Source: a marine bacterium B5-7 (GTDB taxonomy: Bacteria > Pseudomonadota > Gammaproteobacteria > Arenicellales > CAJQKF01). From it: a stretch of DNA of 64,000 nt. Position numbers and translations under genes: made by a program. The notes beneath the pieces are model-generated. The model made no database searches. It saw only the letters and a list, made by a program, of their open reading frames with translations, and was not told where the DNA came from. Each line of letters opens with the position of its first letter. The stretch's first letter is position 1. The stretch lies in contig BQJD01000008.1 in assembly GCA_021604525.1 (NCBI GenBank), positions 1 to 64,000 on the forward strand, given 5' to 3'. Shown here piece by piece: positions 1-64,000 of this stretch.

Positions 1-2
1 GA

Positions 3-125
3 AGCCTGAGCATGGGACAGAATACCGTGCTGAAGAATAGAAGCGATATTCTCAAGGGGGGTGATATTCTGGAATTCCGCGAGGTTCATGAAGTTTACCT
101 TTCCGGATTATTAGCGATTTCCTAG
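3..125 (+). CDS. Possible 3' end of an unknown gene cut by the window edge
   Basis: An open frame enters from the left edge and runs 40 codons to a TAG at 123-125. It includes residues reading GGDILEFREVHEVYL. I recognise no family and the piece is too short to judge; it could be chance. It points toward the tRNA, which lies on the opposite strand. From 126 to 373 I see no gene, only AT-rich sequence near 340-372. Confidence 0.25.
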   Translation, partial: SLSMGQNTVLKNRSDILKGGDILEFREVHEVYLSGLLAIS

Positions 126-373
126 GACTTTGCCACGCTCATCTCCCTGTGCGGCATCTGATCTGCAAAAGCGAAGGTTCTTGGTTACGTAGCCCTTTCC
201 CCGACTTCGCTCCCGAGCGTATTCAGTGATATGGTTTCTGGACCTCAGGCAGTCTACATTGCGGTGACGATGTCAAAAGCCGCAGAAAGTGAACTATTAG
301 TGAACCCAAAAGGTCAGTCTGGCTGGCTACAGACAAAAAATACCAGTAAGTTATATAAAATCAGGTATTTATT

Positions 374-450
374 TGGTGGGCCCGGTAGGACTTGAACCTA
401 CGACCAATGGATTATGAGTCCACTGCTCTAACCAACTGAGCTACAGGCCC
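374..450 (-). tRNA. ileX: tRNA-Ile2 (CAT anticodon, lysidine type)
   Basis: Read on the minus strand, this 77-nt segment folds as a complete tRNA with an encoded CCA end. The acceptor stem GGGCCTG pairs with CGGGCCC through one T-G wobble. The D arm contains AGCTCAGTTGGTTAGAGC, the anticodon loop reads CTCATAA, and the T arm contains GGTTCAAGTCC. A CAT anticodon could mean Met, but the G-C-rich acceptor and the CTCATAATC anticodon arm resemble the minor isoleucine tRNA, whose C34 is changed to lysidine by TilS so that it reads ATA. From memory, a CAT tRNA beside rpoD is also seen in Pseudomonas. Assignment to Ile rather than elongator Met is likely but not certain. Confidence 0.9.
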
Positions 451-500
451 TTCATGCGGTATGTTGCGCCATCCGTGGCGCTGCGTCATTCCTTGCAAAT

Positions 501-527
501 GTCGAACAGGTCAGGGGCGTGTTCGAC
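501..527 (-). terminator. Stem-loop just after rpoD
   Basis: GTCGAACA (501-508) pairs perfectly with TGTTCGAC (520-527) around an 11-nt loop. It begins about 10 nt past the rpoD stop, so it could end or protect the rpoD message. There is no T run, so this is not a textbook intrinsic terminator. Confidence 0.4.
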
Positions 528-536
528 GGATGGTGT

Positions 537-2444
537 CTAGTTTTCGAGGAAACTCCGAAGGTGATCGGAGCGGCTCGGGTGGCGTAGCTTGCGTAGTGCC
601 TTGGCTTCGATTTGCCGAATCCGCTCGCGGGTGACATCGAACTGCTTGCCGACTTCCTCAAGGGTATGGTCGGTATTCATGTCGATACCGAAACGCATTT
701 GCAGCACCCGTGCTTCGCGAGTGGTCAGGCTGCGGAGAATATCCTGGGTGGCATTGCGAAGCCCCGATGTGGTGGCAGCTTCGAGCGGTGCCTCGACATT
801 CTTGTCTTCGATGAAATCGCCGAGATGCGAGTCTTCATCATCGCCGATGGGCGTCTCCATAGAGATCGGTTCCTTGGCGATTTTCAGCACCTTGCGAATC
901 TTGCTTTCCGGCATTTCCATGCGTTCAGCGAGTTCTTCGGGCAGTGCTTCGCGACCCTTCTCCTGCATGATCTGCCGGGAGATGCGGTTTAATTTGTTGA
1001 TGGTCTCAATCATGTGTACCGGGATTCGAATGGTGCGGGCCTGGTCCGCGATAGACCGGGTGATCGCCTGTCGAATCCACCAGGTGGCATAGGTCGAGAA
1101 CTTGTAGCCGCGACGGTATTCGAATTTGTCGACTGCTTTCATGAGGCCGATGTTGCCTTCCTGAATGAGGTCGAGGAATTGCAATCCGCGGTTGGTGTAC
1201 TTTTTGGCAATGGAGATAACCAGTCGCAGGTTGGCTTCGACCATTTCCTTTTTGGCTCGGCGTGCCTTGGCTTCGCCGATAGACATCTTGCGATTGACCT
1301 CTTTGAACTCTTCGATCTTGAGGCCGCTGGTGCGCTCGACTTCGGCCAGTTTTTCACAAACTGCAATCAGGTCGTCTTTGCGCTCCTTGATAACTTCGGT
1401 ATTGCCTTCACCGGTTTTGATGAGTTTGTCTATCCAGGTCGGGTCAGCTTCGTTGCCGACAAAGTGGGCAAACAAGATCTTTCGTTTGACGCGGGCTTTA
1501 CGAATGCAGACGTCACCGATAACCTTTTCCTGGGCGCGGACTTTTTCCACCAGGATTCGCACCGTATTGGAGAGACGGTCGATGGTTTTGGGGGTGAGTT
1601 TTAATTCCATGAACTCGCCGGCCAACTTGTTGCGATGCTTTTTCATCGCCGGCTTGCCGGGACCATTTTTTTCGAGCGAGCGTTCCATGCTGTCGTATGC
1701 CTTGCGAATCCGCGCGAATCGTTCACGCGCTTCTTCGGGATCGGGTCCGGTATCGATAACGGCTGCATCGTCGTCATCGTCATCGCTGTCAGTATCGTCA
1801 GCGGAATCGTCGTCTTTTGATCCATCCGCCTTGATGGCGTCGCCATTCGATTCTACAGCCTTGGGTTTCTCGACAGGTTCCGGCTGCCGAGGTACGGCAG
1901 GTGTCGGAATGATGTCTTCCTCGATTGCGTTGGGGTCGATGAAACCGCTCAACAAATCGGTAAGGCGAACTTCCTCTTTTTCGAACCCGTCGATCAGGCG
2001 AACCAGTTCGCGGATGACGATCGGACAAGTGGAGATGGCATCAACGCTCTGCTTGATGCCGTCTTCGATTCGCTTGGCGAGATTGATCTCGTCTTCGCGG
2101 GTGAGCAGGTCAACGGTACCCATCTCACGCATGTACATGCGCACCGGGTCGGTGGTGCGGCCAAATTCGCTTTCAACGGCAGTAGTGAGCACGGCCTCGG
2201 CTTCCTCGACCACTTCTTCGTCGTCGGGGTTGGCGTGCTTCAGAATCAGGGTGTCGGGGTCGGGCGGATTATCGTAGACCTCAATGCCCATGTCGTTGAT
2301 CATGTTGACAACGGTTTCAATCTGATCCGTGTCGTGCATGTCTTCGGGCAGGTGATCGTTAATCTCGCGGTAGGTAAGAAATCCTTGCTCTTTGCCCTTG
2401 AGAATCAGACGTTTGAGTTCGGATTGTTGCGCTGTTTGATCCAT
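537..2444 (-). CDS. rpoD: RNA polymerase primary sigma factor RpoD (sigma-70)
   Basis: Housekeeping sigma factor that directs RNA polymerase to -10/-35 promoters; 635 aa, close to the 613-617 aa of enteric and pseudomonad RpoD. Region 1.1 occupies about residues 1-80. The variable region holds an acidic run of Asp residues (about 210-235) beside a Pro/Glu-rich stretch. Region 2 contains [29 protein letters not shown] and [10 protein letters not shown]. Region 4 has the helix-turn-helix ending [21 protein letters not shown] place the start at the ATG at 2442-2444 (MDQTAQQ), which follows a GAGG ribosome site and matches the usual N-terminus; an in-frame codon six residues earlier is less likely. 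It is the last protein gene of the rpsU-yqeY-dnaG-rpoD cluster. Confidence 0.98.
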
Positions 2445-2549
2445 GCAGACCTCGTAAATCAAATGTGCACTGAAATTAATGCCAACGGAACAGTTTATAC
2501 AGTAAGTTGGTGAATATCCAGTAAAAAGTAGCCGGTTAAAGGAAAAAGT

Positions 2550-4346
2550 TCAGGCCGTTTCGGGTGGTATCTCCGCCTCGGGCTGGAGTTCGTGCTTCAG
2601 ACGCATGTAGCGATTCAGCTCGGCTTTCTCGTCATCATTCAGTGAACCCGTCGCAGCCGTTTCCAGCAGTCGGTCGATAGCATTTTCCACCATCAGGCGG
2701 CGTACGCTATTGGCCGTTTGCAAAACGGTTTCCTCAAGTTGGCCATCAGCAACTTGATGGTTCCACGAAGCCAGTTTTTCAAGCCTTGCGTGATGCGGCG
2801 TGTCGCGAAATCGCTCCACCAGAGTGGCTGTCGTTTTTTGGTCATCTTCGCGTAAAAGGTCAATCAATGAAGCAAGGATCTGCGCCGCCGGTTGAGTCTG
2901 AATTTCAAGATCATCGAGATTGTTGATGAGATGAATCAGTCGTGGATGTTGCAATAACAGGCTGATCAAGTGGGCATAACTCGATGGTGATTCTGGCGGT
3001 GCCGTACCGGGTCGTGCCGGACGTGGGGTCGGACGTTGTTGTGTGGCACCACCAACGAGATTTCCCAGGTAGTGGTCGTCATCCAGTCCGCTGATCTCAC
3101 CGAGCCGGCGGGTCAACATTTCCTTATAGGGTCCCGGGGGAATGGTCACGATTAGCGGTCGGGCCAGTTCAATCAATCGGGCACGTCCATCGCGACGCTT
3201 CAAATCGGTGCGGTTACGCAAATGCGAGAACAAAAATTCGTCCAAAGGCTCGGCCTCGGTGACCGCGCGGTGAAAGGCGTCGGCACCCTCGGCGCGGACA
3301 AAGTCATCCGGATCAAGGCCTTCAGGCAGGAACAGAAAACTGACCTGGCGGCCACCGTGCATTTCGGTAAGGCATATCTCAAGTGCCTTTAATGCGGCCT
3401 CGCGACCGGCGCGGTCGCCGTCGAAGCAGAACACTACATGGCTCGCGACACGAAACAGCCGTTGCAAATGGCGTGTGGTGGTCGCCGTGCCGAGAGCCGC
3501 TACGACATTGTCGATGCCATGCTGGGCGAGGGCGACGACATCCATGTAACCCTCCACGACAATGCTGGTATCAGCGTCGATGATAGCGTCGCGGGCTGCA
3601 TACAAGCCGTATAACTCGGAGCCTTTGTGAAATACCGGCGTCTCCGGCGAATTCATGTACTTGGGTTCACCGTCGGCAATGATACGGCCACCAAAGCCCA
3701 CTATACGGCCACGATGATCACGGATGGGAAACATGATGCGACCGCGAAACCGGTCATAGAAGCCGCCGGTATCGCGTCGGATTAAAAGGCCGGCTTTTTC
3801 GAGCAGTCTGCCAGTTTCGGGGTCGTTGCCCAAGGTGTCGAGCAATCCACTCCAGATGTCGGGGGCAAAGCCGATTTCGAATCGTTTGGCGATTTCACCG
3901 GACAGGCCGCGATTCTTGAGATAGTCGATAGCGTCACGACCGTTGGCATGCTGGCGAAGCTGTGTTTGAAAATAGCGGCTGGCGCGTTCGATTATCGGCA
4001 GCAGATCATCGGTTTGTTGGCGATTCCGGGTCGCTGTAGGCAGCGCTTCCTCGGGAACCTCGACGCCGGCGATACGTGCCAGTTCCTCGATGGCTTCGGG
4101 GAATTCCATGTGGTCGTAGTTCATCAGGAAGCTGATGATGTTGCCTCCGGCACCGCAGCCAAAGCAGTGATAAAACTGTTTGACCTGGCTGACCGTAAAC
4201 GAGGGGGTGCGCTCGTCGTGGAACGGGCAACAGGCCTTGTAATCCTTGCCGGCTTTTTTGAGAGGCGTGCGTTGATCGATGACCTCGACGATGTCGATAC
4301 GACTTAACAGATCGTCGATGAAATACTGGGGAATCTTGCCGCTCAT
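2550..4346 (-). CDS. dnaG: DNA primase DnaG
   Basis: Makes RNA primers for replication and binds DnaB helicase through its C-terminal domain. The 598-aa protein has the N-terminal zinc-binding domain (CCPFHDERTPSF followed by YHCFGCGAGG, about residues 36-65). The RNA polymerase core and Toprim domain follow, with VVEGYMDVVAL and FCFDGDRAG giving the catalytic acidic residues. A less conserved helical C-terminus (about 445-598) fits the helicase-binding region. I start at MSGKIPQYF, matching the family N-terminus; a further in-frame Met lies five codons upstream. It sits between yqeY and rpoD in the conserved macromolecular-synthesis order, about 105 nt upstream of rpoD. Confidence 0.98.
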   Translation of the reverse strand: MSGKIPQYFIDDLLSRIDIVEVIDQRTPLKKAGKDYKACCPFHDERTPSFTVSQVKQFYHCFGCGAGGNIISFLMNYDHMEFPEAIEELARIAGVEVPEEALPTATRNRQQTDDLLPIIERASRYFQTQLRQHANGRDAIDYLKNRGLSGEIAKRFEIGFAPDIWSGLLDTLGNDPETGRLLEKAGLLIRRDTGGFYDRFRGRIMFPIRDHRGRIVGFGGRIIADGEPKYMNSPETPVFHKGSELYGLYAARDAIIDADTSIVVEGYMDVVALAQHGIDNVVAALGTATTTRHLQRLFRVASHVVFCFDGDRAGREAALKALEICLTEMHGGRQVSFLFLPEGLDPDDFVRAEGADAFHRAVTEAEPLDEFLFSHLRNRTDLKRRDGRARLIELARPLIVTIPPGPYKEMLTRRLGEISGLDDDHYLGNLVGGATQQRPTPRPARPGTAPPESPSSYAHLISLLLQHPRLIHLINNLDDLEIQTQPAAQILASLIDLLREDDQKTTATLVERFRDTPHHARLEKLASWNHQVADGQLEETVLQTANSVRRLMVENAIDRLLETAATGSLNDDEKAELNRYMRLKHELQPEAEIPPETA

Positions 4347-4488
4347 GGACAAAGGATACACCGGCGGTGGACAATTCTCATCCGTTGCTATGGCCTTTTA
4401 GCCATGTGGTCATGAGTTAGTTTCTGTAAGGTGGTTTTGGCGGTAGCGATTGCGTTGTCGCGGGCAACCCGGATGATGAGGACCGGTT

Positions 4489-4935
4489 TTAAGCGCTGAG
4501 GCGACTGCGTACCCGGGCGCTGACGGCGCCCATATCGGCGCGACCGTCGATTTCAGTCTTCAGTTGCGCCATGACCTTGCCCATGTCACGTATCTCGCTG
4601 GCACCGGTTGCGGCAATGGCGTTGTCTATCAGTGTATCGACTTCAGCATCGTCGAGTGGTTCGGGAAGGTAGGATTCAAGAATTCCGATCGAAAAGCGTT
4701 CCTTGTCGGCCAGGTCGACGCGGTCGCCAGATTCGAACTGACTAATTGAGTCTCGGCCCTGTTTGATCATTTTTTGCACGACCGCCAGCACGTCCGTATC
4801 GTTCAGGGTGATGCGTTCGTCGACTTCGCGACGCTGGATTGCAGCGCGCAACATGCGGATGGTTTCAAGGCGCGGGGCGTCCTTGTCACGCATGGCCGAC
4901 TTCATATCGTCGGCAATCCGGGATTTTAATTCCAT
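4489..4935 (-). CDS. yqeY: GatB/YqeY domain protein
   Basis: A 148-aa stand-alone YqeY protein resembling the C-terminal tRNA-binding tail domain of the GatB amidotransferase subunit. Recognisable parts are the start MELKSRIADDMK, the segment RLETIRMLRAAIQRREVDER, the central KERFSIGILESYLPEPLD, and the end GKVMAQLKTEIDGRADMG. Length and pattern are typical. Its cellular role is not settled. It lies between rpsU and dnaG, where many non-enteric gammaproteobacteria carry it, and is probably cotranscribed with both. The roughly 140-nt gap before dnaG shows nothing distinctive. Confidence 0.93.
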   Translation of the reverse strand: MELKSRIADDMKSAMRDKDAPRLETIRMLRAAIQRREVDERITLNDTDVLAVVQKMIKQGRDSISQFESGDRVDLADKERFSIGILESYLPEPLDDAEVDTLIDNAIAATGASEIRDMGKVMAQLKTEIDGRADMGAVSARVRSRLSA

Positions 4936-5014
4936 CGGAAACTATGACCAGAAGGACTTGGGGCTCAAAGACAGTACACCACAGAAATATTCGATCGGTG
5001 GCGGTAAAGACGTT

Positions 5015-5230
5015 CTAGTACAGGCGGTTACGCTGAACGTTTTGTCTGGATACGCGTTTTTTCTCGCGCTTTACAGCCGCGGCAGATTTGCGTTTTCTGA
5101 CCGAGGTCGGCTTTTCATACGACTCACGGCGACGGGATTCTGTGAAAACACCGGCTTTCTCGCACGAACGGCGGAAGCGGCGAAGGATGAGATCAAACGG
5201 CTCGTCCTGTTTGACGCGAACTGCGGGCAT
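5015..5230 (-). CDS. rpsU: 30S ribosomal protein S21
   Basis: Small, very basic ribosomal protein of the 30S platform, acting near the anti-Shine-Dalgarno end of 16S rRNA. The 71-aa protein begins [21 protein letters not shown] and carries the family core [18 protein letters not shown], ending in a Lys/Arg-rich tail. The start at 5228-5230 has AGGAG about a dozen nt upstream; the 11 extra in-frame codons before it do not match the family. First gene of the rpsU-yqeY-dnaG-rpoD cluster and divergent from tsaD. The 142-bp intergenic region should hold both promoters. Confidence 0.97.
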
Positions 5231-5372
5231 AGGCTGCTCAACTCCTGACGTTGAATAATCCAAATTTCCAAGGGCGCGGAAGTATAATTCCTCGGTTGGG
5301 AAATGTACAACCCGGTCTGGTACTTAAAATTGATCTGACACATCGGGAAATCGTCTTGAATATTACTTACAT

Positions 5373-6407
5373 ATGAAAATATTAGGTCTTGAATCATCCT
5401 GCGACGATACTGGCGTTGCGGTTTTCGATAGCGACCGGGGATTGCTGGCGCATCGGCTCGCATCGCAAACCATCCATAGCGAATTTGGCGGTGTGGTTCC
5501 GGAGCTTGCCGCCCGTGACCATATTCGCGTACTGATGCCGTTGGTAGATCGGGTACTCATCGATGCCGGCCTTGAAGGGCAATCCCCGGATGGAGTCGCC
5601 TACACACGTGGCCCAGGCCTCGCCGGTGCGTTGCTGGTAGGTGCGTCGGTTGGTCGTTCTTTGGCGCTTGGTTGGCAGATCCCCGCCGTTGGCATCCACC
5701 ATATGGAGGGACATCTTCTGGCGCCGATGCTGGAAGCAGAGCCGCCTGATTATCCGTTTGTGGCTTTGCTGGTCTCCGGCGGTCATACCCTGTTGGTTGA
5801 TGTCAAAGGACCCGGTCGTTACCAGATACTCGGTACAACCCGCGATGACGCCGTGGGAGAGGCATTCGACAAGACCGCGAAGTTGCTCGGACTCGGTTAC
5901 CCGGGTGGGCCGGCAGTGGCCCGACATGCCGCAAGCGGGCATCCGGGGCGCTTTCATTTTCCGCGGCCGATGATGGATCGACCCGGCCTTGATTTCAGTT
6001 TCAGCGGTCTGAAAACCCACACACTCACTACCGTCAACCAATGCATCGATGCCGATGGCCCGCTTAACGCGCAAACGGTGTGTGATATCGCTCGTGCTTT
6101 TGAACAGGCTGCTGTCGATACGCTATCGGGTAAATCCACTCGCGCCCTGAAACAGACAGGTTACGCCCGACTGGTGGTGGCGGGCGGCGTCGGCGCCAAT
6201 ACGCGGTTGCGCGCTGTGCTTGGCGATGCCGTGGCCAAACACGGCTTTACGGTTTTTTATCCAAGGCCTGAATTTTGTACCGATAATGGCGCGATGATTG
6301 CTTATGCCGGCTATCTGAGGATTGCAGCGGGGCAACACAGTCAGGACTCAAGTTTCGAGGTCAAGGCGCGCTGGTCCCTCGAAGATTTGCCGGCTGTAAT
6401 GTTGTAG
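5373..6407 (+). CDS. tsaD: tRNA N6-adenosine threonylcarbamoyltransferase TsaD
   Basis: Transfers threonylcarbamoyl from threonylcarbamoyl-AMP to A37 of ANN-reading tRNAs, working with TsaB and TsaE. The 344-aa length is normal. Visible motifs are the N-terminal [13 protein letters not shown] phosphate-binding segment of the ASKHA fold, the iron-binding histidines in [17 protein letters not shown], and [13 protein letters not shown] near the C-terminus. Divergence from rpsU is the standard gammaproteobacterial arrangement. In many relatives plsY, folB and folK lie next to it; here plsY does, but folBK are separated by an acyl-CoA ligase and a cyclase gene. Confidence 0.98.
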
Positions 6408-6465
6408 CAGCTCTGATCTATAGCCTCGATTCAGATTATTGCCGCAACATGTATATATGGTGAGC

Positions 6466-7059
6466 CTATTTTGATTTCGAACCGATTCGGCTTTCCTCAG
6501 CGTTTATTAACCGCGCGATGTTGCTGCGGTGACGCCAGAACAGTAGCACCGCAATGACAATGGCCATGACCACCAACGACATTCGTCCATCGAGCCAGGC
6601 AATCATCAACGGCGCACCGGCGGCAGCAGACAGGGCAGCCAGCGATGAATAGTGAAAAATAGCCGCCACTGCCAGCCAGATCAGTACCAGTCCGGCGGTT
6701 ACCAGTGGACTGATAGCCAATAACACACCAAGCGCCGTTGCCACGCCTTTGCCGCCCTTGAAGCCGAAAAACACTGGATACAGATGGCCAAGGAATGCCG
6801 CCAGGCCGGTAGCCGCGAGAGTCCAGTCGCCAACTGCCAGATAACGCGCAATCAGTACCGGCACGATACCTTTGGCGACATCGCCGACAAGGGTCAGCGC
6901 CGCGCCGGTCTTACTGCCAAGCCTTAGAACATTAGTTGCGCCAGGATTATTGGAGCCACTGGTGCGCGGGTCCGGAAGCCTCATCAGGCGAGAGACGATG
7001 ACGGCGCTCGATATCGACCCGAACAGGTAGGCTATTACTGGCAGCAGAATATTGATCAT
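6466..7059 (-). CDS. plsY: Glycerol-3-phosphate acyltransferase PlsY
   Basis: Inner-membrane enzyme that acylates glycerol-3-phosphate using acyl-phosphate from PlsX, the first step of phospholipid synthesis. The 197-aa sequence is strongly hydrophobic with several membrane spans. It shows the three family motifs: GSISSAVIVSRL, SGSNNPGATNVLR, and GHLYPVFFGFKGGKGVAT. Its 3' end faces tsaD with a gap of about 58 bp. Upstream of its start lies the 139-bp inverted-repeat element. Confidence 0.97.
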   Translation of the reverse strand: MINILLPVIAYLFGSISSAVIVSRLMRLPDPRTSGSNNPGATNVLRLGSKTGAALTLVGDVAKGIVPVLIARYLAVGDWTLAATGLAAFLGHLYPVFFGFKGGKGVATALGVLLAISPLVTAGLVLIWLAVAAIFHYSSLAALSAAAGAPLMIAWLDGRMSLVVMAIVIAVLLFWRHRSNIARLINAEESRIGSKSK

Positions 7060-7262
7060 GTTGTCGGTACACTTATCAAAGCTGGTTTAAATCACGGAAT
7101 ATGCCAAATGGTACAACATTCGTGAACTTCAACAGACAAGGGATGCCAACTGTCTCAACGGCGAAATTATCATTCATGTCGTCCATCGTGTGGCGGAGAA
7201 CGTTAGCCTGCCGCAGCAGTCACGGTATATTATTGCTGACACAATAATGCCGCAAAATGTTA

Positions 7263-7401
7263 GAACCTATCTCAAAGATGGCTGCAACCCGACAATACAG
7301 TGTTAAATGCTCGCTCAAATGCACATTTGCCCATGTAAACTGCGCGTTTGCTCTCCCATTTGCCTTGTCTTGACGGCCTTCGCTCATTTTGAGATTGGCT
7401 C
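7263..7401. repeat. MITE-like inverted-repeat-bounded element (full copy)
   Basis: A 139-bp intergenic segment bounded by GAACCTATCTCAAA (7263-7276) and TTTGAGATTGGCTC (7388-7401). The two ends are inverted copies of each other at 12 of 14 positions. It has no convincing gene, though a short open frame crosses it. The left 40 bp recur at 16031-16071, and 13 bp of the outer end recur at 42325-42337. Size, terminal repeats and intergenic placement fit a miniature inverted-repeat element or other small dispersed repeat. I see no clear target-site duplication. Confidence 0.65.
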
Positions 7402-7443
7402 CAGTCACAACGCGGTTCATGAAATGATAATCAGGAGAAGAAC

Positions 7444-9066
7444 ATGCACGGGTTGATCATGGATCGCGCATTGCGGATTATCGATATCCTCAGACATGCG
7501 AAACGCAATTTCCCCAAAGTCGAGATTATCTCGGAAACCCTTGAAGGTTTCCGCCATCGTTATACCTATGCAGATGCCTATGCACGAACTGCACGCCTGG
7601 CCGGTGCGCTAACACGACTTGGCGCACAGCCGGGCGATCGGATCGGGACTTTGGCGTTTAATACCTACCGCCACTTCGAGTTGTACTTTGCTACTGCAGG
7701 TTCCGGCACGGTATGTCACACCATTAATCCGCGATTGTTCACTGAGCAACTCGTCTACATAATCAATCATGCTGAAGATCGCTGGTTGTTCGTCGATGTA
7801 TGTTTCACCGGGTTGATTGAATCCATCGCGCCGCAACTCAACACCATTGAAGCTATCGTCTTCCTTGCCGACAGGCAGCATATGCCGACCACTACATTGC
7901 CGAATGTGTTGTGCTATGAGGAGTTGCTTGACGATGAGGCGGACGACTTTGACTGGCTCGATATCGACGAACGTACGGCGTCGGGATTATGTTACACGTC
8001 GGGTACCACTGGTCACCCCAAAGGTGCTCTATACAGCAATCGAGGAATCGTGCTTCACAGCATGGCCTTTGGTGCGCCGGATTGTATCAGCCTGTCGATG
8101 CGCGATGTCATTATGCCGGTCGTGCCGATGTTTCATGTCAATGCCTGGGGCTCGCCATTTGCCGCACCGATGTTCGGCGCGCGTCTCGTACTGCCGGGGC
8201 CGAAAATGCTGGATGGTCCGACGCTGCATTCACTCATAAATGAAGAAGGCGTCACCGTATCGCTCGGTGTACCAACCATCTGGATGGCGTTAATGCAGTA
8301 TCTGCGCGATAACGGTGGTGACCTCGAACCCATGGATCGTGCCATCATTGGCGGTTCGGCCTGCCCGCCGGCATTGATGGATGCGTTTCGTGGTTATGGA
8401 GTGCGTGTGAGGCATGCCTGGGGCATGACCGAAACATCGCCACTCGGTGTGCTCAATACACCGCGCCCTGAATTCACCGATTGGCCTGTAGAGCGCCAGC
8501 GCGAAATGGATACTCGCACCGGTCACGGCGTGTTCGGTATGGAGATGAAAATTGTCGACGAGAACAATAACGAACTGCCGTGGGATGGTGAAAAATTTGG
8601 CGCATTGAAAGTTCGCGGCCCGTGGGTGTGTAGTAGCTACTACAAGGGAGAACACAGCAGCGCCTTTGATGAACCGGGCTGGTTTGCAACCGGCGATGTG
8701 GCAACTATCGATTCTTATGGTTTCGTGCAAATCACCGATCGGACCAAGGATTTGATCAAGTCCGGTGGCGAATGGATCAGTTCCATTGATCTTGAAAACG
8801 TCGCCGTTGGTTTTGATGGCGTAGCCGAAGCGGCAGTGATTTCAATTGGCCATCCGAAGTGGGGTGAACGACCCTTGCTGGTGGTGGTGCCGGAACCTGG
8901 TGCGACAATAGACAAGACGGCACTACTTGAACACTACCACGACAAGGTCGCCAAGTGGTGGATACCCGATGCGGTTGAGTTTGTTGATGAGATACCCCAT
9001 ACCGCAACAGGCAAGATCAGCAAGCTCAGGCTGCGCGAACGTTTCAAGGACTATCGCTGGTCCTGA
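7444..9066 (+). CDS. Acyl-CoA synthetase, AMP-forming (DmdB-like / fatty-acid ligase)
   Basis: ATP-dependent ligase joining a carboxylic acid to coenzyme A. The 540-aa protein has the AMP-binding signature [16 protein letters not shown] (about residues 180-195), the adenine motif [13 protein letters not shown], the hinge [20 protein letters not shown], and the catalytic Lys region [15 protein letters not shown] near the C-terminus. The N-terminal style resembles proteins often annotated as 3-(methylthio)propionyl-CoA ligase (DmdB) or medium/long-chain fatty-acyl-CoA ligase. No other DMSP-demethylation genes are in the window, so the substrate is open. An AGGAGAAG ribosome site precedes the ATG. 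Probably first gene of a unit with the cyclase gene and folBK. Confidence 0.9.
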
Positions 9067-9136
9067 ACACCAGGAAAACCATTGGCAAATCATCCTGCTG
9101 CACGGAATTAATGATAAATGGAACAATTACAGAAAG

Positions 9137-10786
9137 ATGGCAACTGAATCGACACTGCTGGCAAGCGCGCAACCGCATAATACGGAGGTCACGCGAAATG
9201 CGAGTGGCGAGGAATACCTTACCTTCGAACCAGTAGCCGGTCGTGTTCGCGGGGTTGTAAACGGTAAGGTCATTGTCGATAGCAAGCGCACAATGAAGTT
9301 GAAGGAGGGACGACTCGACCCGGTGCTGTACTTTCCACGTGATGATGTCCGCATGGATCTGCTATTGATTAACGAGCGACAATCCCATTGCGTATATCGT
9401 GGCAACGCCACGTATTTTGATTTGCACACGGACGATGGCCTGATTGAAAACATGGCTTGGTCGTATACGGATCCCTATCCGGGTTCTCTCTACGCCAAGG
9501 ACTATATTGCGTTCTTTAGTGACCGACTCGATGAATGGCAGCATCTCGATGCGACCACTACTTTGGATAGTGCGCGCGGTAACGCTTCAACAGTTATCAA
9601 TCCACTCATTGATTGGCTGGTCAAGGACGCATGGCAGGCCGTGTCGTTACCTGACCTGATTACCCGTGTGGTCGGTGAGATCGAGCGTGCCGATATCTCG
9701 CTGTTACGGTTCACCCTGATTACCCGAACATTGCATCCATTGCTTAGCGGTACGTCTTATCGCTGGATCAAAGGTACGGCAGAAATTGCCGAGACATATG
9801 TCAAGTATGAAGTTCTGACACAGTCCCAGTATCTGGATAGCCCGTTGGTGCCTATCTTCGATGGTGCGGGCGCAGTCCGACGACGACTGGGTCATACGAC
9901 CAGTGACGATGATGATTTTCCGATTCTTGCCGATATTCGTGCCGAAGGCGGCACGGACTATGTCGCCATGCCGATCGTCTTCACGGATGGACAGATCAAT
10001 GCTGTTACCCTTGCAACCGATCAAACGGGGGGGTTCACTACAGATCAACTTGGTTTGATAAATGAGGTCATGCCGTTATTCAGCCGGCTGGTCGAGGTAT
10101 TTCTGCAGCGCGATAAATCCGTGACGCTGCTGTCGACCTATCTTGGCAATAGTACCGGTCGCAAGGTGCTCGATGGATTGGTTCGTCGAGGGGATGGTGA
10201 AGATATTCACGCCGTTATCTGGTTTTGTGATCTGCGTGGATCAAGCACATTAGCGGCAAAGATGTCGCGTTCGATGTTCCTTTATCGACTTAATTGTTTC
10301 TTTGACTGCATGGCCGGTGCGGTTATTGATCACGGTGGTGAAGTGCTGCGCTTCATAGGCGATGCCGCTCTGGCGATCTTTCCGATAGAAGCGCATGAGG
10401 ACGGTACTCGCGACGCCTGTCGTCGAGCATTGGATGCTGCGGTCGGTGCGGCGCAGCGTGTCATTGATTTTAATAACGAACTCAACGATCACGATATACC
10501 CATGGGGTTTGGTATCGGTCTGCACATCGGCGACGTCACGTATGGCAACATTGGAACTGAGACACGTCTTGAGTTTACCGTGATCGGTGCTGCAGCCAAT
10601 GAAGCCGCGCGGATTGAAAGTCTCAGCAAGACATTGGGCCACCCGGTGTTGTTATCCGAAGACTTTGCCAATGAATGTCCTGGTAATTATCTGTCTCTTG
10701 GTCAACATGAACTGCGTGGCACGCATCGCACCATGGAAATATTTACACCTCGAAACAACAATGAATTAACCGATCGAGAGATTTAA
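9137..10786 (+). CDS. DUF427 - sensor - class III nucleotide cyclase fusion
   Basis: A 549-aa cytoplasmic protein with three parts. Residues about 36-125 match the DUF427 beta-rich fold: VNGKVIVDSKR, YFPRDDVRMDLL, and the tail ENMAWSYTDPYPGSLYAKDYIAFF. Residues about 140-345 resemble the N-terminal region found ahead of many proteobacterial cyclases (LPDLITRVVGEIERADISLLRFTL, then GGTDYVAMPIVF). Residues about 358-535 form a class III cyclase domain with metal-binding Asp in FCDLRGSS and FIGDAALAIFP, and transition-state Asn/Arg in NEAARIES. Where adenylate cyclases usually have Lys (VLKF) this protein has Arg (VLRF), so the product is uncertain. An in-frame extension upstream overlaps the ligase gene; I chose the ATG after its end, although its ribosome site is weak. 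Confidence 0.85.
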   Translation: MATESTLLASAQPHNTEVTRNASGEEYLTFEPVAGRVRGVVNGKVIVDSKRTMKLKEGRLDPVLYFPRDDVRMDLLLINERQSHCVYRGNATYFDLHTDDGLIENMAWSYTDPYPGSLYAKDYIAFFSDRLDEWQHLDATTTLDSARGNASTVINPLIDWLVKDAWQAVSLPDLITRVVGEIERADISLLRFTLITRTLHPLLSGTSYRWIKGTAEIAETYVKYEVLTQSQYLDSPLVPIFDGAGAVRRRLGHTTSDDDDFPILADIRAEGGTDYVAMPIVFTDGQINAVTLATDQTGGFTTDQLGLINEVMPLFSRLVEVFLQRDKSVTLLSTYLGNSTGRKVLDGLVRRGDGEDIHAVIWFCDLRGSSTLAAKMSRSMFLYRLNCFFDCMAGAVIDHGGEVLRFIGDAALAIFPIEAHEDGTRDACRRALDAAVGAAQRVIDFNNELNDHDIPMGFGIGLHIGDVTYGNIGTETRLEFTVIGAAANEAARIESLSKTLGHPVLLSEDFANECPGNYLSLGQHELRGTHRTMEIFTPRNNNELTDREI

Positions 10787-10789
10787 CTC

Positions 10790-11146
10790 ATGGATAAAAT
10801 ATTCTTGCATGGACTTACTGTCGATTGCGTCATCGGTGTTTTTGAGTGGGAACGCCGTATTACTCAGAAGGTATATATCGATATCGACGTGGCATTTGAT
10901 ATAGGACGTGCGGCGGGTTCCGATAATATTGATGACACGTTGAGTTACAAGGATCTCTCGCGTCAGGTCGCCACGCTCGTACAGGAGGGCAAGTTCAATC
11001 TGGTCGAGACCATGGCTGAAAGGATAGCGGAGCTGGTATTGCAAAACGCTAACGTGCCGTGGTGCCGTATCAAGGTCAACAAAAAGGGCGCGGTCAGTTC
11101 GGCCGTTGATGTGGGCGTGATTATCGAGCGTGGCGTTCTTGAATGA
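10790..11146 (+). CDS. folB: Dihydroneopterin aldolase FolB
   Basis: Converts 7,8-dihydroneopterin to 6-hydroxymethyl-7,8-dihydropterin and glycolaldehyde in folate synthesis. The 118-aa length is normal. Features include FLHGLTVDCVIGVFEWER at the start, the segment DTLSYKDLSRQV, the conserved VETMAERIAELVL and the lysine-containing IKVNKKGAV. It starts 3 nt after the cyclase stop and overlaps folK by 4 nt, so the genes are very likely cotranscribed and translationally coupled. Confidence 0.96.
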   Translation: MDKIFLHGLTVDCVIGVFEWERRITQKVYIDIDVAFDIGRAAGSDNIDDTLSYKDLSRQVATLVQEGKFNLVETMAERIAELVLQNANVPWCRIKVNKKGAVSSAVDVGVIIERGVLE

Positions 11147-11643
11147 AGCCGGTGATCATCGCGCTCGGCATTGGCAGTAATCTCGAAAAAAGGCGTCATC
11201 TGCAAAATGCGATTAATGCCCTGCACGAGATATTCGGCAACATCGATGTGTCTCCGGTATATAGATCTGCCTCAGTGGGGTTCGATGGCCCGGACTTCTT
11301 CAACCTCGTTGTCGTGACTGAGACGACATTGTCAGTGAGCGATTTGCATACTGAACTTCGTGCACTGGAAAAGGCCGAGGGACGTACACGCGTTGGCGAA
11401 CGCTTTTCGGTGCGCAGCCTTGATATCGATATATTGCTATACGGTGATGCCAACTTGCATGGTCACGGGTTTGATATACCGCGTGGTGAAATTCTTGAGC
11501 ATGACTATGTTCTGAAACCGCTCACTGATCTCCTTCCCGAAACCTGCCATCCGCAAAACGGCAGATCGTTCGGCGATCTCTGGACAGAGTACGCTAATAC
11601 CAATGAGGTAAACATTGCGCCGTCGGGCTTTACGTTAATCTGA
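11143..11643 (+). CDS. folK: Hydroxymethyldihydropterin pyrophosphokinase FolK
   Basis: Transfers pyrophosphate from ATP to 6-hydroxymethyl-7,8-dihydropterin, the step after FolB. The 166-aa protein shows LGIGSNLEKRRHLQNAI at the N-terminus, the central FFNLVVVTET, and the signature RSLDIDILLYG with its metal-binding aspartates. It ends the plus-strand unit. The ATGA overlap with folB is typical of this pair. Confidence 0.96.
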   Translation: MKPVIIALGIGSNLEKRRHLQNAINALHEIFGNIDVSPVYRSASVGFDGPDFFNLVVVTETTLSVSDLHTELRALEKAEGRTRVGERFSVRSLDIDILLYGDANLHGHGFDIPRGEILEHDYVLKPLTDLLPETCHPQNGRSFGDLWTEYANTNEVNIAPSGFTLI

Positions 11644-11675
11644 ATATCAATCGTAATTTATCGTCCGTGCAATAA

Positions 11676-11705
11676 ACCGGGAGCTCGATTAACGTGACTC
11701 CCGGT
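11676..11705. terminator. Stem-loop between convergent folK and acnB
   Basis: ACCGGGAG (11676-11683) pairs perfectly with CTCCCGGT (11698-11705) around a 14-nt loop in the gap where folK and acnB converge. There is no long T tract, so termination may be weak or factor-assisted. Confidence 0.5.
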
Positions 11706-11736
11706 CGTGTAAATTGCAATCCCGCGTAGTACCGGA

Positions 11737-14328
11737 TCAGGCGGCGAAATCTACCGCAACCGTTTTGCCGCGTTGCGCCGATTCGACGTACTCAGGTAAT
11801 TGATCGAAATTAAGATATCGGTATATTTCCGGTGACATGGTGTCGATTTTTGAGGCGTATTCGAGGTACTCGGCCGGTGTAGGCAGTTTACCGATCAGTG
11901 AGGCAATGGCTGCAAGTTCCGCTGAGGCCAGAAACACATTGGCCCCCTGGCCAAGACGATTCGGAAAGTTTCGGGTTGAGGTCGATACAACGGTCGAGTT
12001 GGCAGCAACCCGGGCCTGGTTACCCATGCATAGCGAACAACCGGGCATTTCTGTACGCGCGCCCGCCTGGGCATAAATATTGTAGTAGCCTTCTTCCATC
12101 AATTGATGCTCGTCCATTCGCGTTGGCGGTGCAATCCACAACCTGGTCGGGATGGCGGTGCCGGCGGCCTGCAGTAATTTACCGGCTGCTCTGAAGTGAC
12201 CGATATTGGTCATGCATGAACCGATAAATACCTCATCGATACCGGTACCGGCCACTTCTGAAAGCGGCTTCACATCATCTGGATCATTGGGGCAGGCGAG
12301 CAGCGGTTCGGTTATCGTGGTCATATCGATCTCGATAACTTCAGCGTAGCTGGCATCGTCATCGGCGCGTAAAAGCTCTGGATTGGCGAGCCATTCTTCC
12401 ATTGCCCGCGCACGACGTTCCAGCGTGCGTGCATCGCCGTAACCGTTATCAATCATCCAGCGCAGCATGGTGACATTAGAGCGTAGATATTCAGCGACTG
12501 ATTCTTCGGAAAGATCGATGGTGCAACCACCTGCGGAACGTTCGGCGCTGGCATCGGATAATTCAAACGCCTGCTCCACGGTCAGATCCGGCAGCCCCTG
12601 AATTTCCAGGATGCGGCCGTTATAGACATTTTTCTTACCCTTTTTCTCGATGGTCAGCAGACCACGGCGTATCGCCTCGTAAGGTATCGCGTTGACCAGG
12701 TCGCGCAGGGTGATACCGGGTTGCCTTTCACCAGTAAATCGCACCAATACCGACTCTGGCATATCCAAGGGTATGACACCTAGCGCCGCGCCAAATGCAA
12801 CAATACCGGATCCTCCCGGAAACGAGATTCCCAACGGAAAACGGGTGTGGGAGTCGCCGCCGGTGCCGACCTGATCGGGCAGCAGCATACGATTCAGCCA
12901 ACTGTGAATGATGCCGTCACCGGGACGTAATGACACACCGCCGCGATTCTGGATGAAATCCGGCAGGGAATGCTGGGTATCGATATCAACGGGTTTTGGA
13001 TAGGCGGCGGTATGACAGAACGATTGCATGACGAGGTCGGCGGAAAAGCCGAGACAGGCCAGTTCTTTCAGTTCATCGCGGGTCATGGGTCCGGTGGTGT
13101 CCTGGCTGCCGACCGTGCCCATGCGCGGTTCGCAGTAGGTGCCGGGAAGCACGCCCTGGCCGTTGGGCAGGCCGGTGGCCCGGCCGACAACCTTCTGAGC
13201 CAGGGTGAATCCACCACTGTGGTCTGCGGGTGCCTTGGGACGCCTGAATACATCGCTTGGCTCAAGTCCAAGCAACTCACGAGCCTTGTCGGTCAAGGTG
13301 CGGCCAATGATCAGCGGGATACGTCCGCCTGCCTTGACTTCGTCGAGGAGGACATCGGTTTTTAAACTGAATTCACAGATGACTTCACCGCCTTCATTCT
13401 CGATCATACCGGCGTGTGGCCTGATGTTTATGACGTCGCCCATGTTCAGGTCATCAACCGGGCATTCGATGGGAAGCGCACCTGAATCTTCCACCGTGTT
13501 GAAGAATATGGGTGCAATTTTGCCGCCCAGCACGACGCCGCCCTGACGCTTGTTGGGAACGAATGGAATGTCGTTGCCCATGTGCCACAACACCGAGTTG
13601 GTCGCCGATTTACGCGACGAGCCGGTACCGACAACATCACCGACGTAGGCGAGCGGCAGGCCTTCGGATTTAAGATCTTCGATCTGCTTTAACGCATTGT
13701 CGATACCTTCGCGGGGATTTTTCAGCATCGCCAGGGCATGCAGAGGAATATCCGGACGGGACCAGGCGTCCTGGGCCGGTGACAGGTCGTCGGTATTGGT
13801 TTCACCGACCACCTTGAATACTCGTACGCGGATATCTTCCGGCACGCTTGGCTTACGCACAAACCATTCTGCATCGGCCCACGATTGCATGACCGCGCGG
13901 GCGTGTTCATTACCGGACTCGGCTTTGTCGGCGACATCGTGGAGCGCATCGAACATCAGCAAGGTGTACTTGAGTTGTTCGGCGGCCAGTTCAGCCAGGT
14001 CGGCGCGATCCAGCAGTTCGATTAACGGCGCAATGTTGTAGCCCCCCAGCATGGTGCCGAGCAGTTCCACAGCACGGGTCGGTGTGATCAGTGGCGACTC
14101 GGTTTCGCCGCGAGTAATGGCAGCGAGAAAACCGGCTTTTACGTAGGCAGCATCGTCGACGCCGGGCGGTACACGGTTAACCAATAAATCAACCAGGAAC
14201 TCCTCTTCGCCAGCGGGCGGATTCTTTAATAATTCCACCAGTGCTGACATTTGTTCGGCATTGAGGGGTAGCGGGGGAATGCCGAGATCGGCACGTTCGG
14301 CGGCGTGTTCACGGTAGGTTTCGAGCAT
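11737..14328 (-). CDS. acnB: Aconitate hydratase B
   Basis: [4Fe-4S] enzyme of the TCA cycle interconverting citrate and isocitrate; the main vegetative aconitase in many gammaproteobacteria. At 863 aa it matches AcnB (865 aa in E. coli) rather than AcnA. The N-terminus [22 protein letters not shown] belongs to the AcnB-specific helical domain. Cluster-binding cysteines appear in [13 protein letters not shown] and in [30 protein letters not shown] and [22 protein letters not shown] are further AcnB landmarks. It is divergent from a LysR-type regulator. Confidence 0.98.
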
Positions 14329-14457
14329 GGATCACCTGTATGGATCTTTGGGGATAAGTTGTGTGCATCGCGGCAGCTACAACTGCCTGACGACCGACAT
14401 GAATGTGTGGACGGCGACGTTATCAAACCTGTAGGCATACGTAAAATGGATAGTTTG

Positions 14458-14470
14458 CATGGATACCATG
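14458..14470. promoter_or_regulatory. Palindrome in the acnB/lysR intergenic region, candidate operator
   Basis: CATGG-ATA-CCATG is a perfect inverted repeat 15 bp before the LysR start. It lies between two copies of TTTGCAT (near 14454 and 14475). LysR regulators usually bind a dyad in such divergent regions, so this is a candidate autoregulatory or acnB operator. No experiment supports it here. Confidence 0.4.
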
Positions 14471-14484
14471 TTAAATTTGCATAT

Positions 14485-15363
14485 ATGGATCTTTTATTGA
14501 TGCGTTCATTTATCGCCGTCGCAGAAGCTGGCGCGTTTACTGCGGCATCGGATCGGATCAACGTCACCCAGCCGGCGTTGTCGAGACGAATTCGCCAGCT
14601 TGAGGAGTACTTGGGCGCGCAACTGCTGGTACGCGGCCGTAAAGGCGTCGAATTGACCGAAGTAGGGCGGCTGGTAGTGGCAGAGAGTCGAATTCTGGTG
14701 GCACGATTCGATCAGTTACGCAGCCAGGTCGCCAGTCTTCAAGGGCTTGAAGGCGGTACCGTTCGTATTGGCGGCGGCGCCACCGCAGTGTCGTTTTTGC
14801 TACCCGAAGCAATCGCCGGGTTTCAAAGGTCGCACCCGGGCATACGCTTCCAACTTAAAGAGGCTGGTAGCCGCGAAGTAGCCCGGGATGTGGTTGATGG
14901 AGCTCTCGAGATTGGTGTGGTGACGCTGCCAGTACATCCCCGGGATCTGGAGCTTGCCGAGCTGCGTTCCGACCGAATCGTACTGGTCGCACCGGTAGAA
15001 CATCCCCTGACGCGTCAACGTTCGATATCTGTGGAAGAGCTGTCAGGGCGTGGTTTCGTCGGTTTTGAAGCGGGTAGTGCTATCCGACAGCTTATCGATT
15101 CAGCGCTGCGCGATGCCGGCGTTCAGATGCAGGTGGTGATGGAATTACGTTCCATTGCGGCGATTTTGCGCATGGTGGTGGCTACCGGCAATCTGGCGTT
15201 CGTTAGTCGGTTGGGACTTAAGGGCCAGGTGGATGTACGGGAAATCGTAGTCACAGGTCTTCGGATCGACCGAAAACTCGGCGTGATCACCCGCAAGGGT
15301 GGTCAGCTATCGCCGGGTGCAGGCGCGTTTGCGGCGCATCTGCTAAAGCCGGTTGATAGCTAG
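14485..15363 (+). CDS. LysR-family transcriptional regulator
   Basis: A 292-aa LysR-type protein. The N-terminal winged helix-turn-helix reads MDLLLMRSFIAVAEAGAFTAASDRINVTQPALSRRI, quoted here only to locate residues 1-35, and is followed by the LGAQLLVRGRKGVELTE stretch. The substrate-binding domain starts near residue 90 (GGTVRIGGGAT). I start at the ATG at 14485, giving the standard family N-terminus; the reading frame is open further upstream into the acnB leader. Divergence from acnB suggests, but does not prove, control of acnB in response to a metabolite. Its stop overlaps that of the next, convergent gene by 4 nt. Confidence 0.93.
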   Translation: MDLLLMRSFIAVAEAGAFTAASDRINVTQPALSRRIRQLEEYLGAQLLVRGRKGVELTEVGRLVVAESRILVARFDQLRSQVASLQGLEGGTVRIGGGATAVSFLLPEAIAGFQRSHPGIRFQLKEAGSREVARDVVDGALEIGVVTLPVHPRDLELAELRSDRIVLVAPVEHPLTRQRSISVEELSGRGFVGFEAGSAIRQLIDSALRDAGVQMQVVMELRSIAAILRMVVATGNLAFVSRLGLKGQVDVREIVVTGLRIDRKLGVITRKGGQLSPGAGAFAAHLLKPVDS

Positions 15364-15872
15364 CGGATCTGTCCACCACGGCGATACCCCTGACCAAGCC
15401 GGTTGGGTCGGTATCCACTATGGTTCAGCGAATTGGGTCGATACCGACCTGTTGCCTGATGGTAGTTGTAGCCGGTAATACGGGCTTTCGGCCGATACGG
15501 TTTCATCGGATAGTAGGCGGGATAACGTGGTCGATACCTGTCGCGGGCCAAATTGTAATGTCGCGGATAGTGGCGCGGTTCAAGGTAGCGACGCGATGGC
15601 GTATGCCGATAATAGACATACCCCGGGGGCAGAGGGGTCAACCGCAAGGGTCGGTAAGGTAGCAGATACACCGGGCGATAGATCCTGTGACCATAGCGAT
15701 CGTAAGCACGATGTTCGAAGCGGATCAGCGATCCGTCTGAATAGTAACCAGGATGATAAATACCGGCATCGAAAAAACCGAAATTAAGGATGATGAGGGT
15801 ACTATCAGCGGCGGTTGGCATGGTCGGCAGTAATGAACCGAGCAACAGGGTAAGAGCAAGCGGGTATTTCAT
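15360..15872 (-). CDS. Secreted Tyr/Pro/Arg-rich protein of unknown function
   Basis: A 170-aa protein with a clear signal peptide (MKYPLALTLLLGSLLPTMPTA, cleavage near residue 22). The mature part is dominated by Tyr, Arg, Pro and His, with short YRP/YRPR/YRPN-like repeats and no recognisable domain. After cleavage only a short FGFFDAGIYHPGYY stretch looks folded. Basic, low-complexity exported proteins of this kind occur near cell-envelope genes, but I know no function. Base use looks like that of the neighbours. It overlaps the LysR gene tail to tail by 4 nt. Confidence 0.75.
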   Translation of the reverse strand: MKYPLALTLLLGSLLPTMPTAADSTLIILNFGFFDAGIYHPGYYSDGSLIRFEHRAYDRYGHRIYRPVYLLPYRPLRLTPLPPGYVYYRHTPSRRYLEPRHYPRHYNLARDRYRPRYPAYYPMKPYRPKARITGYNYHQATGRYRPNSLNHSGYRPNRLGQGYRRGGQIR

Positions 15873-16030
15873 GGCGCTTTACCTTCTTGGCAATGGTGCT
15901 TGACTCAATAAAATACTCGCCTCAGATTGAACGGTACATGAATGATTTATCGGCTGATGTCATCAGTAATTTGGCGAAGAGTTGGGTCTTCGTTTAATTC
16001 TGCCGCCTCATGACCCGTATCAGTGCAGTG

Positions 16031-16071
16031 GAACCTGTCTCAAATGGCTGCAATCCACCAATACGGTGTTA
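16031..16071. repeat. Truncated copy of the 7.3-kb repeat, supplying a stop codon
   Basis: GAACCTGTCTCAAA (16031-16044) continues for about 27 more bases that match the left part of the element at 7263 with a 2-base gap and a few substitutions, up to the shared GTGTTA. That final TTA is the reverse complement of the TAA stop of the adjacent minus-strand substrate-binding protein gene. The element's right half is missing. Confidence 0.6.
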
Positions 16072-16899
16072 CCAACCGAATGACTGATCGGTTAGCAGAT
16101 CGGCGAGTCCGGAATATTCCAGCATGTTGGCTCGTACCATCGATCGTGCCTGCAGATCGGAAAGCTCGCGAATCTTTTCAGTTGCTGCAATGCCCGCCGG
16201 ACTACTGGTGAGATCCCTGATGATAATATCGCGGGCGTCGAATGAAACGTCCGGTGATACGGTCAGTGCTTCGTTGACCATGCCGCGGGTTTCTATCACT
16301 GGTTTAAGTAAAGAGCGTTGTGAAGGATTCAGTACATCGAAATAAAACGTTGACGATAATAGTGCCGCGTCGCAATCGCCACTGTAGAGCCCGGACAGCA
16401 CATTGATATCACCGCCGTTCACACTTTTCAAAGACGGTTGTTGAAGCGGGTTTTCATAGGTTTCGAAAAACAGCAGAATGCCGAGAGAAGGCGGTGGTCT
16501 CGAACAGACAATACGTTTAACCAGATCTGCTGGCTGGTTTATATCAATGGCGTCGGCCGGTGCCACCGCCACATATTTCAGTAACGATGGAAACTTGACC
16601 AGTGGTTCGTAATCGAGGTTATCGATCAGCCAGCCGACGATATGGGGTTCGGCGATAACGAAATCGTAGGCGCCGGATTTTATCGCTTCCATGTATTCGA
16701 ACCAGCCGGTGGCGACTTTCATGTCTATCGGCTCGCCGATAACTCGTCCGATGTAATCGATCAACGGTGAGTAGGTGATCAACGCCGTGCGCGTATTTTT
16801 TTGTGGTGGTACTCCAAAGGTAAGTTGAGCATCGGCGTGTTCAAGGAACACGCCACTTGCCACAAGCAGAAGGATTAAGCCTGTAAGGGACTTGCGCAT
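16069..16899 (-). CDS. PhnD-like periplasmic substrate-binding protein (orphan)
   Basis: A 276-aa exported binding protein of the phosphate/phosphonate (PhnD-type) family. A signal peptide (LTGLILLLVASGVFLEHADA) is followed by LTFGVPPQKNTRTALITYSPL and the hallmark segment about a candidate ligand-binding cleft, SGAYDFVIAEPHIVGWLI. No ABC permease or ATPase is nearby, so it may serve a distant transporter or a sensor. It sits 26 nt downstream of the TAXI gene on the same strand and is probably cotranscribed. Its stop codon falls inside a truncated repeat, so the natural C-terminus may have been altered. Confidence 0.8.
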   Translation of the reverse strand: MRKSLTGLILLLVASGVFLEHADAQLTFGVPPQKNTRTALITYSPLIDYIGRVIGEPIDMKVATGWFEYMEAIKSGAYDFVIAEPHIVGWLIDNLDYEPLVKFPSLLKYVAVAPADAIDINQPADLVKRIVCSRPPPSLGILLFFETYENPLQQPSLKSVNGGDINVLSGLYSGDCDAALLSSTFYFDVLNPSQRSLLKPVIETRGMVNEALTVSPDVSFDARDIIIRDLTSSPAGIAATEKIRELSDLQARSMVRANMLEYSGLADLLTDQSFGW

Positions 16900-16925
16900 G
16901 GTTGTGATACGTACCCGCGGGTGAC

Positions 16926-18113
16926 TTATCGCAGACCTTTCTCTCGATAGTAGCGCATCGCGCCATTATGCAGTGGAATGCTGATACCGTCGGATATCAT
17001 GCTTTGCTCATTAAGGTTGGCAAAGCTTGGATGCATTCGACGCATGCGACCGATATTGTCAAATACAGCACGTACTACACCGTAGGCGGTCGCATCGCTT
17101 AATCGTGTTGAAGTAACGACGGTAGCCTTCACACCAAATGTGTGTACATCCGTGTTCTGATTTCGATACATGCCGCTTGGAATAACAGCAGGTGCGTAGT
17201 AGGGCCGCGTACGAATCAGATTCTCAACAGCCGGCCCGGAAACATCGACCAGTACGGAATCACAGGTGGACATTGCCTCTTGTATCGCGCTTGACGGGTG
17301 ACCCACTGTATATACGAATGCATCAATCTGGTCAGCGCACAGCGCATTGGATTGTTCCGCAGGATCTATTTCAAGTGCCTCCGCAAATGCGCTCATATCC
17401 CAACCGAGCTCACCCATGAGAATTTCCAGGGTGGCGCGCTGACCGGAACCCGGGCTACCAACATTGACTCGTTTGCCGCGCAGGTCATCAAAGGTTTTAA
17501 TGCCCTTGTCGGCACGGGCTACGACGGTGAACGGTTCACTATGCAGTGAAAACAGAGCTCTAAGATCGGTAAAAGGGCCATCTTCGGCGAAACGATCGGT
17601 GCCACGGAAGGCATGAAACTGCCAGTCGGATTGGGCAATGCCAATATCGAGGCCGCCTGAACGGATGGTGCGTATGTTGTATACCGATCCCTTGGTGCTT
17701 TCTCGCGCGCAACTGATACCCAGCTCGGATTTAAGCCGGTTTACCATCTGGCAGATGGCGCCACCTGATGGGTAGTAAACACCTGTAACACCACCTGTAC
17801 CGATAACGATCGAATCGCGCGTGGTGGCAATGGGTGCCGGTGCGACGATTGCAGATGAGGTGGTCTGCCCTGATGAGGCTTGTGACGCAGCACTTGTTGC
17901 AGGTGCCGAGGTGGCGGTGTTAGCGGGTGCCGCTGTTTGCGCCGGTGTTGATGTGGCCGGCTGAAACATTGTCAGAGCCGGAAGGTCGATATATTTTGAA
18001 TATCGTTCCGGATGACTTAATACATATAAGATGCTGAACAGTACGGTTAGTGAAACAACTACCGACACGATGACTGACGCCACCAGCTCTACAAAAAATC
18101 TACCGAATCCCAT
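16926..18113 (-). CDS. TAXI-family solute-binding protein with membrane anchor (orphan)
   Basis: A 395-aa TRAP-associated extracytoplasmic immunogenic (TAXI) binding protein. An N-terminal hydrophobic helix (about 10-32) is followed by a long Ala/Thr/Ser/Pro-rich linker (about 50-95). The binding domain starts at VIGTGGVTGVYYPSGGAICQ, with IGIAQSDWQFHAF and GKRVNVGSPGSGQRAT further on, all typical. The linker and lack of a clear cleavage site suggest an anchored protein. No TRAP permease is nearby. I chose the ATG at 18111-18113, eight nt after GGGAG, over a TTG five codons upstream. Likely an operon with the PhnD-like gene. Confidence 0.88.
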   Translation of the reverse strand: MGFGRFFVELVASVIVSVVVSLTVLFSILYVLSHPERYSKYIDLPALTMFQPATSTPAQTAAPANTATSAPATSAASQASSGQTTSSAIVAPAPIATTRDSIVIGTGGVTGVYYPSGGAICQMVNRLKSELGISCARESTKGSVYNIRTIRSGGLDIGIAQSDWQFHAFRGTDRFAEDGPFTDLRALFSLHSEPFTVVARADKGIKTFDDLRGKRVNVGSPGSGQRATLEILMGELGWDMSAFAEALEIDPAEQSNALCADQIDAFVYTVGHPSSAIQEAMSTCDSVLVDVSGPAVENLIRTRPYYAPAVIPSGMYRNQNTDVHTFGVKATVVTSTRLSDATAYGVVRAVFDNIGRMRRMHPSFANLNEQSMISDGISIPLHNGAMRYYREKGLR

Positions 18114-18527
18114 CCTCGTATCTCCCAATCTTTTATTAGCAATAAAATTCAGAGCATGCTTGCCGGATCTGGTGTGCTACGCGATTGTGCTATAGCTGTA
18201 ACAGAATCCACATCCGGGTCGCCTGATTGAACTGGATATTTTTCTAAACTATCGCATAAAGTCGATCGTACGATCCTTGCGCTAAGTCACGCAGCACATT
18301 AACCGACTTGTTCTCCAAGCTTTTAAGAAAGGTTACCACCAACCTGTAAGACAATTCCACTAGTCGATTCCATATTGACATGGAAATCGACCGTCTGACG
18401 GGTCAGGAGGGCCGCCTGGCTGACGCCTTTACAGACACCTCTGCTCGGTAATAGCTGTATGGAATCAGACAGAAGTACCATGTAAATCAATATTTCCGGA
18501 AGTATGACAACTATGAAATGGTGATTG
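18114..18527. other. Non-coding gap with one near-perfect hairpin
   Basis: About 410 bp without a convincing gene. GTCGATTCCAT and ATGGAAATCGAC (about 18364-18390) form an inverted repeat with a single one-base bulge around a short loop. A minus-strand open frame runs through 18323-18853, but its upstream part is a shadow of the next gene; its tail could be a gene remnant that I cannot identify. Confidence 0.4.
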
Positions 18528-19361
18528 TTAATCTGTCTGTGCAAGACCCAACATTTCTCGAGATTCATGAGGTGTCGCTGGTCGTCTGTTCCGCGCATGC
18601 AGCAGGGCGGCGGCTTTTCTGACCATTGCGGCGTTGCTTTGAGCCAGATTATCTTTATCAAGACGCACGCCATCTTCCAGACCAACTCGAATATTACCGC
18701 CGAGTTCGGCGCACCAGTCGGCAACATCAAACTGGTGCCGCCCAACACCGGCGGCCACCCAGGTTGCATCAGGGAGTAATGCTTCAAGTTCACCAACCAG
18801 GAATTCAAGGATATGTCTTTTTGCCGGTAATGCGTTGGGGATACCGAGGACAAACTGGACGTGTAACGGTGCCTTGAGAAGACCGTGCTTTAACAGGTCC
18901 ACTGCGCTGTACAGCATTGCCAAATCGAACACCTCAATTTCCGGTTTTATTTGATATTCAAGCATGCGGGATGCAAGCTCATCGATCAGTGCCGGTTCGT
19001 TCTCGTAAATGCTCGACTTGAAATTTACCGAGCCGGTAGCAAGTGATGCCATATCGGGCTTTAGATAAAGCGGTTTGCCCCTCGCGGCAGGATCGCGGCC
19101 GCGTCCGCCTGTTGAAAACTGGATGATCATATCCGGGCAGTGCTGACGAATTCCTTCCTGCACACGGGCAAATTTTTCAGGATCCGATGACGAAGTCTCA
19201 TCGTCGTTACGCACATGAAGGTGCACGAGACTGGAACCAGCCTCATATGCTTCGCAGGTCGATTCGATTTGCTCTTCCTGGGTAATGGGTACTGCCGGGT
19301 TCATGGACTTTCTGGTTTGCGATCCGGTGATCGCGGTGGTGATGATGCAAGCTTCGTTCAT
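18528..19361 (-). CDS. Beta-keto acid cleavage enzyme (BKACE, DUF849)
   Basis: A 277-aa member of the BKACE family, zinc enzymes that split a 3-keto acid with acetyl-CoA to give acetoacetate and a new acyl-CoA. KCE of lysine fermentation is the founding member. The zinc ligands sit in SLVHLHVRND; other family features are IIQFSTGGRGRD, PEIEVFDLAML, and the C-terminal GGNIRVGLEDGVRLDK with the metal-binding Glu. Substrate cannot be read from sequence. It stands alone on its strand, with no carnitine, lysine or aromatic catabolic genes beside it. Confidence 0.9.
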   Translation of the reverse strand: MNEACIITTAITGSQTRKSMNPAVPITQEEQIESTCEAYEAGSSLVHLHVRNDDETSSSDPEKFARVQEGIRQHCPDMIIQFSTGGRGRDPAARGKPLYLKPDMASLATGSVNFKSSIYENEPALIDELASRMLEYQIKPEIEVFDLAMLYSAVDLLKHGLLKAPLHVQFVLGIPNALPAKRHILEFLVGELEALLPDATWVAAGVGRHQFDVADWCAELGGNIRVGLEDGVRLDKDNLAQSNAAMVRKAAALLHARNRRPATPHESREMLGLAQTD

Positions 19362-19604
19362 GATGATTTATCCGTACGCTGGCAGTAATGTGTGATGGTT
19401 ACGAAATTCCGTAATCAGGTTTGATATGATTTTGGCATATCGGGCTGCGTTAATCCCAATCTTTACACAATGGGTTTAGCGAATAGCCTTCACCGTTCAT
19501 GGCATTACTTTATAAAGCCAGGGTCATGACACGGCTAAACATAAATAACTTACACCATCTCAAACGCCCAAGCTTTTTGGGCTTGCCAGACGAGGAAATA
19601 AATA

Positions 19605-19976
19605 ATGAAAACACTAACCGGATCGTGTCACTGTGGCAGTGTCATTTTTGAGGTCGATGTCGCAGATAAACTTGAAGATCCAAGACGTTGCGACTGTTCC
19701 CTATGCCGACGCAAAGGCGCGATCATGGCCGGTGTGCCGCTTGATCGACTACGGGTGATTCAAGGCAGTGATGCCTTAACGTTGTATCAGTGGAATACAC
19801 ATGTTGCCAAGCATTGGTTCTGCAGTCGATGCGGTATTTATACCCACCATCAGCGACGCAGTAATCCCGAAGAGTATGGCTTCAATGTGGGCTGTCTGGA
19901 TCAAATTGATGTTCACTCACTAGGCGAGATTCCAATGGGTCGCGGGAGTGAAATGTCAGTGGTGGAGGATTCCTGA
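19605..19976 (+). CDS. GFA/CENP-V family zinc protein
   Basis: A 123-aa protein of the GFA fold, named after glutathione-dependent formaldehyde-activating enzyme. Zinc-binding cysteines are in GSCHCGSV, RRCDCSLCRRKG and WFCSRCGIYTHHQ. Most family members have no proven activity, so the name should not be read as a function. GAGGAAATAAAT gives the ribosome site. Just upstream, GCCCAA (19566-19571) and TTGGGC (19577-19582) form a small hairpin. It converges on the broken nasA. Confidence 0.88.
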   Translation: MKTLTGSCHCGSVIFEVDVADKLEDPRRCDCSLCRRKGAIMAGVPLDRLRVIQGSDALTLYQWNTHVAKHWFCSRCGIYTHHQRRSNPEEYGFNVGCLDQIDVHSLGEIPMGRGSEMSVVEDS

Positions 19977-19980
19977 TCTT

Positions 19981-21330
19981 CTATTCGGACAGGCTCCTGG
20001 CTCCACCGGTCCCGGATTTCCTGACTGTCCCAATAATGGATTCAATTTCCGGGATACAGGATCCGCAGCCGGTTCCCGCACGGGTTACAGCTCCCACGGC
20101 ATCGGCTGAATCGAGTTGATTCTCATTGATGATGCTTATCAGGGTTTTTTCTCCAACGTTATGGCATGCGCACACGGTCCTTCCAGGAATCTGGACACCG
20201 TCTGGAGGTTTCCCGGCCAATATGGCCCGGCGTAGCGCGCCATCAATTGACTTGTGCCCCATGAGACTTGCCAGCCAGTCATTACTGGTATGGGCCTCGT
20301 TGCTGGATAGAAACAGGCATGAGATCAGGATGCCGTCTTCGATACGGGCGTAGCGATAACGACCACTGACCGGATCCGGTCCGCGTCTGGCATGCTGACC
20401 ACCGGATTGGTGGCCATAATCCAGACAACGCGAATTCGCCCATTTTCAATGGCATTGAAAAGGTCGACCGCTTTGAGACCAGGATCTGTGGCAACATTTT
20501 CCGAGTTCCAGAAACGCTTTGCTCGATCAATATTTGCACTGGAAAAATCCATTTGCGCCGCTAACTGGTTGGCGAGTCCGCCGACTTCACGTCCACCCAT
20601 GGCGTTGGGTTGTCCCGTCAGAGAAAACGGGCCGGCGCCGGCTTTGCCGATACGGCCGGTCAGGAGATGGCAGTTGATAATTGCATTAACATTATCGGCG
20701 AACCACTGGAAGAATTTCGAGATATCCCGTGCGGCAATACCGCAGCGGGTGGCGGCGATAGTCACCGGATCGCCGTCGCCCGCTGCGTTTATTGCATTTT
20801 CAAGACCCAGTGTATGGGTATCCACGTATACCTGGTCAATATGGTTGTTGATATACAGGTAACGCAATAAGTTGTTGAACAGTTCCAGATCGGTTCCGGG
20901 TTGCGGTGCCAGATGCAGATCGACGATGTCGGCGGTCGCGGTGCGTCGTGGATCTATCAGGACAACCCGCATACCAGGTTGCTGCGGCGTGCCTCACGAA
21001 TGCGCTGGAAAAGGACGGGATGACACCATGCGGTGTTGGACCCGACCAAAACCGCCAGATCGGCAACCTCCAGGTCTTCATAGCTGCACGGTACTGTATC
21101 GCTACCAAAGGCTCGTTTGTAACCGGCAACCGAAGAAGACATGCACAAGCGGGAGTTGGTATCAATGTTGCCACTGCCAATAAATCCTTTCATCAATTTA
21201 TTGGCAACATAGTAATCTTCGGTGAGCAGTTGTCCCGAGACATAAAATGCCATAATGATGGATAGCGACATGACGGTGCAAAATATCAATCCGAATAGTC
21301 TGTTACGGCCGGCGCGTGACAGCATGACTT
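19981..21330 (-). pseudogene. nasA: Broken assimilatory nitrate reductase NasA
   Basis: Three pieces of a NasA-type molybdopterin nitrate reductase lie in order on the minus strand in different frames. The first (to about 20975) has FYVSGQLLTEDYYVANKLMK, NTNAWCHP-like residues and VLFQRI. A one-base shift near 20965 leads into RVVLIDPRRTATADIVDLHL and a long catalytic segment to VVSMPDADRIRSV. There the frame changes and about 300 internal residues are missing. The last piece keeps the C-terminal BFD-like [2Fe-2S] domain (TVCACHNVGEKT and AGTGCGSCIPEIE). The N-terminal [4Fe-4S] segment is also absent. The gene cannot make a working enzyme. No nirBD, nasF or nrt genes remain nearby. Confidence 0.9.
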
Positions 21331-21900
21331 CCATGTTCATCGTTAGTAGAACTCCTTTATCCAGTCTGTAATGCAGATGATGTTCCCAGGTAGATAAAGA
21401 ATCGGGACCGAGACGTGAGGACAATTGATAACACGAGCTACTTATGTTTCGCGCATATCAAACGGCCTGCAACGGCACAGATTCTTTGTCTGTGTACTCG
21501 TTAAGCAATACCCGTGCCGATATCACTGGGATATGAATTCGATTGTTTTATTGGTGTTTCCCGGGAAGCATGGTCAAGACGTCAACACTTATCAGGCACT
21601 ATCCTGGTGCGGCACTGCACCAACAAAGGAGTTGTAAAAATTATTATCAGGATTTCAGGGAGGTCCGGTCTGGTTACCAACGCCATACATCCCATGACGC
21701 GAAAATTCCAGAGGAAATGCGTTTCACAGCGGTAATTGGTTGTAACTTCACATCCTGATCTGCCAACCCGTTTTATCTCAGTGAAAGAATAAAGCCATTG
21801 ATCTTCTACGGCACAGCAGTGATCAAAATTAATATGAATTGTTCATTCACGGTACAGCAGACCTTCAATAGGCTATGTGCCTGTAAGTGGTTATGTAACG
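21331..21900. other. Long gap, probably decayed sequence
   Basis: About 570 bp upstream of the nasA remnant with only short, unconvincing open frames on both strands. It may contain further wreckage of a nitrate-assimilation operon, but I could recognise nothing in translation. Confidence 0.4.
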
Positions 21901-21992
21901 AAACCTCGCGTCTTGAGATACACATTCCAGGGTCATATACGAGCGTGTAATGCGAGGTGTCATAACAGTCATACACATCATGGAGGTTTATC
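21901..21992 (+). promoter_or_regulatory. Leader with two mutually exclusive pairings, one blocking the ribosome site
   Basis: Upstream of the glycine-zipper gene, AAACCTCGC (21901-21909) can pair in two ways. ACCTCGC matches GCGAGGT (21952-21958) perfectly, forming a hairpin. AAACCTC matches GAGGTTT (21983-21989), which is the ribosome-binding site of the gene starting at 21993. The two pairings share the same bases, so only one can form. This is a read-by-eye prediction. Confidence 0.4.
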
Positions 21993-22829
21993 ATGAACAA
22001 ACATATTGGAATGATTTTTACGGTATCAGTTATAGTTGCATCACTGATTGCCACACCGGTATTCGCACAATCCCAGGAGAGTTGGCAGGAAAAACTGAAC
22101 AGGCAACTGCGCAATGAAAACGTCACCCGCGCTATTGGCTCTGTTGCGGGCGCGTTACTGGGTACCCAGATTGGCGGTGGCAGCGGCAAGATCGCGGCTA
22201 TTGCAGTTGGTACCCTGGCCGGTTACTGGCTGGGCGGCAAGTTCAGCGAGAGTTTGAACAATGCCGATCGGGTAGGTATCGCCGGTGCTACAGAACGCGC
22301 TATCCAGTCAGGACAAACTACTTCCTGGAGTAATCCCGATACAGGTACTCGCACCCGGGTCATGGTCAAGGATGAACCATACGTAAACAGGAGTCGATCA
22401 AGTAACAAACTGGCATCGCTTGATCAGTTGCCGCCGATCGAGTTTGCCAACAGTTATTACGAGCCTACAGTGAATATCAATGTTCGTGGTGGCCCGAACA
22501 CCGACTATCAGATTCTGCATACACTCAAGAAAGGTACAAGTGTTCCGGTCATTGGACGTGTGGTCGATTCAAACTGGTTGTTGATCGCCAATAATGGAAC
22601 GGCAGATGGCTTTGTCTATGGACCGCTGATGGAACTTACCGACGATACTGATCAAGTCGGTAATGCCGTTCGTGACTCGATGGACAAAGGCCTGTCGAGC
22701 GAGCGCTACCAAGTGGTGGATTCAACCTGTCGGAAGGTTACGCAGGAGGTTATGCTGAAAGACGGTGCCAAGGATACTCATAGCTTCACGGTTTGCAGAC
22801 AGAATGATGGCAACTGGGTGGAGGTTTGA
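21993..22829 (+). CDS. Glycine-zipper outer-membrane-type protein with SH3 domain
   Basis: A 278-aa exported protein. A signal peptide ends at ATPVFAQ (about residue 26). Residues about 45-85 form a glycine-zipper segment (GSVAGALLGTQIGGGSGKIAAIAVG then LAGYWLGGK) as in the Rickettsia 17-kDa antigen family; the string is cited only for position. Residues about 148-210 are a bacterial SH3 domain (TVNINVRGGPNTDYQIL, GFVYGPL). A C-terminal part with two Cys (STCRKVTQEV, FTVCRQNDG) resembles surface-antigen tails. GGAGG precedes the ATG. It shares an operon with the next gene. Probably an envelope protein; function unknown. Confidence 0.85.
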   Translation: MNKHIGMIFTVSVIVASLIATPVFAQSQESWQEKLNRQLRNENVTRAIGSVAGALLGTQIGGGSGKIAAIAVGTLAGYWLGGKFSESLNNADRVGIAGATERAIQSGQTTSWSNPDTGTRTRVMVKDEPYVNRSRSSNKLASLDQLPPIEFANSYYEPTVNINVRGGPNTDYQILHTLKKGTSVPVIGRVVDSNWLLIANNGTADGFVYGPLMELTDDTDQVGNAVRDSMDKGLSSERYQVVDSTCRKVTQEVMLKDGAKDTHSFTVCRQNDGNWVEV

Positions 22830-22831
22830 AG

Positions 22832-23830
22832 ATGAGAAACCTGGCAAGAATTTACGCTGTCATCATTGTGGTGTTGTTTGCAACGATATTGCCGTCATTC
22901 GCCAATGCCGATAGAACGCTGATCAGAAATGACGATATCACAGTGTACGTCGATGAATCGCTTGATTGCGATCAATCAGGCAAGGTGACGATTGAATCAA
23001 GTGGCTTTGAGATTTTCGAAGCCGATTCTATACAGATGCAGACATTGATCGATGCAACACAGGCGATGCTTCGATATGAATGCCCTCAGATCGAACAAAT
23101 TAACATTTCTGGTTTTTTGAAAGGCCTTCCGGATTCGGTCTTTGCGGGTTTTGCCGACGGGTCCGATCTCTTTAAAGTCACCAGCAAACGTTCTATTACC
23201 TCGAAGGAGGTAAAGGCAGAGACGACATCGGTTTCAGCGAACTCGGATCAGCCGATTGCCAACGATATCGACCGTGAAATCGACGTCGTGTCAATCAAGC
23301 TCGACATGACGGTTAATGAGGTCAGTGAAATCATGGATGAAAGATTCGGATCCAAACCTTCCTATGATCGTCGCACAGGTGTACTGACCTTCGACTCCAG
23401 TGGTTGTCTTGACGGGGATGATCGTGATACCGAGCTAAAATGTATAAATGCATGGTTCACCGATAAACGTGTTGCAACCCTGTACCGATTAAACTACAAA
23501 CAGGTGGTCGATGCGGAACTTGACGATATTCGAGGTGCATTGATCGATAAGTTTGGACGCCCCGATGCTGACGAGAAAATTCGCAAGGCAAATGGCAGGG
23601 AGATGATCTGGCGTTCACAATCGGTGAGTGCTGATGGTCGAGTGATCCATGAAGAACTCAATGCACGACTTATCGCCCGTGGCGATATTGTCGTTGTCGA
23701 TCTCGAGCTTAATGACCCGGATCAGATACCAGCCCACATTCAAGCCAGTAGAATTGATTCAAACAGCGAATCAATTCAGGGACCAAAGAGCAATGCGGCT
23801 GGCAAGGGTAAGCTGGATTTAACGCTTTAA
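22832..23830 (+). CDS. Exported protein of unknown function
   Basis: A 332-aa protein with an N-terminal signal peptide (IIVVLFATILPSFANA). No domain is recognised. The middle (about 150-185) reads EIDVVSIKLDMTVNEVSEIM, and the following part with Cys pairs SSGCLDGDD and LKCINAW looks like a folded exported domain. The start is taken at the ATG at 22832, seven nt after the GGAGG that overlaps the end of the upstream gene; a TTG two codons earlier is less likely. Cotranscription with the glycine-zipper/SH3 gene suggests a shared envelope role. Confidence 0.8.
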   Translation: MRNLARIYAVIIVVLFATILPSFANADRTLIRNDDITVYVDESLDCDQSGKVTIESSGFEIFEADSIQMQTLIDATQAMLRYECPQIEQINISGFLKGLPDSVFAGFADGSDLFKVTSKRSITSKEVKAETTSVSANSDQPIANDIDREIDVVSIKLDMTVNEVSEIMDERFGSKPSYDRRTGVLTFDSSGCLDGDDRDTELKCINAWFTDKRVATLYRLNYKQVVDAELDDIRGALIDKFGRPDADEKIRKANGREMIWRSQSVSADGRVIHEELNARLIARGDIVVVDLELNDPDQIPAHIQASRIDSNSESIQGPKSNAAGKGKLDLTL

Positions 23831-23840
23831 CAGCAATAGA

Positions 23841-23889
23841 AAAGCAGGCCACGGTTCGAAATTTTAATTCTCGGACCGTGACCCGCTTT
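23841..23889. terminator. Bidirectional terminator-like hairpin between convergent genes
   Basis: A ten-base-pair stem, CACGGTTCGA (23850-23859) with TCGGACCGTG (23871-23880), has one G-T pair and an 11-nt loop. Outer pairing of AAAGC with GCTTT (23841-23845, 23885-23889) extends it. It sits exactly between the ends of the exported-protein gene and nrdJb and can serve both strands. Confidence 0.65.
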
Positions 23890-23923
23890 AATTGATTCGT
23901 CCGGCGGAATTACGGTATCGAAC

Positions 23924-24736
23924 TTAGCCGCACTTGGAATCGCCGCAATTCAGGCAGGTCATACAGCCATCGAGCATCACCACGGCCTTGGTCTGGCATT
24001 TGCGGCACAGGCTTGCACCATCGGGAAAGCTCAGGTCGCTGGCCGTGTCATCGGACGCCGCAGCATCAGCAGCAATGCGGTCACTTCGCTGTTCAAACTC
24101 ACGACGTTTGTCGTCCATGAGTTTCTTGCGATGTTCATCCGGCTCCTCGTCGCGAATCATGCCGATCATGCGCATGTGTGCGTCAATGGCATCGCCAATC
24201 TCGGCAACCAGCGACGGCGTATAACGGCCGCCGCGCTTGAAGTAGCCGCCCTGCGGGTCGAACACACTGCGCAATTCCTCCACCAGGAATGTCACGTCGC
24301 CACCCTTACGAAATACTGCCGAGATGATGCGCGTCAGGGCAACAATCCACTGGAAGTGATCCATGTTCTTCGAGTTGATAAAAATCTCGAATGGTCGGCG
24401 CTTTTCATATGGTGTTTGCGGGTTAAGTACGATGTCGTTAATGGTCACGTAAAGGGCATGATCCGATAACGGTGTCTTGATCTTGTAGGTGCTGCCCACC
24501 AGCATGTCGGGTCGTTCCACCTTCTCATGCATTTGTACGACATTAGGCGTTGCTGCCTCGTCTCCCGGGATGGTTGCCTGATTGGCGGCAACCTCGGTTT
24601 CTGCGGGCTTGCTTTCAGTTGTCGCCCTGGTGGTAGTTATGGTGCTCGCATTGACGGAATCGCTGTCTGCGTTTGCCATGGCGTCCGGTTTAACCACGGC
24701 GTAATCGGTGATTTTCCCGGATATCTTGATACTCAT
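23924..24736 (-). CDS. nrdJb: Class II ribonucleotide reductase, C-terminal subunit NrdJb
   Basis: Second half of a split adenosylcobalamin-dependent ribonucleotide reductase. The 270-aa protein has a low-complexity N-terminus (about 20-65), then a TSCPD-type domain (about 85-190: YVTINDIVLNP, PFEIFINSKNMDHFQWIVAL, VFRKGGDVTFLVEELRSVF). It ends with a cysteine-rich tail CRKCQTKAVVMLDGCMTCLNCG, described here by its six cysteines, which is suited to re-reducing the active site or binding zinc. The split into NrdJa and NrdJb is known from Pseudomonas. It follows nrdJa by about 70 nt on the same strand. Confidence 0.92.
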   Translation of the reverse strand: MSIKISGKITDYAVVKPDAMANADSDSVNASTITTTRATTESKPAETEVAANQATIPGDEAATPNVVQMHEKVERPDMLVGSTYKIKTPLSDHALYVTINDIVLNPQTPYEKRRPFEIFINSKNMDHFQWIVALTRIISAVFRKGGDVTFLVEELRSVFDPQGGYFKRGGRYTPSLVAEIGDAIDAHMRMIGMIRDEEPDEHRKKLMDDKRREFEQRSDRIAADAAASDDTASDLSFPDGASLCRKCQTKAVVMLDGCMTCLNCGDSKCG

Positions 24737-24805
24737 GTTCGTTCTCTGGAGATTCTATTAAATTCAATAAAGGGCAATTGATTGGTTAATCAGATCAAGT
24801 CTGCG

Positions 24806-26929
24806 TTAGAACTTGCCGTAGTAGCCTTCTTTCAATGCATCGAACAGATTCGCAGCGCTATGCATCTCGCCGTCATATTCGATTTCCTCATCACCCGGTA
24901 CTTCAATCACCTCACCGCTTTCCAGTGTGAATTGATAGGTGGTGTTTTTAAGGTCGGAATCCTTGACCAGCACGCCTTGAAACGCCTCCGGATTAAAGCG
25001 AAAAGTGGTGCAGCCTTTCAGACCTTTTTCATAGGCATACAGATAGATATCCTTGAAGTCCTCGAACGGATAGTCTGATGGTACGTTGGCCGTCTTGGAA
25101 ATCGAGGAATCGATCCACTTCTGCGCTGCTGCCTGAACATCGACATGTTGTTTCGGCGTCACTTCATCGGCACTTATGAAGTAGTCGGGAAGAGGATTGC
25201 CGATGCCTGGGTTCGGATTAGCGTCGGCATCCACCAGCGTTCTGTAGGCTAGCAGCTCATAGGAGAATACATCGATTTTTTCCTTGCTTTTGCGGCCTTC
25301 ACGAATGACGTTACGGTTGTAGTGATGGGCAAAGGATGGTTCGATGCCGTTGCTGGCGTTGTTGGCCAGCGACAGACTGATGGTGCCGGTAGGCGCAATC
25401 GAGGTGTGGTGACTATAACGTGCCCCGTGTTCGGCGATGCGGTCAGTCAACTCCTTCGGAAACTGCTGCATGTATTTGCTGTAGCGCGCCATCAGGACGC
25501 GTCCGGGAATCTTGTCGCCGATCCCGTAGCCGTCGTCTGCCAGTTGCGGACGTTTGCGCAACATATCAGGGGTCACCTCGAATAGGTCGTCCATAATCGG
25601 CGCCGCGCCTTTTTCCATGGCGAGATCGATACCCGTTTCCCAGCCAACTTCTGCCATTTCCCTCGCGACTCGTTCGGTAAATTCAAGACTGGCCTCGTCG
25701 CCATAACGCATACGCAACATCACCAGCGCCGAGCCAAGCCCCAGAAATCCCATGCCATGACGACGCTTGTAGGCAATCTCGCTGGCCTGACCGTCGAGGG
25801 GTAGACCATTGATTTCCACGACGTTGTCGAGCATGCGGCTGAATATCGCCACCACACGGCGGAAACGGTCCCAATCGAATCCGGCTTTTTCGGTGAATGG
25901 ATCGGTGATGAACCGAGTGAGGTTGACTGATCCCAGCAGACAGCTTCCATAGGGCGGCAATGGCTGCTCGCCACAGGGGTTGGTGGCGCGTATGGTTTCA
26001 CAGAACCAGTTGTTGTTCATCTCGTTAATGCGATCGATGAGAATGAACCCGGGCTCGGCATAATCGTAGGTGGAACTCATGATGAAGTCCCACAGGCGGC
26101 GCGCCTTGATGGTGGAATATACCCGGCAGGCGACCAGTCCTTCGTCATTGGCGGTGTAGCCTTCGGTGGTCGGCCACTCATGCCAGCGGATGGCATCGGG
26201 ATTCTCGTCGATTTCCTGTCGACTTGCCGGGAACAGCAGTTCCCAGTCGCCATCGCTTTTGACTGCATCCATGAACTCATCGGTGATCAGGCATGACAGG
26301 TTGAATTGCCTTAAGCGGCCGTTCTCGCGCTTGGCGCGGATAAAATCGCGAATATCAGGATGGGTTATATCGAATGTGCCCATCTGTGCGCCGCGTCGCC
26401 CGCCCGCAGAGGATACCGTGAAGCACATGGCATCGAAGATATCCATGAACGACATCGGTCCCGAGGTATAAGCACCGGCGCCGCTGACAAAAGCACCCTT
26501 GGGCCTTAAGGTCGAGAATTCGTAGCCAATACCGCAGCCCGCCTTGAGCGTCAAACCGGCCTCGTGTACCGATTTCAAAATACCGTCCATGGAGTCGGGA
26601 ATGGTGCCCGAGACCGTGCAATTGATGGTGCTGGTAGCGGGTTTGTGTTCCAGTGCCCCGGCGTTGGAAATAATGCGTCCTGCGGGAATCGCGCCATTTT
26701 CCAGTGCCCAGAAAAACTCTTCAAACCATTTTTCACGGGTAGCGTCGTCATGTTCAGCATTGGCCAGAGCGCGGGCCACGCGCCTGTAGGTGGCCGTGAT
26801 GTCGCTGTCGATAGCCTCGCCACTTTTGGATGTGAGACGGTATTTTTTCTCCCAAATATCCAGCGACGCCTGTTGAAAGGCGATTTTGCTGGCGGCCGGC
26901 TTCAGTTCCTTGACTTTGGCGGATTTCAT
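24806..26929 (-). CDS. nrdJa: Class II (B12-dependent) ribonucleotide reductase large subunit NrdJa
   Basis: Catalytic part of the adenosylcobalamin-dependent reductase that makes deoxyribonucleotides with or without oxygen. The 707-aa protein contains ATSTINCTVSGTIPDSMDG with a redox cysteine, KAGCGIGYEFSTLRPKGA, the loop ATNPCGEQPLPPYGSC with the radical-site Cys and Glu, and ASNGIEPSFAHHYNRNV. The C-terminus has GLKGCTTFRFNP. Together with NrdJb it gives a full-length enzyme. No cobalamin riboswitch was evident upstream. No class I reductase is in the window. Confidence 0.95.
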   Translation of the reverse strand: MKSAKVKELKPAASKIAFQQASLDIWEKKYRLTSKSGEAIDSDITATYRRVARALANAEHDDATREKWFEEFFWALENGAIPAGRIISNAGALEHKPATSTINCTVSGTIPDSMDGILKSVHEAGLTLKAGCGIGYEFSTLRPKGAFVSGAGAYTSGPMSFMDIFDAMCFTVSSAGGRRGAQMGTFDITHPDIRDFIRAKRENGRLRQFNLSCLITDEFMDAVKSDGDWELLFPASRQEIDENPDAIRWHEWPTTEGYTANDEGLVACRVYSTIKARRLWDFIMSSTYDYAEPGFILIDRINEMNNNWFCETIRATNPCGEQPLPPYGSCLLGSVNLTRFITDPFTEKAGFDWDRFRRVVAIFSRMLDNVVEINGLPLDGQASEIAYKRRHGMGFLGLGSALVMLRMRYGDEASLEFTERVAREMAEVGWETGIDLAMEKGAAPIMDDLFEVTPDMLRKRPQLADDGYGIGDKIPGRVLMARYSKYMQQFPKELTDRIAEHGARYSHHTSIAPTGTISLSLANNASNGIEPSFAHHYNRNVIREGRKSKEKIDVFSYELLAYRTLVDADANPNPGIGNPLPDYFISADEVTPKQHVDVQAAAQKWIDSSISKTANVPSDYPFEDFKDIYLYAYEKGLKGCTTFRFNPEAFQGVLVKDSDLKNTTYQFTLESGEVIEVPGDEEIEYDGEMHSAANLFDALKEGYYGKF

Positions 26930-27671
26930 TCTTTATTCGACTCCTTTGATCGACAATGTTCGTTTAATTTCCCTATTCGGAATCAGTAACGTGGTGATGC
27001 TGTATTTCAAAATTTTCTCGTTGGCCCGACTGTGTCTGCGGGGCTGTCCCAAGTATTCATTACAGGGTTTTCTTTCCGGAATTTTATTCCCTGGATTTTT
27101 GTCTTAAGTTTTTCCTTCAGGTTGTGTATTTTAGCCTGGTTAAACTCATCCTCAGGATTTGTTAACTCCGCAAATCCGGTTTGACAGAAATTCGGTTTCG
27201 TCAGCCAATCCGGCAACACATAATGTGTAGTCGAAATTTCTACTGACAGGAACCTCATACTGACATTTTGACGCGATCATGAGACGCGTCGTACCGTTCA
27301 CAATTTCCCCCTGCCGACCCAGTTGCGATGTGATCTGTGCCATGATTTACTGCTTGTTGTGAGTCCGCCCCATAGTGGCGGGTTCACAACCCTTTATGGC
27401 GCTCTTGAAACAGCAAATCGGAAACAGGCTGAATCTGGCAAAGAACACAACATCTGGGCTATTTGGTTAGAATAACCCCTATATCTTGTGATCGCAAATG
27501 ATATTTTCAATCCCGGCGTTGCACTGAATCAGGGCATTGGCAAGACCTTGACCTCGCACCGATTTTGAGGTTTCAGGGATTAATTTTTGGTAGAAATAGG
27601 GTTGTCATGAAGGTGTTTATACTCATGGTCTTCCGTCCTTTGCTCACTGTTTCGCTTAAAGAACAGGCCAC
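26930..27671. other. Long leader/gap upstream of nrdJa
   Basis: About 740 bp with no secure gene. Two overlapping small minus-strand frames occur: 27152-27343 (63 codons, starting MAQITSQLGRQGEIVNG) and 27007-27258 (83 codons). They could be one frameshifted small gene or chance. ACACATAATGTGT (27216-27228) is a perfect 13-bp palindrome, a possible regulator site. GTGAGTCCGCC and GGCGGGTTCAC (27358-27386) form a stem with two G-T pairs. I found no B12-box sequence. Confidence 0.4.
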
Positions 27672-27720
27672 GTGCCATCAAGGACGAATACTTATCGCAA
27701 AATTCATGGGAGACGGCTCA

Positions 27721-29011
27721 TGACACGGACCATCCGTGAGTGCTTTTCGACCTTTGATGAGGTCGACGATGTACCGGTTAACTATTTCACCGGATTTATC
27801 CCCCTTGAGATGTCCGAAGAAAATTTTCACGGTTACTTCATGGGTGATATCGAGGCAACCGGTCGCGAACGTCGGAATCATGAACGCTACGGCGTGCCGG
27901 GTGGTTGGTATGCCTGGGGCATGTTTCATGACCGCTTCAATGTTGCCAGTGAACCCAACGAGCCGAATCGTTACGGCTGGATTGTCGAAGTCGATCCCAT
28001 GGACCCACAATCGACACCCATCAAACGTAGCGCGCTTGGGCGATTGAGCATGAGGGGGCAGCATGTCTGGTCAACGGTGATGGCCGGCTGGTCATATATA
28101 CCGGAGATGACCAGCGTTTCGAATACCTGTATCGCTATGTTTCGAACGAGACAGTCGATAAAGACAATCGTGCAGCAAATCATTCACTGCTTGATGAGGG
28201 AATATTATCGGTAGCGAGATTCAGTGACGACGGCACGCTTGAATGGGTGCCGCTGATTCATGGTCAAAACGGTCTGGATGACAGCAATGGATTTACCAAT
28301 CAGGCGGATGTCATGATCGAGACACGACGTGCTGCCGATATCGTCGGTGCTACACCGCTGGATCGACCTGAAGGTGTAGAAGGTGATGCACAAAGCGGCA
28401 AGGTCTATGTAATGCTGACTTACAATGACAAGCGTAAAGTGGATGAGGTGGATGCGGTGAACAATCGTCCTGCGAACCTGTGGGGGCAGATTATCGAGAT
28501 CGAGTATCCTCAAGCCAATCATGCAGCGGATACCTGTCAGTGGAACGTACTGATGCAGTGCGGTAATCCAAACGATCCGGACACACACGCGGTATGGAAT
28601 TCTCGCACCACGGACAATGGCTGGTTTGCTTGTCCGGACGACTGTGGAATCGATCATCAGGGTCGGTTGTGGGTCTGCACTGATCAAGGCTCTGGCTGGA
28701 AACGGAAGTCAGCAACGGCAGACGGTGTCTGGGCTCTTGAAACAGAAGGTGAGCGTCGTGGCACCGGCAAGATGTTCTTCAGGGTGCCGGTCGGTGCAGA
28801 AATATGCCGGCCGTGTTTTTCCAGCGACGACACGACCCTGTTCGTGGCGGTGCAACACGTTGCTGCGGACGGCACAAAAGACTATCCCGGTTTTGAACGC
28901 GATTCAACGTTTGATGATCCGGCGACCCGCTGGCCGGATTTTGATAACGCCATGCCGCCGCGTCCGTCGGTGGTGGCGATCACCCGTCGGGGAGGCGGGA
29001 AAATCGGCTGA
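27721..29011 (+). pseudogene. phoX: Broken PhoX-type alkaline phosphatase (DUF839)
   Basis: C-terminal two thirds of a PhoX-like calcium/iron phosphatase. The first piece contains NHERYGVPGGWYAWGMFHDR and NEPNRYGWIVEVDP. A frameshift near 28040 (expected continuation GRFxHEGAAC) moves to the next frame, which reads LVNGDGRLVIYTGDDQRFEY and continues through RPEGVEGDAQSGKVYV, WFACPDDCGIDHQGRLWVCT and the natural C-terminal end SVVAITRRGGGKIG. The N-terminal third, including the Tat signal expected for PhoX, is missing. One frameshift could be a sequencing error, but the missing N-terminus argues for a true pseudogene. Confidence 0.88.
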
Positions 29012-29113
29012 TGAATATCTCGGCCAATACATCGCTTATGACAGTAACGTACGGTTTCAGATGGCAGCCGTTAATAACGACTTCATAAATATCGACACGC
29101 CAATGTTGTGATT

Positions 29114-29152
29114 GCGACTGCTGTCGCGATTGCTGGAAATTGGTCGCAATTT
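29114..29152. other. Two small tandem hairpins
   Basis: GCGAC-TGCT-GTCGC (29114-29127) is followed 9 nt later by AAATTG-GTCG-CAATTT (29137-29152). Both stems are perfect. They lie about 100 nt after the phoX remnant and could have been its terminator, though no T run follows. Confidence 0.35.
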
Positions 29153-29261
29153 CAAAACACTCCCTCGCTCCACAAGGTGCACACTGCGCTGCCCGTAGCT
29201 CGAATCTGATGTGGTGGTTGCTCGGCACGTAAAAAAGTCGTCGTCTTGTGTGGAGAAGGTC

Positions 29262-30158
29262 ATGGGTGAATATCGAAAGGGTGTGATGCTTGCCTGGGCG
29301 GCCAATATTCTTTGGGGCGTGTACCCGGTTCTGTTCAAGCAATTAGACGGTATCGATCCTGGCGTATTTGTCGCCTATCGTTTGCTCTACAGTGCGCCAT
29401 TTCTACTGATCATCGTGTTCGCGTTTCGCCAGCAGCACGAGATCTTCAGAATCATCAGAAACCCGTCCGTGATGCGGTTGTTAATGGTCTCAACCGCATT
29501 GATGGGATGCAATTGGGGCCTTTATATATGGGGCGTTCAAAATGGGCGAATCATCGAATCATCACTCGGATATTTCCTGACACCGGTCTTTAGTGTGATT
29601 GTCGGTGTTTTATTCTTTAACGAACGGCTCGCGCCACGTCAATGGCTTGCCGTAGCTATTGCAGGTACAGGCGTTGTTTGCATGGCAGTAACGACCGGAT
29701 ACATACCGTGGTACGGTCTGTTATTGGGACTTGCTTTTACCCTCTACGGTGCGGTGCGCAAGCTAGTTCAGGTGGAGGCGCTAAACGGTGTGTTAGTGGA
29801 AACTTTAATACTGTTGCCGATAGGTTTGGCACTGCTGTGGTTGGCACCATCGGATTCATTCGGCCATACGCAGAGTGAGCAGATGTGGTTGGGTATAGCC
29901 GGTATCGTGACGGCCTTGCCACTGGTGTGGTATATCGCCGCCGCTCGCCGCATTCCGCTGGCGACACTTGGTAATCTGTTCTACTTCTGCCCGGCCATCG
30001 GTTTCGGGCTTGGCGTGTTTGTCTACGATGAAGAATTCACCGGGCATCACCTGGTGATGTTCATGCTGATATGGATAGGATTATCGGTCTATATGCTGCC
30101 GGCGGGATTTCTGCGTAGCAGACGGAACACCATACCCCGGGGTGAAATGAGTATCTGA
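29262..30158 (+). CDS. rarD: RarD-type EamA/DMT permease
   Basis: A 298-aa inner-membrane carrier of the drug/metabolite transporter superfamily with about ten hydrophobic spans. The opening KGVMLAWAANILWGVYPVLFKQL and the segment FVAYRLLYSAPFL are characteristic of RarD (named from chloramphenicol sensitivity in Pseudomonas; substrate unknown); the first string is cited only to locate residues 5-27. I start at the ATG at 29262, after GGAGAAGG, rather than 17 codons upstream. It precedes a second EamA protein on the same strand, but about 265 bp and a structured leader separate them. Confidence 0.9.
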   Translation: MGEYRKGVMLAWAANILWGVYPVLFKQLDGIDPGVFVAYRLLYSAPFLLIIVFAFRQQHEIFRIIRNPSVMRLLMVSTALMGCNWGLYIWGVQNGRIIESSLGYFLTPVFSVIVGVLFFNERLAPRQWLAVAIAGTGVVCMAVTTGYIPWYGLLLGLAFTLYGAVRKLVQVEALNGVLVETLILLPIGLALLWLAPSDSFGHTQSEQMWLGIAGIVTALPLVWYIAAARRIPLATLGNLFYFCPAIGFGLGVFVYDEEFTGHHLVMFMLIWIGLSVYMLPAGFLRSRRNTIPRGEMSI

Positions 30159-30330
30159 TATCGAAAGTTTGTTTTCAATCGAGCAGCCTGCGTTCGATGA
30201 TTTTGCCAGGGGATTTTGAAAATTATTTGGCTTCTGGTACTTTTACAAAACCATTCTATGTGCGGCTAGGGTTCCACTGTAATTATCCGTTTATTTCAGG
30301 ATCGGACCGAGCGCCGTTATGAGCCGATTG

Positions 30331-30422
30331 CGGCAGACACCTTAAAGACGAAAAAGCCAGGGGGGATAGAAGGGTGTGGCGACACACGTCTTCAATAAAT
30401 GTTCGTCTTTGAGGTATAGCAC
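30331..30422 (+). promoter_or_regulatory. Structured 5' leader hiding the ribosome site of the EamA gene
   Basis: ACCTTAAAGACGAA (30339-30352) pairs with TTCGTCTTTGAGGT (30402-30415) over 14 consecutive pairs with a single T-G. The 3' strand contains GAGG, the ribosome-binding site eight nt before the ATG at 30423. Inside the enclosed loop a second hairpin forms: GAAGG then GTGTG-GCGA-CACAC then CTTC (30369-30393), with a GNRA-type tetraloop. An unpaired purine-rich stretch (GCCAGGGGGGATA) lies beside it. The arrangement looks like a translation-controlling element. I cannot match it to a known riboswitch class. Confidence 0.6.
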
Positions 30423-31280
30423 ATGTCCTTGCTCGGTTTGCTCCTGGTGTTGGCCGCCGCCTGCTGTCACGCCACCTGGAATTTCCTTGTTAAGAAGATA
30501 AATGGCGGACCGGAACTGATCTGGCTGTTTTCGGTTCTGGCGATGATTCTCTATCTACCGGTTGCCGTCTTTATCGGTATGCGTTCTGATTTTAGCCTGG
30601 GGCTGCGCGAGGTGATGATCATGAGCGTCAGCACGATGCTGCATCTCGGCTATTTTCTGCTTCTGCAAAAAGGTTATCAAACGGGCGACCTGTCGCTTGT
30701 GTATCCCACTGCGCGCGCTACCGGTCCGCTGTTATCTGGTTTCTTTGCGGTTGTTATGTTGCGTGAGGACATGACGCTGCAAATGCTGGCTGGTGCAGTT
30801 GCCATTATTGTCGGTGTCCTGTTTCTCTCCGGAGGATTTAAAAAAAGACGGTCTCATGTAACCGCTTCGCTGGCATTCGGATTGGGCGCCGGTGTACTGA
30901 TCGGTAGCTATACCGTGTGGGATGCTTATGCCGTATCTGCCGTGCTTATTCCACCCGTTCTGCTGGACTTCTCATCAAGTATCGGCCGCAGTATCGTTCT
31001 CGCGCCCATCGGTTTTAAACGATGGCATCAAGTTCGTAGTCACTGGAGATTACATCGTATAGCAGTCATCTTCATTTCCATTTTAAACCCGCTTGCCTAT
31101 ATCCTGGTTTTATATGCGCTGACATTCACGCCGGTTATCTATGTGGCGCCGGTGAGAGAATCCAGCGTGCTGATATCCGTGTTGATGGGGTCGGTTCTTT
31201 TGAACGAACCGGCAATACGGCAACGGTTTGGCTGGGCGTTATTGATGGTTATCGGCGTGGCGGTTCTTGCTACGGGTTAA
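30423..31280 (+). CDS. EamA/DMT-family transporter
   Basis: A 285-aa membrane protein with about ten spans forming two EamA repeats. It begins MSLLGLLLVLAAACCHATWNF, and the loop GDLSLVYPTARATGPL is typical of a subgroup of EamA permeases. The second repeat ends with YVAPVRESSVLISVLMGSVL and a conserved Glu in LLNEP. Substrates in this family range from amino acids and nucleosides to drugs. Its ribosome site is inside a 14-bp stem, so translation is probably regulated. Confidence 0.88.
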   Translation: MSLLGLLLVLAAACCHATWNFLVKKINGGPELIWLFSVLAMILYLPVAVFIGMRSDFSLGLREVMIMSVSTMLHLGYFLLLQKGYQTGDLSLVYPTARATGPLLSGFFAVVMLREDMTLQMLAGAVAIIVGVLFLSGGFKKRRSHVTASLAFGLGAGVLIGSYTVWDAYAVSAVLIPPVLLDFSSSIGRSIVLAPIGFKRWHQVRSHWRLHRIAVIFISILNPLAYILVLYALTFTPVIYVAPVRESSVLISVLMGSVLLNEPAIRQRFGWALLMVIGVAVLATG

Positions 31281-31432
31281 TATGTAATTGTCCGCAGTAA
31301 CTCAGGTATCAATCTCATAAAGTAACCGGATTTCCGTATTTGTGTTATCTGCCCTGCAGGGTGTGGGCAACCATTGAACTTGTTAAATACCGATCGACAA
31401 AGTTGCCCAACAATTTGAACTCGCCTGAATGA

Positions 31433-32620
31433 ATGTCATTTATGAAATCTGAAAACCGGCAGACGATGCTGCAGCTTGCCCTGGGTGGTTTGCTGGCATT
31501 GGCCATTGCCATGGGTATTGGGCGATTCATGTACACGCCACTGTTGCCGTTCATGGAAGCGGGGCTCGGTCTCAGCAAGTCCGAGGCCGGGCTGATTGCC
31601 TCCGCCAATTATCTTGGCTACATGATTGGTGCATTGCTTGCCGCCTCACCTTTTTTGCCGGGGTCACGCCGCGCGTGGATGCTGTTGGGGCTTGCCGTCA
31701 GCGCATTAACGACAGCAGCCACCGGCCTGGTGTCGGACATGTGGCCGATGATGTCGCTACGTTTTTTCGGCGGTGTCGCCAGTGCATTTGTACTGGTTTT
31801 TTGCTCGGCGCTTGTGGTTACGCGATTGTCGATGGGTGGATTTGCGCGGCTGACGTCGTTGCACTTCGCCGGTGTCGGCAGCGGCATCGTCTTGTCGGCC
31901 GTGTTGGTCAGCATACTGGCATCCTTTGGAGTAGATTGGCGTCAGATGTGGCTGGTTGCAGGTGGCGTTAGCCTGATTGCCCTGTTGCTTGTATCGCATC
32001 TGGTGCGTGCCGATGCCACGGCACCGTCCGGTTCCGGGTTGGTAACCGGTCGCGCACCACCGATGTTATGGATTTTGATCGTGTCTTACGGGTTGTTCGG
32101 ATTTGGCTATGTGATTACCGCCACATTCGTCGTGTCGATGGTACGTTCACTTGAGGAAGTCCGTTCAATTGAACCGATCATCTGGTTGGTGGTCGGCTTG
32201 GCGGCTGCGCCGTCGGTGTGGTTCTGGTCGATTATTGCCCGACGCATGGGTTTGATAGCGGCCTACGCCGTCGCATTTATTGTCGAGGCGGTGACAATTG
32301 CCATCGGCATCTTCTCACCAACGATCACTGGATTGCTGGTTACTGCGGTGGGGCTTGGCGGCACGATTGTCGGCATCACCGCGCTCGGGCTGATGGCGGC
32401 GGGTGATCTGTCGCGTCGCGATCCGCGTCTTACCATGGCTTTAATGACTGCATCGTTCGGTCTCGGCCAGGTTGTTGGGCCAACATTTGGCGGTGTAATT
32501 GCCGATCGAACCGGCTCGCTGGCACTGCCTTCGCTGATTGCGTCTGCGGTGTTGATTATTGGTGCATTGCTCGTATTCTGGCGATTGACAGTGGAACACC
32601 GCCAGGCAAGAAGGCACTGA
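31433..32620 (+). CDS. YbfB/YjiJ-family MFS transporter
   Basis: A 395-aa, 12-span major facilitator of the YbfB/YjiJ type. The opening LALAIAMGIGRFMYTPLLPF and ASANYLGYMIGALLAA are the family signature, and the segment VTRLSMGGFARLTSLHFAGVGSGI (cited for position, about residues 125-148) precedes a short central loop. Substrate unknown. Either ATG at 31433 or 31442 could start it; neither has a strong ribosome site. Confidence 0.88.
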   Translation: MSFMKSENRQTMLQLALGGLLALAIAMGIGRFMYTPLLPFMEAGLGLSKSEAGLIASANYLGYMIGALLAASPFLPGSRRAWMLLGLAVSALTTAATGLVSDMWPMMSLRFFGGVASAFVLVFCSALVVTRLSMGGFARLTSLHFAGVGSGIVLSAVLVSILASFGVDWRQMWLVAGGVSLIALLLVSHLVRADATAPSGSGLVTGRAPPMLWILIVSYGLFGFGYVITATFVVSMVRSLEEVRSIEPIIWLVVGLAAAPSVWFWSIIARRMGLIAAYAVAFIVEAVTIAIGIFSPTITGLLVTAVGLGGTIVGITALGLMAAGDLSRRDPRLTMALMTASFGLGQVVGPTFGGVIADRTGSLALPSLIASAVLIIGALLVFWRLTVEHRQARRH

Positions 32621-32685
32621 TATTCGCAATCAGTTTATTAATCGTTCAAACAAGTACGTTGACGATCTGGTAATTTTTTTCTCGT

Positions 32686-33003
32686 TTAAGCACCCGATTT
32701 TTCCCACATCACAATCGCATCGGCATCACGTGCTGCTTTCAGTAGATTAATCAACGGTACCGAGCGATGGTGTAAACCGACCTTGTGGTTATCGTCATCA
32801 TCGGGGGCATTATTATCGTCGCCTTCGCGTTCCTTCAAAGCGTGAAGCTCCGTTTCCAGTTTCTCAAGTGCCTCCGGTATATCGGTTGCCCGAATGGCAC
32901 CGGGGATCGATCCGCCATGTCCCATCATGTCGAGCAGTCGCTTGGCGACATCGCCAAACATGGTGATGTCTGCGTAGACTGAAGTACTGAATCTGACTAG
33001 CAT
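32686..33003 (-). CDS. DUF1840 domain protein
   Basis: A 105-aa cytoplasmic protein matching DUF1840: MLVRFSTSVYADITMFGDVA, LLDMMGHGGSIPGAI, an acidic linker (DDNNAPDDDDN, about 65-75), and the closing HRSVPLINLLKAARDADAIVMW. The family is widespread in beta- and gammaproteobacteria with no known role. It stands alone on its strand, convergent with the MFS gene. Confidence 0.88.
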   Translation of the reverse strand: MLVRFSTSVYADITMFGDVAKRLLDMMGHGGSIPGAIRATDIPEALEKLETELHALKEREGDDNNAPDDDDNHKVGLHHRSVPLINLLKAARDADAIVMWEKSGA

Positions 33004-33129
33004 GTTATATCTCCGATATGATTTTTTATACGGATATAGTACGTCAGTGAGCTATCGGCCATCCACTGCTGTCATGGTAATAGTCAGGTCGTAGCGCACA
33101 AAGATATAGGGTCTGCTTGTTCAGATCGG

Positions 33130-33561
33130 TCATGGGTTTTCCCAGGGATCATAACTGCCGAAGTTCCACAGGTTTCCTTCAGGGTCCCTGCACGAATACA
33201 ACCGGCCACCGTAATCTTGATCCTCCGGCACCATCACAATTTTGGCACCGACTGTCACGGCCTTGGCGTAGTGTAAGTCCACGTCAGATACGATGATGTA
33301 TGGGCTTTGGCTCACCAATGAATCACTATCAGCCAATGGCGCCTGTACTTTATCGAATTCATCATCCCTTGCAGAACCCACCATGATCATTCCATTTTTA
33401 TATGTCAGCTGTGCGTGTGCGATTTGGCCATTGCTATCAGGCACAATGAGATGCTTCTTAAATGAAAACGCATCGCATAACCAATCGATGGCGGATACAG
33501 CATTTCTATAACGTAGCGTCGGTATGATTGGCGATCCTGTGTGACCTTGATTCTGTTGCAT
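33130..33561 (-). CDS. VOC-family (glyoxalase/bleomycin-resistance fold) protein
   Basis: A 143-aa protein with the paired beta-alpha-beta pattern of the vicinal oxygen chelate fold: IIPTLRYRNAVSAIDWLCDAF, then IAHAQLTYKNGMIMVG, and the second half ending GGRLYSCRDPEGNLWNFGSY. The metal-ligand-like His and Glu are present (AHAQL, DPEGN). Specific activity cannot be assigned. It lies downstream of the CbbO/NorD gene on the same strand with an 80-bp gap. Confidence 0.82.
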   Translation of the reverse strand: MQQNQGHTGSPIIPTLRYRNAVSAIDWLCDAFSFKKHLIVPDSNGQIAHAQLTYKNGMIMVGSARDDEFDKVQAPLADSDSLVSQSPYIIVSDVDLHYAKAVTVGAKIVMVPEDQDYGGRLYSCRDPEGNLWNFGSYDPWENP

Positions 33562-33640
33562 GATAATCCTTGTTGATGTTTATTACTAAAGGGATGGTTC
33601 TTGCCGCTAACAGTACGAGTATTCCAAATCGACGGGTGGA

Positions 33641-35746
33641 TTATCGCGTCAGGCGGTAGTAAACCCTGGAGACTTCGGTGGGCAGTTTACGCACATCGTC
33701 AACGACTGTGTAGTTCACCGCGCCATACATGTGTGGCAGGTATTCGCCAGCTTTTTGGTCGATGGTGATGCAGAAGGGGTGAATACCGCGGTTGCGGGCT
33801 TCGATTAATGCCTTGCGGGTATCCTCGATTCCATAGTCGCCGCGATAACCGTCGTAATCGTCCGGCTTGCCGTCGGATAATGTAATCAACAGTCGCGTGC
33901 GGGCGTCGATACTGTCCATCAGGTGGGTAAGGTGGCGGATGGTTACACCCATGCGGGTGTAGTCGCGCGGTTCCATACCCGCTATCCGTGCCTTCACGTT
34001 ATCGTTTAGCGGTTCATTGAGTGTCTTGATCCTGAACAGTTCACAGCGTTTGCGGGTCATGCCGGAGAAGCCGTAGATCCCATAGCGATCACCAAGTACT
34101 TCAAGTGCTTCACATAGCAGGATGACCGCTTCGCGCTCTGCGTCGACGATCCAGCCTTTGGTGGAGCCGGACAGGTCGACCATCAACATCACCGCTATAT
34201 CGCGTTCCTGGCGATGCGTTTTAAGGAACAGACGATCAGACAGTTCGCGGCCAAGATGTTGATCGGCACTTGCCTGAATGACGGCATCGAGGTCGATATC
34301 TTCGCCTTCGGGCTGACGGCGCAGAGTGTGTTGTTGATCTTTCAACATTTCGAAAGCACGTCTCAACTCGAGCGTCAGGCCGTGATATTGATGCAGCGTC
34401 TGGTTAAAAAATTCAGGATCCCCGGGTTTGACCTGCCGTTCGTATAACGTACACCAGTCCTTGCGATAGTGGCCGCGTTGATAATCCCATTCGTCATATA
34501 AAAACATGGGGTCGCGTGAGTCTTCGCGCTGTTCTTCGATTGTCTGATCGTTGCCGTCTGCCTCTGCTACGGCATCCCCTTCAGCCGGGTTGAGCCAATC
34601 TTCAGGTACCGATTCAAGATCCTGAAGGATGGCGTCAATTTGTTCGCGGAGTGCCGCAGGCATCGGCATCGGTTCACCGTCCACGGTTAGTTGGTAGTCG
34701 GTCACTGTACCGTCGTTATCCAGTTCGAGACGGATGTCGGCATCGTCATCGCCACTTGCACCGACATCGTCCCGGTTCATTTGGTCGATGAGATCCTGAA
34801 TGAGTTCTTCAAGCGCAGTACGTTCTGTATCGAGTCTTTGATCGGTGATGTCGTTCAGTGTATCGAGATCGGCGCTCCCCTGGTAAGGCGCTGCCGGCGG
34901 TCGCTCAGCGCGTTCATCAAGCATGCGTTTGAGCCAATACAGCGTATCGTCAACGGTGGCGTCGATACGGGCAAGATCTTCGCAGGCGCGCTTGAAGAGT
35001 CCGCGACGGGTATAGCTGAAGTCGCGTTCAATCTCTCGCCAAAGCCCTGGTAACTCTCTCGATATACATGCGTTCAGGCGCTCGGTTTCAATCAGATAAA
35101 AGAGTTTTGTCGCGTCGACCTTGTCGGGGAATTCGGCCAGTCGTTGCGCCAGCGTGGGTGCGCTTGGCGCACTTCGGCGAAATGTTCCAAAGCGGTTCAT
35201 GGCCCACAGATTGGTCGCCATCACCTTGTACAGAAACCGGTTTTCAGATGCACTTGCCAACCGGTTCAGGCGGCGGGGCAGGAAGACGGTTTCGCTGTCG
35301 GTGCTGGCCGTGTCACCTGCCGTAACGGTGAGCTTACGACCAGATAGTCCACGCAGAAATGTTTCAAGAAACGCCGTGACTGATTCAAGCTCAACGACCC
35401 TGTCTGCATGGCTGCGGCGATCCGCAAAGGAATCAATTTCGCCCAGTGCATGGCTCGCCGGGAAGAGGCCTTGTTGATCGTAGATGTCCAGCGCTTCGAC
35501 GATCCAGGCCTCGACGTCTTTACGACTCATGACGCCGAGTGCGCGACCGATATTGTTTACGTACTGGTATGCGAGTTCGGTATTGCTGGCCGATATGGAG
35601 TCGAGCCAACGTAACGCGAATGTCTGGGACTCGTCATCAAGTATAGCGATTGCTCGTGCGGCATCGCTGACCGTTCGGCGCGAAGATAAAACGGCATCGA
35701 GCACGTCCTCAAGACGTGCTTCAAGCTCCGTAGATGAAAGCGGCAT
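33641..35746 (-). CDS. VWA-domain protein of the CbbO/NorD type
   Basis: A 701-aa cytoplasmic protein with a C-terminal von Willebrand A domain. Its metal-ion site reads MLMVDLSGSTKG (about residue 520), followed by YGIYGFSG, and TLSDGKPDDYDGYRGDYG. The long N-terminal part is helical, with an acidic middle (about 320-410). Proteins of this type work with a MoxR ATPase to remodel or activate a metalloenzyme: CbbO with RuBisCO, NorD with nitric oxide reductase. The ATPase partner lies directly upstream (15-nt gap). No RuBisCO or nor genes are in the window, so the client is unknown. Confidence 0.88.
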   Translation of the reverse strand: MPLSSTELEARLEDVLDAVLSSRRTVSDAARAIAILDDESQTFALRWLDSISASNTELAYQYVNNIGRALGVMSRKDVEAWIVEALDIYDQQGLFPASHALGEIDSFADRRSHADRVVELESVTAFLETFLRGLSGRKLTVTAGDTASTDSETVFLPRRLNRLASASENRFLYKVMATNLWAMNRFGTFRRSAPSAPTLAQRLAEFPDKVDATKLFYLIETERLNACISRELPGLWREIERDFSYTRRGLFKRACEDLARIDATVDDTLYWLKRMLDERAERPPAAPYQGSADLDTLNDITDQRLDTERTALEELIQDLIDQMNRDDVGASGDDDADIRLELDNDGTVTDYQLTVDGEPMPMPAALREQIDAILQDLESVPEDWLNPAEGDAVAEADGNDQTIEEQREDSRDPMFLYDEWDYQRGHYRKDWCTLYERQVKPGDPEFFNQTLHQYHGLTLELRRAFEMLKDQQHTLRRQPEGEDIDLDAVIQASADQHLGRELSDRLFLKTHRQERDIAVMLMVDLSGSTKGWIVDAEREAVILLCEALEVLGDRYGIYGFSGMTRKRCELFRIKTLNEPLNDNVKARIAGMEPRDYTRMGVTIRHLTHLMDSIDARTRLLITLSDGKPDDYDGYRGDYGIEDTRKALIEARNRGIHPFCITIDQKAGEYLPHMYGAVNYTVVDDVRKLPTEVSRVYYRLTR

Positions 35747-35761
35747 GGACGAGATTCTTTA

Positions 35762-36574
35762 TTAAAACAGCGCAGCGCCCAGCTCGTTGACCGCCGCAAG
35801 CATGTCGGGTTCATCGGTGAGTGCTTCGGCGATGGCACTACGGATTGCACTGCGTGGTTCGATGCCGCTTGATAGCAACTTGCCGGTGTGTACCAGCAGA
35901 CGGGTGCTGGCGCCTTCATCCAGACCATTGCCCTTGAGGTTGCGGGTCATGCCGGCATACTTGACCAATAGTGCAGCAGTCTTCTGATCAAGCTCTGTCT
36001 CACGTATCACAATATCGATTTCAAGAGATGCTTCAGGATAGCGGAATTCAATAGCGACGAAGCGCTGGCGTGTACTCTGTTTGAGGTCTTTTAATATACT
36101 TTGATAACCCGGGTTATAGGATATAGCCAGGCAGAATCGTTCATCGGCGCGCAACAGCTCACCGGTTTTTTCAATTGGCAGAACGCGCCGATCATCTGCC
36201 AGTGGATGAATCACCACGGTAGTGTCCTTGCGCGCTTCGACAACTTCGTCGAGATAGCAGATTGCGCCTTCGCGAACGGCGCGCGACAGTGGGCCGTCGA
36301 TCCAGCGGGTCTCACCACCAATGATGAGATAGCGGCCGACCAGATCGGATGCTGTCAGATCGTCGTGACAGGAAACGGTGATCAACGGTCGCGACAGGCG
36401 GTAGGCCATGTACTCCATAAAACGGGTTTTGCCGCAGCCGGTGGGACCCTTCAACAAGACTGGAATTCGATTGGCGTAAGCCGCCTCGAATATGTCGATC
36501 TCATCACCCTGGGGGGCATAGTAAGGCTCGTCCGCGATGACGTAATCAGCAATTGATGGCTCGGAAGATTTCAT
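35762..36574 (-). CDS. MoxR-type AAA+ ATPase, CbbQ/NirQ/NorQ subfamily
   Basis: A 270-aa ATPase that remodels a target enzyme together with its VWA partner. Walker A is GPTGCGKTRF (about residues 39-48), Walker B YLDEVVEARKDT, followed by the sensor region LAISYNPGYQSILKDLKQSTRQRF, cited to mark about 146-170. The C-terminal CbbQ_C-type helices (LVKYAGMTRNLKG) follow. It is first in a two-gene minus-strand operon with the CbbO/NorD gene. The NPGYQ motif is typical of this subfamily. Confidence 0.92.
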   Translation of the reverse strand: MKSSEPSIADYVIADEPYYAPQGDEIDIFEAAYANRIPVLLKGPTGCGKTRFMEYMAYRLSRPLITVSCHDDLTASDLVGRYLIIGGETRWIDGPLSRAVREGAICYLDEVVEARKDTTVVIHPLADDRRVLPIEKTGELLRADERFCLAISYNPGYQSILKDLKQSTRQRFVAIEFRYPEASLEIDIVIRETELDQKTAALLVKYAGMTRNLKGNGLDEGASTRLLVHTGKLLSSGIEPRSAIRSAIAEALTDEPDMLAAVNELGAALF

Positions 36575-36831
36575 GAAACCTGTGTGAATATGTGTTGGTT
36601 GTAAGTCGGCGGGCTAGAGTACCTTAATTTCAGGATGCCCGGAATCCCGCATGTCACGCCCGTGATATCTCGTATCTATCGAAGTATTGATAAATGTAAT
36701 TCGGGTAGTGCGGGGCTATATGACGAGATCCCTTGTTGCTGACTATGGTTGGCGGTCGGTCAGAAGTATCTGCCAGCACGATATAATGCAGCCGGAATGA
36801 AACGAGCAAATCACCAAACCGGAGACATTAT

Positions 36832-37575
36832 GTGACGGATACAAATGACGTTTTTCTCATAACCGGCGCATCGCGCGGACTGGGTCTGGCGATGGCCAGA
36901 GCGTTTGATTTGCATGATGCCGCCTTGTTTTTGGTTGCGCGTGGTGAAATCGTGGATGAGTTTAAACAGGCTGTTCGATATCGAGCCGACCTGACCGTAT
37001 CACCGGAAGTTCACGACTTGCTCGAAGCCTTCGATTCTTTCCTTGATGACCGCAAGCCAGGCAACGTGACTCTCATTAATAATGCAGGCACGGTGTCACC
37101 GATTGCCTCGGCAGATCGATCAGACCCGGGTGAGGTCGATGCTGCGATTCGACTAAATTTGCTAACACCCATGTGGTTAACTTCTGGTTTTATCAAGACA
37201 ATTGAAAAGCGGAAATTATCTGGCCGGGTGATAAATATCTCATCAGGCGCTGCGCATTCAGCTTATGCCGGATGGAGTACCTATTGTGCAGCCAAGGCCG
37301 GGCTTGATCATTTTACCCGCTGTGTGGGTATCGAGCAGAGTGATCGAGTGAACCCTGTCACTGTAGTTTCCATAGCGCCGGGAGTTATTGATACCGACAT
37401 GCAATCACAGATTCGCGGTATGAATAAGCAGGACTTTCCAATGCTCGATAAATTTGTGAATCTGAAGGAATCGGGCGCACTTGAAAGTGCGGATAGGGTT
37501 GCCAGTCGTCTTGTCGCTTTTCTTGACGACGGGGCACTGAAGCACGGTGGGATATATGATCTGCGCGATCTGTGA
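36832..37575 (+). CDS. Short-chain dehydrogenase/reductase (sepiapterin/benzil reductase-like)
   Basis: A 247-aa NAD(P)-dependent oxidoreductase. The Rossmann glycine motif is TGASRGLGLA (residues 11-20), then NNAGT, and the catalytic SSGAAHSAYAGWSTYCAAKAG with the Ser, Tyr and Lys, cited as YCAAK at about 148. The overall pattern recalls sepiapterin or benzil reductases such as YueD. The start is a GTG at 36832, seven nt after GGAG; an ATG overlaps it one base earlier but runs straight into a stop. Confidence 0.88.
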   Translation: MTDTNDVFLITGASRGLGLAMARAFDLHDAALFLVARGEIVDEFKQAVRYRADLTVSPEVHDLLEAFDSFLDDRKPGNVTLINNAGTVSPIASADRSDPGEVDAAIRLNLLTPMWLTSGFIKTIEKRKLSGRVINISSGAAHSAYAGWSTYCAAKAGLDHFTRCVGIEQSDRVNPVTVVSIAPGVIDTDMQSQIRGMNKQDFPMLDKFVNLKESGALESADRVASRLVAFLDDGALKHGGIYDLRDL

Positions 37576-37778
37576 AAGCGCGGTAATGGATATTGCCCGG
37601 ATTCGACGATTCCAGGTGTAGGAAGTTTTGAGTATGATTTGTTTGCTGCTGGAAAACATTCGAAGATGTTCCTTTCAACTTTTGTCTTTAACCAAATCGT
37701 CATGTAATCTCTCATATTGACGCCTCAATTGAGCGCGTTACCGTATTTCCATGCATTACCAAGGGGGGGTGTCGGGCA

Positions 37779-39062
37779 ATGAAAGATAAAAAATTTGTGG
37801 GACTCATAGGGATTATTGCAACCGCCTCAAGCGTGGTTGCGCTACCGGTTAGTGGGGCCGGATTTCAGATCAGCGAACAGACGGTTGCCGGTATGGGTCA
37901 GGCATTTGCCGGTGCCGGTATCGCACGTGACGATGCGTCCAATGTGTTCTATAACCCGGCAGGCATGCTGGCAAATCCCAACCGCCAGTTCCAGCTTGGC
38001 GCGACCCTGATTTCTGCCGATGCGAAGTTCAACAATCGTGGTTCTACACAACGGCTGGCCGGGGTGGCCGTGCCGAGTTCCGGTCCAAACAGCAACGGCG
38101 GTGACGATTCAGTAGTACCGAATTTTTACTACACCTCAAGCGGCGATACCTTCAAATGGGGACTGGGAGTGTCGGCGCCGTATGGCTTGTCGACAGACTA
38201 TGATAATGGCTGGGTAGGCCGTTATCACGCATTGTTTTCGGAACTGAAAACAATCAACATCAACCCGGCCGTTGCAGTCAAGGTTAGTGAAAATGTGAGT
38301 ATCGGCGCAGGTGTCAGTATTCTGAAAGCCGACGCCAAAATCAGTCAATCTGTTTTTACCGGACCCGGTCGTCCCGACGGCAAGGCAACATTGGCCGGCG
38401 ATGATACCGAGGAGGCATTCAATCTCGGCATCATGGTCACGCCCACAACGTCTACTCGTATGGGACTGGGTTATCGTTCAAGCACCAGGAATCGTATAGA
38501 GGCCAGGGTCCATTTCACCGGGGTTCCAGGAGTTCCGGCATCTTTGCCGGCAGAGTCGACAATTACCTTGCCAGAGTCGGTGTTTGCATCCTTGTCTCAT
38601 GTTTTCAGGGGAAAAACCGAGGTGTCCGGTAGCCTTCGCTGGACTCGCTGGAGTGAGCTTCCGGAACTTCGTATCAGCACGGCAGGCCTGCCTGATTCGG
38701 TTTCCGACTATCAGTGGGAAGATGTCGTCATGTGGAGTTTAGGTGTTAATCACCAGCTAAACGATACCTGGATGTTACGCGCAGGATACGCCTTTGACGA
38801 ATCTCCAGTGCCTTCCGCTGCCAATCGTTCTCCACGTGTTCCAGACTCCGATCGCGACTGGTTTACACTCGGCGTGTCGGCAAAGATCAGCAAAACCATG
38901 CGTCTCGACTTCTCCTATGCACGGGTTAACGGCGACAAATCGGACATCAACAACACCGTCAATCTTGTTGCGAGTGCGCCGGGCGCATTCACTGATACCT
39001 TGCGAGGGGATTACAGCTCGAGCGTCAACTTGTTTGGTATCCAGTTGTACGGCGAGTTCTAA
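37779..39062 (+). CDS. fadL: FadL/OmpP1-type outer-membrane transporter
   Basis: A 427-aa outer-membrane beta-barrel for long-chain fatty acids and other hydrophobic compounds. A signal peptide (ending at VALPVSGA) is followed by the mature N-terminus GFQISEQTVAGMGQAFAGAG and NVFYNPAGM, the plug-domain hallmark of the family. Barrel strands follow to a typical aromatic C-terminus (FGIQLYGEF). A strong AAGGGGGGG ribosome site precedes the ATG. Could supply substrates to the acyl-CoA ligase at 7.4 kb, though they are not linked. Confidence 0.92.
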   Translation: MKDKKFVGLIGIIATASSVVALPVSGAGFQISEQTVAGMGQAFAGAGIARDDASNVFYNPAGMLANPNRQFQLGATLISADAKFNNRGSTQRLAGVAVPSSGPNSNGGDDSVVPNFYYTSSGDTFKWGLGVSAPYGLSTDYDNGWVGRYHALFSELKTININPAVAVKVSENVSIGAGVSILKADAKISQSVFTGPGRPDGKATLAGDDTEEAFNLGIMVTPTTSTRMGLGYRSSTRNRIEARVHFTGVPGVPASLPAESTITLPESVFASLSHVFRGKTEVSGSLRWTRWSELPELRISTAGLPDSVSDYQWEDVVMWSLGVNHQLNDTWMLRAGYAFDESPVPSAANRSPRVPDSDRDWFTLGVSAKISKTMRLDFSYARVNGDKSDINNTVNLVASAPGAFTDTLRGDYSSSVNLFGIQLYGEF

Positions 39063-39105
39063 TTCGAATTTCGCAAGTAGTAATAATTAGCAACTATGGT
39101 TCAGT

Positions 39106-40248
39106 TCAGTTCAGTTCGAACCACAGTTGTTGACGAACATCGCCTCCGTCATCGGTCTTATCGTTGTCGCGGACAATGTCGACGACCACCGGATCGCCCG
39201 GGTTCTTGTTCCATAACGCGAGCCTGATATCTGCATAGCTGTAGATTTCGCGCTCGTTGATACGCACGATACGGTCATTGGTTCTGGCGCCGGCTTTCTC
39301 AGCAGGACTATTCGTTGCGAAACCTGAAATAATTACCCCGTCGCTGGAAGGATCAATCAACACACCCATGCGTCCGGGTGATGGTAGCTCACTGTCTTCG
39401 ATATTAAGAAACACATCTGCATGGTGTGCAGAACGTTCGCGTTCGCTCAAGACGATAACACCGTCAAGGCCCATATCCGACTTTACTCGCGAAGGTATGC
39501 CGAAGCCGTCGGCGACATGTTGAATGCCGGCAAGCACCACCATGATGTGGTCCGGATGACTCGACAGGAATTCCGAGGCGGTCGCGCCCATCACCTCGTC
39601 CCAGGTTCGCTGCACATCGATGAATGTTTCAAGGTCCGATACATCATTGCCGGCGTGTTCACGGAACACTGCTTCAAGGAGTTCTCGATAAGCAGGTGAT
39701 GGAGGATTTATCTTCTTCGGCAGTTCACTTCGTTCATGGTCGTCGAGCCCATCGATGCCGACTTCGCTCACTCGTGCAGCTAGCTCTTTGGAGGCATTCA
39801 AGGCAACGAGTGGCAGACCATGTTGGCGTGCGTAGCTGAAAACAGGTTGGTACAACCTCGGATCGTATCTCCATCGGTCGAAGTACTCGGTTTTCTCAAG
39901 CAGTTGCGAGAAATCAATCCGGTCTTCACGATAAGCATCCAGAACCTTCTGAAAAGGCTGTTGGATCATCTCAAAACCCACTGCAACCTTGAGGCCACGT
40001 GATACCAGCGCCTTGATAACGGCCAGTTGATTCAGATGGTAGCCCCAATCACTGTGGGCTTCGCCGACATAAACTATGTTGGGTGGGATAATGTCCGGCA
40101 ACAAGCGATTAACTTCCGCGGTGCGCTTTGCATCGTTCCTGTCATCATGTTTGCTGCTCGCGATGGCAGGTCCATTGAGTAAAATAGCCGTCAGCAGAAG
40201 CGTCACAATTGTCCAGGGGTTATGTTTAGCAATCACGTCAGTATCCAT
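39106..40248 (-). CDS. ChaN-family protein with C-terminal PDZ domain
   Basis: A 380-aa exported protein. After a hydrophobic N-terminus (IVTLLLTAILLNGPAIA) comes a ChaN/Tiki-like domain: IVYVGEAHSDWGYHLNQLAV, VAVGFEMIQQPF, and HIMVVLAGIQHVADGFGIP (about 55-270). ChaN of Campylobacter and related proteins bind heme; others may be peptidases. Residues about 290-370 are a PDZ domain (SPAEKAGARTNDRIVRINER). No lipobox cysteine is apparent. Its start overlaps the divergent M1-like peptidase gene by 27 nt, so each promoter lies inside the other gene unless one start is further in. Confidence 0.85.
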   Translation of the reverse strand: MDTDVIAKHNPWTIVTLLLTAILLNGPAIASSKHDDRNDAKRTAEVNRLLPDIIPPNIVYVGEAHSDWGYHLNQLAVIKALVSRGLKVAVGFEMIQQPFQKVLDAYREDRIDFSQLLEKTEYFDRWRYDPRLYQPVFSYARQHGLPLVALNASKELAARVSEVGIDGLDDHERSELPKKINPPSPAYRELLEAVFREHAGNDVSDLETFIDVQRTWDEVMGATASEFLSSHPDHIMVVLAGIQHVADGFGIPSRVKSDMGLDGVIVLSERERSAHHADVFLNIEDSELPSPGRMGVLIDPSSDGVIISGFATNSPAEKAGARTNDRIVRINEREIYSYADIRLALWNKNPGDPVVVDIVRDNDKTDDGGDVRQQLWFELN

Positions 40249-42327
40249 TTCAAGACCGTTCGGTGGTGGGTCATACCATTATTTATTTTAGTGTCTCAGA
40301 TAATACCCGCTATGGCGCACTCGGCTGTATCGATAATAAAACATGACATGACGGTTATTATTGATGCGTCATCGAAAGGCCTTATCGTTGTCGATCATAT
40401 AACGGCTCATCTCGACAACGATACGCTGACCAGCATTCCAGCACTGATGTTGAATCCCGACATGCAGATCCTTCGTGCGAGCGTAGATGGTCGTGAACTC
40501 ATCGAAGAAAACTCATCGCTCGGGCAGCAACTTCTGACTCCCATGGCTGATGGCCACATTCAATTACCCGTTGGCAGTCGTGAACTGGTGATCGAATACA
40601 GAAACGACCTCATGACAGATGACTGGCCGTGGATCACTTTGCTGCCACAGGAAGCCTGGTATCCGACGAGCATAGATACACCGTTAAGTTTCAATCTCGA
40701 TGTTCGTGTTCCGTCTAACTGGGTGACGTTGAGTCAAGGTGCTTCTGATAGTGAGGTGGATGGTAACAGCAGCGATGACAATATCGATCAGCAATATGAC
40801 AACGTGGCAACATATCGGCAGTTTGATCCGCAACAGGGCATCTATCTCATTGCCGGGCCATATGTTGACTACCATCGTGAAGCCAGGGGTTACCGGGCGC
40901 GGGTCATGTTACGTGATGCTGATGCGCGGTTAGCGGACAGCTATCTTAGCGCCGCACTTGTTGGCCTTGAACGTTATAGCGCAGCGTTGGGCGAATACCC
41001 CTATCACAGCTTTACATTGGTTGAGAATCAGCAACAAACCGGTTGGGGGATGCCGGGTTTTACCTTGCTTGGCTCAGAGGTTATTCGCCTGCCGTTTATT
41101 ATTCACACTTCGTTTCCCCATGAGCTATTGCATAACTGGTGGGGCAACGGGATATTCGTCGATTACTCGAGCGGGAACTGGAGTGAAGGACTGACCACCT
41201 ATCTTAGCGATTATCTTGATCGTGAAGAGAACGACCACGCACGTCAGTATCGTCTCGATACACTGATATCCTGGGATAACTTTGCAAAACGCCAGGGTGA
41301 CTTTCCGCTATCGGAATTTATTGCTCGCCATGATCGCGCGACCCAGGCGGTCGGCTATGGGAGAGGACTGTATCTGTTCCATATGTTGCGCGGCCAGTTG
41401 GGTGATGCGAAATTCCTTGAGGCGCTTAAAAAGTTTTACCATCAGTACCTGTTTAAGTATGCGAGCTTTGACGATATTCGTGATGTTTTCGAATCGGTGT
41501 GTGAATGTTCTCTTGAAGAATTTTTCAGACAATGGCTGTATCGCAGCGGTGCCCCCCGGCTAACACTTGAAAAGGCGACTTTGAATGAAGCCGGGAATTC
41601 ACTTGAAATCACCCTTGGGCAAGAAAATCCACCCTGGCGGCTGCGTGTACCGTTGCGGCTGATGGATACCAATGGCAACAGCCACTGGCGCTTTATGCCC
41701 CTTCAGGCGTCCATGCAAAGCGAAACGTTTGTTGTGGATACACCCATCGCGCGAGTCGATGTGGATCCCGATTTTGATGTTTTCAGAATGCTTGATGCCA
41801 GCGAGAAACCGGTTACGATAAGTGAACTTTTCGCCGCTGACCATGTAGTTGTTGATCCTGCAGACGAATCATTCGCGCCTCTCGCCAGGTCGATGGTATC
41901 GGGCCGCAATGGATGGTCGGTTGCCAAAGACGGGTCTGATGCCGGTGCTGACGGATTGATCCTGTTGGGTAGAAATCATCCTCTGGCGGAGGAGATTTTC
42001 GATCAACGTATCGTAAATGAAAGTCTGGCACTTGATGGCGCCCCGGTCAGGATATCGGCTGAATCTGTTGTTGTCCTGGCTGGTGCCAAAAACCTGAATG
42101 GGCACAACACGATTGTGCTGTGGATTATTGCGCAAGCAGATGAACGATTGGCCGATTTGCTACGACGCCTGGCGCATTACGGCCGCCAAAGTTATCTGGT
42201 CTTCGATCGTATCGATCAACGTGCCAGTTTCAGTGGCCAGTGGCGCACGGGAGGCGGTGGATTGACTCGTGTTTTTGTGGACGATCCACCCGCGGTAGAA
42301 GTGAATGGTTCAAAGCCGCTGTTTTGA
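40222..42327 (+). CDS. M1-like zinc metallopeptidase, exported
   Basis: A 701-aa protein with an N-terminal signal (WVIPLFILVSQIIPAMAHS). The zinc site is HELLHNWWGN (about residue 302) with the third ligand Glu about 18 residues on in NWSEGLTTYL, the M1 arrangement. In place of the usual exopeptidase motif GAMEN it has GWGMPGF, so it may not be an ordinary aminopeptidase. Residues about 540-701 form an extra C-terminal region that I do not recognise. It faces the ChaN-PDZ gene head to head with overlapping 5' ends; the pairing of two exported proteins suggests a joint role in the periplasm. Confidence 0.85.
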   Translation: MFSNHVSIHFKTVRWWVIPLFILVSQIIPAMAHSAVSIIKHDMTVIIDASSKGLIVVDHITAHLDNDTLTSIPALMLNPDMQILRASVDGRELIEENSSLGQQLLTPMADGHIQLPVGSRELVIEYRNDLMTDDWPWITLLPQEAWYPTSIDTPLSFNLDVRVPSNWVTLSQGASDSEVDGNSSDDNIDQQYDNVATYRQFDPQQGIYLIAGPYVDYHREARGYRARVMLRDADARLADSYLSAALVGLERYSAALGEYPYHSFTLVENQQQTGWGMPGFTLLGSEVIRLPFIIHTSFPHELLHNWWGNGIFVDYSSGNWSEGLTTYLSDYLDREENDHARQYRLDTLISWDNFAKRQGDFPLSEFIARHDRATQAVGYGRGLYLFHMLRGQLGDAKFLEALKKFYHQYLFKYASFDDIRDVFESVCECSLEEFFRQWLYRSGAPRLTLEKATLNEAGNSLEITLGQENPPWRLRVPLRLMDTNGNSHWRFMPLQASMQSETFVVDTPIARVDVDPDFDVFRMLDASEKPVTISELFAADHVVVDPADESFAPLARSMVSGRNGWSVAKDGSDAGADGLILLGRNHPLAEEIFDQRIVNESLALDGAPVRISAESVVVLAGAKNLNGHNTIVLWIIAQADERLADLLRRLAHYGRQSYLVFDRIDQRASFSGQWRTGGGGLTRVFVDDPPAVEVNGSKPLF

Positions 42328-42337
42328 GATAGGTTTA
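42325..42337. repeat. Fragment of the dispersed repeat at the M1-gene stop codon
   Basis: TTTGAGATAGGTT is identical, in reverse complement, to the outer 13 bases of the repeat element at 7263. It contains the TGA stop of the peptidase gene. Thirteen bases alone could be chance, but another copy (16031) also touches a gene end. Confidence 0.35.
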
Positions 42338-42389
42338 CTCTAATGTCAGGTCACATATGACCTGGACTCAGTCGTACTGACAAATAGAA

Positions 42390-42620
42390 TCAGCCGGCTT
42401 GTCGAGAGGCAATTACCAACCAATTGACGCTTGGATGGATGGCATCTTCACGTAGCAATATTTCAAGGCCGAGGCGGCTGCGGATATCTGCGAAGTCCAG
42501 ATCCGGACCGAAGCTTTCGCGCAGCTTGTCCAAATGTTCGGCATTGATAAGGAGGACATTGGCTGGATAGCCCATCCTGTCCTCGAAGTCGCGGCACAGA
42601 CGGTAGATGTAACTCAGCAT
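42390..42620 (-). CDS. Small conserved-looking protein of unknown function
   Basis: A 76-aa cytoplasmic protein starting MLSYIYRLCRDFEDRMGYPAN and including NAEHLDKLRESFG. No transmembrane segment or metal motif is seen. Composition and codon use look genuine, and short proteins of this pattern occur in other gammaproteobacteria as far as I recall, without known role. A small palindrome AGGTCA-CATA-TGACCT lies just beyond its 3' end (about 42346-42361). Confidence 0.6.
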   Translation of the reverse strand: MLSYIYRLCRDFEDRMGYPANVLLINAEHLDKLRESFGPDLDFADIRSRLGLEILLREDAIHPSVNWLVIASRQAG

Positions 42621-42735
42621 CGTTGCGGCTCCTTTGGTAGCCTACCCACTTTGACTGTTATGCGTTCCGGTTGGTTCAATCGATTGTGCACACTGTCGTT
42701 CACCTGATTTTCTCATACTTTGATGCAAGTCAGTT

Positions 42736-43506
42736 TTACGACGGGCAATAAGCTGCACCAAGGATATGGCCCGTATTGTTTTGTACCAGTACGGCACAAT
42801 TTGTCCTGTTAGATGAATCCGGTTCGATTTTAACTTCCAATTTGTCGTTCTGCATGCGTCCAATATGCTTGAACTCTGTGACGATATGATGATTGTGCAT
42901 GGTTTTGCCGTTATTTTCGCCGCGAACCACCTGCGTGCTTGCCGCTGGAATGAACCGTATTTGCCAAATATCGGCGGAATCAGTCGGTGTGCCATCAAGG
43001 CTGACGATATAGGCCCCGTCGCGTTTATCGATATGGACATCTACAGGAAGTCGCGATTGCTTATTGATGCCCATGTATAAGGCGTCCCGATTGCTGCCGA
43101 CCAGGGCATGTTGGCCGTTGACCACCATTTGCGGTGTGTAAACGCCAGTGCGACCGCCCATAGGCGTGCTGTTGTATTGTCGTTGTCGTCGCGTGAAGTC
43201 AGCGTTCGAGAATGGATCGCGCCAACTGCCGGCGGAACCGTAGACAAGATCGTCCCAGTAATCCACATGGAACTCCAAGGCGACGACATCATTTCGATTG
43301 TCGATCAATTCCTTCAAAAGTATGTCCGCGGGTGGGCAGGAATAACAGCCCTGTGAGGTATAAAGCTCAACAACTGCCCGTGCCGGTGTTCCGCGAGCAT
43401 CACCGCCCTCATCGGCGCTTGCTGTGCCAATGACAAAAAACAGGGTGAAGATTGCCAGGATTTTGAATCGATAATTCGCTGATAGCTCAACCATTTTCTT
43501 CATCAT
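42736..43506 (-). CDS. DUF1223 exported thioredoxin-like protein
   Basis: A 256-aa exported protein with a signal peptide (FKILAIFTLFFVIGTASA). The domain begins VVELYTSQGCYSCPPADILL, a thioredoxin-like CxxC context, then ALEFHVDYWDDLVYG, and VYTPQMVVNGQHALVGS. These are DUF1223 hallmarks. The CYSC pair suggests a redox role in the periplasm. GGAG seven nt upstream supports the start at 43506. Confidence 0.88.
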   Translation of the reverse strand: MMKKMVELSANYRFKILAIFTLFFVIGTASADEGGDARGTPARAVVELYTSQGCYSCPPADILLKELIDNRNDVVALEFHVDYWDDLVYGSAGSWRDPFSNADFTRRQRQYNSTPMGGRTGVYTPQMVVNGQHALVGSNRDALYMGINKQSRLPVDVHIDKRDGAYIVSLDGTPTDSADIWQIRFIPAASTQVVRGENNGKTMHNHHIVTEFKHIGRMQNDKLEVKIEPDSSNRTNCAVLVQNNTGHILGAAYCPS

Positions 43507-43714
43507 GGGTTTTCTCCATATTGCGGGTTTTGCGCCGCATGTAGATGGTAAACTTGAGGCACCTTTGGCTGGTATTTACCTGATCTTGAATGACGTCATC
43601 ATGTGAGTCACTCGATGTCATTTGAATTGAATGCCTTTGTAATAGACAACGGCCTTAAGGCATTTAGTTCGAAGTTAATGCCGAAAGTTCACAATTCCTA
43701 TCTGGAGCTGGTTG

Positions 43715-43990
43715 ATGAGTGAGCAGGATCTGCGACAACTGATTGAAAGTTTGCGTGTTGAAATCGCACGCGTGCCTGAGGGCGATGCCGATGCCCATAG
43801 TCGACTTGAGACGATTATTACCGAACTCGAAGCGCGACTTGAAAGCGGCACGCAGTCTGATTTTGACGAGTTGCCTACCGGACTTAAAGGGACTATTCAG
43901 GACACGATTCATCAGATCGAGGCCCGTCATCCAGATGCCACGACATTGCTTAACAACATCATGATGACCCTTGCCAATATGGGAATCTAG
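43715..43990 (+). CDS. DUF4404 domain protein
   Basis: A 91-aa helical protein matching DUF4404: MSEQDLRQLIESLRVEI, a Leu-rich coiled middle (RLETIITELEARLE), and the closing HPDATTLLNNIMMTLANMGI. Function unknown. Start taken at the ATG at 43715, seven nt after GGAG, rather than the TTG one codon before. Confidence 0.82.
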   Translation: MSEQDLRQLIESLRVEIARVPEGDADAHSRLETIITELEARLESGTQSDFDELPTGLKGTIQDTIHQIEARHPDATTLLNNIMMTLANMGI

Positions 43991-44048
43991 AACTTAGCGT
44001 ATGTAGGACGAATCCGGTACACAGCTATAAGCAGGCGTTAAATATAAG

Positions 44049-44072
44049 CAGCAGTTAACCGTTTAACTGCTG
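44049..44072. terminator. Terminator-like hairpin at the tesA stop codon
   Basis: CAGCAGTTAA (44049-44058) pairs perfectly with TTAACTGCTG (44063-44072) around CCGT. It lies between the convergent DUF4404 and tesA genes and includes the tesA stop codon. A short TTATT follows on the plus strand. Confidence 0.6.
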
Positions 44073-44779
44073 TTATTGCCTGTTGGCTTCTGGTTTGAAC
44101 CCGGCTCAAATGAAGGTGATGCCGGTAGCATTAATTGAATGCTCGGCCAGATATGCTCAAGCAATAACGGCTGGGCCTCGGCGGTAGGATGAATGCCGTC
44201 GTTCTGCATCAAATTGAAATCGAGTGCGACCGGTTCAAGAAAAAACGATTCAAGCGATACATCGAAGTCCTTGGCAAGACGTTGGTAAACGCCGGCAAAG
44301 GCATCACTATATGCAGGGCCGTAGTTGGGTGGTATCCGCATGCCGAGCAGTAATACCCGGGCCCTTGAATCAAGACTCTGTTTGATCATGCCGGCGAGAT
44401 TGTCATACATCTGTTTCACCGGCAGACCACGCAGACCATCGTTTCCGCCAAGCTCGATAATGACAAGATCTGGCTGCTTGCTTTCCAGCAGATCGGGTAA
44501 GCGACGAAGACCGCCGGCAGTGGTTTCCCCGCTGATGCTGGCGTTGATGATCTCGAAACCACGACCTTCGAGACGGCGTTGAAGTAACGCTACCCAGCCC
44601 CTGTCGGTGGCGACGCCATACGCGGCACCAATGCTGTCACCCATAACCAATAGGGTATATCCGTTTGCTGCGGGTTCTGCTGAAGCAAACGTGCAGGTTG
44701 AGCCGATCAGCATCAGGTAACCGATAATCAATTTGGAAATGGCACCAAGACGCCCCATCATTGACGAAGACAATTTCAT
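44063..44779 (-). CDS. tesA: Periplasmic SGNH esterase/thioesterase TesA
   Basis: A 238-aa exported SGNH hydrolase (acyl-CoA thioesterase I / arylesterase / lysophospholipase). A signal peptide ends near TCTFASA. The four blocks are present: block I MGDSIGAAYGV with the nucleophile Ser, the block II Gly region ASISGETTAGGL, block III GGNDGLRG, and block V DGIHPTAEAQ with the catalytic Asp and His. Divergent from ybbA-ybbP, as in E. coli. The C-terminal tail (after about 220) is Pro/Ser-rich and longer than in E. coli TesA. Confidence 0.95.
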   Translation of the reverse strand: MKLSSSMMGRLGAISKLIIGYLMLIGSTCTFASAEPAANGYTLLVMGDSIGAAYGVATDRGWVALLQRRLEGRGFEIINASISGETTAGGLRRLPDLLESKQPDLVIIELGGNDGLRGLPVKQMYDNLAGMIKQSLDSRARVLLLGMRIPPNYGPAYSDAFAGVYQRLAKDFDVSLESFFLEPVALDFNLMQNDGIHPTAEAQPLLLEHIWPSIQLMLPASPSFEPGSNQKPTGNNSS

Positions 44780-44815
44780 GCCGATCCCACGGTCAGAAAA
44801 GTTTTAAGGTATTTC

Positions 44816-45511
44816 ATGCAATCGAATCCTTCTACAACCAGATCAACCGTGGTGAGCTCCCACGCGCTTTTCAAGAGCGTTCATCTTGGTAATGAGACAA
44901 TCGATATACTGGAAGACGTTACCCTGAATATTGCCGACAATACCACGGCGGCAGTATCCGGGACTTCCGGATCTGGCAAGACAACGTTGCTGGGTCTTCT
45001 CGCGGGTCTCGATACGCCGAGCCATGGTGAGGTGAAGCTGCTGGGAGAATCGTTAAGCGAATTGGATGAGGATCGACGAGCCTCATTAAGACGTGGTCGG
45101 GTCGGCTTTGTTTTCCAGTCATTTCATCTCCTGCCCAACCTGACGGCTGTAGAGAATGTGTCGTTGGCCCTGGAAGTTGCAGGACAACCTGATTCCATCG
45201 AAACACGGGCTAGTGAAGCGCTTGAGAGAGTGGGTCTCGGTCAACGCCTTAAACATCTTCCTTCACAGCTCAGCGGCGGGGAACAGCAGCGTGTGGCGCT
45301 GGCCCGAGCCATGTCAGTGCGTCCGCGAGTCCTGTTTGCCGATGAACCGACCGGCAATCTCGACCATCGAACCAGTAGCCAGATTGCCGATCTGATATTC
45401 GAACTGACAACGGAACTGGAAAGCACCCTGGTGCTGGTTACCCACGACCGCATGCTGGCGGATCGTTGCGATGTTCATTATCGTCTTGAAGACGGACGTC
45501 TCGTCATATGA
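44816..45511 (+). CDS. ybbA: ABC transporter ATP-binding protein YbbA
   Basis: A 231-aa ATPase of the LolD/MacB-type family. Walker A is SGTSGSGKTTLLGLLAG, the signature LSGGEQQRVALARAM, and Walker B LFADEPTGNLD. In E. coli YbbA works with YbbP near tesA; the substrate is not established, perhaps a hydrophobic envelope compound. AAGG precedes the ATG and its stop overlaps the permease gene by 4 nt. Confidence 0.95.
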   Translation: MQSNPSTTRSTVVSSHALFKSVHLGNETIDILEDVTLNIADNTTAAVSGTSGSGKTTLLGLLAGLDTPSHGEVKLLGESLSELDEDRRASLRRGRVGFVFQSFHLLPNLTAVENVSLALEVAGQPDSIETRASEALERVGLGQRLKHLPSQLSGGEQQRVALARAMSVRPRVLFADEPTGNLDHRTSSQIADLIFELTTELESTLVLVTHDRMLADRCDVHYRLEDGRLVI

Positions 45512-48015
45512 AGGCACAATGGTGCTCCCGGTTGGGACAATTCCGGCGTGAGTTTCGTCTGGCGGAATTCCGGCTGTTGCTGATGGCTCTGTTTTTTGTT
45601 GCCACCGCGCTATCCGCGGTTGGCTTGTTTGGCGACCGGGTCGAACGCGCCATGCAGCTTCAAACCGGTGCATTGATCGGTGCCGATGCGCTGATTTCTT
45701 CGACCCGGCCGATAGCGGATGAATATACGACCCTGGCCAGGGCCATGGGTCTCGATACTGCACAAACTGTCAGCTTCCTCAGCATGGCGGTCATCGACAA
45801 TGACTCGCGGCTGGCCCGCGTGAAGGCAGTGTCCGACAACTACCCACTGCGTGGTTCAGTCATCAGCCGCGCCATCGCTGACGTGAAGGAAACGACAGGA
45901 TCAAACGCTGAACCCATCGAAGGTCGCAGTGACGCAATTTTGCAGCCAGGCAATGCGTGGGTGGCAACGTCGCTTGCGCGGGGACTCGATAATACCGATT
46001 CCAGCCTGACCCTGGGTCGTTCGACATTCAAGGCAACCCGGCAGATCCTGCTCGAACCGCAGGGCAGTCTCGGATCATTCAGAATCGCACCGCGAATTTT
46101 CATACGACTCGATCAACTCGATGACACTGGATTGATATCGCCGGCCAGTCGAGCCAGCTTTCGCTTGCTGGTTCGCGGTACGCAAGCCGAACTCGACCAA
46201 TTCGCCGATGCCATCGAACCACGTCTGCAACCCTACGAGCGTATGGATGTGGCCGATTTGCGCCGCGATGAAGTCAGCTCCACGGTGGGTCGGGTGGTGT
46301 CTTACCTGAATCTTTCCATCCTGGTTTCAGTGATTCTCGCCATTGTCGCCATGGCGCTCGGTGCCCAGGGATTGTGGCGCCGCCAGATACACGCCGGTGC
46401 CTTGCTCCGCTGTCTTGGCGGTTCTCATAAAAAATGGCTGCGTAGCCAGGCGTTGTGGTATCTCGGCGTGGCAATTCCGGTGGGCCTTGCAGGTGCCGCA
46501 TTTGGTGCGCTGTTGCAGTGGTTTGCTGTCATGCTGGTGCACTCGGCAAGCGGTGTATCGTTGCCGCCTCCAGGCATCTCGCCTGTTATTGAAGTGATCA
46601 CGTTGTCTGTGGTGGCAATTCTCGCCATCATGCTGCCACTGGTATTTGCCCAGGGTCGCGTCCCGGTGATGACATTGCTTCGGTCAGGGCAGGGCGATCG
46701 AATTCAGGCCGGTTCAATTGGTGTGCTTTCTGTGGTGATTCTCATTGCCGTATTAAGTGTGGTACTGGCGGGTGATATCAAGCTGGCAGGTATCGTGCTA
46801 CTCGCCCTGGCTGTGGCCGGTGTGCTTTTCTGGATCATCATCCGCGTGCTGCTTGGTGGCCTCGCCGCTGCGGTGCCGGCGCATTCATCGGCTCTGTATA
46901 TCGGGCTCAAAAATCTCACCAGCAATGCGCGACGCAGTGCCTGGCTGGCCAGTGCCTTCGGCGTAACGGTGTTTGCGTTGGTGCTTCTGGGCGTGGTGCG
47001 AGGCGACCTGTTCGATGCCTGGAGCAAGAGTGTTCCCGCAGATGCTCCGAACTTGTTCCTCGTTAATATCCAGCCGGATGAGGTCGAACCGATTGGACAA
47101 TTTCTTGATGCGCAGGCCGAATCGCGGGAACGTTTTTACGCAATCTTTCGTGGTCGATTGATAATGATCGATGGGAAAACCGTAAGCGAGGATTCGTTCG
47201 ATAACGATTCAGCACGTCATCGTGCCAGCCATGAATTCAATCTCACAGAAAGTGATTCGCTGCCGGAAGGTAATCAGTTGATTGAGGGCAAGTCGTTTGC
47301 CGTATCGGGACCAGGCTTTTCGGTCGAGGAAGGAACCGCTGAATCATTGGGCCTTGGCATCGGTAGCATACTATTTTTCGATGTCGGTGGAATTCGTATC
47401 GAGGCGCCGGTTGTAAATATTCGTAGTGTGCGCTGGGATTCCATGCGACCCAATTTTTTCGTGTTGGGATCGGATGGTTTATTTGCCGATGCACCACGAA
47501 CCTATATCACGGCTGCGCGAGTCGTCGATAAAACGGGGCGCTTCACGCGCATGGTTAATAAAGATTATCCGGCGGTAACGGTGATTGATCTTGAGATGAT
47601 CATCAAACGACTTCGCGACCTGGTTGATCAGGCGAGTACCGCAGTCAGTGTGGTATTTCTGTTCACGCTCGCTGCCGCGCTGTTAGTGTTGATCGGCGTG
47701 TTGCAAGGGCAGCGTCAGGCACGTCGAGCCGAGATTGCGTTGTTAAAAACGTTCGGAGCCTCACGATCAATAGTGCGCCGGACGGTTGTAGCAGAATTCG
47801 CGTTGCTCGGCGCAATTGCCGGTTTGGTGGGTGGCGGTCTGGCACTTTTCAGCGGATATATGCTGGCAGATCAGGTTTTCGGGTTTATCTATGATCCCGC
47901 CTGGCGCTGGCTGTTTTTAAGCGCTGCAGGTGCAGCCGTCGTGGTTGGTGCAACGGGCTACTGGTCGATTCGTTCGCTCATGGCGGTGCGACCGGTGCGG
48001 CTGCTGGCGGGCTGA
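45508..48015 (+). CDS. ybbP: ABC transporter permease YbbP (FtsX/MacB-type)
   Basis: An 835-aa inner-membrane permease with FtsX-like domains. One span lies near the N-terminus (LLMALFFVATALSAVGLFG), followed by a large extracytoplasmic domain. A middle group of spans (about 265-500) includes the FtsX segment, and three more spans at the C-terminus (about 715-830) include RRAEIALLKTFGASRSIV, an FtsX hallmark. Partner of YbbA by ATGA overlap. Length is close to that of E. coli YbbP (804 aa). Confidence 0.93.
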   Translation: MKAQWCSRLGQFRREFRLAEFRLLLMALFFVATALSAVGLFGDRVERAMQLQTGALIGADALISSTRPIADEYTTLARAMGLDTAQTVSFLSMAVIDNDSRLARVKAVSDNYPLRGSVISRAIADVKETTGSNAEPIEGRSDAILQPGNAWVATSLARGLDNTDSSLTLGRSTFKATRQILLEPQGSLGSFRIAPRIFIRLDQLDDTGLISPASRASFRLLVRGTQAELDQFADAIEPRLQPYERMDVADLRRDEVSSTVGRVVSYLNLSILVSVILAIVAMALGAQGLWRRQIHAGALLRCLGGSHKKWLRSQALWYLGVAIPVGLAGAAFGALLQWFAVMLVHSASGVSLPPPGISPVIEVITLSVVAILAIMLPLVFAQGRVPVMTLLRSGQGDRIQAGSIGVLSVVILIAVLSVVLAGDIKLAGIVLLALAVAGVLFWIIIRVLLGGLAAAVPAHSSALYIGLKNLTSNARRSAWLASAFGVTVFALVLLGVVRGDLFDAWSKSVPADAPNLFLVNIQPDEVEPIGQFLDAQAESRERFYAIFRGRLIMIDGKTVSEDSFDNDSARHRASHEFNLTESDSLPEGNQLIEGKSFAVSGPGFSVEEGTAESLGLGIGSILFFDVGGIRIEAPVVNIRSVRWDSMRPNFFVLGSDGLFADAPRTYITAARVVDKTGRFTRMVNKDYPAVTVIDLEMIIKRLRDLVDQASTAVSVVFLFTLAAALLVLIGVLQGQRQARRAEIALLKTFGASRSIVRRTVVAEFALLGAIAGLVGGGLALFSGYMLADQVFGFIYDPAWRWLFLSAAGAAVVVGATGYWSIRSLMAVRPVRLLAG

Positions 48016-48040
48016 TCCCAATCGATATTGGTCGAATAAT

Positions 48041-48769
48041 TTACAGATCGAATCCGGATGCGGTCGTTTCTTCGGTTGTTTGAAAGCCGCTATCGCGGTG
48101 GAAATCGAAGATCGCCTCGAGAATCTCGTCGGGCGTGTCGCGTATCACAATCAGGTCGAGATCGCGTTGGCTGATTGTACCCTCGCTGATCAAGGTGTCG
48201 CGGAACCAGTTGAGCAACCCTTCCCAGAATGACGTGCATACCAGGATTATCGGGATGGGTCGCGCCTTGCCGGTCTGCACCAGCGTCAGGCATTCGATCA
48301 CTTCGTCGAGTGTGCCGAAACCTCCCGGCATCACCACGTATGCCGAGGCATACTTGACGAACATGACTTTACGGGCGAAAAAATAACGGAAACTGAGGCT
48401 CAGGTTCTGGTACTCGTTCGGGGTATTTTCGGTTGCCGGCAGACTGATGTTGAGTCCGACGCTGGGCGATGGACCGTCCGCAGCACCTTTGTTGGCGGCT
48501 TCCATAAGACCCGGGCCACCACCGCTGACAACCGAGAACCCCGCCTTTGACAGCGCCCGACAGACATCCTCCGTCAATTCATAATAGGGATGCCCGCTAC
48601 GGAATCGTGCCGAGCCGAACACGCTGACGGATGGATGGATTCCCGCCAGCTTTTCAAATCCATCGACGAACTCTGCCATGACCTGAAAAATCTTCCATGA
48701 TTCCCTGGGCAGGTTGATTGACGACGGGTCGGCAAATTCGAACGGTTTATGAGTACGGGTGGGTTCCAT
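48041..48769 (-). CDS. LOG-family protein (nucleoside 5'-monophosphate phosphoribohydrolase type)
   Basis: A 242-aa Rossmann-fold protein of the TIGR00730/LOG type. Hallmarks are VSVFGSARFRSGHPYY, VVSGGGPGLMEAANKGA, and PGGFGTLDEVIE with the conserved Gly-Gly-x-Gly-Thr-x2-Glu. Family members cleave nucleotide monophosphates, releasing the base, as in cytokinin activation or PpnN. The exact substrate is unknown. Convergent with ybbP and divergent from polA. Confidence 0.92.
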   Translation of the reverse strand: MEPTRTHKPFEFADPSSINLPRESWKIFQVMAEFVDGFEKLAGIHPSVSVFGSARFRSGHPYYELTEDVCRALSKAGFSVVSGGGPGLMEAANKGAADGPSPSVGLNISLPATENTPNEYQNLSLSFRYFFARKVMFVKYASAYVVMPGGFGTLDEVIECLTLVQTGKARPIPIILVCTSFWEGLLNWFRDTLISEGTISQRDLDLIVIRDTPDEILEAIFDFHRDSGFQTTEETTASGFDL

Positions 48770-48933
48770 TGGGGCAATTCCATTTTAAAGTCTGTTGTCA
48801 TGGGGTGGTTGTCACGGAGCACACACGCATAAGCGTGAGACGTTATTATCACCGAAGAACAAGCCCGGGTCAGACGGATTCCCGTCGTCCTCGGGTTACA
48901 ATCAGTTTATAGCGATACTTACAAGAAGGCATC

Positions 48934-51615
48934 ATGGATCAGCTCATTCTCGTCGACGGCTCATCGTATCTATTCAGGGCATTTCACGCCATGCCCTACC
49001 TCAACAATTCCGAAGGCGAACCGACCGGCGCGGTATACGGCGTCGTCAACATGCTGAAAAAACTTGAAGCCGATTACGCGCCGACTCATATTGCGGTGGT
49101 ATTCGATGCCAAGGGCGGCACCTTTCGTAACGAGATGTACGCCGAATACAAGGCCAACCGCCCGCCAATGCCGGACGAACTCCGCTCGCAAATCGACCAT
49201 GTTCACGCCTCGGTCAAGGCCATGGGCATGCCGCTACTGTGCATACCCGGTGTTGAGGCCGACGATGTGATCGGTACCCTGGCGAACAGCGCCCGCGACG
49301 GTGGGGCAAAGGTGATCATAGTCAGCGGCGACAAGGATCTTACCCAGCTTGTCGACGACTCCATTGTCATGGTCGACACCATGAACGATGTGCGCTACGA
49401 CCACGCCGGCGTTGTGAAAAAATTTGGCGTTCCGCCGGAACGGATCATCGACTTCCTGGCACTGGTGGGCGACACCTCGGACAACATTCCCGGCATTCCC
49501 AAGGTCGGGCCGAAAACAGCCGTCAAGTGGCTGGAACAATACGGCTCGCTTGATGGGATCATTGAGCATGCCGGCGATATTAAGGGCAAGGTGGGGGAAA
49601 ACCTGCGCGATAATCTCGGACAGTTGGCGCTGTCGCGGGCTCTGGTCACCATCAAGTGTGACGTCGATGTCGATGCAAGCCCTGAATCATTGGTGCTCGG
49701 CGAACAGGATGACGATGCACTGCGCGATTTATTCGCCCGACTGGAATTTAAAAGCTGGTTAACCCAGTTGGGTGGTGCCTTACCAGATGAGGAATCGGAC
49801 GAGGACGATGCGATTTACCAGACTATTCTTGACACGGACGCCCTTAAGGAATGGATTGAAACATTGCACGATGCCGGCGAATTTTCCATAGACACCGAGA
49901 CCACGTCGATCGACGCCATGCGGGCGAAACTGGTGGGTATCTCGTTCAGTGCGACGCCAGGCCATGCCGCCTATTTGCCGGTAGCACATGATTATGACGA
50001 CGCGCCGGCGCAGCTATCCCTCGATACAGTCAAGAAATTACTTGGCCCCCTGCTTGCGGATCCTGACATTGAGAAAATTGGTCAGAACCTGAAGTACGAT
50101 CTAAGCGTGCTTGCCAACCATGGCATAGTGCTTGACGGTATCGCATTTGATTCCATGCTTGAATCCTACGTTCTCGACAGCACCGGATCGCGCCACGATA
50201 TGGATTCCCTGGCGATCAAATACCTCGGCTACAACACGGTCAAGTTCGAAGAGGTCGCCGGCAGCGGCAAATCCCAGGTGACCTTCGATAAAATCAATAT
50301 CGACGAAGCCACCCGGTATGCTGCCGAGGATGCCGATATCACCTTGCGTCTGCATCAGCATCTGATGCCGCGGCTGGTGGCCGAAAAACGTCTCAACGAG
50401 CTGTATCGCAATATCGAGATGCCGCTGGTGCCGGTGTTATCTCGAGTCGAGCGTAACGGCGTGCGGGTCGATGTCGATATGTTGCGTCAGCACAGCGCCG
50501 AACTGGCTGAACGTATCGATGAGGTTGAGCGTCGTGCCCATGATGTCGCAGGCGAGTCTTTCAGCATCGCCTCGCCGAAACAGATACAGCATCAGTTGTT
50601 CGACAAGCTTGGCCTGCCGGTGATCAGCAAGACACCGAAAGGACAGCCGTCGACTGCCGAGAGTGTGTTGCAGGAGTTGGCAGTCGACTATGAACTACCC
50701 GCGCTCATCCTCGAACATCGTGGCCTCGCCAAACTGCGCTCAACCTACACCGACAAATTGCCGGATCTGGTGAATCCCGATACCGGCCGGATTCACACTT
50801 CCTATCATCAGGCAGTGGCCGCCACCGGACGATTGTCCTCGTCGGATCCCAATCTGCAAAATATACCGGTTCGAACCCGTGAGGGTCGACGGATTCGTGA
50901 AGCGTTTATTGCCGACGACGGCCATCTGCTGGTATCCATCGATTATTCACAAATCGAGCTTCGCATCATGGCGCATTTGTCTGGAGATGAAGGGTTGTTG
51001 AAAGCCTTTGCCGAAGGCCGCGACATTCATCGGGCAACTGCTGCGGAAGTATTTGGTGCGACCCTGGACTCGGTGACCGATGATCAAAGGCGTGCCGCCA
51101 AGGCGATTAATTTCGGCTTGATATACGGTATGTCGGCGTTCGGCCTCGGTCGTCAGCTCGGTATCGATCGCACCAGCGCCCAGGAATACGTCGATCTTTA
51201 TTTCGAGCGTTATCCCGGCGTGAAGAATTTCATGGACCGCACCCGTGAACTGGCCCGTGAGCAACACTATGTCGAGACCGTGTTCGGCCGGCGGCTGAAT
51301 CTTCCCGAAATCAACTCGCGTAATTTTCAACGCCGTCAGTATGCCGAACGCACCGCAATCAATGCGCCCATGCAGGGCACCGCAGCCGACCTGATCAAGA
51401 TGGCCATGATCAATGTTGACCGCTGGATACGGGAGAATTCGTCGAGTGCAAGAATCATCATGCAGGTGCATGATGAATTGGTACTGGAGGTGCTTGAAGA
51501 CGATGCCGAGGCCATTGTTAAAACGGTCGGGCCGTTGATGACCGGGGTCGCCAGTTTGAAGGTGCCGCTTGAGGTGGATGCCGGGATCGGACGTAACTGG
51601 GCCGAGGCCCATTAG
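48934..51615 (+). CDS. polA: DNA polymerase I
   Basis: Repair and Okazaki-fragment polymerase, 893 aa. The 5'-3' exonuclease domain occupies about 1-290 (LVDGSSYLFRAFHAM, AVVFDAKGGTFR, GVEADDVIGTLA). The 3'-5' exonuclease domain follows, and its metal site looks intact (FSIDTETTSID near 310). The polymerase has motif A DYSQIELRIMAHLS, motif B KAINFGLIYGMSAFG, and motif C MQVHDELVLEV. GAAGG precedes the ATG. In E. coli and Pseudomonas polA is followed closely by a small RNA and engB; here an aldolase and an iron permease gene lie between. Confidence 0.98.
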   Translation: MDQLILVDGSSYLFRAFHAMPYLNNSEGEPTGAVYGVVNMLKKLEADYAPTHIAVVFDAKGGTFRNEMYAEYKANRPPMPDELRSQIDHVHASVKAMGMPLLCIPGVEADDVIGTLANSARDGGAKVIIVSGDKDLTQLVDDSIVMVDTMNDVRYDHAGVVKKFGVPPERIIDFLALVGDTSDNIPGIPKVGPKTAVKWLEQYGSLDGIIEHAGDIKGKVGENLRDNLGQLALSRALVTIKCDVDVDASPESLVLGEQDDDALRDLFARLEFKSWLTQLGGALPDEESDEDDAIYQTILDTDALKEWIETLHDAGEFSIDTETTSIDAMRAKLVGISFSATPGHAAYLPVAHDYDDAPAQLSLDTVKKLLGPLLADPDIEKIGQNLKYDLSVLANHGIVLDGIAFDSMLESYVLDSTGSRHDMDSLAIKYLGYNTVKFEEVAGSGKSQVTFDKINIDEATRYAAEDADITLRLHQHLMPRLVAEKRLNELYRNIEMPLVPVLSRVERNGVRVDVDMLRQHSAELAERIDEVERRAHDVAGESFSIASPKQIQHQLFDKLGLPVISKTPKGQPSTAESVLQELAVDYELPALILEHRGLAKLRSTYTDKLPDLVNPDTGRIHTSYHQAVAATGRLSSSDPNLQNIPVRTREGRRIREAFIADDGHLLVSIDYSQIELRIMAHLSGDEGLLKAFAEGRDIHRATAAEVFGATLDSVTDDQRRAAKAINFGLIYGMSAFGLGRQLGIDRTSAQEYVDLYFERYPGVKNFMDRTRELAREQHYVETVFGRRLNLPEINSRNFQRRQYAERTAINAPMQGTAADLIKMAMINVDRWIRENSSSARIIMQVHDELVLEVLEDDAEAIVKTVGPLMTGVASLKVPLEVDAGIGRNWAEAH

Positions 51616-51687
51616 CCGAATGCCTTAAGCGATTTTGTCGCGTGATATTCTAATGTGGCGGCGCGCTTATTTCATAAGGAACTCACC

Positions 51688-52737
51688 ATGATCGATATCG
51701 AAGCACTACTGGCAGATGAAGCCGAGGGACTTCTGAACCATCGTTGTACGACCATTTCAAAAGATCAATTGCATCTGCCCGGACCCGATTACATTGACCG
51801 GGTAGTGTCGGTTAAGGCGCTTAAAAGCAGCGTACGACGAAATCTGCAACAGGTTTTTGATCATGGTCGGCTCGGGGGTATGGGTTATTTGTCGATTTTG
51901 CCGGTCGATCAAGGCGTTGAGCACAGTGCCGGTGCATCATTCGCGCCGAATCCGGCTTATTTCGATCCGGAAAATATTGTCAGGTTGGCCATGGAGGGAG
52001 GCTGCAACGCTGTAGCCTCAACGGTTGGTGTACTGGCCTCGGTATCAAATCGCTACGCCCATAAAATCCCTTTCATCGTCAAGCTGAACCATAACGAATT
52101 ACTGAGCTACCCCAACCAGTACGATCAAACATTGTTTACCTCGGTGGAGCGTGCATTTGATCTCGGTGCCGTCGCTGTTGGCGCGACCATTTATTACGGA
52201 TCTGCTGAATGTCGTCGACAGATACAGGAGATCAGCGAGGCATTCGAACACGCTCACGACCTTGGCATGGTGACGATTCTGTGGGCGTATTTACGTAATG
52301 CCGACTTTAAGAAGGGTGGTGTCGACTATCACGCAGCGGCCGATCTTACCGGTCAGGCCAATCATCTGGCAGCCACCATCGAAGCGGATATCGTCAAGCA
52401 GAAACAGGCTGAAAACAATGGTGGTTTTACGGCTGTAAACTTCGGTAAAACCAGCGACCGCGTCTATGACGAATTGACCAGCTCGCATCCGGTTGATCTG
52501 GTTCGCTATCAGGTTGCCAATTGCTACATGGGTCGTGCCGGTTTAATCAATTCGGGTGGTGGTTCGGGTCAGAACGATATCGCCCAGGCGGTGCGTACAG
52601 CGGTTATTAACAAGCGTGCCGGTGGCATGGGTTTGATATCTGGACGCAAGGCCTTCCAGAAACCCATGGAAGAAGGCATCAAACTCCTCAACGCCATTCA
52701 GGACGTTTACCTGTCGAAGCAGATTACAATCGCCTGA
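51688..52737 (+). CDS. fbaB: Class I fructose-bisphosphate aldolase (FbaB/DhnA type)
   Basis: A 349-aa Schiff-base aldolase interconverting fructose-1,6-bisphosphate with dihydroxyacetone phosphate and glyceraldehyde-3-phosphate. It matches E. coli FbaB closely in the parts I recall: [67 protein letters not shown] and [17 protein letters not shown]. The last contains the active-site Lys region. Start at 51688 follows AAGGAA; an in-frame ATG 11 codons upstream lacks a ribosome site. Confidence 0.95.
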
Positions 52738-52746
52738 GCGCCTGTT

Positions 52747-52945
52747 TCAGACACGGTTTTCATCGAGCCTTTTGGTAACGCTTTCGATTTTGTCCTTGAG
52801 GGTCTGTACCCGATCAATGCGTGTTCCCATTGGCATGGTGGCGTGAATGCGTGGCGCTCCCATCTCGTGAATCACTTCTAAAGTAAAGCCTGATCGCGTT
52901 ACTCACGACCTTGTATCCGACTTCGATGGGGTACTTAGACGCTTG
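52747..52945 (-). pseudogene. Remnant of an MTH1187/YkoF-type thiamine-binding protein
   Basis: Read on the minus strand, the last 40 codons give LEVIHEMGAPRIHATMPMGT then RIDRVQTLKDKIESV and a stop at 52747. This is the C-terminal half of the MTH1187 (DUF77) thiamine-binding family. Just upstream the match shifts to another frame (VSNAIRLYF), and the N-terminal half is gone. The piece is too short and shifted to be functional. It lies between fbaB and the iron permease. Confidence 0.65.
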
Positions 52946-52973
52946 GATTCACCTCCGGCATGTTTACAAAACG

Positions 52974-52993
52974 AATAAGAATCATTATCATTA
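52974..52993. promoter_or_regulatory. Fur-box-like site upstream of the iron permease
   Basis: AATAAGAATCATTATCATTA lies 34 nt before the permease start and matches about 12 of 19 positions of the Fur consensus, with the NATWAT hexamer pattern in an AT-rich promoter. Fur with Fe2+ would repress here and release the gene under iron limitation. Prediction from sequence only. Confidence 0.65.
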
Positions 52994-53026
52994 GTATTTT
53001 CTTATTGCTTGTAGATTTGGTGTCCA

Positions 53027-54928
53027 ATGTACCGTTATCTGTTCTTACTACTTCTGCTGCTTGTCAACGGGTTGGCGCGTGCCGGGGATTTGCAGCAACT
53101 CCTCCAATTAATCGACTACGTTGGTGTCGACTATTCCGAGGCTGTGGCCGATGGCCGGGTGATCAACCAGGATGAATACCAGGAGATGCTCGATTTTTCC
53201 GCCGGTATACAACAATTAGTGGCAGGATTGCCTGAGGATGATACCCGGGTGCTTTTAAGAGAGCAGGCCAGCATGCTGTCCAAACGGATTGCTGGTAAGG
53301 CGCTGGCGGAAGAGATCAGCGTCCTGACTGCCCGCATGCGGTTGGCTGTTATCAATGGTTACCAGGTGACAGCGATACCAGATCAACCGCCAGACCTGGC
53401 GCGTGGCGCCCTGTTATATAACAGGCAGTGTGTCAGTTGTCATGGTGTCACAGGTGACGGAGCGGGGCCAGCGGCGGATGGCATGGATCCACCTCCGGTC
53501 AGTTTCCAGGATCACATGCGCTTTTCGCAGCGCACGCTGTACGGCCTGTACAACACCATTACCCAGGGAGTGACTGACACGGCTATGCCGTCCTACCATG
53601 AGTTGTCGGACAAAGACCGCTGGGCGCTGGCCTTCCATGTAGGCCGACTCGCTGCTGATCAAACGGTACGCGCGGCGGATGCCGAAAAGCTGTTAGGCGA
53701 TTCGGCACTCATGCCGTTGCTGGATGTGCATAAGTTTACCGTTACCACGCCAGCCGAGGTCGTGCATGATTTTGGCGAAGGGGGTGGTCAGTTAATGGCT
53801 TGGCTACGTAATCATCCGGAAGACCTGTTCAGCAGGCAATCACCCCTGATGTTTTCACGGCATCGGCTTGACGATGTACTGGCCGCCTATCGGGACGCTG
53901 ATAAAGAGTTGGCCTATCAACTGGCTGTCGAGGCCTATCTGGAAGGCTTTGAACTGGTTGAGCAGGGGTTGAATGCCGTCGATCCGGATTTGCGCGTTAA
54001 AATCGAACAGGCCATGACCGGTCTGCGTACGCTAATACGCCAGGGTGCACCGTTGCTCGAACTGGAAGCGGAAGTAGCCGAGATCAAGCGTCAGCTGGAT
54101 CAGGCAATGGAACGCCTCGATGAGCGCAGCCTCTCGAGTGGAGCTGCTTTTACCGCAGCATTTCTAATCCTCCTGCGAGAGGGGCTGGAAGCCTTGCTGG
54201 TAGTCGTCGCACTGGCTGCCTTTCTGGTCAAAACCGAACACCGGGATAGTCTGCGTTATCTGCACTATGGCTGGATCGGTGCACTTGTTGCCGGGTTTTT
54301 CACTTGGTGGGCCTCGATGTCGCTTATCGAGATTAGCGGTGCGAGCCGGGAAGTTACCGAGGGTCTGGCGGCGTTACTGGCAACAGCAGTTCTGTTCTAT
54401 GTCGGTTTCTGGTTGCATAACAAGAGCAGTGTCGCACAGTGGAAACAGTTCATCGAAACCAACGTAAAGCAGGCGTTGAGTACCGGTACGATTTGGGGTA
54501 TTGCAGGTTTGTCATTTATTGCGGTTTACCGTGAAGTGTTTGAAACCATCCTGTTTTACCAGACGCTCTGGGTACAGGTTGATCAGGTGGGCAAATACAT
54601 GGCGTTGGCAGGACTCGGAGCTGGCGCCGTTGCCCTGGCGGTGCTGGCCTTGCTGGTGATTCGCTACAGTGCGCGTCTGCCGTTGCGTCAATTCTTCAGT
54701 GTGACTGGTCTTCTGATGTTTGTATTGGCGCTGATTTTTGCCGGCAAGGGTGTCGCTGCCCTGCAGGAAGCTGGTTATATTCCCGTGATCCCGCTCAGCA
54801 TCCCGCGTGTTGAACTGTTGGGCATCTATCCCAATCTGCCTGGATTGTTGCTGCAGCTCGGACTGTTGCTGCTGGCGCTATACCTGTGGTTTTGGCTGCC
54901 CGGCAAGCGCCGGGCTACGGAGACCTGA
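53027..54928 (+). CDS. Cytochrome c-FTR1 fusion iron permease
   Basis: A 633-aa iron transporter. After a signal peptide (LFLLLLLLVNGLARA), residues about 120-210 form a cytochrome c domain with heme motif CVSCHG and axial Met in TAMPSYHEL. A helical linker (about 290-365) precedes an FTR1 permease of about seven spans with the two iron motifs REGLEA (LLREGLEALL) and REVFE (YREVFETILF). Fused heme permeases of this type oxidise or pass electrons while importing ferrous iron. A Fur-like box lies just upstream. No EfeO/EfeB or other partner is adjacent. Confidence 0.92.
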   Translation: MYRYLFLLLLLLVNGLARAGDLQQLLQLIDYVGVDYSEAVADGRVINQDEYQEMLDFSAGIQQLVAGLPEDDTRVLLREQASMLSKRIAGKALAEEISVLTARMRLAVINGYQVTAIPDQPPDLARGALLYNRQCVSCHGVTGDGAGPAADGMDPPPVSFQDHMRFSQRTLYGLYNTITQGVTDTAMPSYHELSDKDRWALAFHVGRLAADQTVRAADAEKLLGDSALMPLLDVHKFTVTTPAEVVHDFGEGGGQLMAWLRNHPEDLFSRQSPLMFSRHRLDDVLAAYRDADKELAYQLAVEAYLEGFELVEQGLNAVDPDLRVKIEQAMTGLRTLIRQGAPLLELEAEVAEIKRQLDQAMERLDERSLSSGAAFTAAFLILLREGLEALLVVVALAAFLVKTEHRDSLRYLHYGWIGALVAGFFTWWASMSLIEISGASREVTEGLAALLATAVLFYVGFWLHNKSSVAQWKQFIETNVKQALSTGTIWGIAGLSFIAVYREVFETILFYQTLWVQVDQVGKYMALAGLGAGAVALAVLALLVIRYSARLPLRQFFSVTGLLMFVLALIFAGKGVAALQEAGYIPVIPLSIPRVELLGIYPNLPGLLLQLGLLLLALYLWFWLPGKRRATET

Positions 54929-55136
54929 TCCCTGACAGCAACATTCCACGGGTCATCCACAGTGCATGGAGAATTGATATTCAGGCTGCGACGTGGCGGG
55001 ATACCGAAACCCCGACGCCCAGCGATACGATGCACAAATCTATCAAAATGTTCATGATCGGTAATTCTTTGAAATACTGAAGATATTATTATCAGACTGC
55101 GCCATGATCACATCGGGTTACACCTCATTAATGTAT

Positions 55137-55164
55137 GGAACATCCATATCGAGGTAATGTCTTA
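55137..55164 (+). promoter_or_regulatory. Sigma-E/AlgU-like promoter for the small RNA
   Basis: GGAACAT (55137-55143), 16 bp of spacer, then TCTTA (55160-55164) resembles the extracytoplasmic-function consensus GGAACTT-N15/16-TCNNA. Pseudomonas ErsA uses an AlgU promoter of this kind. Two mismatches keep confidence moderate; a sigma-70 reading (TATAAC at 55163) is also possible. Confidence 0.45.
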
Positions 55165-55170
55165 TAACTT

Positions 55171-55290
55171 ACCGGAAGCCAAGGATTGCATCCGTCCCGC
55201 TCCTCCTCCCTGAGCGGGTGATTCCGAACCTTCGGAGTCTATTATTTAACCCCGGCATACGTCCTGCCTGATACGTGCCGGGGTTTTTTT
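55171..55290 (+). ncRNA. Spot 42/ErsA-like trans-acting small RNA
   Basis: About 120 nt with three stem-loops. CCCGCTC (55196-55202) and GAGCGGG (55212-55218) form a perfect stem exposing the loop CTCCTCCCT, which is complementary to Shine-Dalgarno sequences. A second hairpin is ATTCCGAA/TTCGGAGT (55221-55238). The last is a strong intrinsic terminator, CCCCGGCA/TGCCGGGG with seven T (55250-55290). It lies directly before engB, where E. coli has Spot 42 and Pseudomonas has ErsA between polA and engB. The 5' end is inferred from the promoter spacing. Position and design, not sequence identity, support the call. Confidence 0.65.
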
Positions 55291-55323
55291 ATGTGTGCTT
55301 GATAATTCTCACCGTGCAAGCGC

Positions 55324-55938
55324 CTATTGCTCCAGCCAATGACCGATGGCATCAATGGCCTCGTCTACACCGGTGCGATCAACTGATGAGAAAAGCTGTA
55401 CGCTCACGCCTGGTTCATTGTTAAGCAACTTCTTTGTTTCCAACAGTGCAGCAGCCGCACGATTACGACTCAACTTGTCGGATTTGGTCAGTAAAATATG
55501 CACTGGCAGGTCGGCTCTGGCAGTGATTTCAAGCATCTGCAGATCGAGAGGGGTCAATGGTCGGCGTGCGTCCATGGGTAAAATCAGTGCGCGTAAAGTC
55601 TCTCTGTTAGTCAGATAATCTGTTATCGTCTGTTCCCAATGGCGTCTGACCTCGAGTGGTACCTTGGCATAGCCGTATCCCGGCAGGTCCACAATTCGGC
55701 GTCCGCTATCGAGTTCAAAAAATACGATCTGTCTGGTTCGCCCTGGTGTTTTACTCGTTTTTGCGAGCCCGCGTCGTCGGACAATGGTGTTGATGGCGCT
55801 GGATTTGCCAACATTCGATCGCCCCGCGAATGCCACCTCGGAGAGTGTCTCCTCGGGCCATTGTGATGGCAGATGGGCGCTGATTATGAAGCGGGCGCTG
55901 TTAAGATCAATCGCAGTGACTTTTCTGGATTCATTCAT
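55324..55938 (-). CDS. engB: Ribosome-biogenesis GTPase EngB/YihA
   Basis: A 204-aa GTPase needed for 50S assembly and cell division. G1 is AGRSNVGKSSAIN, the G2 region GRTRQIVFFEL, G3 DLPGYGYAKVP, and G4 LLTKSDK. Length is normal. It converges on the sRNA terminator and is divergent from the cytochrome c4 gene, the same neighbourhood as in Pseudomonas. Confidence 0.96.
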   Translation of the reverse strand: MNESRKVTAIDLNSARFIISAHLPSQWPEETLSEVAFAGRSNVGKSSAINTIVRRRGLAKTSKTPGRTRQIVFFELDSGRRIVDLPGYGYAKVPLEVRRHWEQTITDYLTNRETLRALILPMDARRPLTPLDLQMLEITARADLPVHILLTKSDKLSRNRAAAALLETKKLLNNEPGVSVQLFSSVDRTGVDEAIDAIGHWLEQ

Positions 55939-56116
55939 CGTGTTTTGATGCTCGGAATTGACGATTACCGGGAAATCGGATATACGAAGGCGGCTAACTT
56001 TTATACGACGTCGCGCGATGGTAATGTCCCCTGTACAGGCGGGCCTTTGTTAAGGCTCGCTTTATTACAATCACTGACGTTGAATGCTTTTTACATCATT
56101 TTTCAAGGAGTGTCCC

Positions 56117-56728
56117 ATGAACTTCATTCGCCTTGGCGTCGCAATGAGCCTATGTGGCAGCCTGTTCGCAACCGCTGGTGTAATGGCCCAGGGTGATGCT
56201 GAGGCCGGCGCCGGTAAAATTCAGGTATGTGCAAGCTGTCACGGACAGAACGGTGCCAGCAACAATCCTGAATTTCCTTCACTGGCGGGACAGGTGCCGG
56301 GTTATCTTGCCAAACAGCTTAATGCCTACAAAAGCGGTGCACGTGAAAATTCCATTATGACGGGTATGGCGTCAGCCCTGTCAGATGAAGACGTTAATGA
56401 CATCGACGCCTACTTTTCGTCGCTTAAGCCGCCGGTTCGAAGCCTTGATGAATCGCAACTTGAAGATGCCAGGAAAGGTGAAAAAATTTATCGAGGCGGT
56501 TATCGGCCATTTGCAATTCCTGCCTGTATGGCCTGCCACGGCCCGGGTGGACATGGTATCCCACCGACTTACCCGCGCGTTTCCGGGCAACAATCAGCCT
56601 ATCTTGAGGCTCAGCTTACAGCTTTCAAATCTGGCCAGCGCAAGCATGACATCATGAATCCGATCGCCTTCAAGCTGTCGTTGTCACAGATCAAGGAACT
56701 GGCGCTGTATATGTCAGCCGTTAATTAA
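56117..56728 (+). CDS. Diheme cytochrome c4
   Basis: A 203-aa periplasmic electron carrier. The signal peptide ends at AGVMAQG. Two c-type heme sites appear as CASCHG (about residue 38) and CMACHG (about 140), with axial methionines in IMTGMAS and HDIMNPIAF. Cytochrome c4 feeds electrons to terminal oxidases. I start at the ATG at 56117 with AAGGAG upstream, not 11 codons earlier. Adjacent to engB, as in Pseudomonas. Confidence 0.94.
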   Translation: MNFIRLGVAMSLCGSLFATAGVMAQGDAEAGAGKIQVCASCHGQNGASNNPEFPSLAGQVPGYLAKQLNAYKSGARENSIMTGMASALSDEDVNDIDAYFSSLKPPVRSLDESQLEDARKGEKIYRGGYRPFAIPACMACHGPGGHGIPPTYPRVSGQQSAYLEAQLTAFKSGQRKHDIMNPIAFKLSLSQIKELALYMSAVN

Positions 56729-56836
56729 TAGTATCGCGGGTAATTTTTCGAACATTCGTTAGTTCATGAGCAAGTCGACAAATAAATCAGATTGCTCAAG
56801 GGTATTTAAGAAAGCTAAACACCCAGACAAAATAAA

Positions 56837-56859
56837 CCCCCTCATGTTGAGGGGGTTTT
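56837..56859. terminator. Intrinsic terminator after cytochrome c4
   Basis: CCCCCTCA (56837-56844) pairs with TGAGGGGG (56848-56855) around a 3-nt loop, followed by TTTT; A-rich sequence on the left allows use on the other strand too. It lies about 110 nt past the cytochrome c4 stop. Confidence 0.75.
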
Positions 56860-57140
56860 AATCAGCTCGGATTCGGTGGGGGTGCTTTGAGGAAGGAATA
56901 ACCGAGCCGGATGATTGTTGGCAATCTGAGTTGCCGCAAACCATTGGAGTAGATGCTACTCGTACCCCAATTACACCCGCAACTGCTTTGCGATTATCGG
57001 TAACGAATTGCAGACAAGCGGCATGCCGACTTGAATACCCTGAAAAACCTGTTGTTTCAATATTCGGGCGAGGTCCTGTAAAAACATAATTATTCAATGG
57101 TTTAGCCATGAGTACCATGTAAGTAGAGTTACAATAATTT
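56860..57140. other. Gap before argH with an uncertain open frame
   Basis: About 280 bp. A 102-codon minus-strand frame spans 56858-57166 but overlaps both the terminator and the argH start, has no ribosome site that I can see, and resembles no family. The argH end of the gap carries a TACAAT -10-like hexamer at about 57130. Confidence 0.4.
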
Positions 57141-58538
57141 ATGAGCCAAGTACCTGCAGATGGCAAACCCTGGGCTGGACGATTCAGTCAGGACACTGAT
57201 CGTGTCATGGAGAACTTTTCAGCATCCGAGCATTTCGATCGGCGTCTTTACCGGCACGATATCGAAGGCTCGAGGGCGCACGCGAAAATGCTTGCCGCTG
57301 CGGGGATTTTAAGTGCTGATGAGTACGAGGCCATCATCGATGGCCTCGGTACGATCCGGGAACAAATCGAAGCCGGCGAATTCAACTGGAGTCAGCGGCT
57401 TGAAGATGTTCACATGAATATCGAATCGCGTCTCACCGATCTCATCGGCGATGCCGGTAAAAAACTTCATACAGGCCGCTCCCGTAATGATCAGGTTGCC
57501 ACCGATATACGCCTGTTCGTTCGCGAGGCCATAGATGCTATCGTGGCTCGACTTGGCGTTCTCCAATCGGTGTTGGTTGAGCGTGCCGAAACAGAGGCCG
57601 ACACAATCATGCCCGGCTTTACGCATATGCAAAGCGCCCAACCAGTAACCCTTGGTCATCACCTGATGGCTTGGGTTGAAATGCTGGATCGCGATGCTGG
57701 TCGCTTCAATGATTGTCGCACGAGGTTGAATGTCTGTCCGCTCGGTGCGGCTGCGCTGGCTGGCACATCCTATCCAATAGATCGTGAGATGACCGCCGAA
57801 GCACTGGGTTTCGATACGGTGTCGGGTAACTCGCTTGATAGCGTATCGGACCGCGATTTTCTGATGGAGTTTAATGCCGCTGCCGCAATCCTGGCAGTGC
57901 ATTTGTCGAGAATCGCAGAGGAACTGGTGCTGTGGTCGTCCGAGCGATTCGGTTTCGTGGATCTGGGTGACGCCTTCTGTACCGGTTCGAGCATCATGCC
58001 GCAGAAAAAAAATCCCGATGCCGCCGAGCTGGTACGTGGCAAATCGGCACGTGTAATCGGTAATTTGATGGCTCTTCTGGTCCTCATGAAGGGTCAGCCG
58101 TTGGCGTATAACCGCGACAACCAGGAGGATAAGGAACCCTTGTTCGACACGCTCGATACGGTGGTTGCCTGCCTTGATGTCTACATTGCCATGTTTCCCG
58201 GCGCACAATTCAATCGACCGCGGATGCTTGCGGCGGCGTCAGAAGGTTTCGCCACCGCCACCGATCTTGCCGACTATCTGGTGCGTCGTAACATGCCGTT
58301 TCGCGATGCCCATGAGATCGTAGGCAAGGTGGTAGCTGCTGCCATTGACAAGGGATTGCGCCTGGATCAACTCACGCTTGAAGAATTGCGCGTGTTCTGC
58401 AATGCAATTGACGAGGACGTTTTTGAGGTTCTGACGCTTGAAGGTTCGGTTAGTGCACGTGACCATATCGGCGGCACCGCACCCGCCCAGGTACGCAAGG
58501 CCATTGCATCCGCTCGTCTGCGTCTTAAAAACGGATGA
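57141..58538 (+). CDS. argH: Argininosuccinate lyase
   Basis: Splits argininosuccinate to arginine and fumarate. The 465-aa protein begins with [21 protein letters not shown] and has [40 protein letters not shown], and the family signature [12 protein letters not shown] containing the mobile catalytic loop. No ribosome site is visible and a TACAAT hexamer lies only about 10 nt before the ATG, so the message may have a very short or no leader. Confidence 0.97.
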
Positions 58539-58635
58539 TGTCCGCACGTGGCAATTCGATTAGGTTACAATCAGATCCTGGCACCGACGCGTATGGGCGC
58601 CGGACATCTTTGACCAAGCTTGTAGGGGCAGAAGA

Positions 58636-58779
58636 ATGACCAGGCTGTGGATGAAACTCATCGTGATAACCGCGCTTTTGGCTGTCCTCGGGGCTTGTGG
58701 CCAGAAAGGCCCGCTGTACCTGCCCGATTTGCCTGATGACAACAGTGGTGATGATACGGCCGCTGAGCCAACTTCCTGA
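58636..58779 (+). CDS. lptM: LptM-type small lipoprotein (YifL-like)
   Basis: A 47-aa lipoprotein. The signal peptide ends in the lipobox LGAC (Cys at residue 20), directly followed by GQKGPLYLPDLP, the LptM/YifL signature. E. coli LptM helps LptD fold by imitating LPS. The acidic tail (DDNSGDD) is variable. It lies between argH and lysA, close to its place near dapF in E. coli. AGAAGA precedes the ATG. Confidence 0.9.
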   Translation: MTRLWMKLIVITALLAVLGACGQKGPLYLPDLPDDNSGDDTAAEPTS

Positions 58780-58877
58780 CATGGGTGAGGCTTGCCGTTT
58801 TCACGGTTTCCCACCGACGCTTCACCACCTACGTTAATCAAGGCCGCTTTTAAGGCCCCGTTAAGGAGTCATCTGCG

Positions 58878-60137
58878 GTGGATTATTTTGAATACCGGGA
58901 CGGTATTTATCATGGAGAGGACGTTTCCCTTGAAACGATAGCCGCGACCGTCGGTACACCCTGTTATGTCTATTCGCGGGCAACACTCGAGCGTCATTGG
59001 CACGCCTTCAACGATTCATTCGGCGATTATCCGCATACCGTTTATTACGCCGTAAAAGCCAATTCCAATCTGGCTGTACTCAATGTTCTGGCTCGACTCG
59101 GTTCCAGCTTCGATATCGTTTCGATTGGTGAGCTTGAACGGGTTATACACGCCGGAGGCCGGTCTGAGCAGGTAGTTTTCTCCGGAGTCGGCAAACGGCT
59201 CGATGAAATTGAACGCGCCGTCGATGTCGGTATCCAGTGCTTTAATATTGAAACGGTTGCCGAGCTGGATCGCATTGAATCGACCGCTGCCGCCAAATCG
59301 TGTGTGGTCAATATTGCGGTGCGAATCAATCCGGATGTGGATGCCGGCACGCACCCTTACATTTCCACCGGATTGAAGGAAAACAAATTCGGACTTACGG
59401 CAGACGATGCCATCGATGTATATCGACGTGCGGCCGCTTCCGCGCATCTCAATGTCAGCGGCGTGGCCTGTCACATCGGTTCCCAGTTAACCCGCATGGA
59501 ACCATTCGAGGATGCCTTTGCGCGGGTGCTTGAATTCGTTGGGCGTCTTGAAGGTGAGGGGATCTCGCTGGATCATATAGACTTTGGCGGCGGCCTCGGG
59601 GTTCGATACCGGGACGAGACGCCACCCCATCCGACCGAGTATACCGAGCGACTGGTAGCGTGCTTGAAGCAGCACGGTGTGAGCTTGCCGGTCACCATCG
59701 AGCCGGGTAGGGTAATCGCTGCCAATGCCGGCGTGTTCCTGACCCGCATCGAATACCTGAAGGATACGCAAGCACGCAATTTCGCCATTGTCGATGGCGC
59801 CATGAACGATCTGATTCGCCCGGCGCTATATCAGTCATGGCAGGAAGTTGTATCGGTCAGGAAGGCTGACAAGTCGGTGCCACAGCGCACCTACGATATT
59901 GTCGGTCCGGTCTGCGAATCTGCGGACTTTCTCGGCAAGGAGCGCGAATTGGCCGTTCGTGCCGGTGATCTCCTGGCCATACGTTCGGCTGGGGCCTATG
60001 GCCACGTCATGAGTTCCAATTATAATGCCCGGCCGAAACCGGCCGAAGTCATGGTCGACAAGGATCGTTTTTATGTCATACGAGAGCGCGAAACAATTGA
60101 GCAAATGGTGGCGGGAGAACATCTCCTGCCCGAGTAG
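58878..60137 (+). CDS. lysA: Diaminopimelate decarboxylase
   Basis: PLP enzyme making lysine from meso-diaminopimelate. The 419-aa protein has the PLP lysine in YYAVKANSNLAVL, VACHIGSQL, the Gly loop DFGGGLGVRY, and VGPVCESADFLGKER near the active site. The start is a GTG at 58878 after AAGGAG. In many relatives dapF follows; here an M48 lipoprotein gene follows after 4 nt. Confidence 0.97.
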   Translation: MDYFEYRDGIYHGEDVSLETIAATVGTPCYVYSRATLERHWHAFNDSFGDYPHTVYYAVKANSNLAVLNVLARLGSSFDIVSIGELERVIHAGGRSEQVVFSGVGKRLDEIERAVDVGIQCFNIETVAELDRIESTAAAKSCVVNIAVRINPDVDAGTHPYISTGLKENKFGLTADDAIDVYRRAAASAHLNVSGVACHIGSQLTRMEPFEDAFARVLEFVGRLEGEGISLDHIDFGGGLGVRYRDETPPHPTEYTERLVACLKQHGVSLPVTIEPGRVIAANAGVFLTRIEYLKDTQARNFAIVDGAMNDLIRPALYQSWQEVVSVRKADKSVPQRTYDIVGPVCESADFLGKERELAVRAGDLLAIRSAGAYGHVMSSNYNARPKPAEVMVDKDRFYVIRERETIEQMVAGEHLLPE

Positions 60138-60141
60138 ATCT

Positions 60142-61572
60142 GTGCGAATCCTGTTTTTAATCCTGCTGCTCGGCGCAGGGCTATCCGGATGCGCGGTCAA
60201 TCCCGTGACCGGTAAGCAGAATTTTGTGCTGATATCCGAGGAGCAGGAACTGGCCCTCGGTCGACAGGCACACGAAGGGATTTTGAAACAATACGGATTG
60301 TACGACGATCAAGAACTCGAGGAATATGTTTCCCGGGTAGGTGAAACCCTCGCTCGCAACAGCCATCGCAGCAACATTCCCTACAGTTTTTATCTGCTCG
60401 ATTCGCCCATGGTAAATGCCTTTGCGTTGCCGGGCGGTTATGTCTACATAACCCGCGGCATTATGTCCTTTATGGAAAACGAGGCACAACTCGCTGGTGT
60501 GCTAGGCCATGAGATCGGCCACGTGACCGCGCGCCATGGAGTCCGTCAGCAAAGCCAGGGAATGGTCATCGGAGTCCTTGGTGGTGTTGCTGCGGCAGCG
60601 ACCGGTAGTTCCGCGGTGGGTGATTTGTCGAATGCTCTCGGTTCAGCCTTGATCAGCGGTTATGGCCGGAGTCATGAACTCGAGGCAGATCGCCTGGGCG
60701 CCGAATATCTGGCCAGAAGCGGCTATGACCCGAGTGCAATGATCGAGGTAATTGGTATTCTCAAGGATCAGGAACTCTATGAAACAGCCAAGGCCAGGGA
60801 AGCAGGTCGACAACCCAGCGTATATCACGGTGTGTTTGCCTCCCACCCGCAGAATGACGATAGACTGAAAGAGGTGATCGCTGCCGCTGGTCAGCCCGTG
60901 AATGGCCGTCGTCCGGTTGACCGGGAGGCGTTCCTGAAGCGTCTCGATGGCATGGTAGTAGGCGATTCAGCCCATCAGGGGGTTATTCGAAACGGGCACT
61001 TTCTGCATGCGAGTCTGAATGTTTTCATTGATCTGCCGGCAGGCTGGGAGAGTGAGAATCGACCCGATCGGCTTATTTCCGTTGCCCCCGATCAAAGCGC
61101 AGTGTTACAGATTCTGCTTGATACACGAAAGGACAATGAGAGTCCGCGAGCCTACATAGATCGTGAATTTCCACAAAGTGAAAGCCGCCGCGCCTTGACC
61201 GTGAATGGTTTCGATGCGGTTACTTTAGTGGATACCATCAACACACCATTCGGCAAACGACCTAGCCAGCTGGCAGCGGTATTTCGTGACGACGATATAT
61301 TCCTGTTTGCCGCGGCAAGTCGTGACGGCAACACAGTAGCTTCATTCGATGACACGGTGAGGTCTTTGAGATCATTGACAAATGCCGAACGCCAGCTTGC
61401 CAAACCTCATCATATCGATCTGGTTCGCGCTGAAAGTGGCGATACGTTTACCTCCATCTTGCGCAAGCAAAATCTGCATGACGATATCGATGTCGATCGT
61501 TTGCGGCTCTTGAACGGACGATTTCCTGACGGTGAGCCACATTCGGGAGAGTTAATCAAAATTGTCAGGTAA
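60142..61572 (+). CDS. M48-family metallopeptidase lipoprotein
   Basis: A 476-aa zinc peptidase. From the GTG at 60142 it begins RILFLILLLGAGLSGC with a lipobox, so it is likely outer-membrane anchored. The zinc site is LGHEIGHVTARHG (about residue 120), with the third ligand in HELEADRLGAEYL. This resembles BepA/YfgC-like peptidases that watch over outer-membrane protein assembly. The C-terminal 190 residues are less conserved and end in a region (ESGDTFTSILRK) like peptide-binding LysM-type tails. An upstream ATG (60073) with AAGGA would add 23 residues and overlap lysA; I prefer the GTG. Confidence 0.85.
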   Translation: MRILFLILLLGAGLSGCAVNPVTGKQNFVLISEEQELALGRQAHEGILKQYGLYDDQELEEYVSRVGETLARNSHRSNIPYSFYLLDSPMVNAFALPGGYVYITRGIMSFMENEAQLAGVLGHEIGHVTARHGVRQQSQGMVIGVLGGVAAAATGSSAVGDLSNALGSALISGYGRSHELEADRLGAEYLARSGYDPSAMIEVIGILKDQELYETAKAREAGRQPSVYHGVFASHPQNDDRLKEVIAAAGQPVNGRRPVDREAFLKRLDGMVVGDSAHQGVIRNGHFLHASLNVFIDLPAGWESENRPDRLISVAPDQSAVLQILLDTRKDNESPRAYIDREFPQSESRRALTVNGFDAVTLVDTINTPFGKRPSQLAAVFRDDDIFLFAAASRDGNTVASFDDTVRSLRSLTNAERQLAKPHHIDLVRAESGDTFTSILRKQNLHDDIDVDRLRLLNGRFPDGEPHSGELIKIVR

Positions 61573-61778
61573 GGGTTCACCGGATCAACCCAGGCGACGG
61601 TAATTGGTAATAAATTCCATTGTCCGTTCTATTGCTCAAAAACGTGTGATATTTACCCTGCAAACGCCGTGTTACAGGTGATTTTCATTTGACTGCGCTT
61701 GATGCGGCGCTACAATGAAACACGAACGAGCCGTACTGACGGCATGACTCACACTTAAAATATTTCCGAGGTATCTTG

Positions 61779-62372
61779 ATGATTACACCCTCGTTTCGCA
61801 GTCTGTTTCCCGCTGTGGCTACAGTAGCCGGTATTCTTTTCCTCGGTGGTTGCGTGGCAACCGCCAAGCAGGCGCCACCACCTGCAACCGCTGCGGCCAC
61901 CCCGGCTCCGGTGGTACTTGTCGGTGATGCCGACGGAGACGGCGTGCCGGATGATCAGGATGCTTGTCCGGGTACTCGTCCAGGCGCCACAGTGGATCAT
62001 AAAGGGTGTGAGGTAATCGAGCGGCTCGACAGTGCCCAGTTCGAGTACGATTCCGCGGCTCTTACACCGTCGGCGCTGACAGTAGTGGATCGTGTCGCAG
62101 CTCGGATTATGAGTGTGGGTAATCGCAAGTTTGAGGTGGCCGGGCACACCGATTCCAAAGGTACCGACGAATACAATGACAAATTGGGTCAGCGTCGCGC
62201 CATTGCGGTTTACGAAGCACTGACACGGTCCGGTGTTCCTGCCAATCAGCTGGTGATTCGAAGCTATGGTGAAACCCAGCCAATCGCGCCAAACGCCAAT
62301 GCGGATGGTAGTGACAACCCGGAAGGCCGGGCCTTGAATCGGCGCGTTGAAATTGTCGAGTTGGCGATGTAA
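61779..62372 (+). CDS. OmpA-family lipoprotein with thrombospondin-type-3 repeat
   Basis: A 197-aa lipoprotein. Lipobox GGC ends the signal peptide (about residue 25). A Pro/Ala linker leads to a calcium-binding TSP3-like repeat (DADGDGVPDDQDACPGT). The C-terminal OmpA domain (about 85-195) binds peptidoglycan: FEYDSAALTP, VAGHTDSKGTDEYNDKLGQRRA, and GRALNRRVEI. GAGG precedes the ATG at 61779; the TTG one codon before is unlikely. A strong terminator follows. Confidence 0.92.
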   Translation: MITPSFRSLFPAVATVAGILFLGGCVATAKQAPPPATAAATPAPVVLVGDADGDGVPDDQDACPGTRPGATVDHKGCEVIERLDSAQFEYDSAALTPSALTVVDRVAARIMSVGNRKFEVAGHTDSKGTDEYNDKLGQRRAIAVYEALTRSGVPANQLVIRSYGETQPIAPNANADGSDNPEGRALNRRVEIVELAM

Positions 62373-62429
62373 TACCCGCTTGCCGAGCTTCCACTAACGT
62401 CGCTTCCCGAACGGAAGACAGACGTTTTA

Positions 62430-62463
62430 AAAAAGCCCCGCACCGTCAGGTGTGGGGCTTTTT
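62430..62463. terminator. Strong bidirectional intrinsic terminator
   Basis: GCCCCGCACC (62435-62444) pairs with GGTGTGGGGC (62449-62458) around GTCA, flanked by AAAAAA on the left and TTTTT on the right. It ends the OmpA gene and can serve the minus-strand genes coming from the right. Confidence 0.9.
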
Positions 62464-62528
62464 AATCTACAGATGTTTAATCGAGATTATGATCTTGCGA
62501 TTGATTGACCGCTTAATCCGTAATCTGA

Positions 62529-62831
62529 TCAGCTATCAAGCCGACCCATCAGTTTGTCGCGAATTAACCCGCCCCGCCGAAGCAGGGTCAAGCGTGTTCG
62601 TCTGTATCGTGTCAACCAGTTACGCCACTGCCGTTCATATTTGACACTGATAATGGCGGCATGGCGGCCAAAAAATATTCGTGAATTGATTGCCAGCAGA
62701 TCGCCAATCCGCGGTCCGTTGGCGACACCGCTAATGCCCAGCATCTTCCACAGAAGGACGATTTTTAACATCCGTACACAGCCCGTCCCCGAGGCATCGA
62801 AGCGGTCAGTTGTTACGCGTTTTGAAGTCAT
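62529..62831 (-). CDS. Small basic protein coupled to the gene upstream
   Basis: A 100-aa frame whose ATG overlaps the stop of the upstream gene by 4 nt (ATGA), which supports real translation. It contains a hydrophobic stretch (MLKIVLLWKMLGISGVANG, about 21-39) and many Arg in the second half (LTRYRRTRLTLLRRGG). No family recognised. It could be a C-terminal piece of a longer protein broken by a frameshift, or a coupled small protein. Confidence 0.5.
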   Translation of the reverse strand: MTSKRVTTDRFDASGTGCVRMLKIVLLWKMLGISGVANGPRIGDLLAINSRIFFGRHAAIISVKYERQWRNWLTRYRRTRLTLLRRGGLIRDKLMGRLDS

Positions 62832-64000
62832 GATCCAAGTAGCTTGATAGCGTGGCGAATATAATAAAATAAACGCACCAGGGGATCGAAACGCAACCGT
62901 TTAAGTGATAGATCCCAAAGCGTTCGATTGGCGTGAATGATTTTTCGAACTCGTCGTGAGGGTTTATGTCGGCCGGCAAAATCATCCTGATGAGAACGAT
63001 GCCTGATCCGATCAACTTCGTTAGTGGACGGAAATGCCAGTCGCGCTGTTAGTAACCACTTGATCCAGGGCTTCAGGTGATGAGCGCTATAGCCGGTTAC
63101 CGCCATGGCAGCGGCAAAGCGCGGTGCGGCGTCAAACACGCCTTGCCTCAACGATGCGTAGTACTCGTTTTGTTCTTCTTCGGCCATGGCCGAAGCATCA
63201 ATGGTCTCCCTGAAAACCGGCTCCACCGAAGCATAGCGACGCTGATACCCGACCACGCTCGGATGAGGCGCTCGGCAGGTTTCCTCGAATAAATCCTTGA
63301 CGGTTTGTACGAGACTTTCCGGAAAACTGAATCGCATGGCGTCGTATACGATACCGCGAACCCGTGACTCGTGATTATCACGATAGGGCATCAAACGGGT
63401 TGCGCCCAGCAACAGGCCGTGTATCCGGGGTTTGTGGAGCCGATGAGAAATTGCGTCGACCAGAAAATGTTGTATGGTGCCGAGCCAGCCGATATCTACA
63501 AGAGCAACGTCGGGTTGATCGAAAAAACCTTCCTGGTTCAGATAGCTTTCGAGACTGAGCTGGGCGGGTCGTGCCTGACGACGAACCTCATCCTGAAATG
63601 ACTCATCAAGCAGCAGATCCTTGAATTTACGTCTAATAGCAGGCGTTGTACCTGGTGTCATCGGTCCGATCGGATCGTGGACGCTCAGGTCGTGCGATTC
63701 CAGATACGGCAGTAACTGCTCGATATCCAGGGAAAAGACCCGGCAGACATCGCTGAAGTCGCGACTATTGGCAGGAAGCAGGGCGGCATGGGCACTGAGC
63801 TCGGATAGCCCACTACGGGCACACGATGCCTTGGCAAGTGCCAGTCGGCTGACATACAGATAGCTTGTCTCGGGAAAATCACCTTCCGGTGCAAGGCAGG
63901 GAAGCATTTCCTCAAACACACGCATCAGGGTCCAGCCCTCACGTGAGCAGAAGTACAATCGCCTCACCTCGTTGGTGCGACAGTATTCAAGGACGGAAAG
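62828..64000 (-). CDS. Large uncharacterised protein, N-terminus beyond the window
   Basis: The minus-strand frame is open from the right edge (reading LSVLEYCRTNEVRRLYF) to a stop at 62828; at least 390 aa are visible. RRLYFCSREGWTLMRVF and, further on, VALVDIGWLGTIQHFLV resemble the uncharacterised HAD-like proteins seen in polysaccharide and glycosyltransferase clusters, though no complete HAD motif is visible in this part. The C-terminal 120 residues are rich in Arg and His. A GTG at 63967 could start translation but the match continues upstream, so the true start is off-window. Confidence 0.65.
   Translation of the reverse strand, partial: LSVLEYCRTNEVRRLYFCSREGWTLMRVFEEMLPCLAPEGDFPETSYLYVSRLALAKASCARSGLSELSAHAALLPANSRDFSDVCRVFSLDIEQLLPYLESHDLSVHDPIGPMTPGTTPAIRRKFKDLLLDESFQDEVRRQARPAQLSLESYLNQEGFFDQPDVALVDIGWLGTIQHFLVDAISHRLHKPRIHGLLLGATRLMPYRDNHESRVRGIVYDAMRFSFPESLVQTVKDLFEETCRAPHPSVVGYQRRYASVEPVFRETIDASAMAEEEQNEYYASLRQGVFDAAPRFAAAMAVTGYSAHHLKPWIKWLLTARLAFPSTNEVDRIRHRSHQDDFAGRHKPSRRVRKIIHANRTLWDLSLKRLRFDPLVRLFYYIRHAIKLLGS

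Follow-up and report, generated by a model that had tools for sequence, protein, structure and literature searches.

The window analysed here is the whole 64,000-nt stretch of contig BQJD01000008.1 from the marine bacterium B5-7 (the host). Read 5' to 3' on the forward strand, positions 55137 to 55290 hold a putative promoter, a small RNA (sRNA) and a terminator, in that order (cf. Table 1). The adjacent engB gene is encoded on the minus strand and converges on this element, so that the sRNA sits 3' of engB and about 35 nt from its end. An earlier note on this DNA had placed the RNA before engB, which was correct as to the neighbourhood but not as to the orientation. Its assignment to the polA-engB neighbourhood was borne out, with the end of polA lying about 3.5 kb upstream of the sRNA, and both genes said to have displaced polA were indeed found in between, namely an aldolase gene (Pfam DeoC/LacD; called fbaB in the earlier note) and an FTR1 iron permease gene. 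The FTR1-type permease carries a cytochrome c domain in its N-terminal part, and a gene for a two-domain cytochrome c adjoins engB on its other flank.

Table 1. Features of the sRNA locus and its neighbours (window coordinates).
Feature	Position	Strand	Basis or remark
-35 element GGAACAT, ECF/sigma-E type	55137-55143	+	Sequence; slot conserved in family
-10 element TCTTA	55160-55164	+	16 nt past the -35 element
sRNA, about 120 nt	55170-55290	+	5' end placed from promoter, 3' end from U-tract
Hairpin H1	55173-55194	+	MFE fold; sequence variable among relatives
Hairpin H2 (CU hairpin)	55196-55218	+	Nine-base loop CTCCTCCCT at 55203-55211
Hairpin H3	55220-55239	+	MFE fold; sequence variable
Rho-independent terminator	55248-55290	+	Fold; hairpin 55248-55285, U-tract 55284-55290
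engB (YihA/YsxC GTPase)	55324-55938	-	Pfam MMR_HSR1; convergent neighbour, locus marker
polA	48934-51615	+	Pfam DNA_pol_A; other locus marker
FTR1-type iron permease	53027-54928		Between polA and engB
Two-domain cytochrome c	56084-56728		Adjoins engB

The minimum free energy (MFE) fold of positions 55170-55292 had a value of -51.6 kcal/mol (z = -5.86), and none of 200 dinucleotide shuffles was as stable. Three stem-loops had been claimed for this RNA, but the MFE fold gives four hairpins, the last of which is the strong terminator that had been predicted. H1 and H2 are separated by one nucleotide, and a 5' hairpin like H1 recurs in relatives. The CU-rich, anti-Shine-Dalgarno loop described before is present in H2 and is the one long CU loop of the window sRNA, the terminator loop being partly C-rich.

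A search of the window with the Rfam covariance models (cmscan) returned a single sRNA family over threshold, RF02837 (anti-hemB), which scored 59.6 bits (gathering 49.5; E = 2.1e-11) over positions 1-81 of the 81 of the model and had been overlooked in the earlier note. The features of this family, a CU-rich hairpin followed by a hairpin and a terminator, were present in the window RNA according to both the cmscan alignment and the fold, and the host genome contained one copy over the cut-off. Spot 42 (RF00021), to which the RNA had been likened, gave no cmscan match in the window, either at gathering or locally at E 10, with a model that did detect the E. coli RNA, and this part of the comparison was dropped. 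The alphaproteobacterial family alpha-r14 (RF02344), which shares the CUCCUCCUCCC loop motif, was likewise rejected (34 bits against a gathering score of 58.8).

Among 60 relatives, leading matches to RF02837 were examined in 14 genomes, and in every one the best match lay directly 3' of engB. Fourteen engB-linked RNAs, that of the window among them (92.7 bits as a training sequence), served to train a covariance model, R1, with the promoter and engB left out. Matches to R1 (E <= 0.001) were obtained in 147 of 369 genomes spread over the class. Where engB coordinates were listed for the genome, 54 of the 69 listed matches adjoined engB on the expected side, and all 54 were convergent with it. 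For 120 loci, fetched from among the best-scoring R1 matches, we counted the genes within 3 kb of the RNA: engB was found in 86, polA in 78, both in 63, at least one of them in 101 and neither in 19. In three loci the RNA stays with polA after engB has moved away (L068, L088, L094), and in three others with neither gene nearby the RNA structure and the promoter are kept (L040, L051, L055). R1 undercounts, since a promoter of this kind and an RNA with a C-rich hairpin are also present at engB in several genomes below the threshold (L242, L244, L260, L267). The RNA and promoter occur together at engB in at least four named loci, those of Nitrosomonas sp. Nm132, Azoarcus taiwanensis, Gallionella sp. 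and Acidithiobacillus sp., and the nearest named relative among the matches listed is an unclassified gammaproteobacterial metagenome assembly, isolate 8_bin.56 (68% EngB identity). The idea that related lineages hold no sRNA of this sort is wrong at the family level, the R1 family being widespread; for the host lineage itself, an uncultured gammaproteobacterial one, we found no described sRNA in the open-access literature. Tandem copies of the RNA, two to four in number, were seen in several genomes, and in two of the loci (L123, L128) the RNA pair lies near the tmRNA. In one genome (G392), a family RNA downstream of polA and another downstream of engB are separated by about 100 kb.

The architecture of the RNA is conserved along with its position. 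Folding gave exactly four hairpins in 123 of 135 family RNAs and at least one C/U loop in 134; two CU loops were present in 70 and three in 32, and the terminator loops were CU-rich in many. Lack of conservation of the CU loop across related genomes had been named beforehand as a refutation of the idea, and the idea survived this test. The CTCCCT loop core and the CCGC/GCGG stem of H2 were invariant in 14 engB-linked relatives. When 109 RNAs were aligned to R1, 98% of the cells paired, and two-sided changes were found at 13 of 15 pairs (184 cells), a result equalled by none of 500 shuffles and destroyed by sliding the pairing partners; compensatory changes affected six of the seven pairs of the H2 stem and seven of the eight of the terminator. 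Because the structure had guided that alignment, the unfitted alignment A1 of 14 RNAs is the fairer test, and it gave two-sided changes at 5 of 15 pairs and a covariation score of 0.241 versus 0.094 for shuffled alignments (0/500). H1 and H3, both variable in sequence, were not resolved in the consensus fold, and the terminator hairpin sequence is identical in L009 and L010. The RF02837 E-value and the retention of the promoter, hairpin and position in many genomes indicate that the window element is more than a chance arrangement, and the putative sRNA gene is a convincing and probably functional one. A four-hairpin RNA family next to engB and/or polA is, by sequence comparison, a feature of many Gammaproteobacteria (in the GTDB sense, which includes the betaproteobacteria).

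The promoter claimed for the RNA, GGAACAT-N16-TCTTA, was found exactly at 55137-55164. A strict sigma-E pattern showed no enrichment in the host genome (6 matches, that at 55137 included, versus 12 for a control pattern) and is therefore not informative alone. A G/GGAAC-N-TC element stands at the equivalent place in 13 of 15 sequences, the window included; the -35 box is weaker (GCGAACC) in the two relatives closest to the host. In the wider family, GAAC-N17-19-TC was found in the expected slot of 91 of 119 loci versus 333 of 10,596 control slots (3.1%) in the same loci. The strict motif was absent from the other 28, and some loci without it carry GAAACTTT variants. The spacing was exactly N16 in 80 of the 91 promoters, whose consensus, at positions not fixed by the search, was TGAACTTT-N16-TCTNA, which is the RpoE/AlgU (sigma-E) consensus. 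The host genome encodes an RpoE over the cut-off (L307), followed by rseA- and rseB-like ORFs, names that rest on ORF reading and gene order; no clear GAACTT-N16-TC promoter was seen in the region directly upstream of this rpoE. Both the sequence and its conservation across family loci bear out the description of the promoter as sigma-E-like, that is, of the ECF type.

These findings led us to favour, as the probable reading, a trans-acting sRNA that is driven by RpoE, covers Shine-Dalgarno regions with its CU loop and belongs to a widespread polA-engB family. The RNA structure, its conservation, the synteny, the conservation of the promoter and the presence of rpoE-rseA-rseB were shown computationally, and we infer transcription, dependence on RpoE in vivo, pairing through the loop and the kind of target. 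Envelope stress would release RpoE from RseA; RpoE would then transcribe the sRNA, of about 120 nt, from GGAACAT-N16-TCTTA up to the intrinsic terminator, and the RNA would accumulate. The anti-Shine-Dalgarno sequence in its C/U loop, CUCCUCCCU, would pair with G-rich or purine-rich ribosome-binding sites and keep a set of mRNAs, among them probably those of outer-membrane proteins, from being translated. The start regions of 379 genes, from 463 kb or roughly a tenth of the host genome, were compared with the H2 loop, and complementarity over 6 or more bases was found in 15 of them versus 7-16 for permuted purine strings; as this is no better than the permuted strings, no target set is named. 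As an example only, a reasonable first target candidate may be the FadL-type porin gene at 37779 of the window (Pfam Toluene_X), whose start is preceded by a run of G.

Three other explanations were weighed against an RpoE-driven, base-pairing sRNA. Transcription of the sRNA could instead start at a housekeeping promoter or depend on an ECF sigma factor other than RpoE, given that the host has two more ECF-like sigma factors (their RpoE-model scores are below the cut-off), that TCTTATAAC is readable as a sigma-70 -10 element and that the motif is absent in Burkholderiaceae members; a consensus scan, however, found no sigma-70 promoter at the site, and the GAACTTT-N16-TCTNA consensus of 91 loci is that of RpoE/AlgU. 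This alternative is unlikely. It is very improbable that the RNA acts by sequestering a protein, with its repeated C/U-rich loops binding a CsrA-like or other RNA-binding protein instead of mRNA. The many family RNAs with two or three CU loops and with CU-rich terminator loops would suit such a role, but CsrA requires GGA loops, which the CU loops are not, and in the host RNA there is a single long loop of the CU type. Furthermore, sX13, a studied relative, works by base-pairing (PMC3771888). Least probable of the three is an antisense or terminator element that protects the 3' end of engB and has an incidental CU loop: the convergent arrangement, with about 35 nt between the RNA and engB, and a terminator that could also stop read-through from upstream are compatible with it, but termination needs neither a compensated CU hairpin nor a promoter of fixed spacing, tandem copies exist, and structure and promoter are kept at polA without engB or with neither gene.

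Spot 42 resembles the window RNA in its location in the polA-engB interval, but it is under cAMP-CRP control and is not known to have an ECF promoter of this type. The comparison with ErsA of Pseudomonas, which is sigma-22 dependent (PMC8395346), held in part. As judged from sequence features, the window RNA appears ErsA-like in its polA-engB location, its convergence with engB and its ECF (sigma-22/RpoE) promoter, but it lacks the U-rich unstructured domain II that ErsA has between SL1 and SL2. Seven Pseudomonadaceae loci, located through CrcZ, have an RNA 3' of engB, called ErsA here by locus and description, whose promoter reads GAACTTT/GAACCTT-N16/17-TC. This RNA has a stretch that fits the U-rich domain II, and its terminator loop is rich in C and U, but none of these loci has the CU hairpin H2. 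The likeness was therefore taken as one of the same locus and the same promoter type, and not as membership of ErsA. The first Pseudomonadaceae genome found (G220) has no ErsA at engB, and other genera of its family do have one. As for sX13 of Xanthomonas, it lies downstream of polA, consists of stable stems with C-rich loops and represses by pairing these loops with G-rich motifs at start sites, without Hfq (PMC3771888). Set beside this description, the window RNA has one C-rich loop and a partly C-rich terminator loop, with polA 3.5 kb away; an ECF promoter for sX13 was not reported in the text searched of PMC3771888. In Dyella, a genus related to Xanthomonas, no R1 match was found at engB.

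The RNA of the window shares with RF02837 the CU loop, the three modelled hairpins and the terminator, with a score over gathering. What it does not share is the adjacency to hemB, from which the family was named and which is not part of the model; its neighbour is engB. The order engB, RNA on the opposite strand, hemB, together with the ECF promoter, was found in Nitrosomonas, Gallionella, Azoarcus and a Burkholderiales genome, and this location of the RNA between engB and hemB in several betaproteobacteria accounts for the name anti-hemB. The betaproteobacterial loci with the RNA in this engB-hemB interval are L166, L172, L175 and L176. The copies labelled here as Burkholderiaceae on the basis of strong RF02837 match scores lie 200 nt from hemB and are divergent from it, and these loci had no engB match in the stretch searched and no GAAC..TC promoter. 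The simplest interpretation would be that anti-hemB represents the same gene at a locus from which engB has departed. In Burkholderia cenocepacia, anti-hemB is the expressed 105-nt sRNA ncS04, which did not respond significantly to the conditions that the study lists (PMC5688073); at least one relative of the window RNA is thus transcribed.

The family described here is widespread and largely unrecognised, and it joins several sRNAs so far handled separately. New are its breadth, the ECF promoter, the location at polA-engB and the link with hemB: in the open-access literature we found no description of the family as a whole, nor of a shared ECF promoter or a shared CU hairpin as a family trait. 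In 2013, the authors of the sX13 study asked whether the polA locus of other bacteria encodes sRNAs (PMC3771888), Spot 42, alpha-r7 and sX13 being those known earlier; for a large part of the class the answer is yes. More tentatively, and with somewhat more doubt than confidence, an ancient sigma-E-controlled anti-Shine-Dalgarno sRNA at polA-engB might be a core regulator of envelope stress in the Gammaproteobacteria, taken broadly, with ErsA, anti-hemB/ncS04 and perhaps sX13 as its diverged descendants and Spot 42 as its replacement in enterics and vibrios. For the orphan Rfam family anti-hemB, RpoE is proposed as the regulator and anti-Shine-Dalgarno pairing as the mode of action, and culturable relatives (Nitrosomonas, Azoarcus, Acidithiobacillus) make the family open to testing.

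Two further arrangements were observed 3' of engB. The intergenic region of L244 contains several C/U-loop hairpins; two extra ones, resembling CACCTCCCTGTG and GCCCCTCCCTGGGC, lie in the part that separates the sRNA from engB. Two loci of family f10 without the sRNA (L268, L276) have a common conserved element containing AGGCGAAATACCGTGTGTGAGGTATTCCAAGGGGATGTCGTTTGGGGGGAC, which is flanked by arms of the GCCTAGG/CCTAGGC type, the outer flanks being otherwise unlike.
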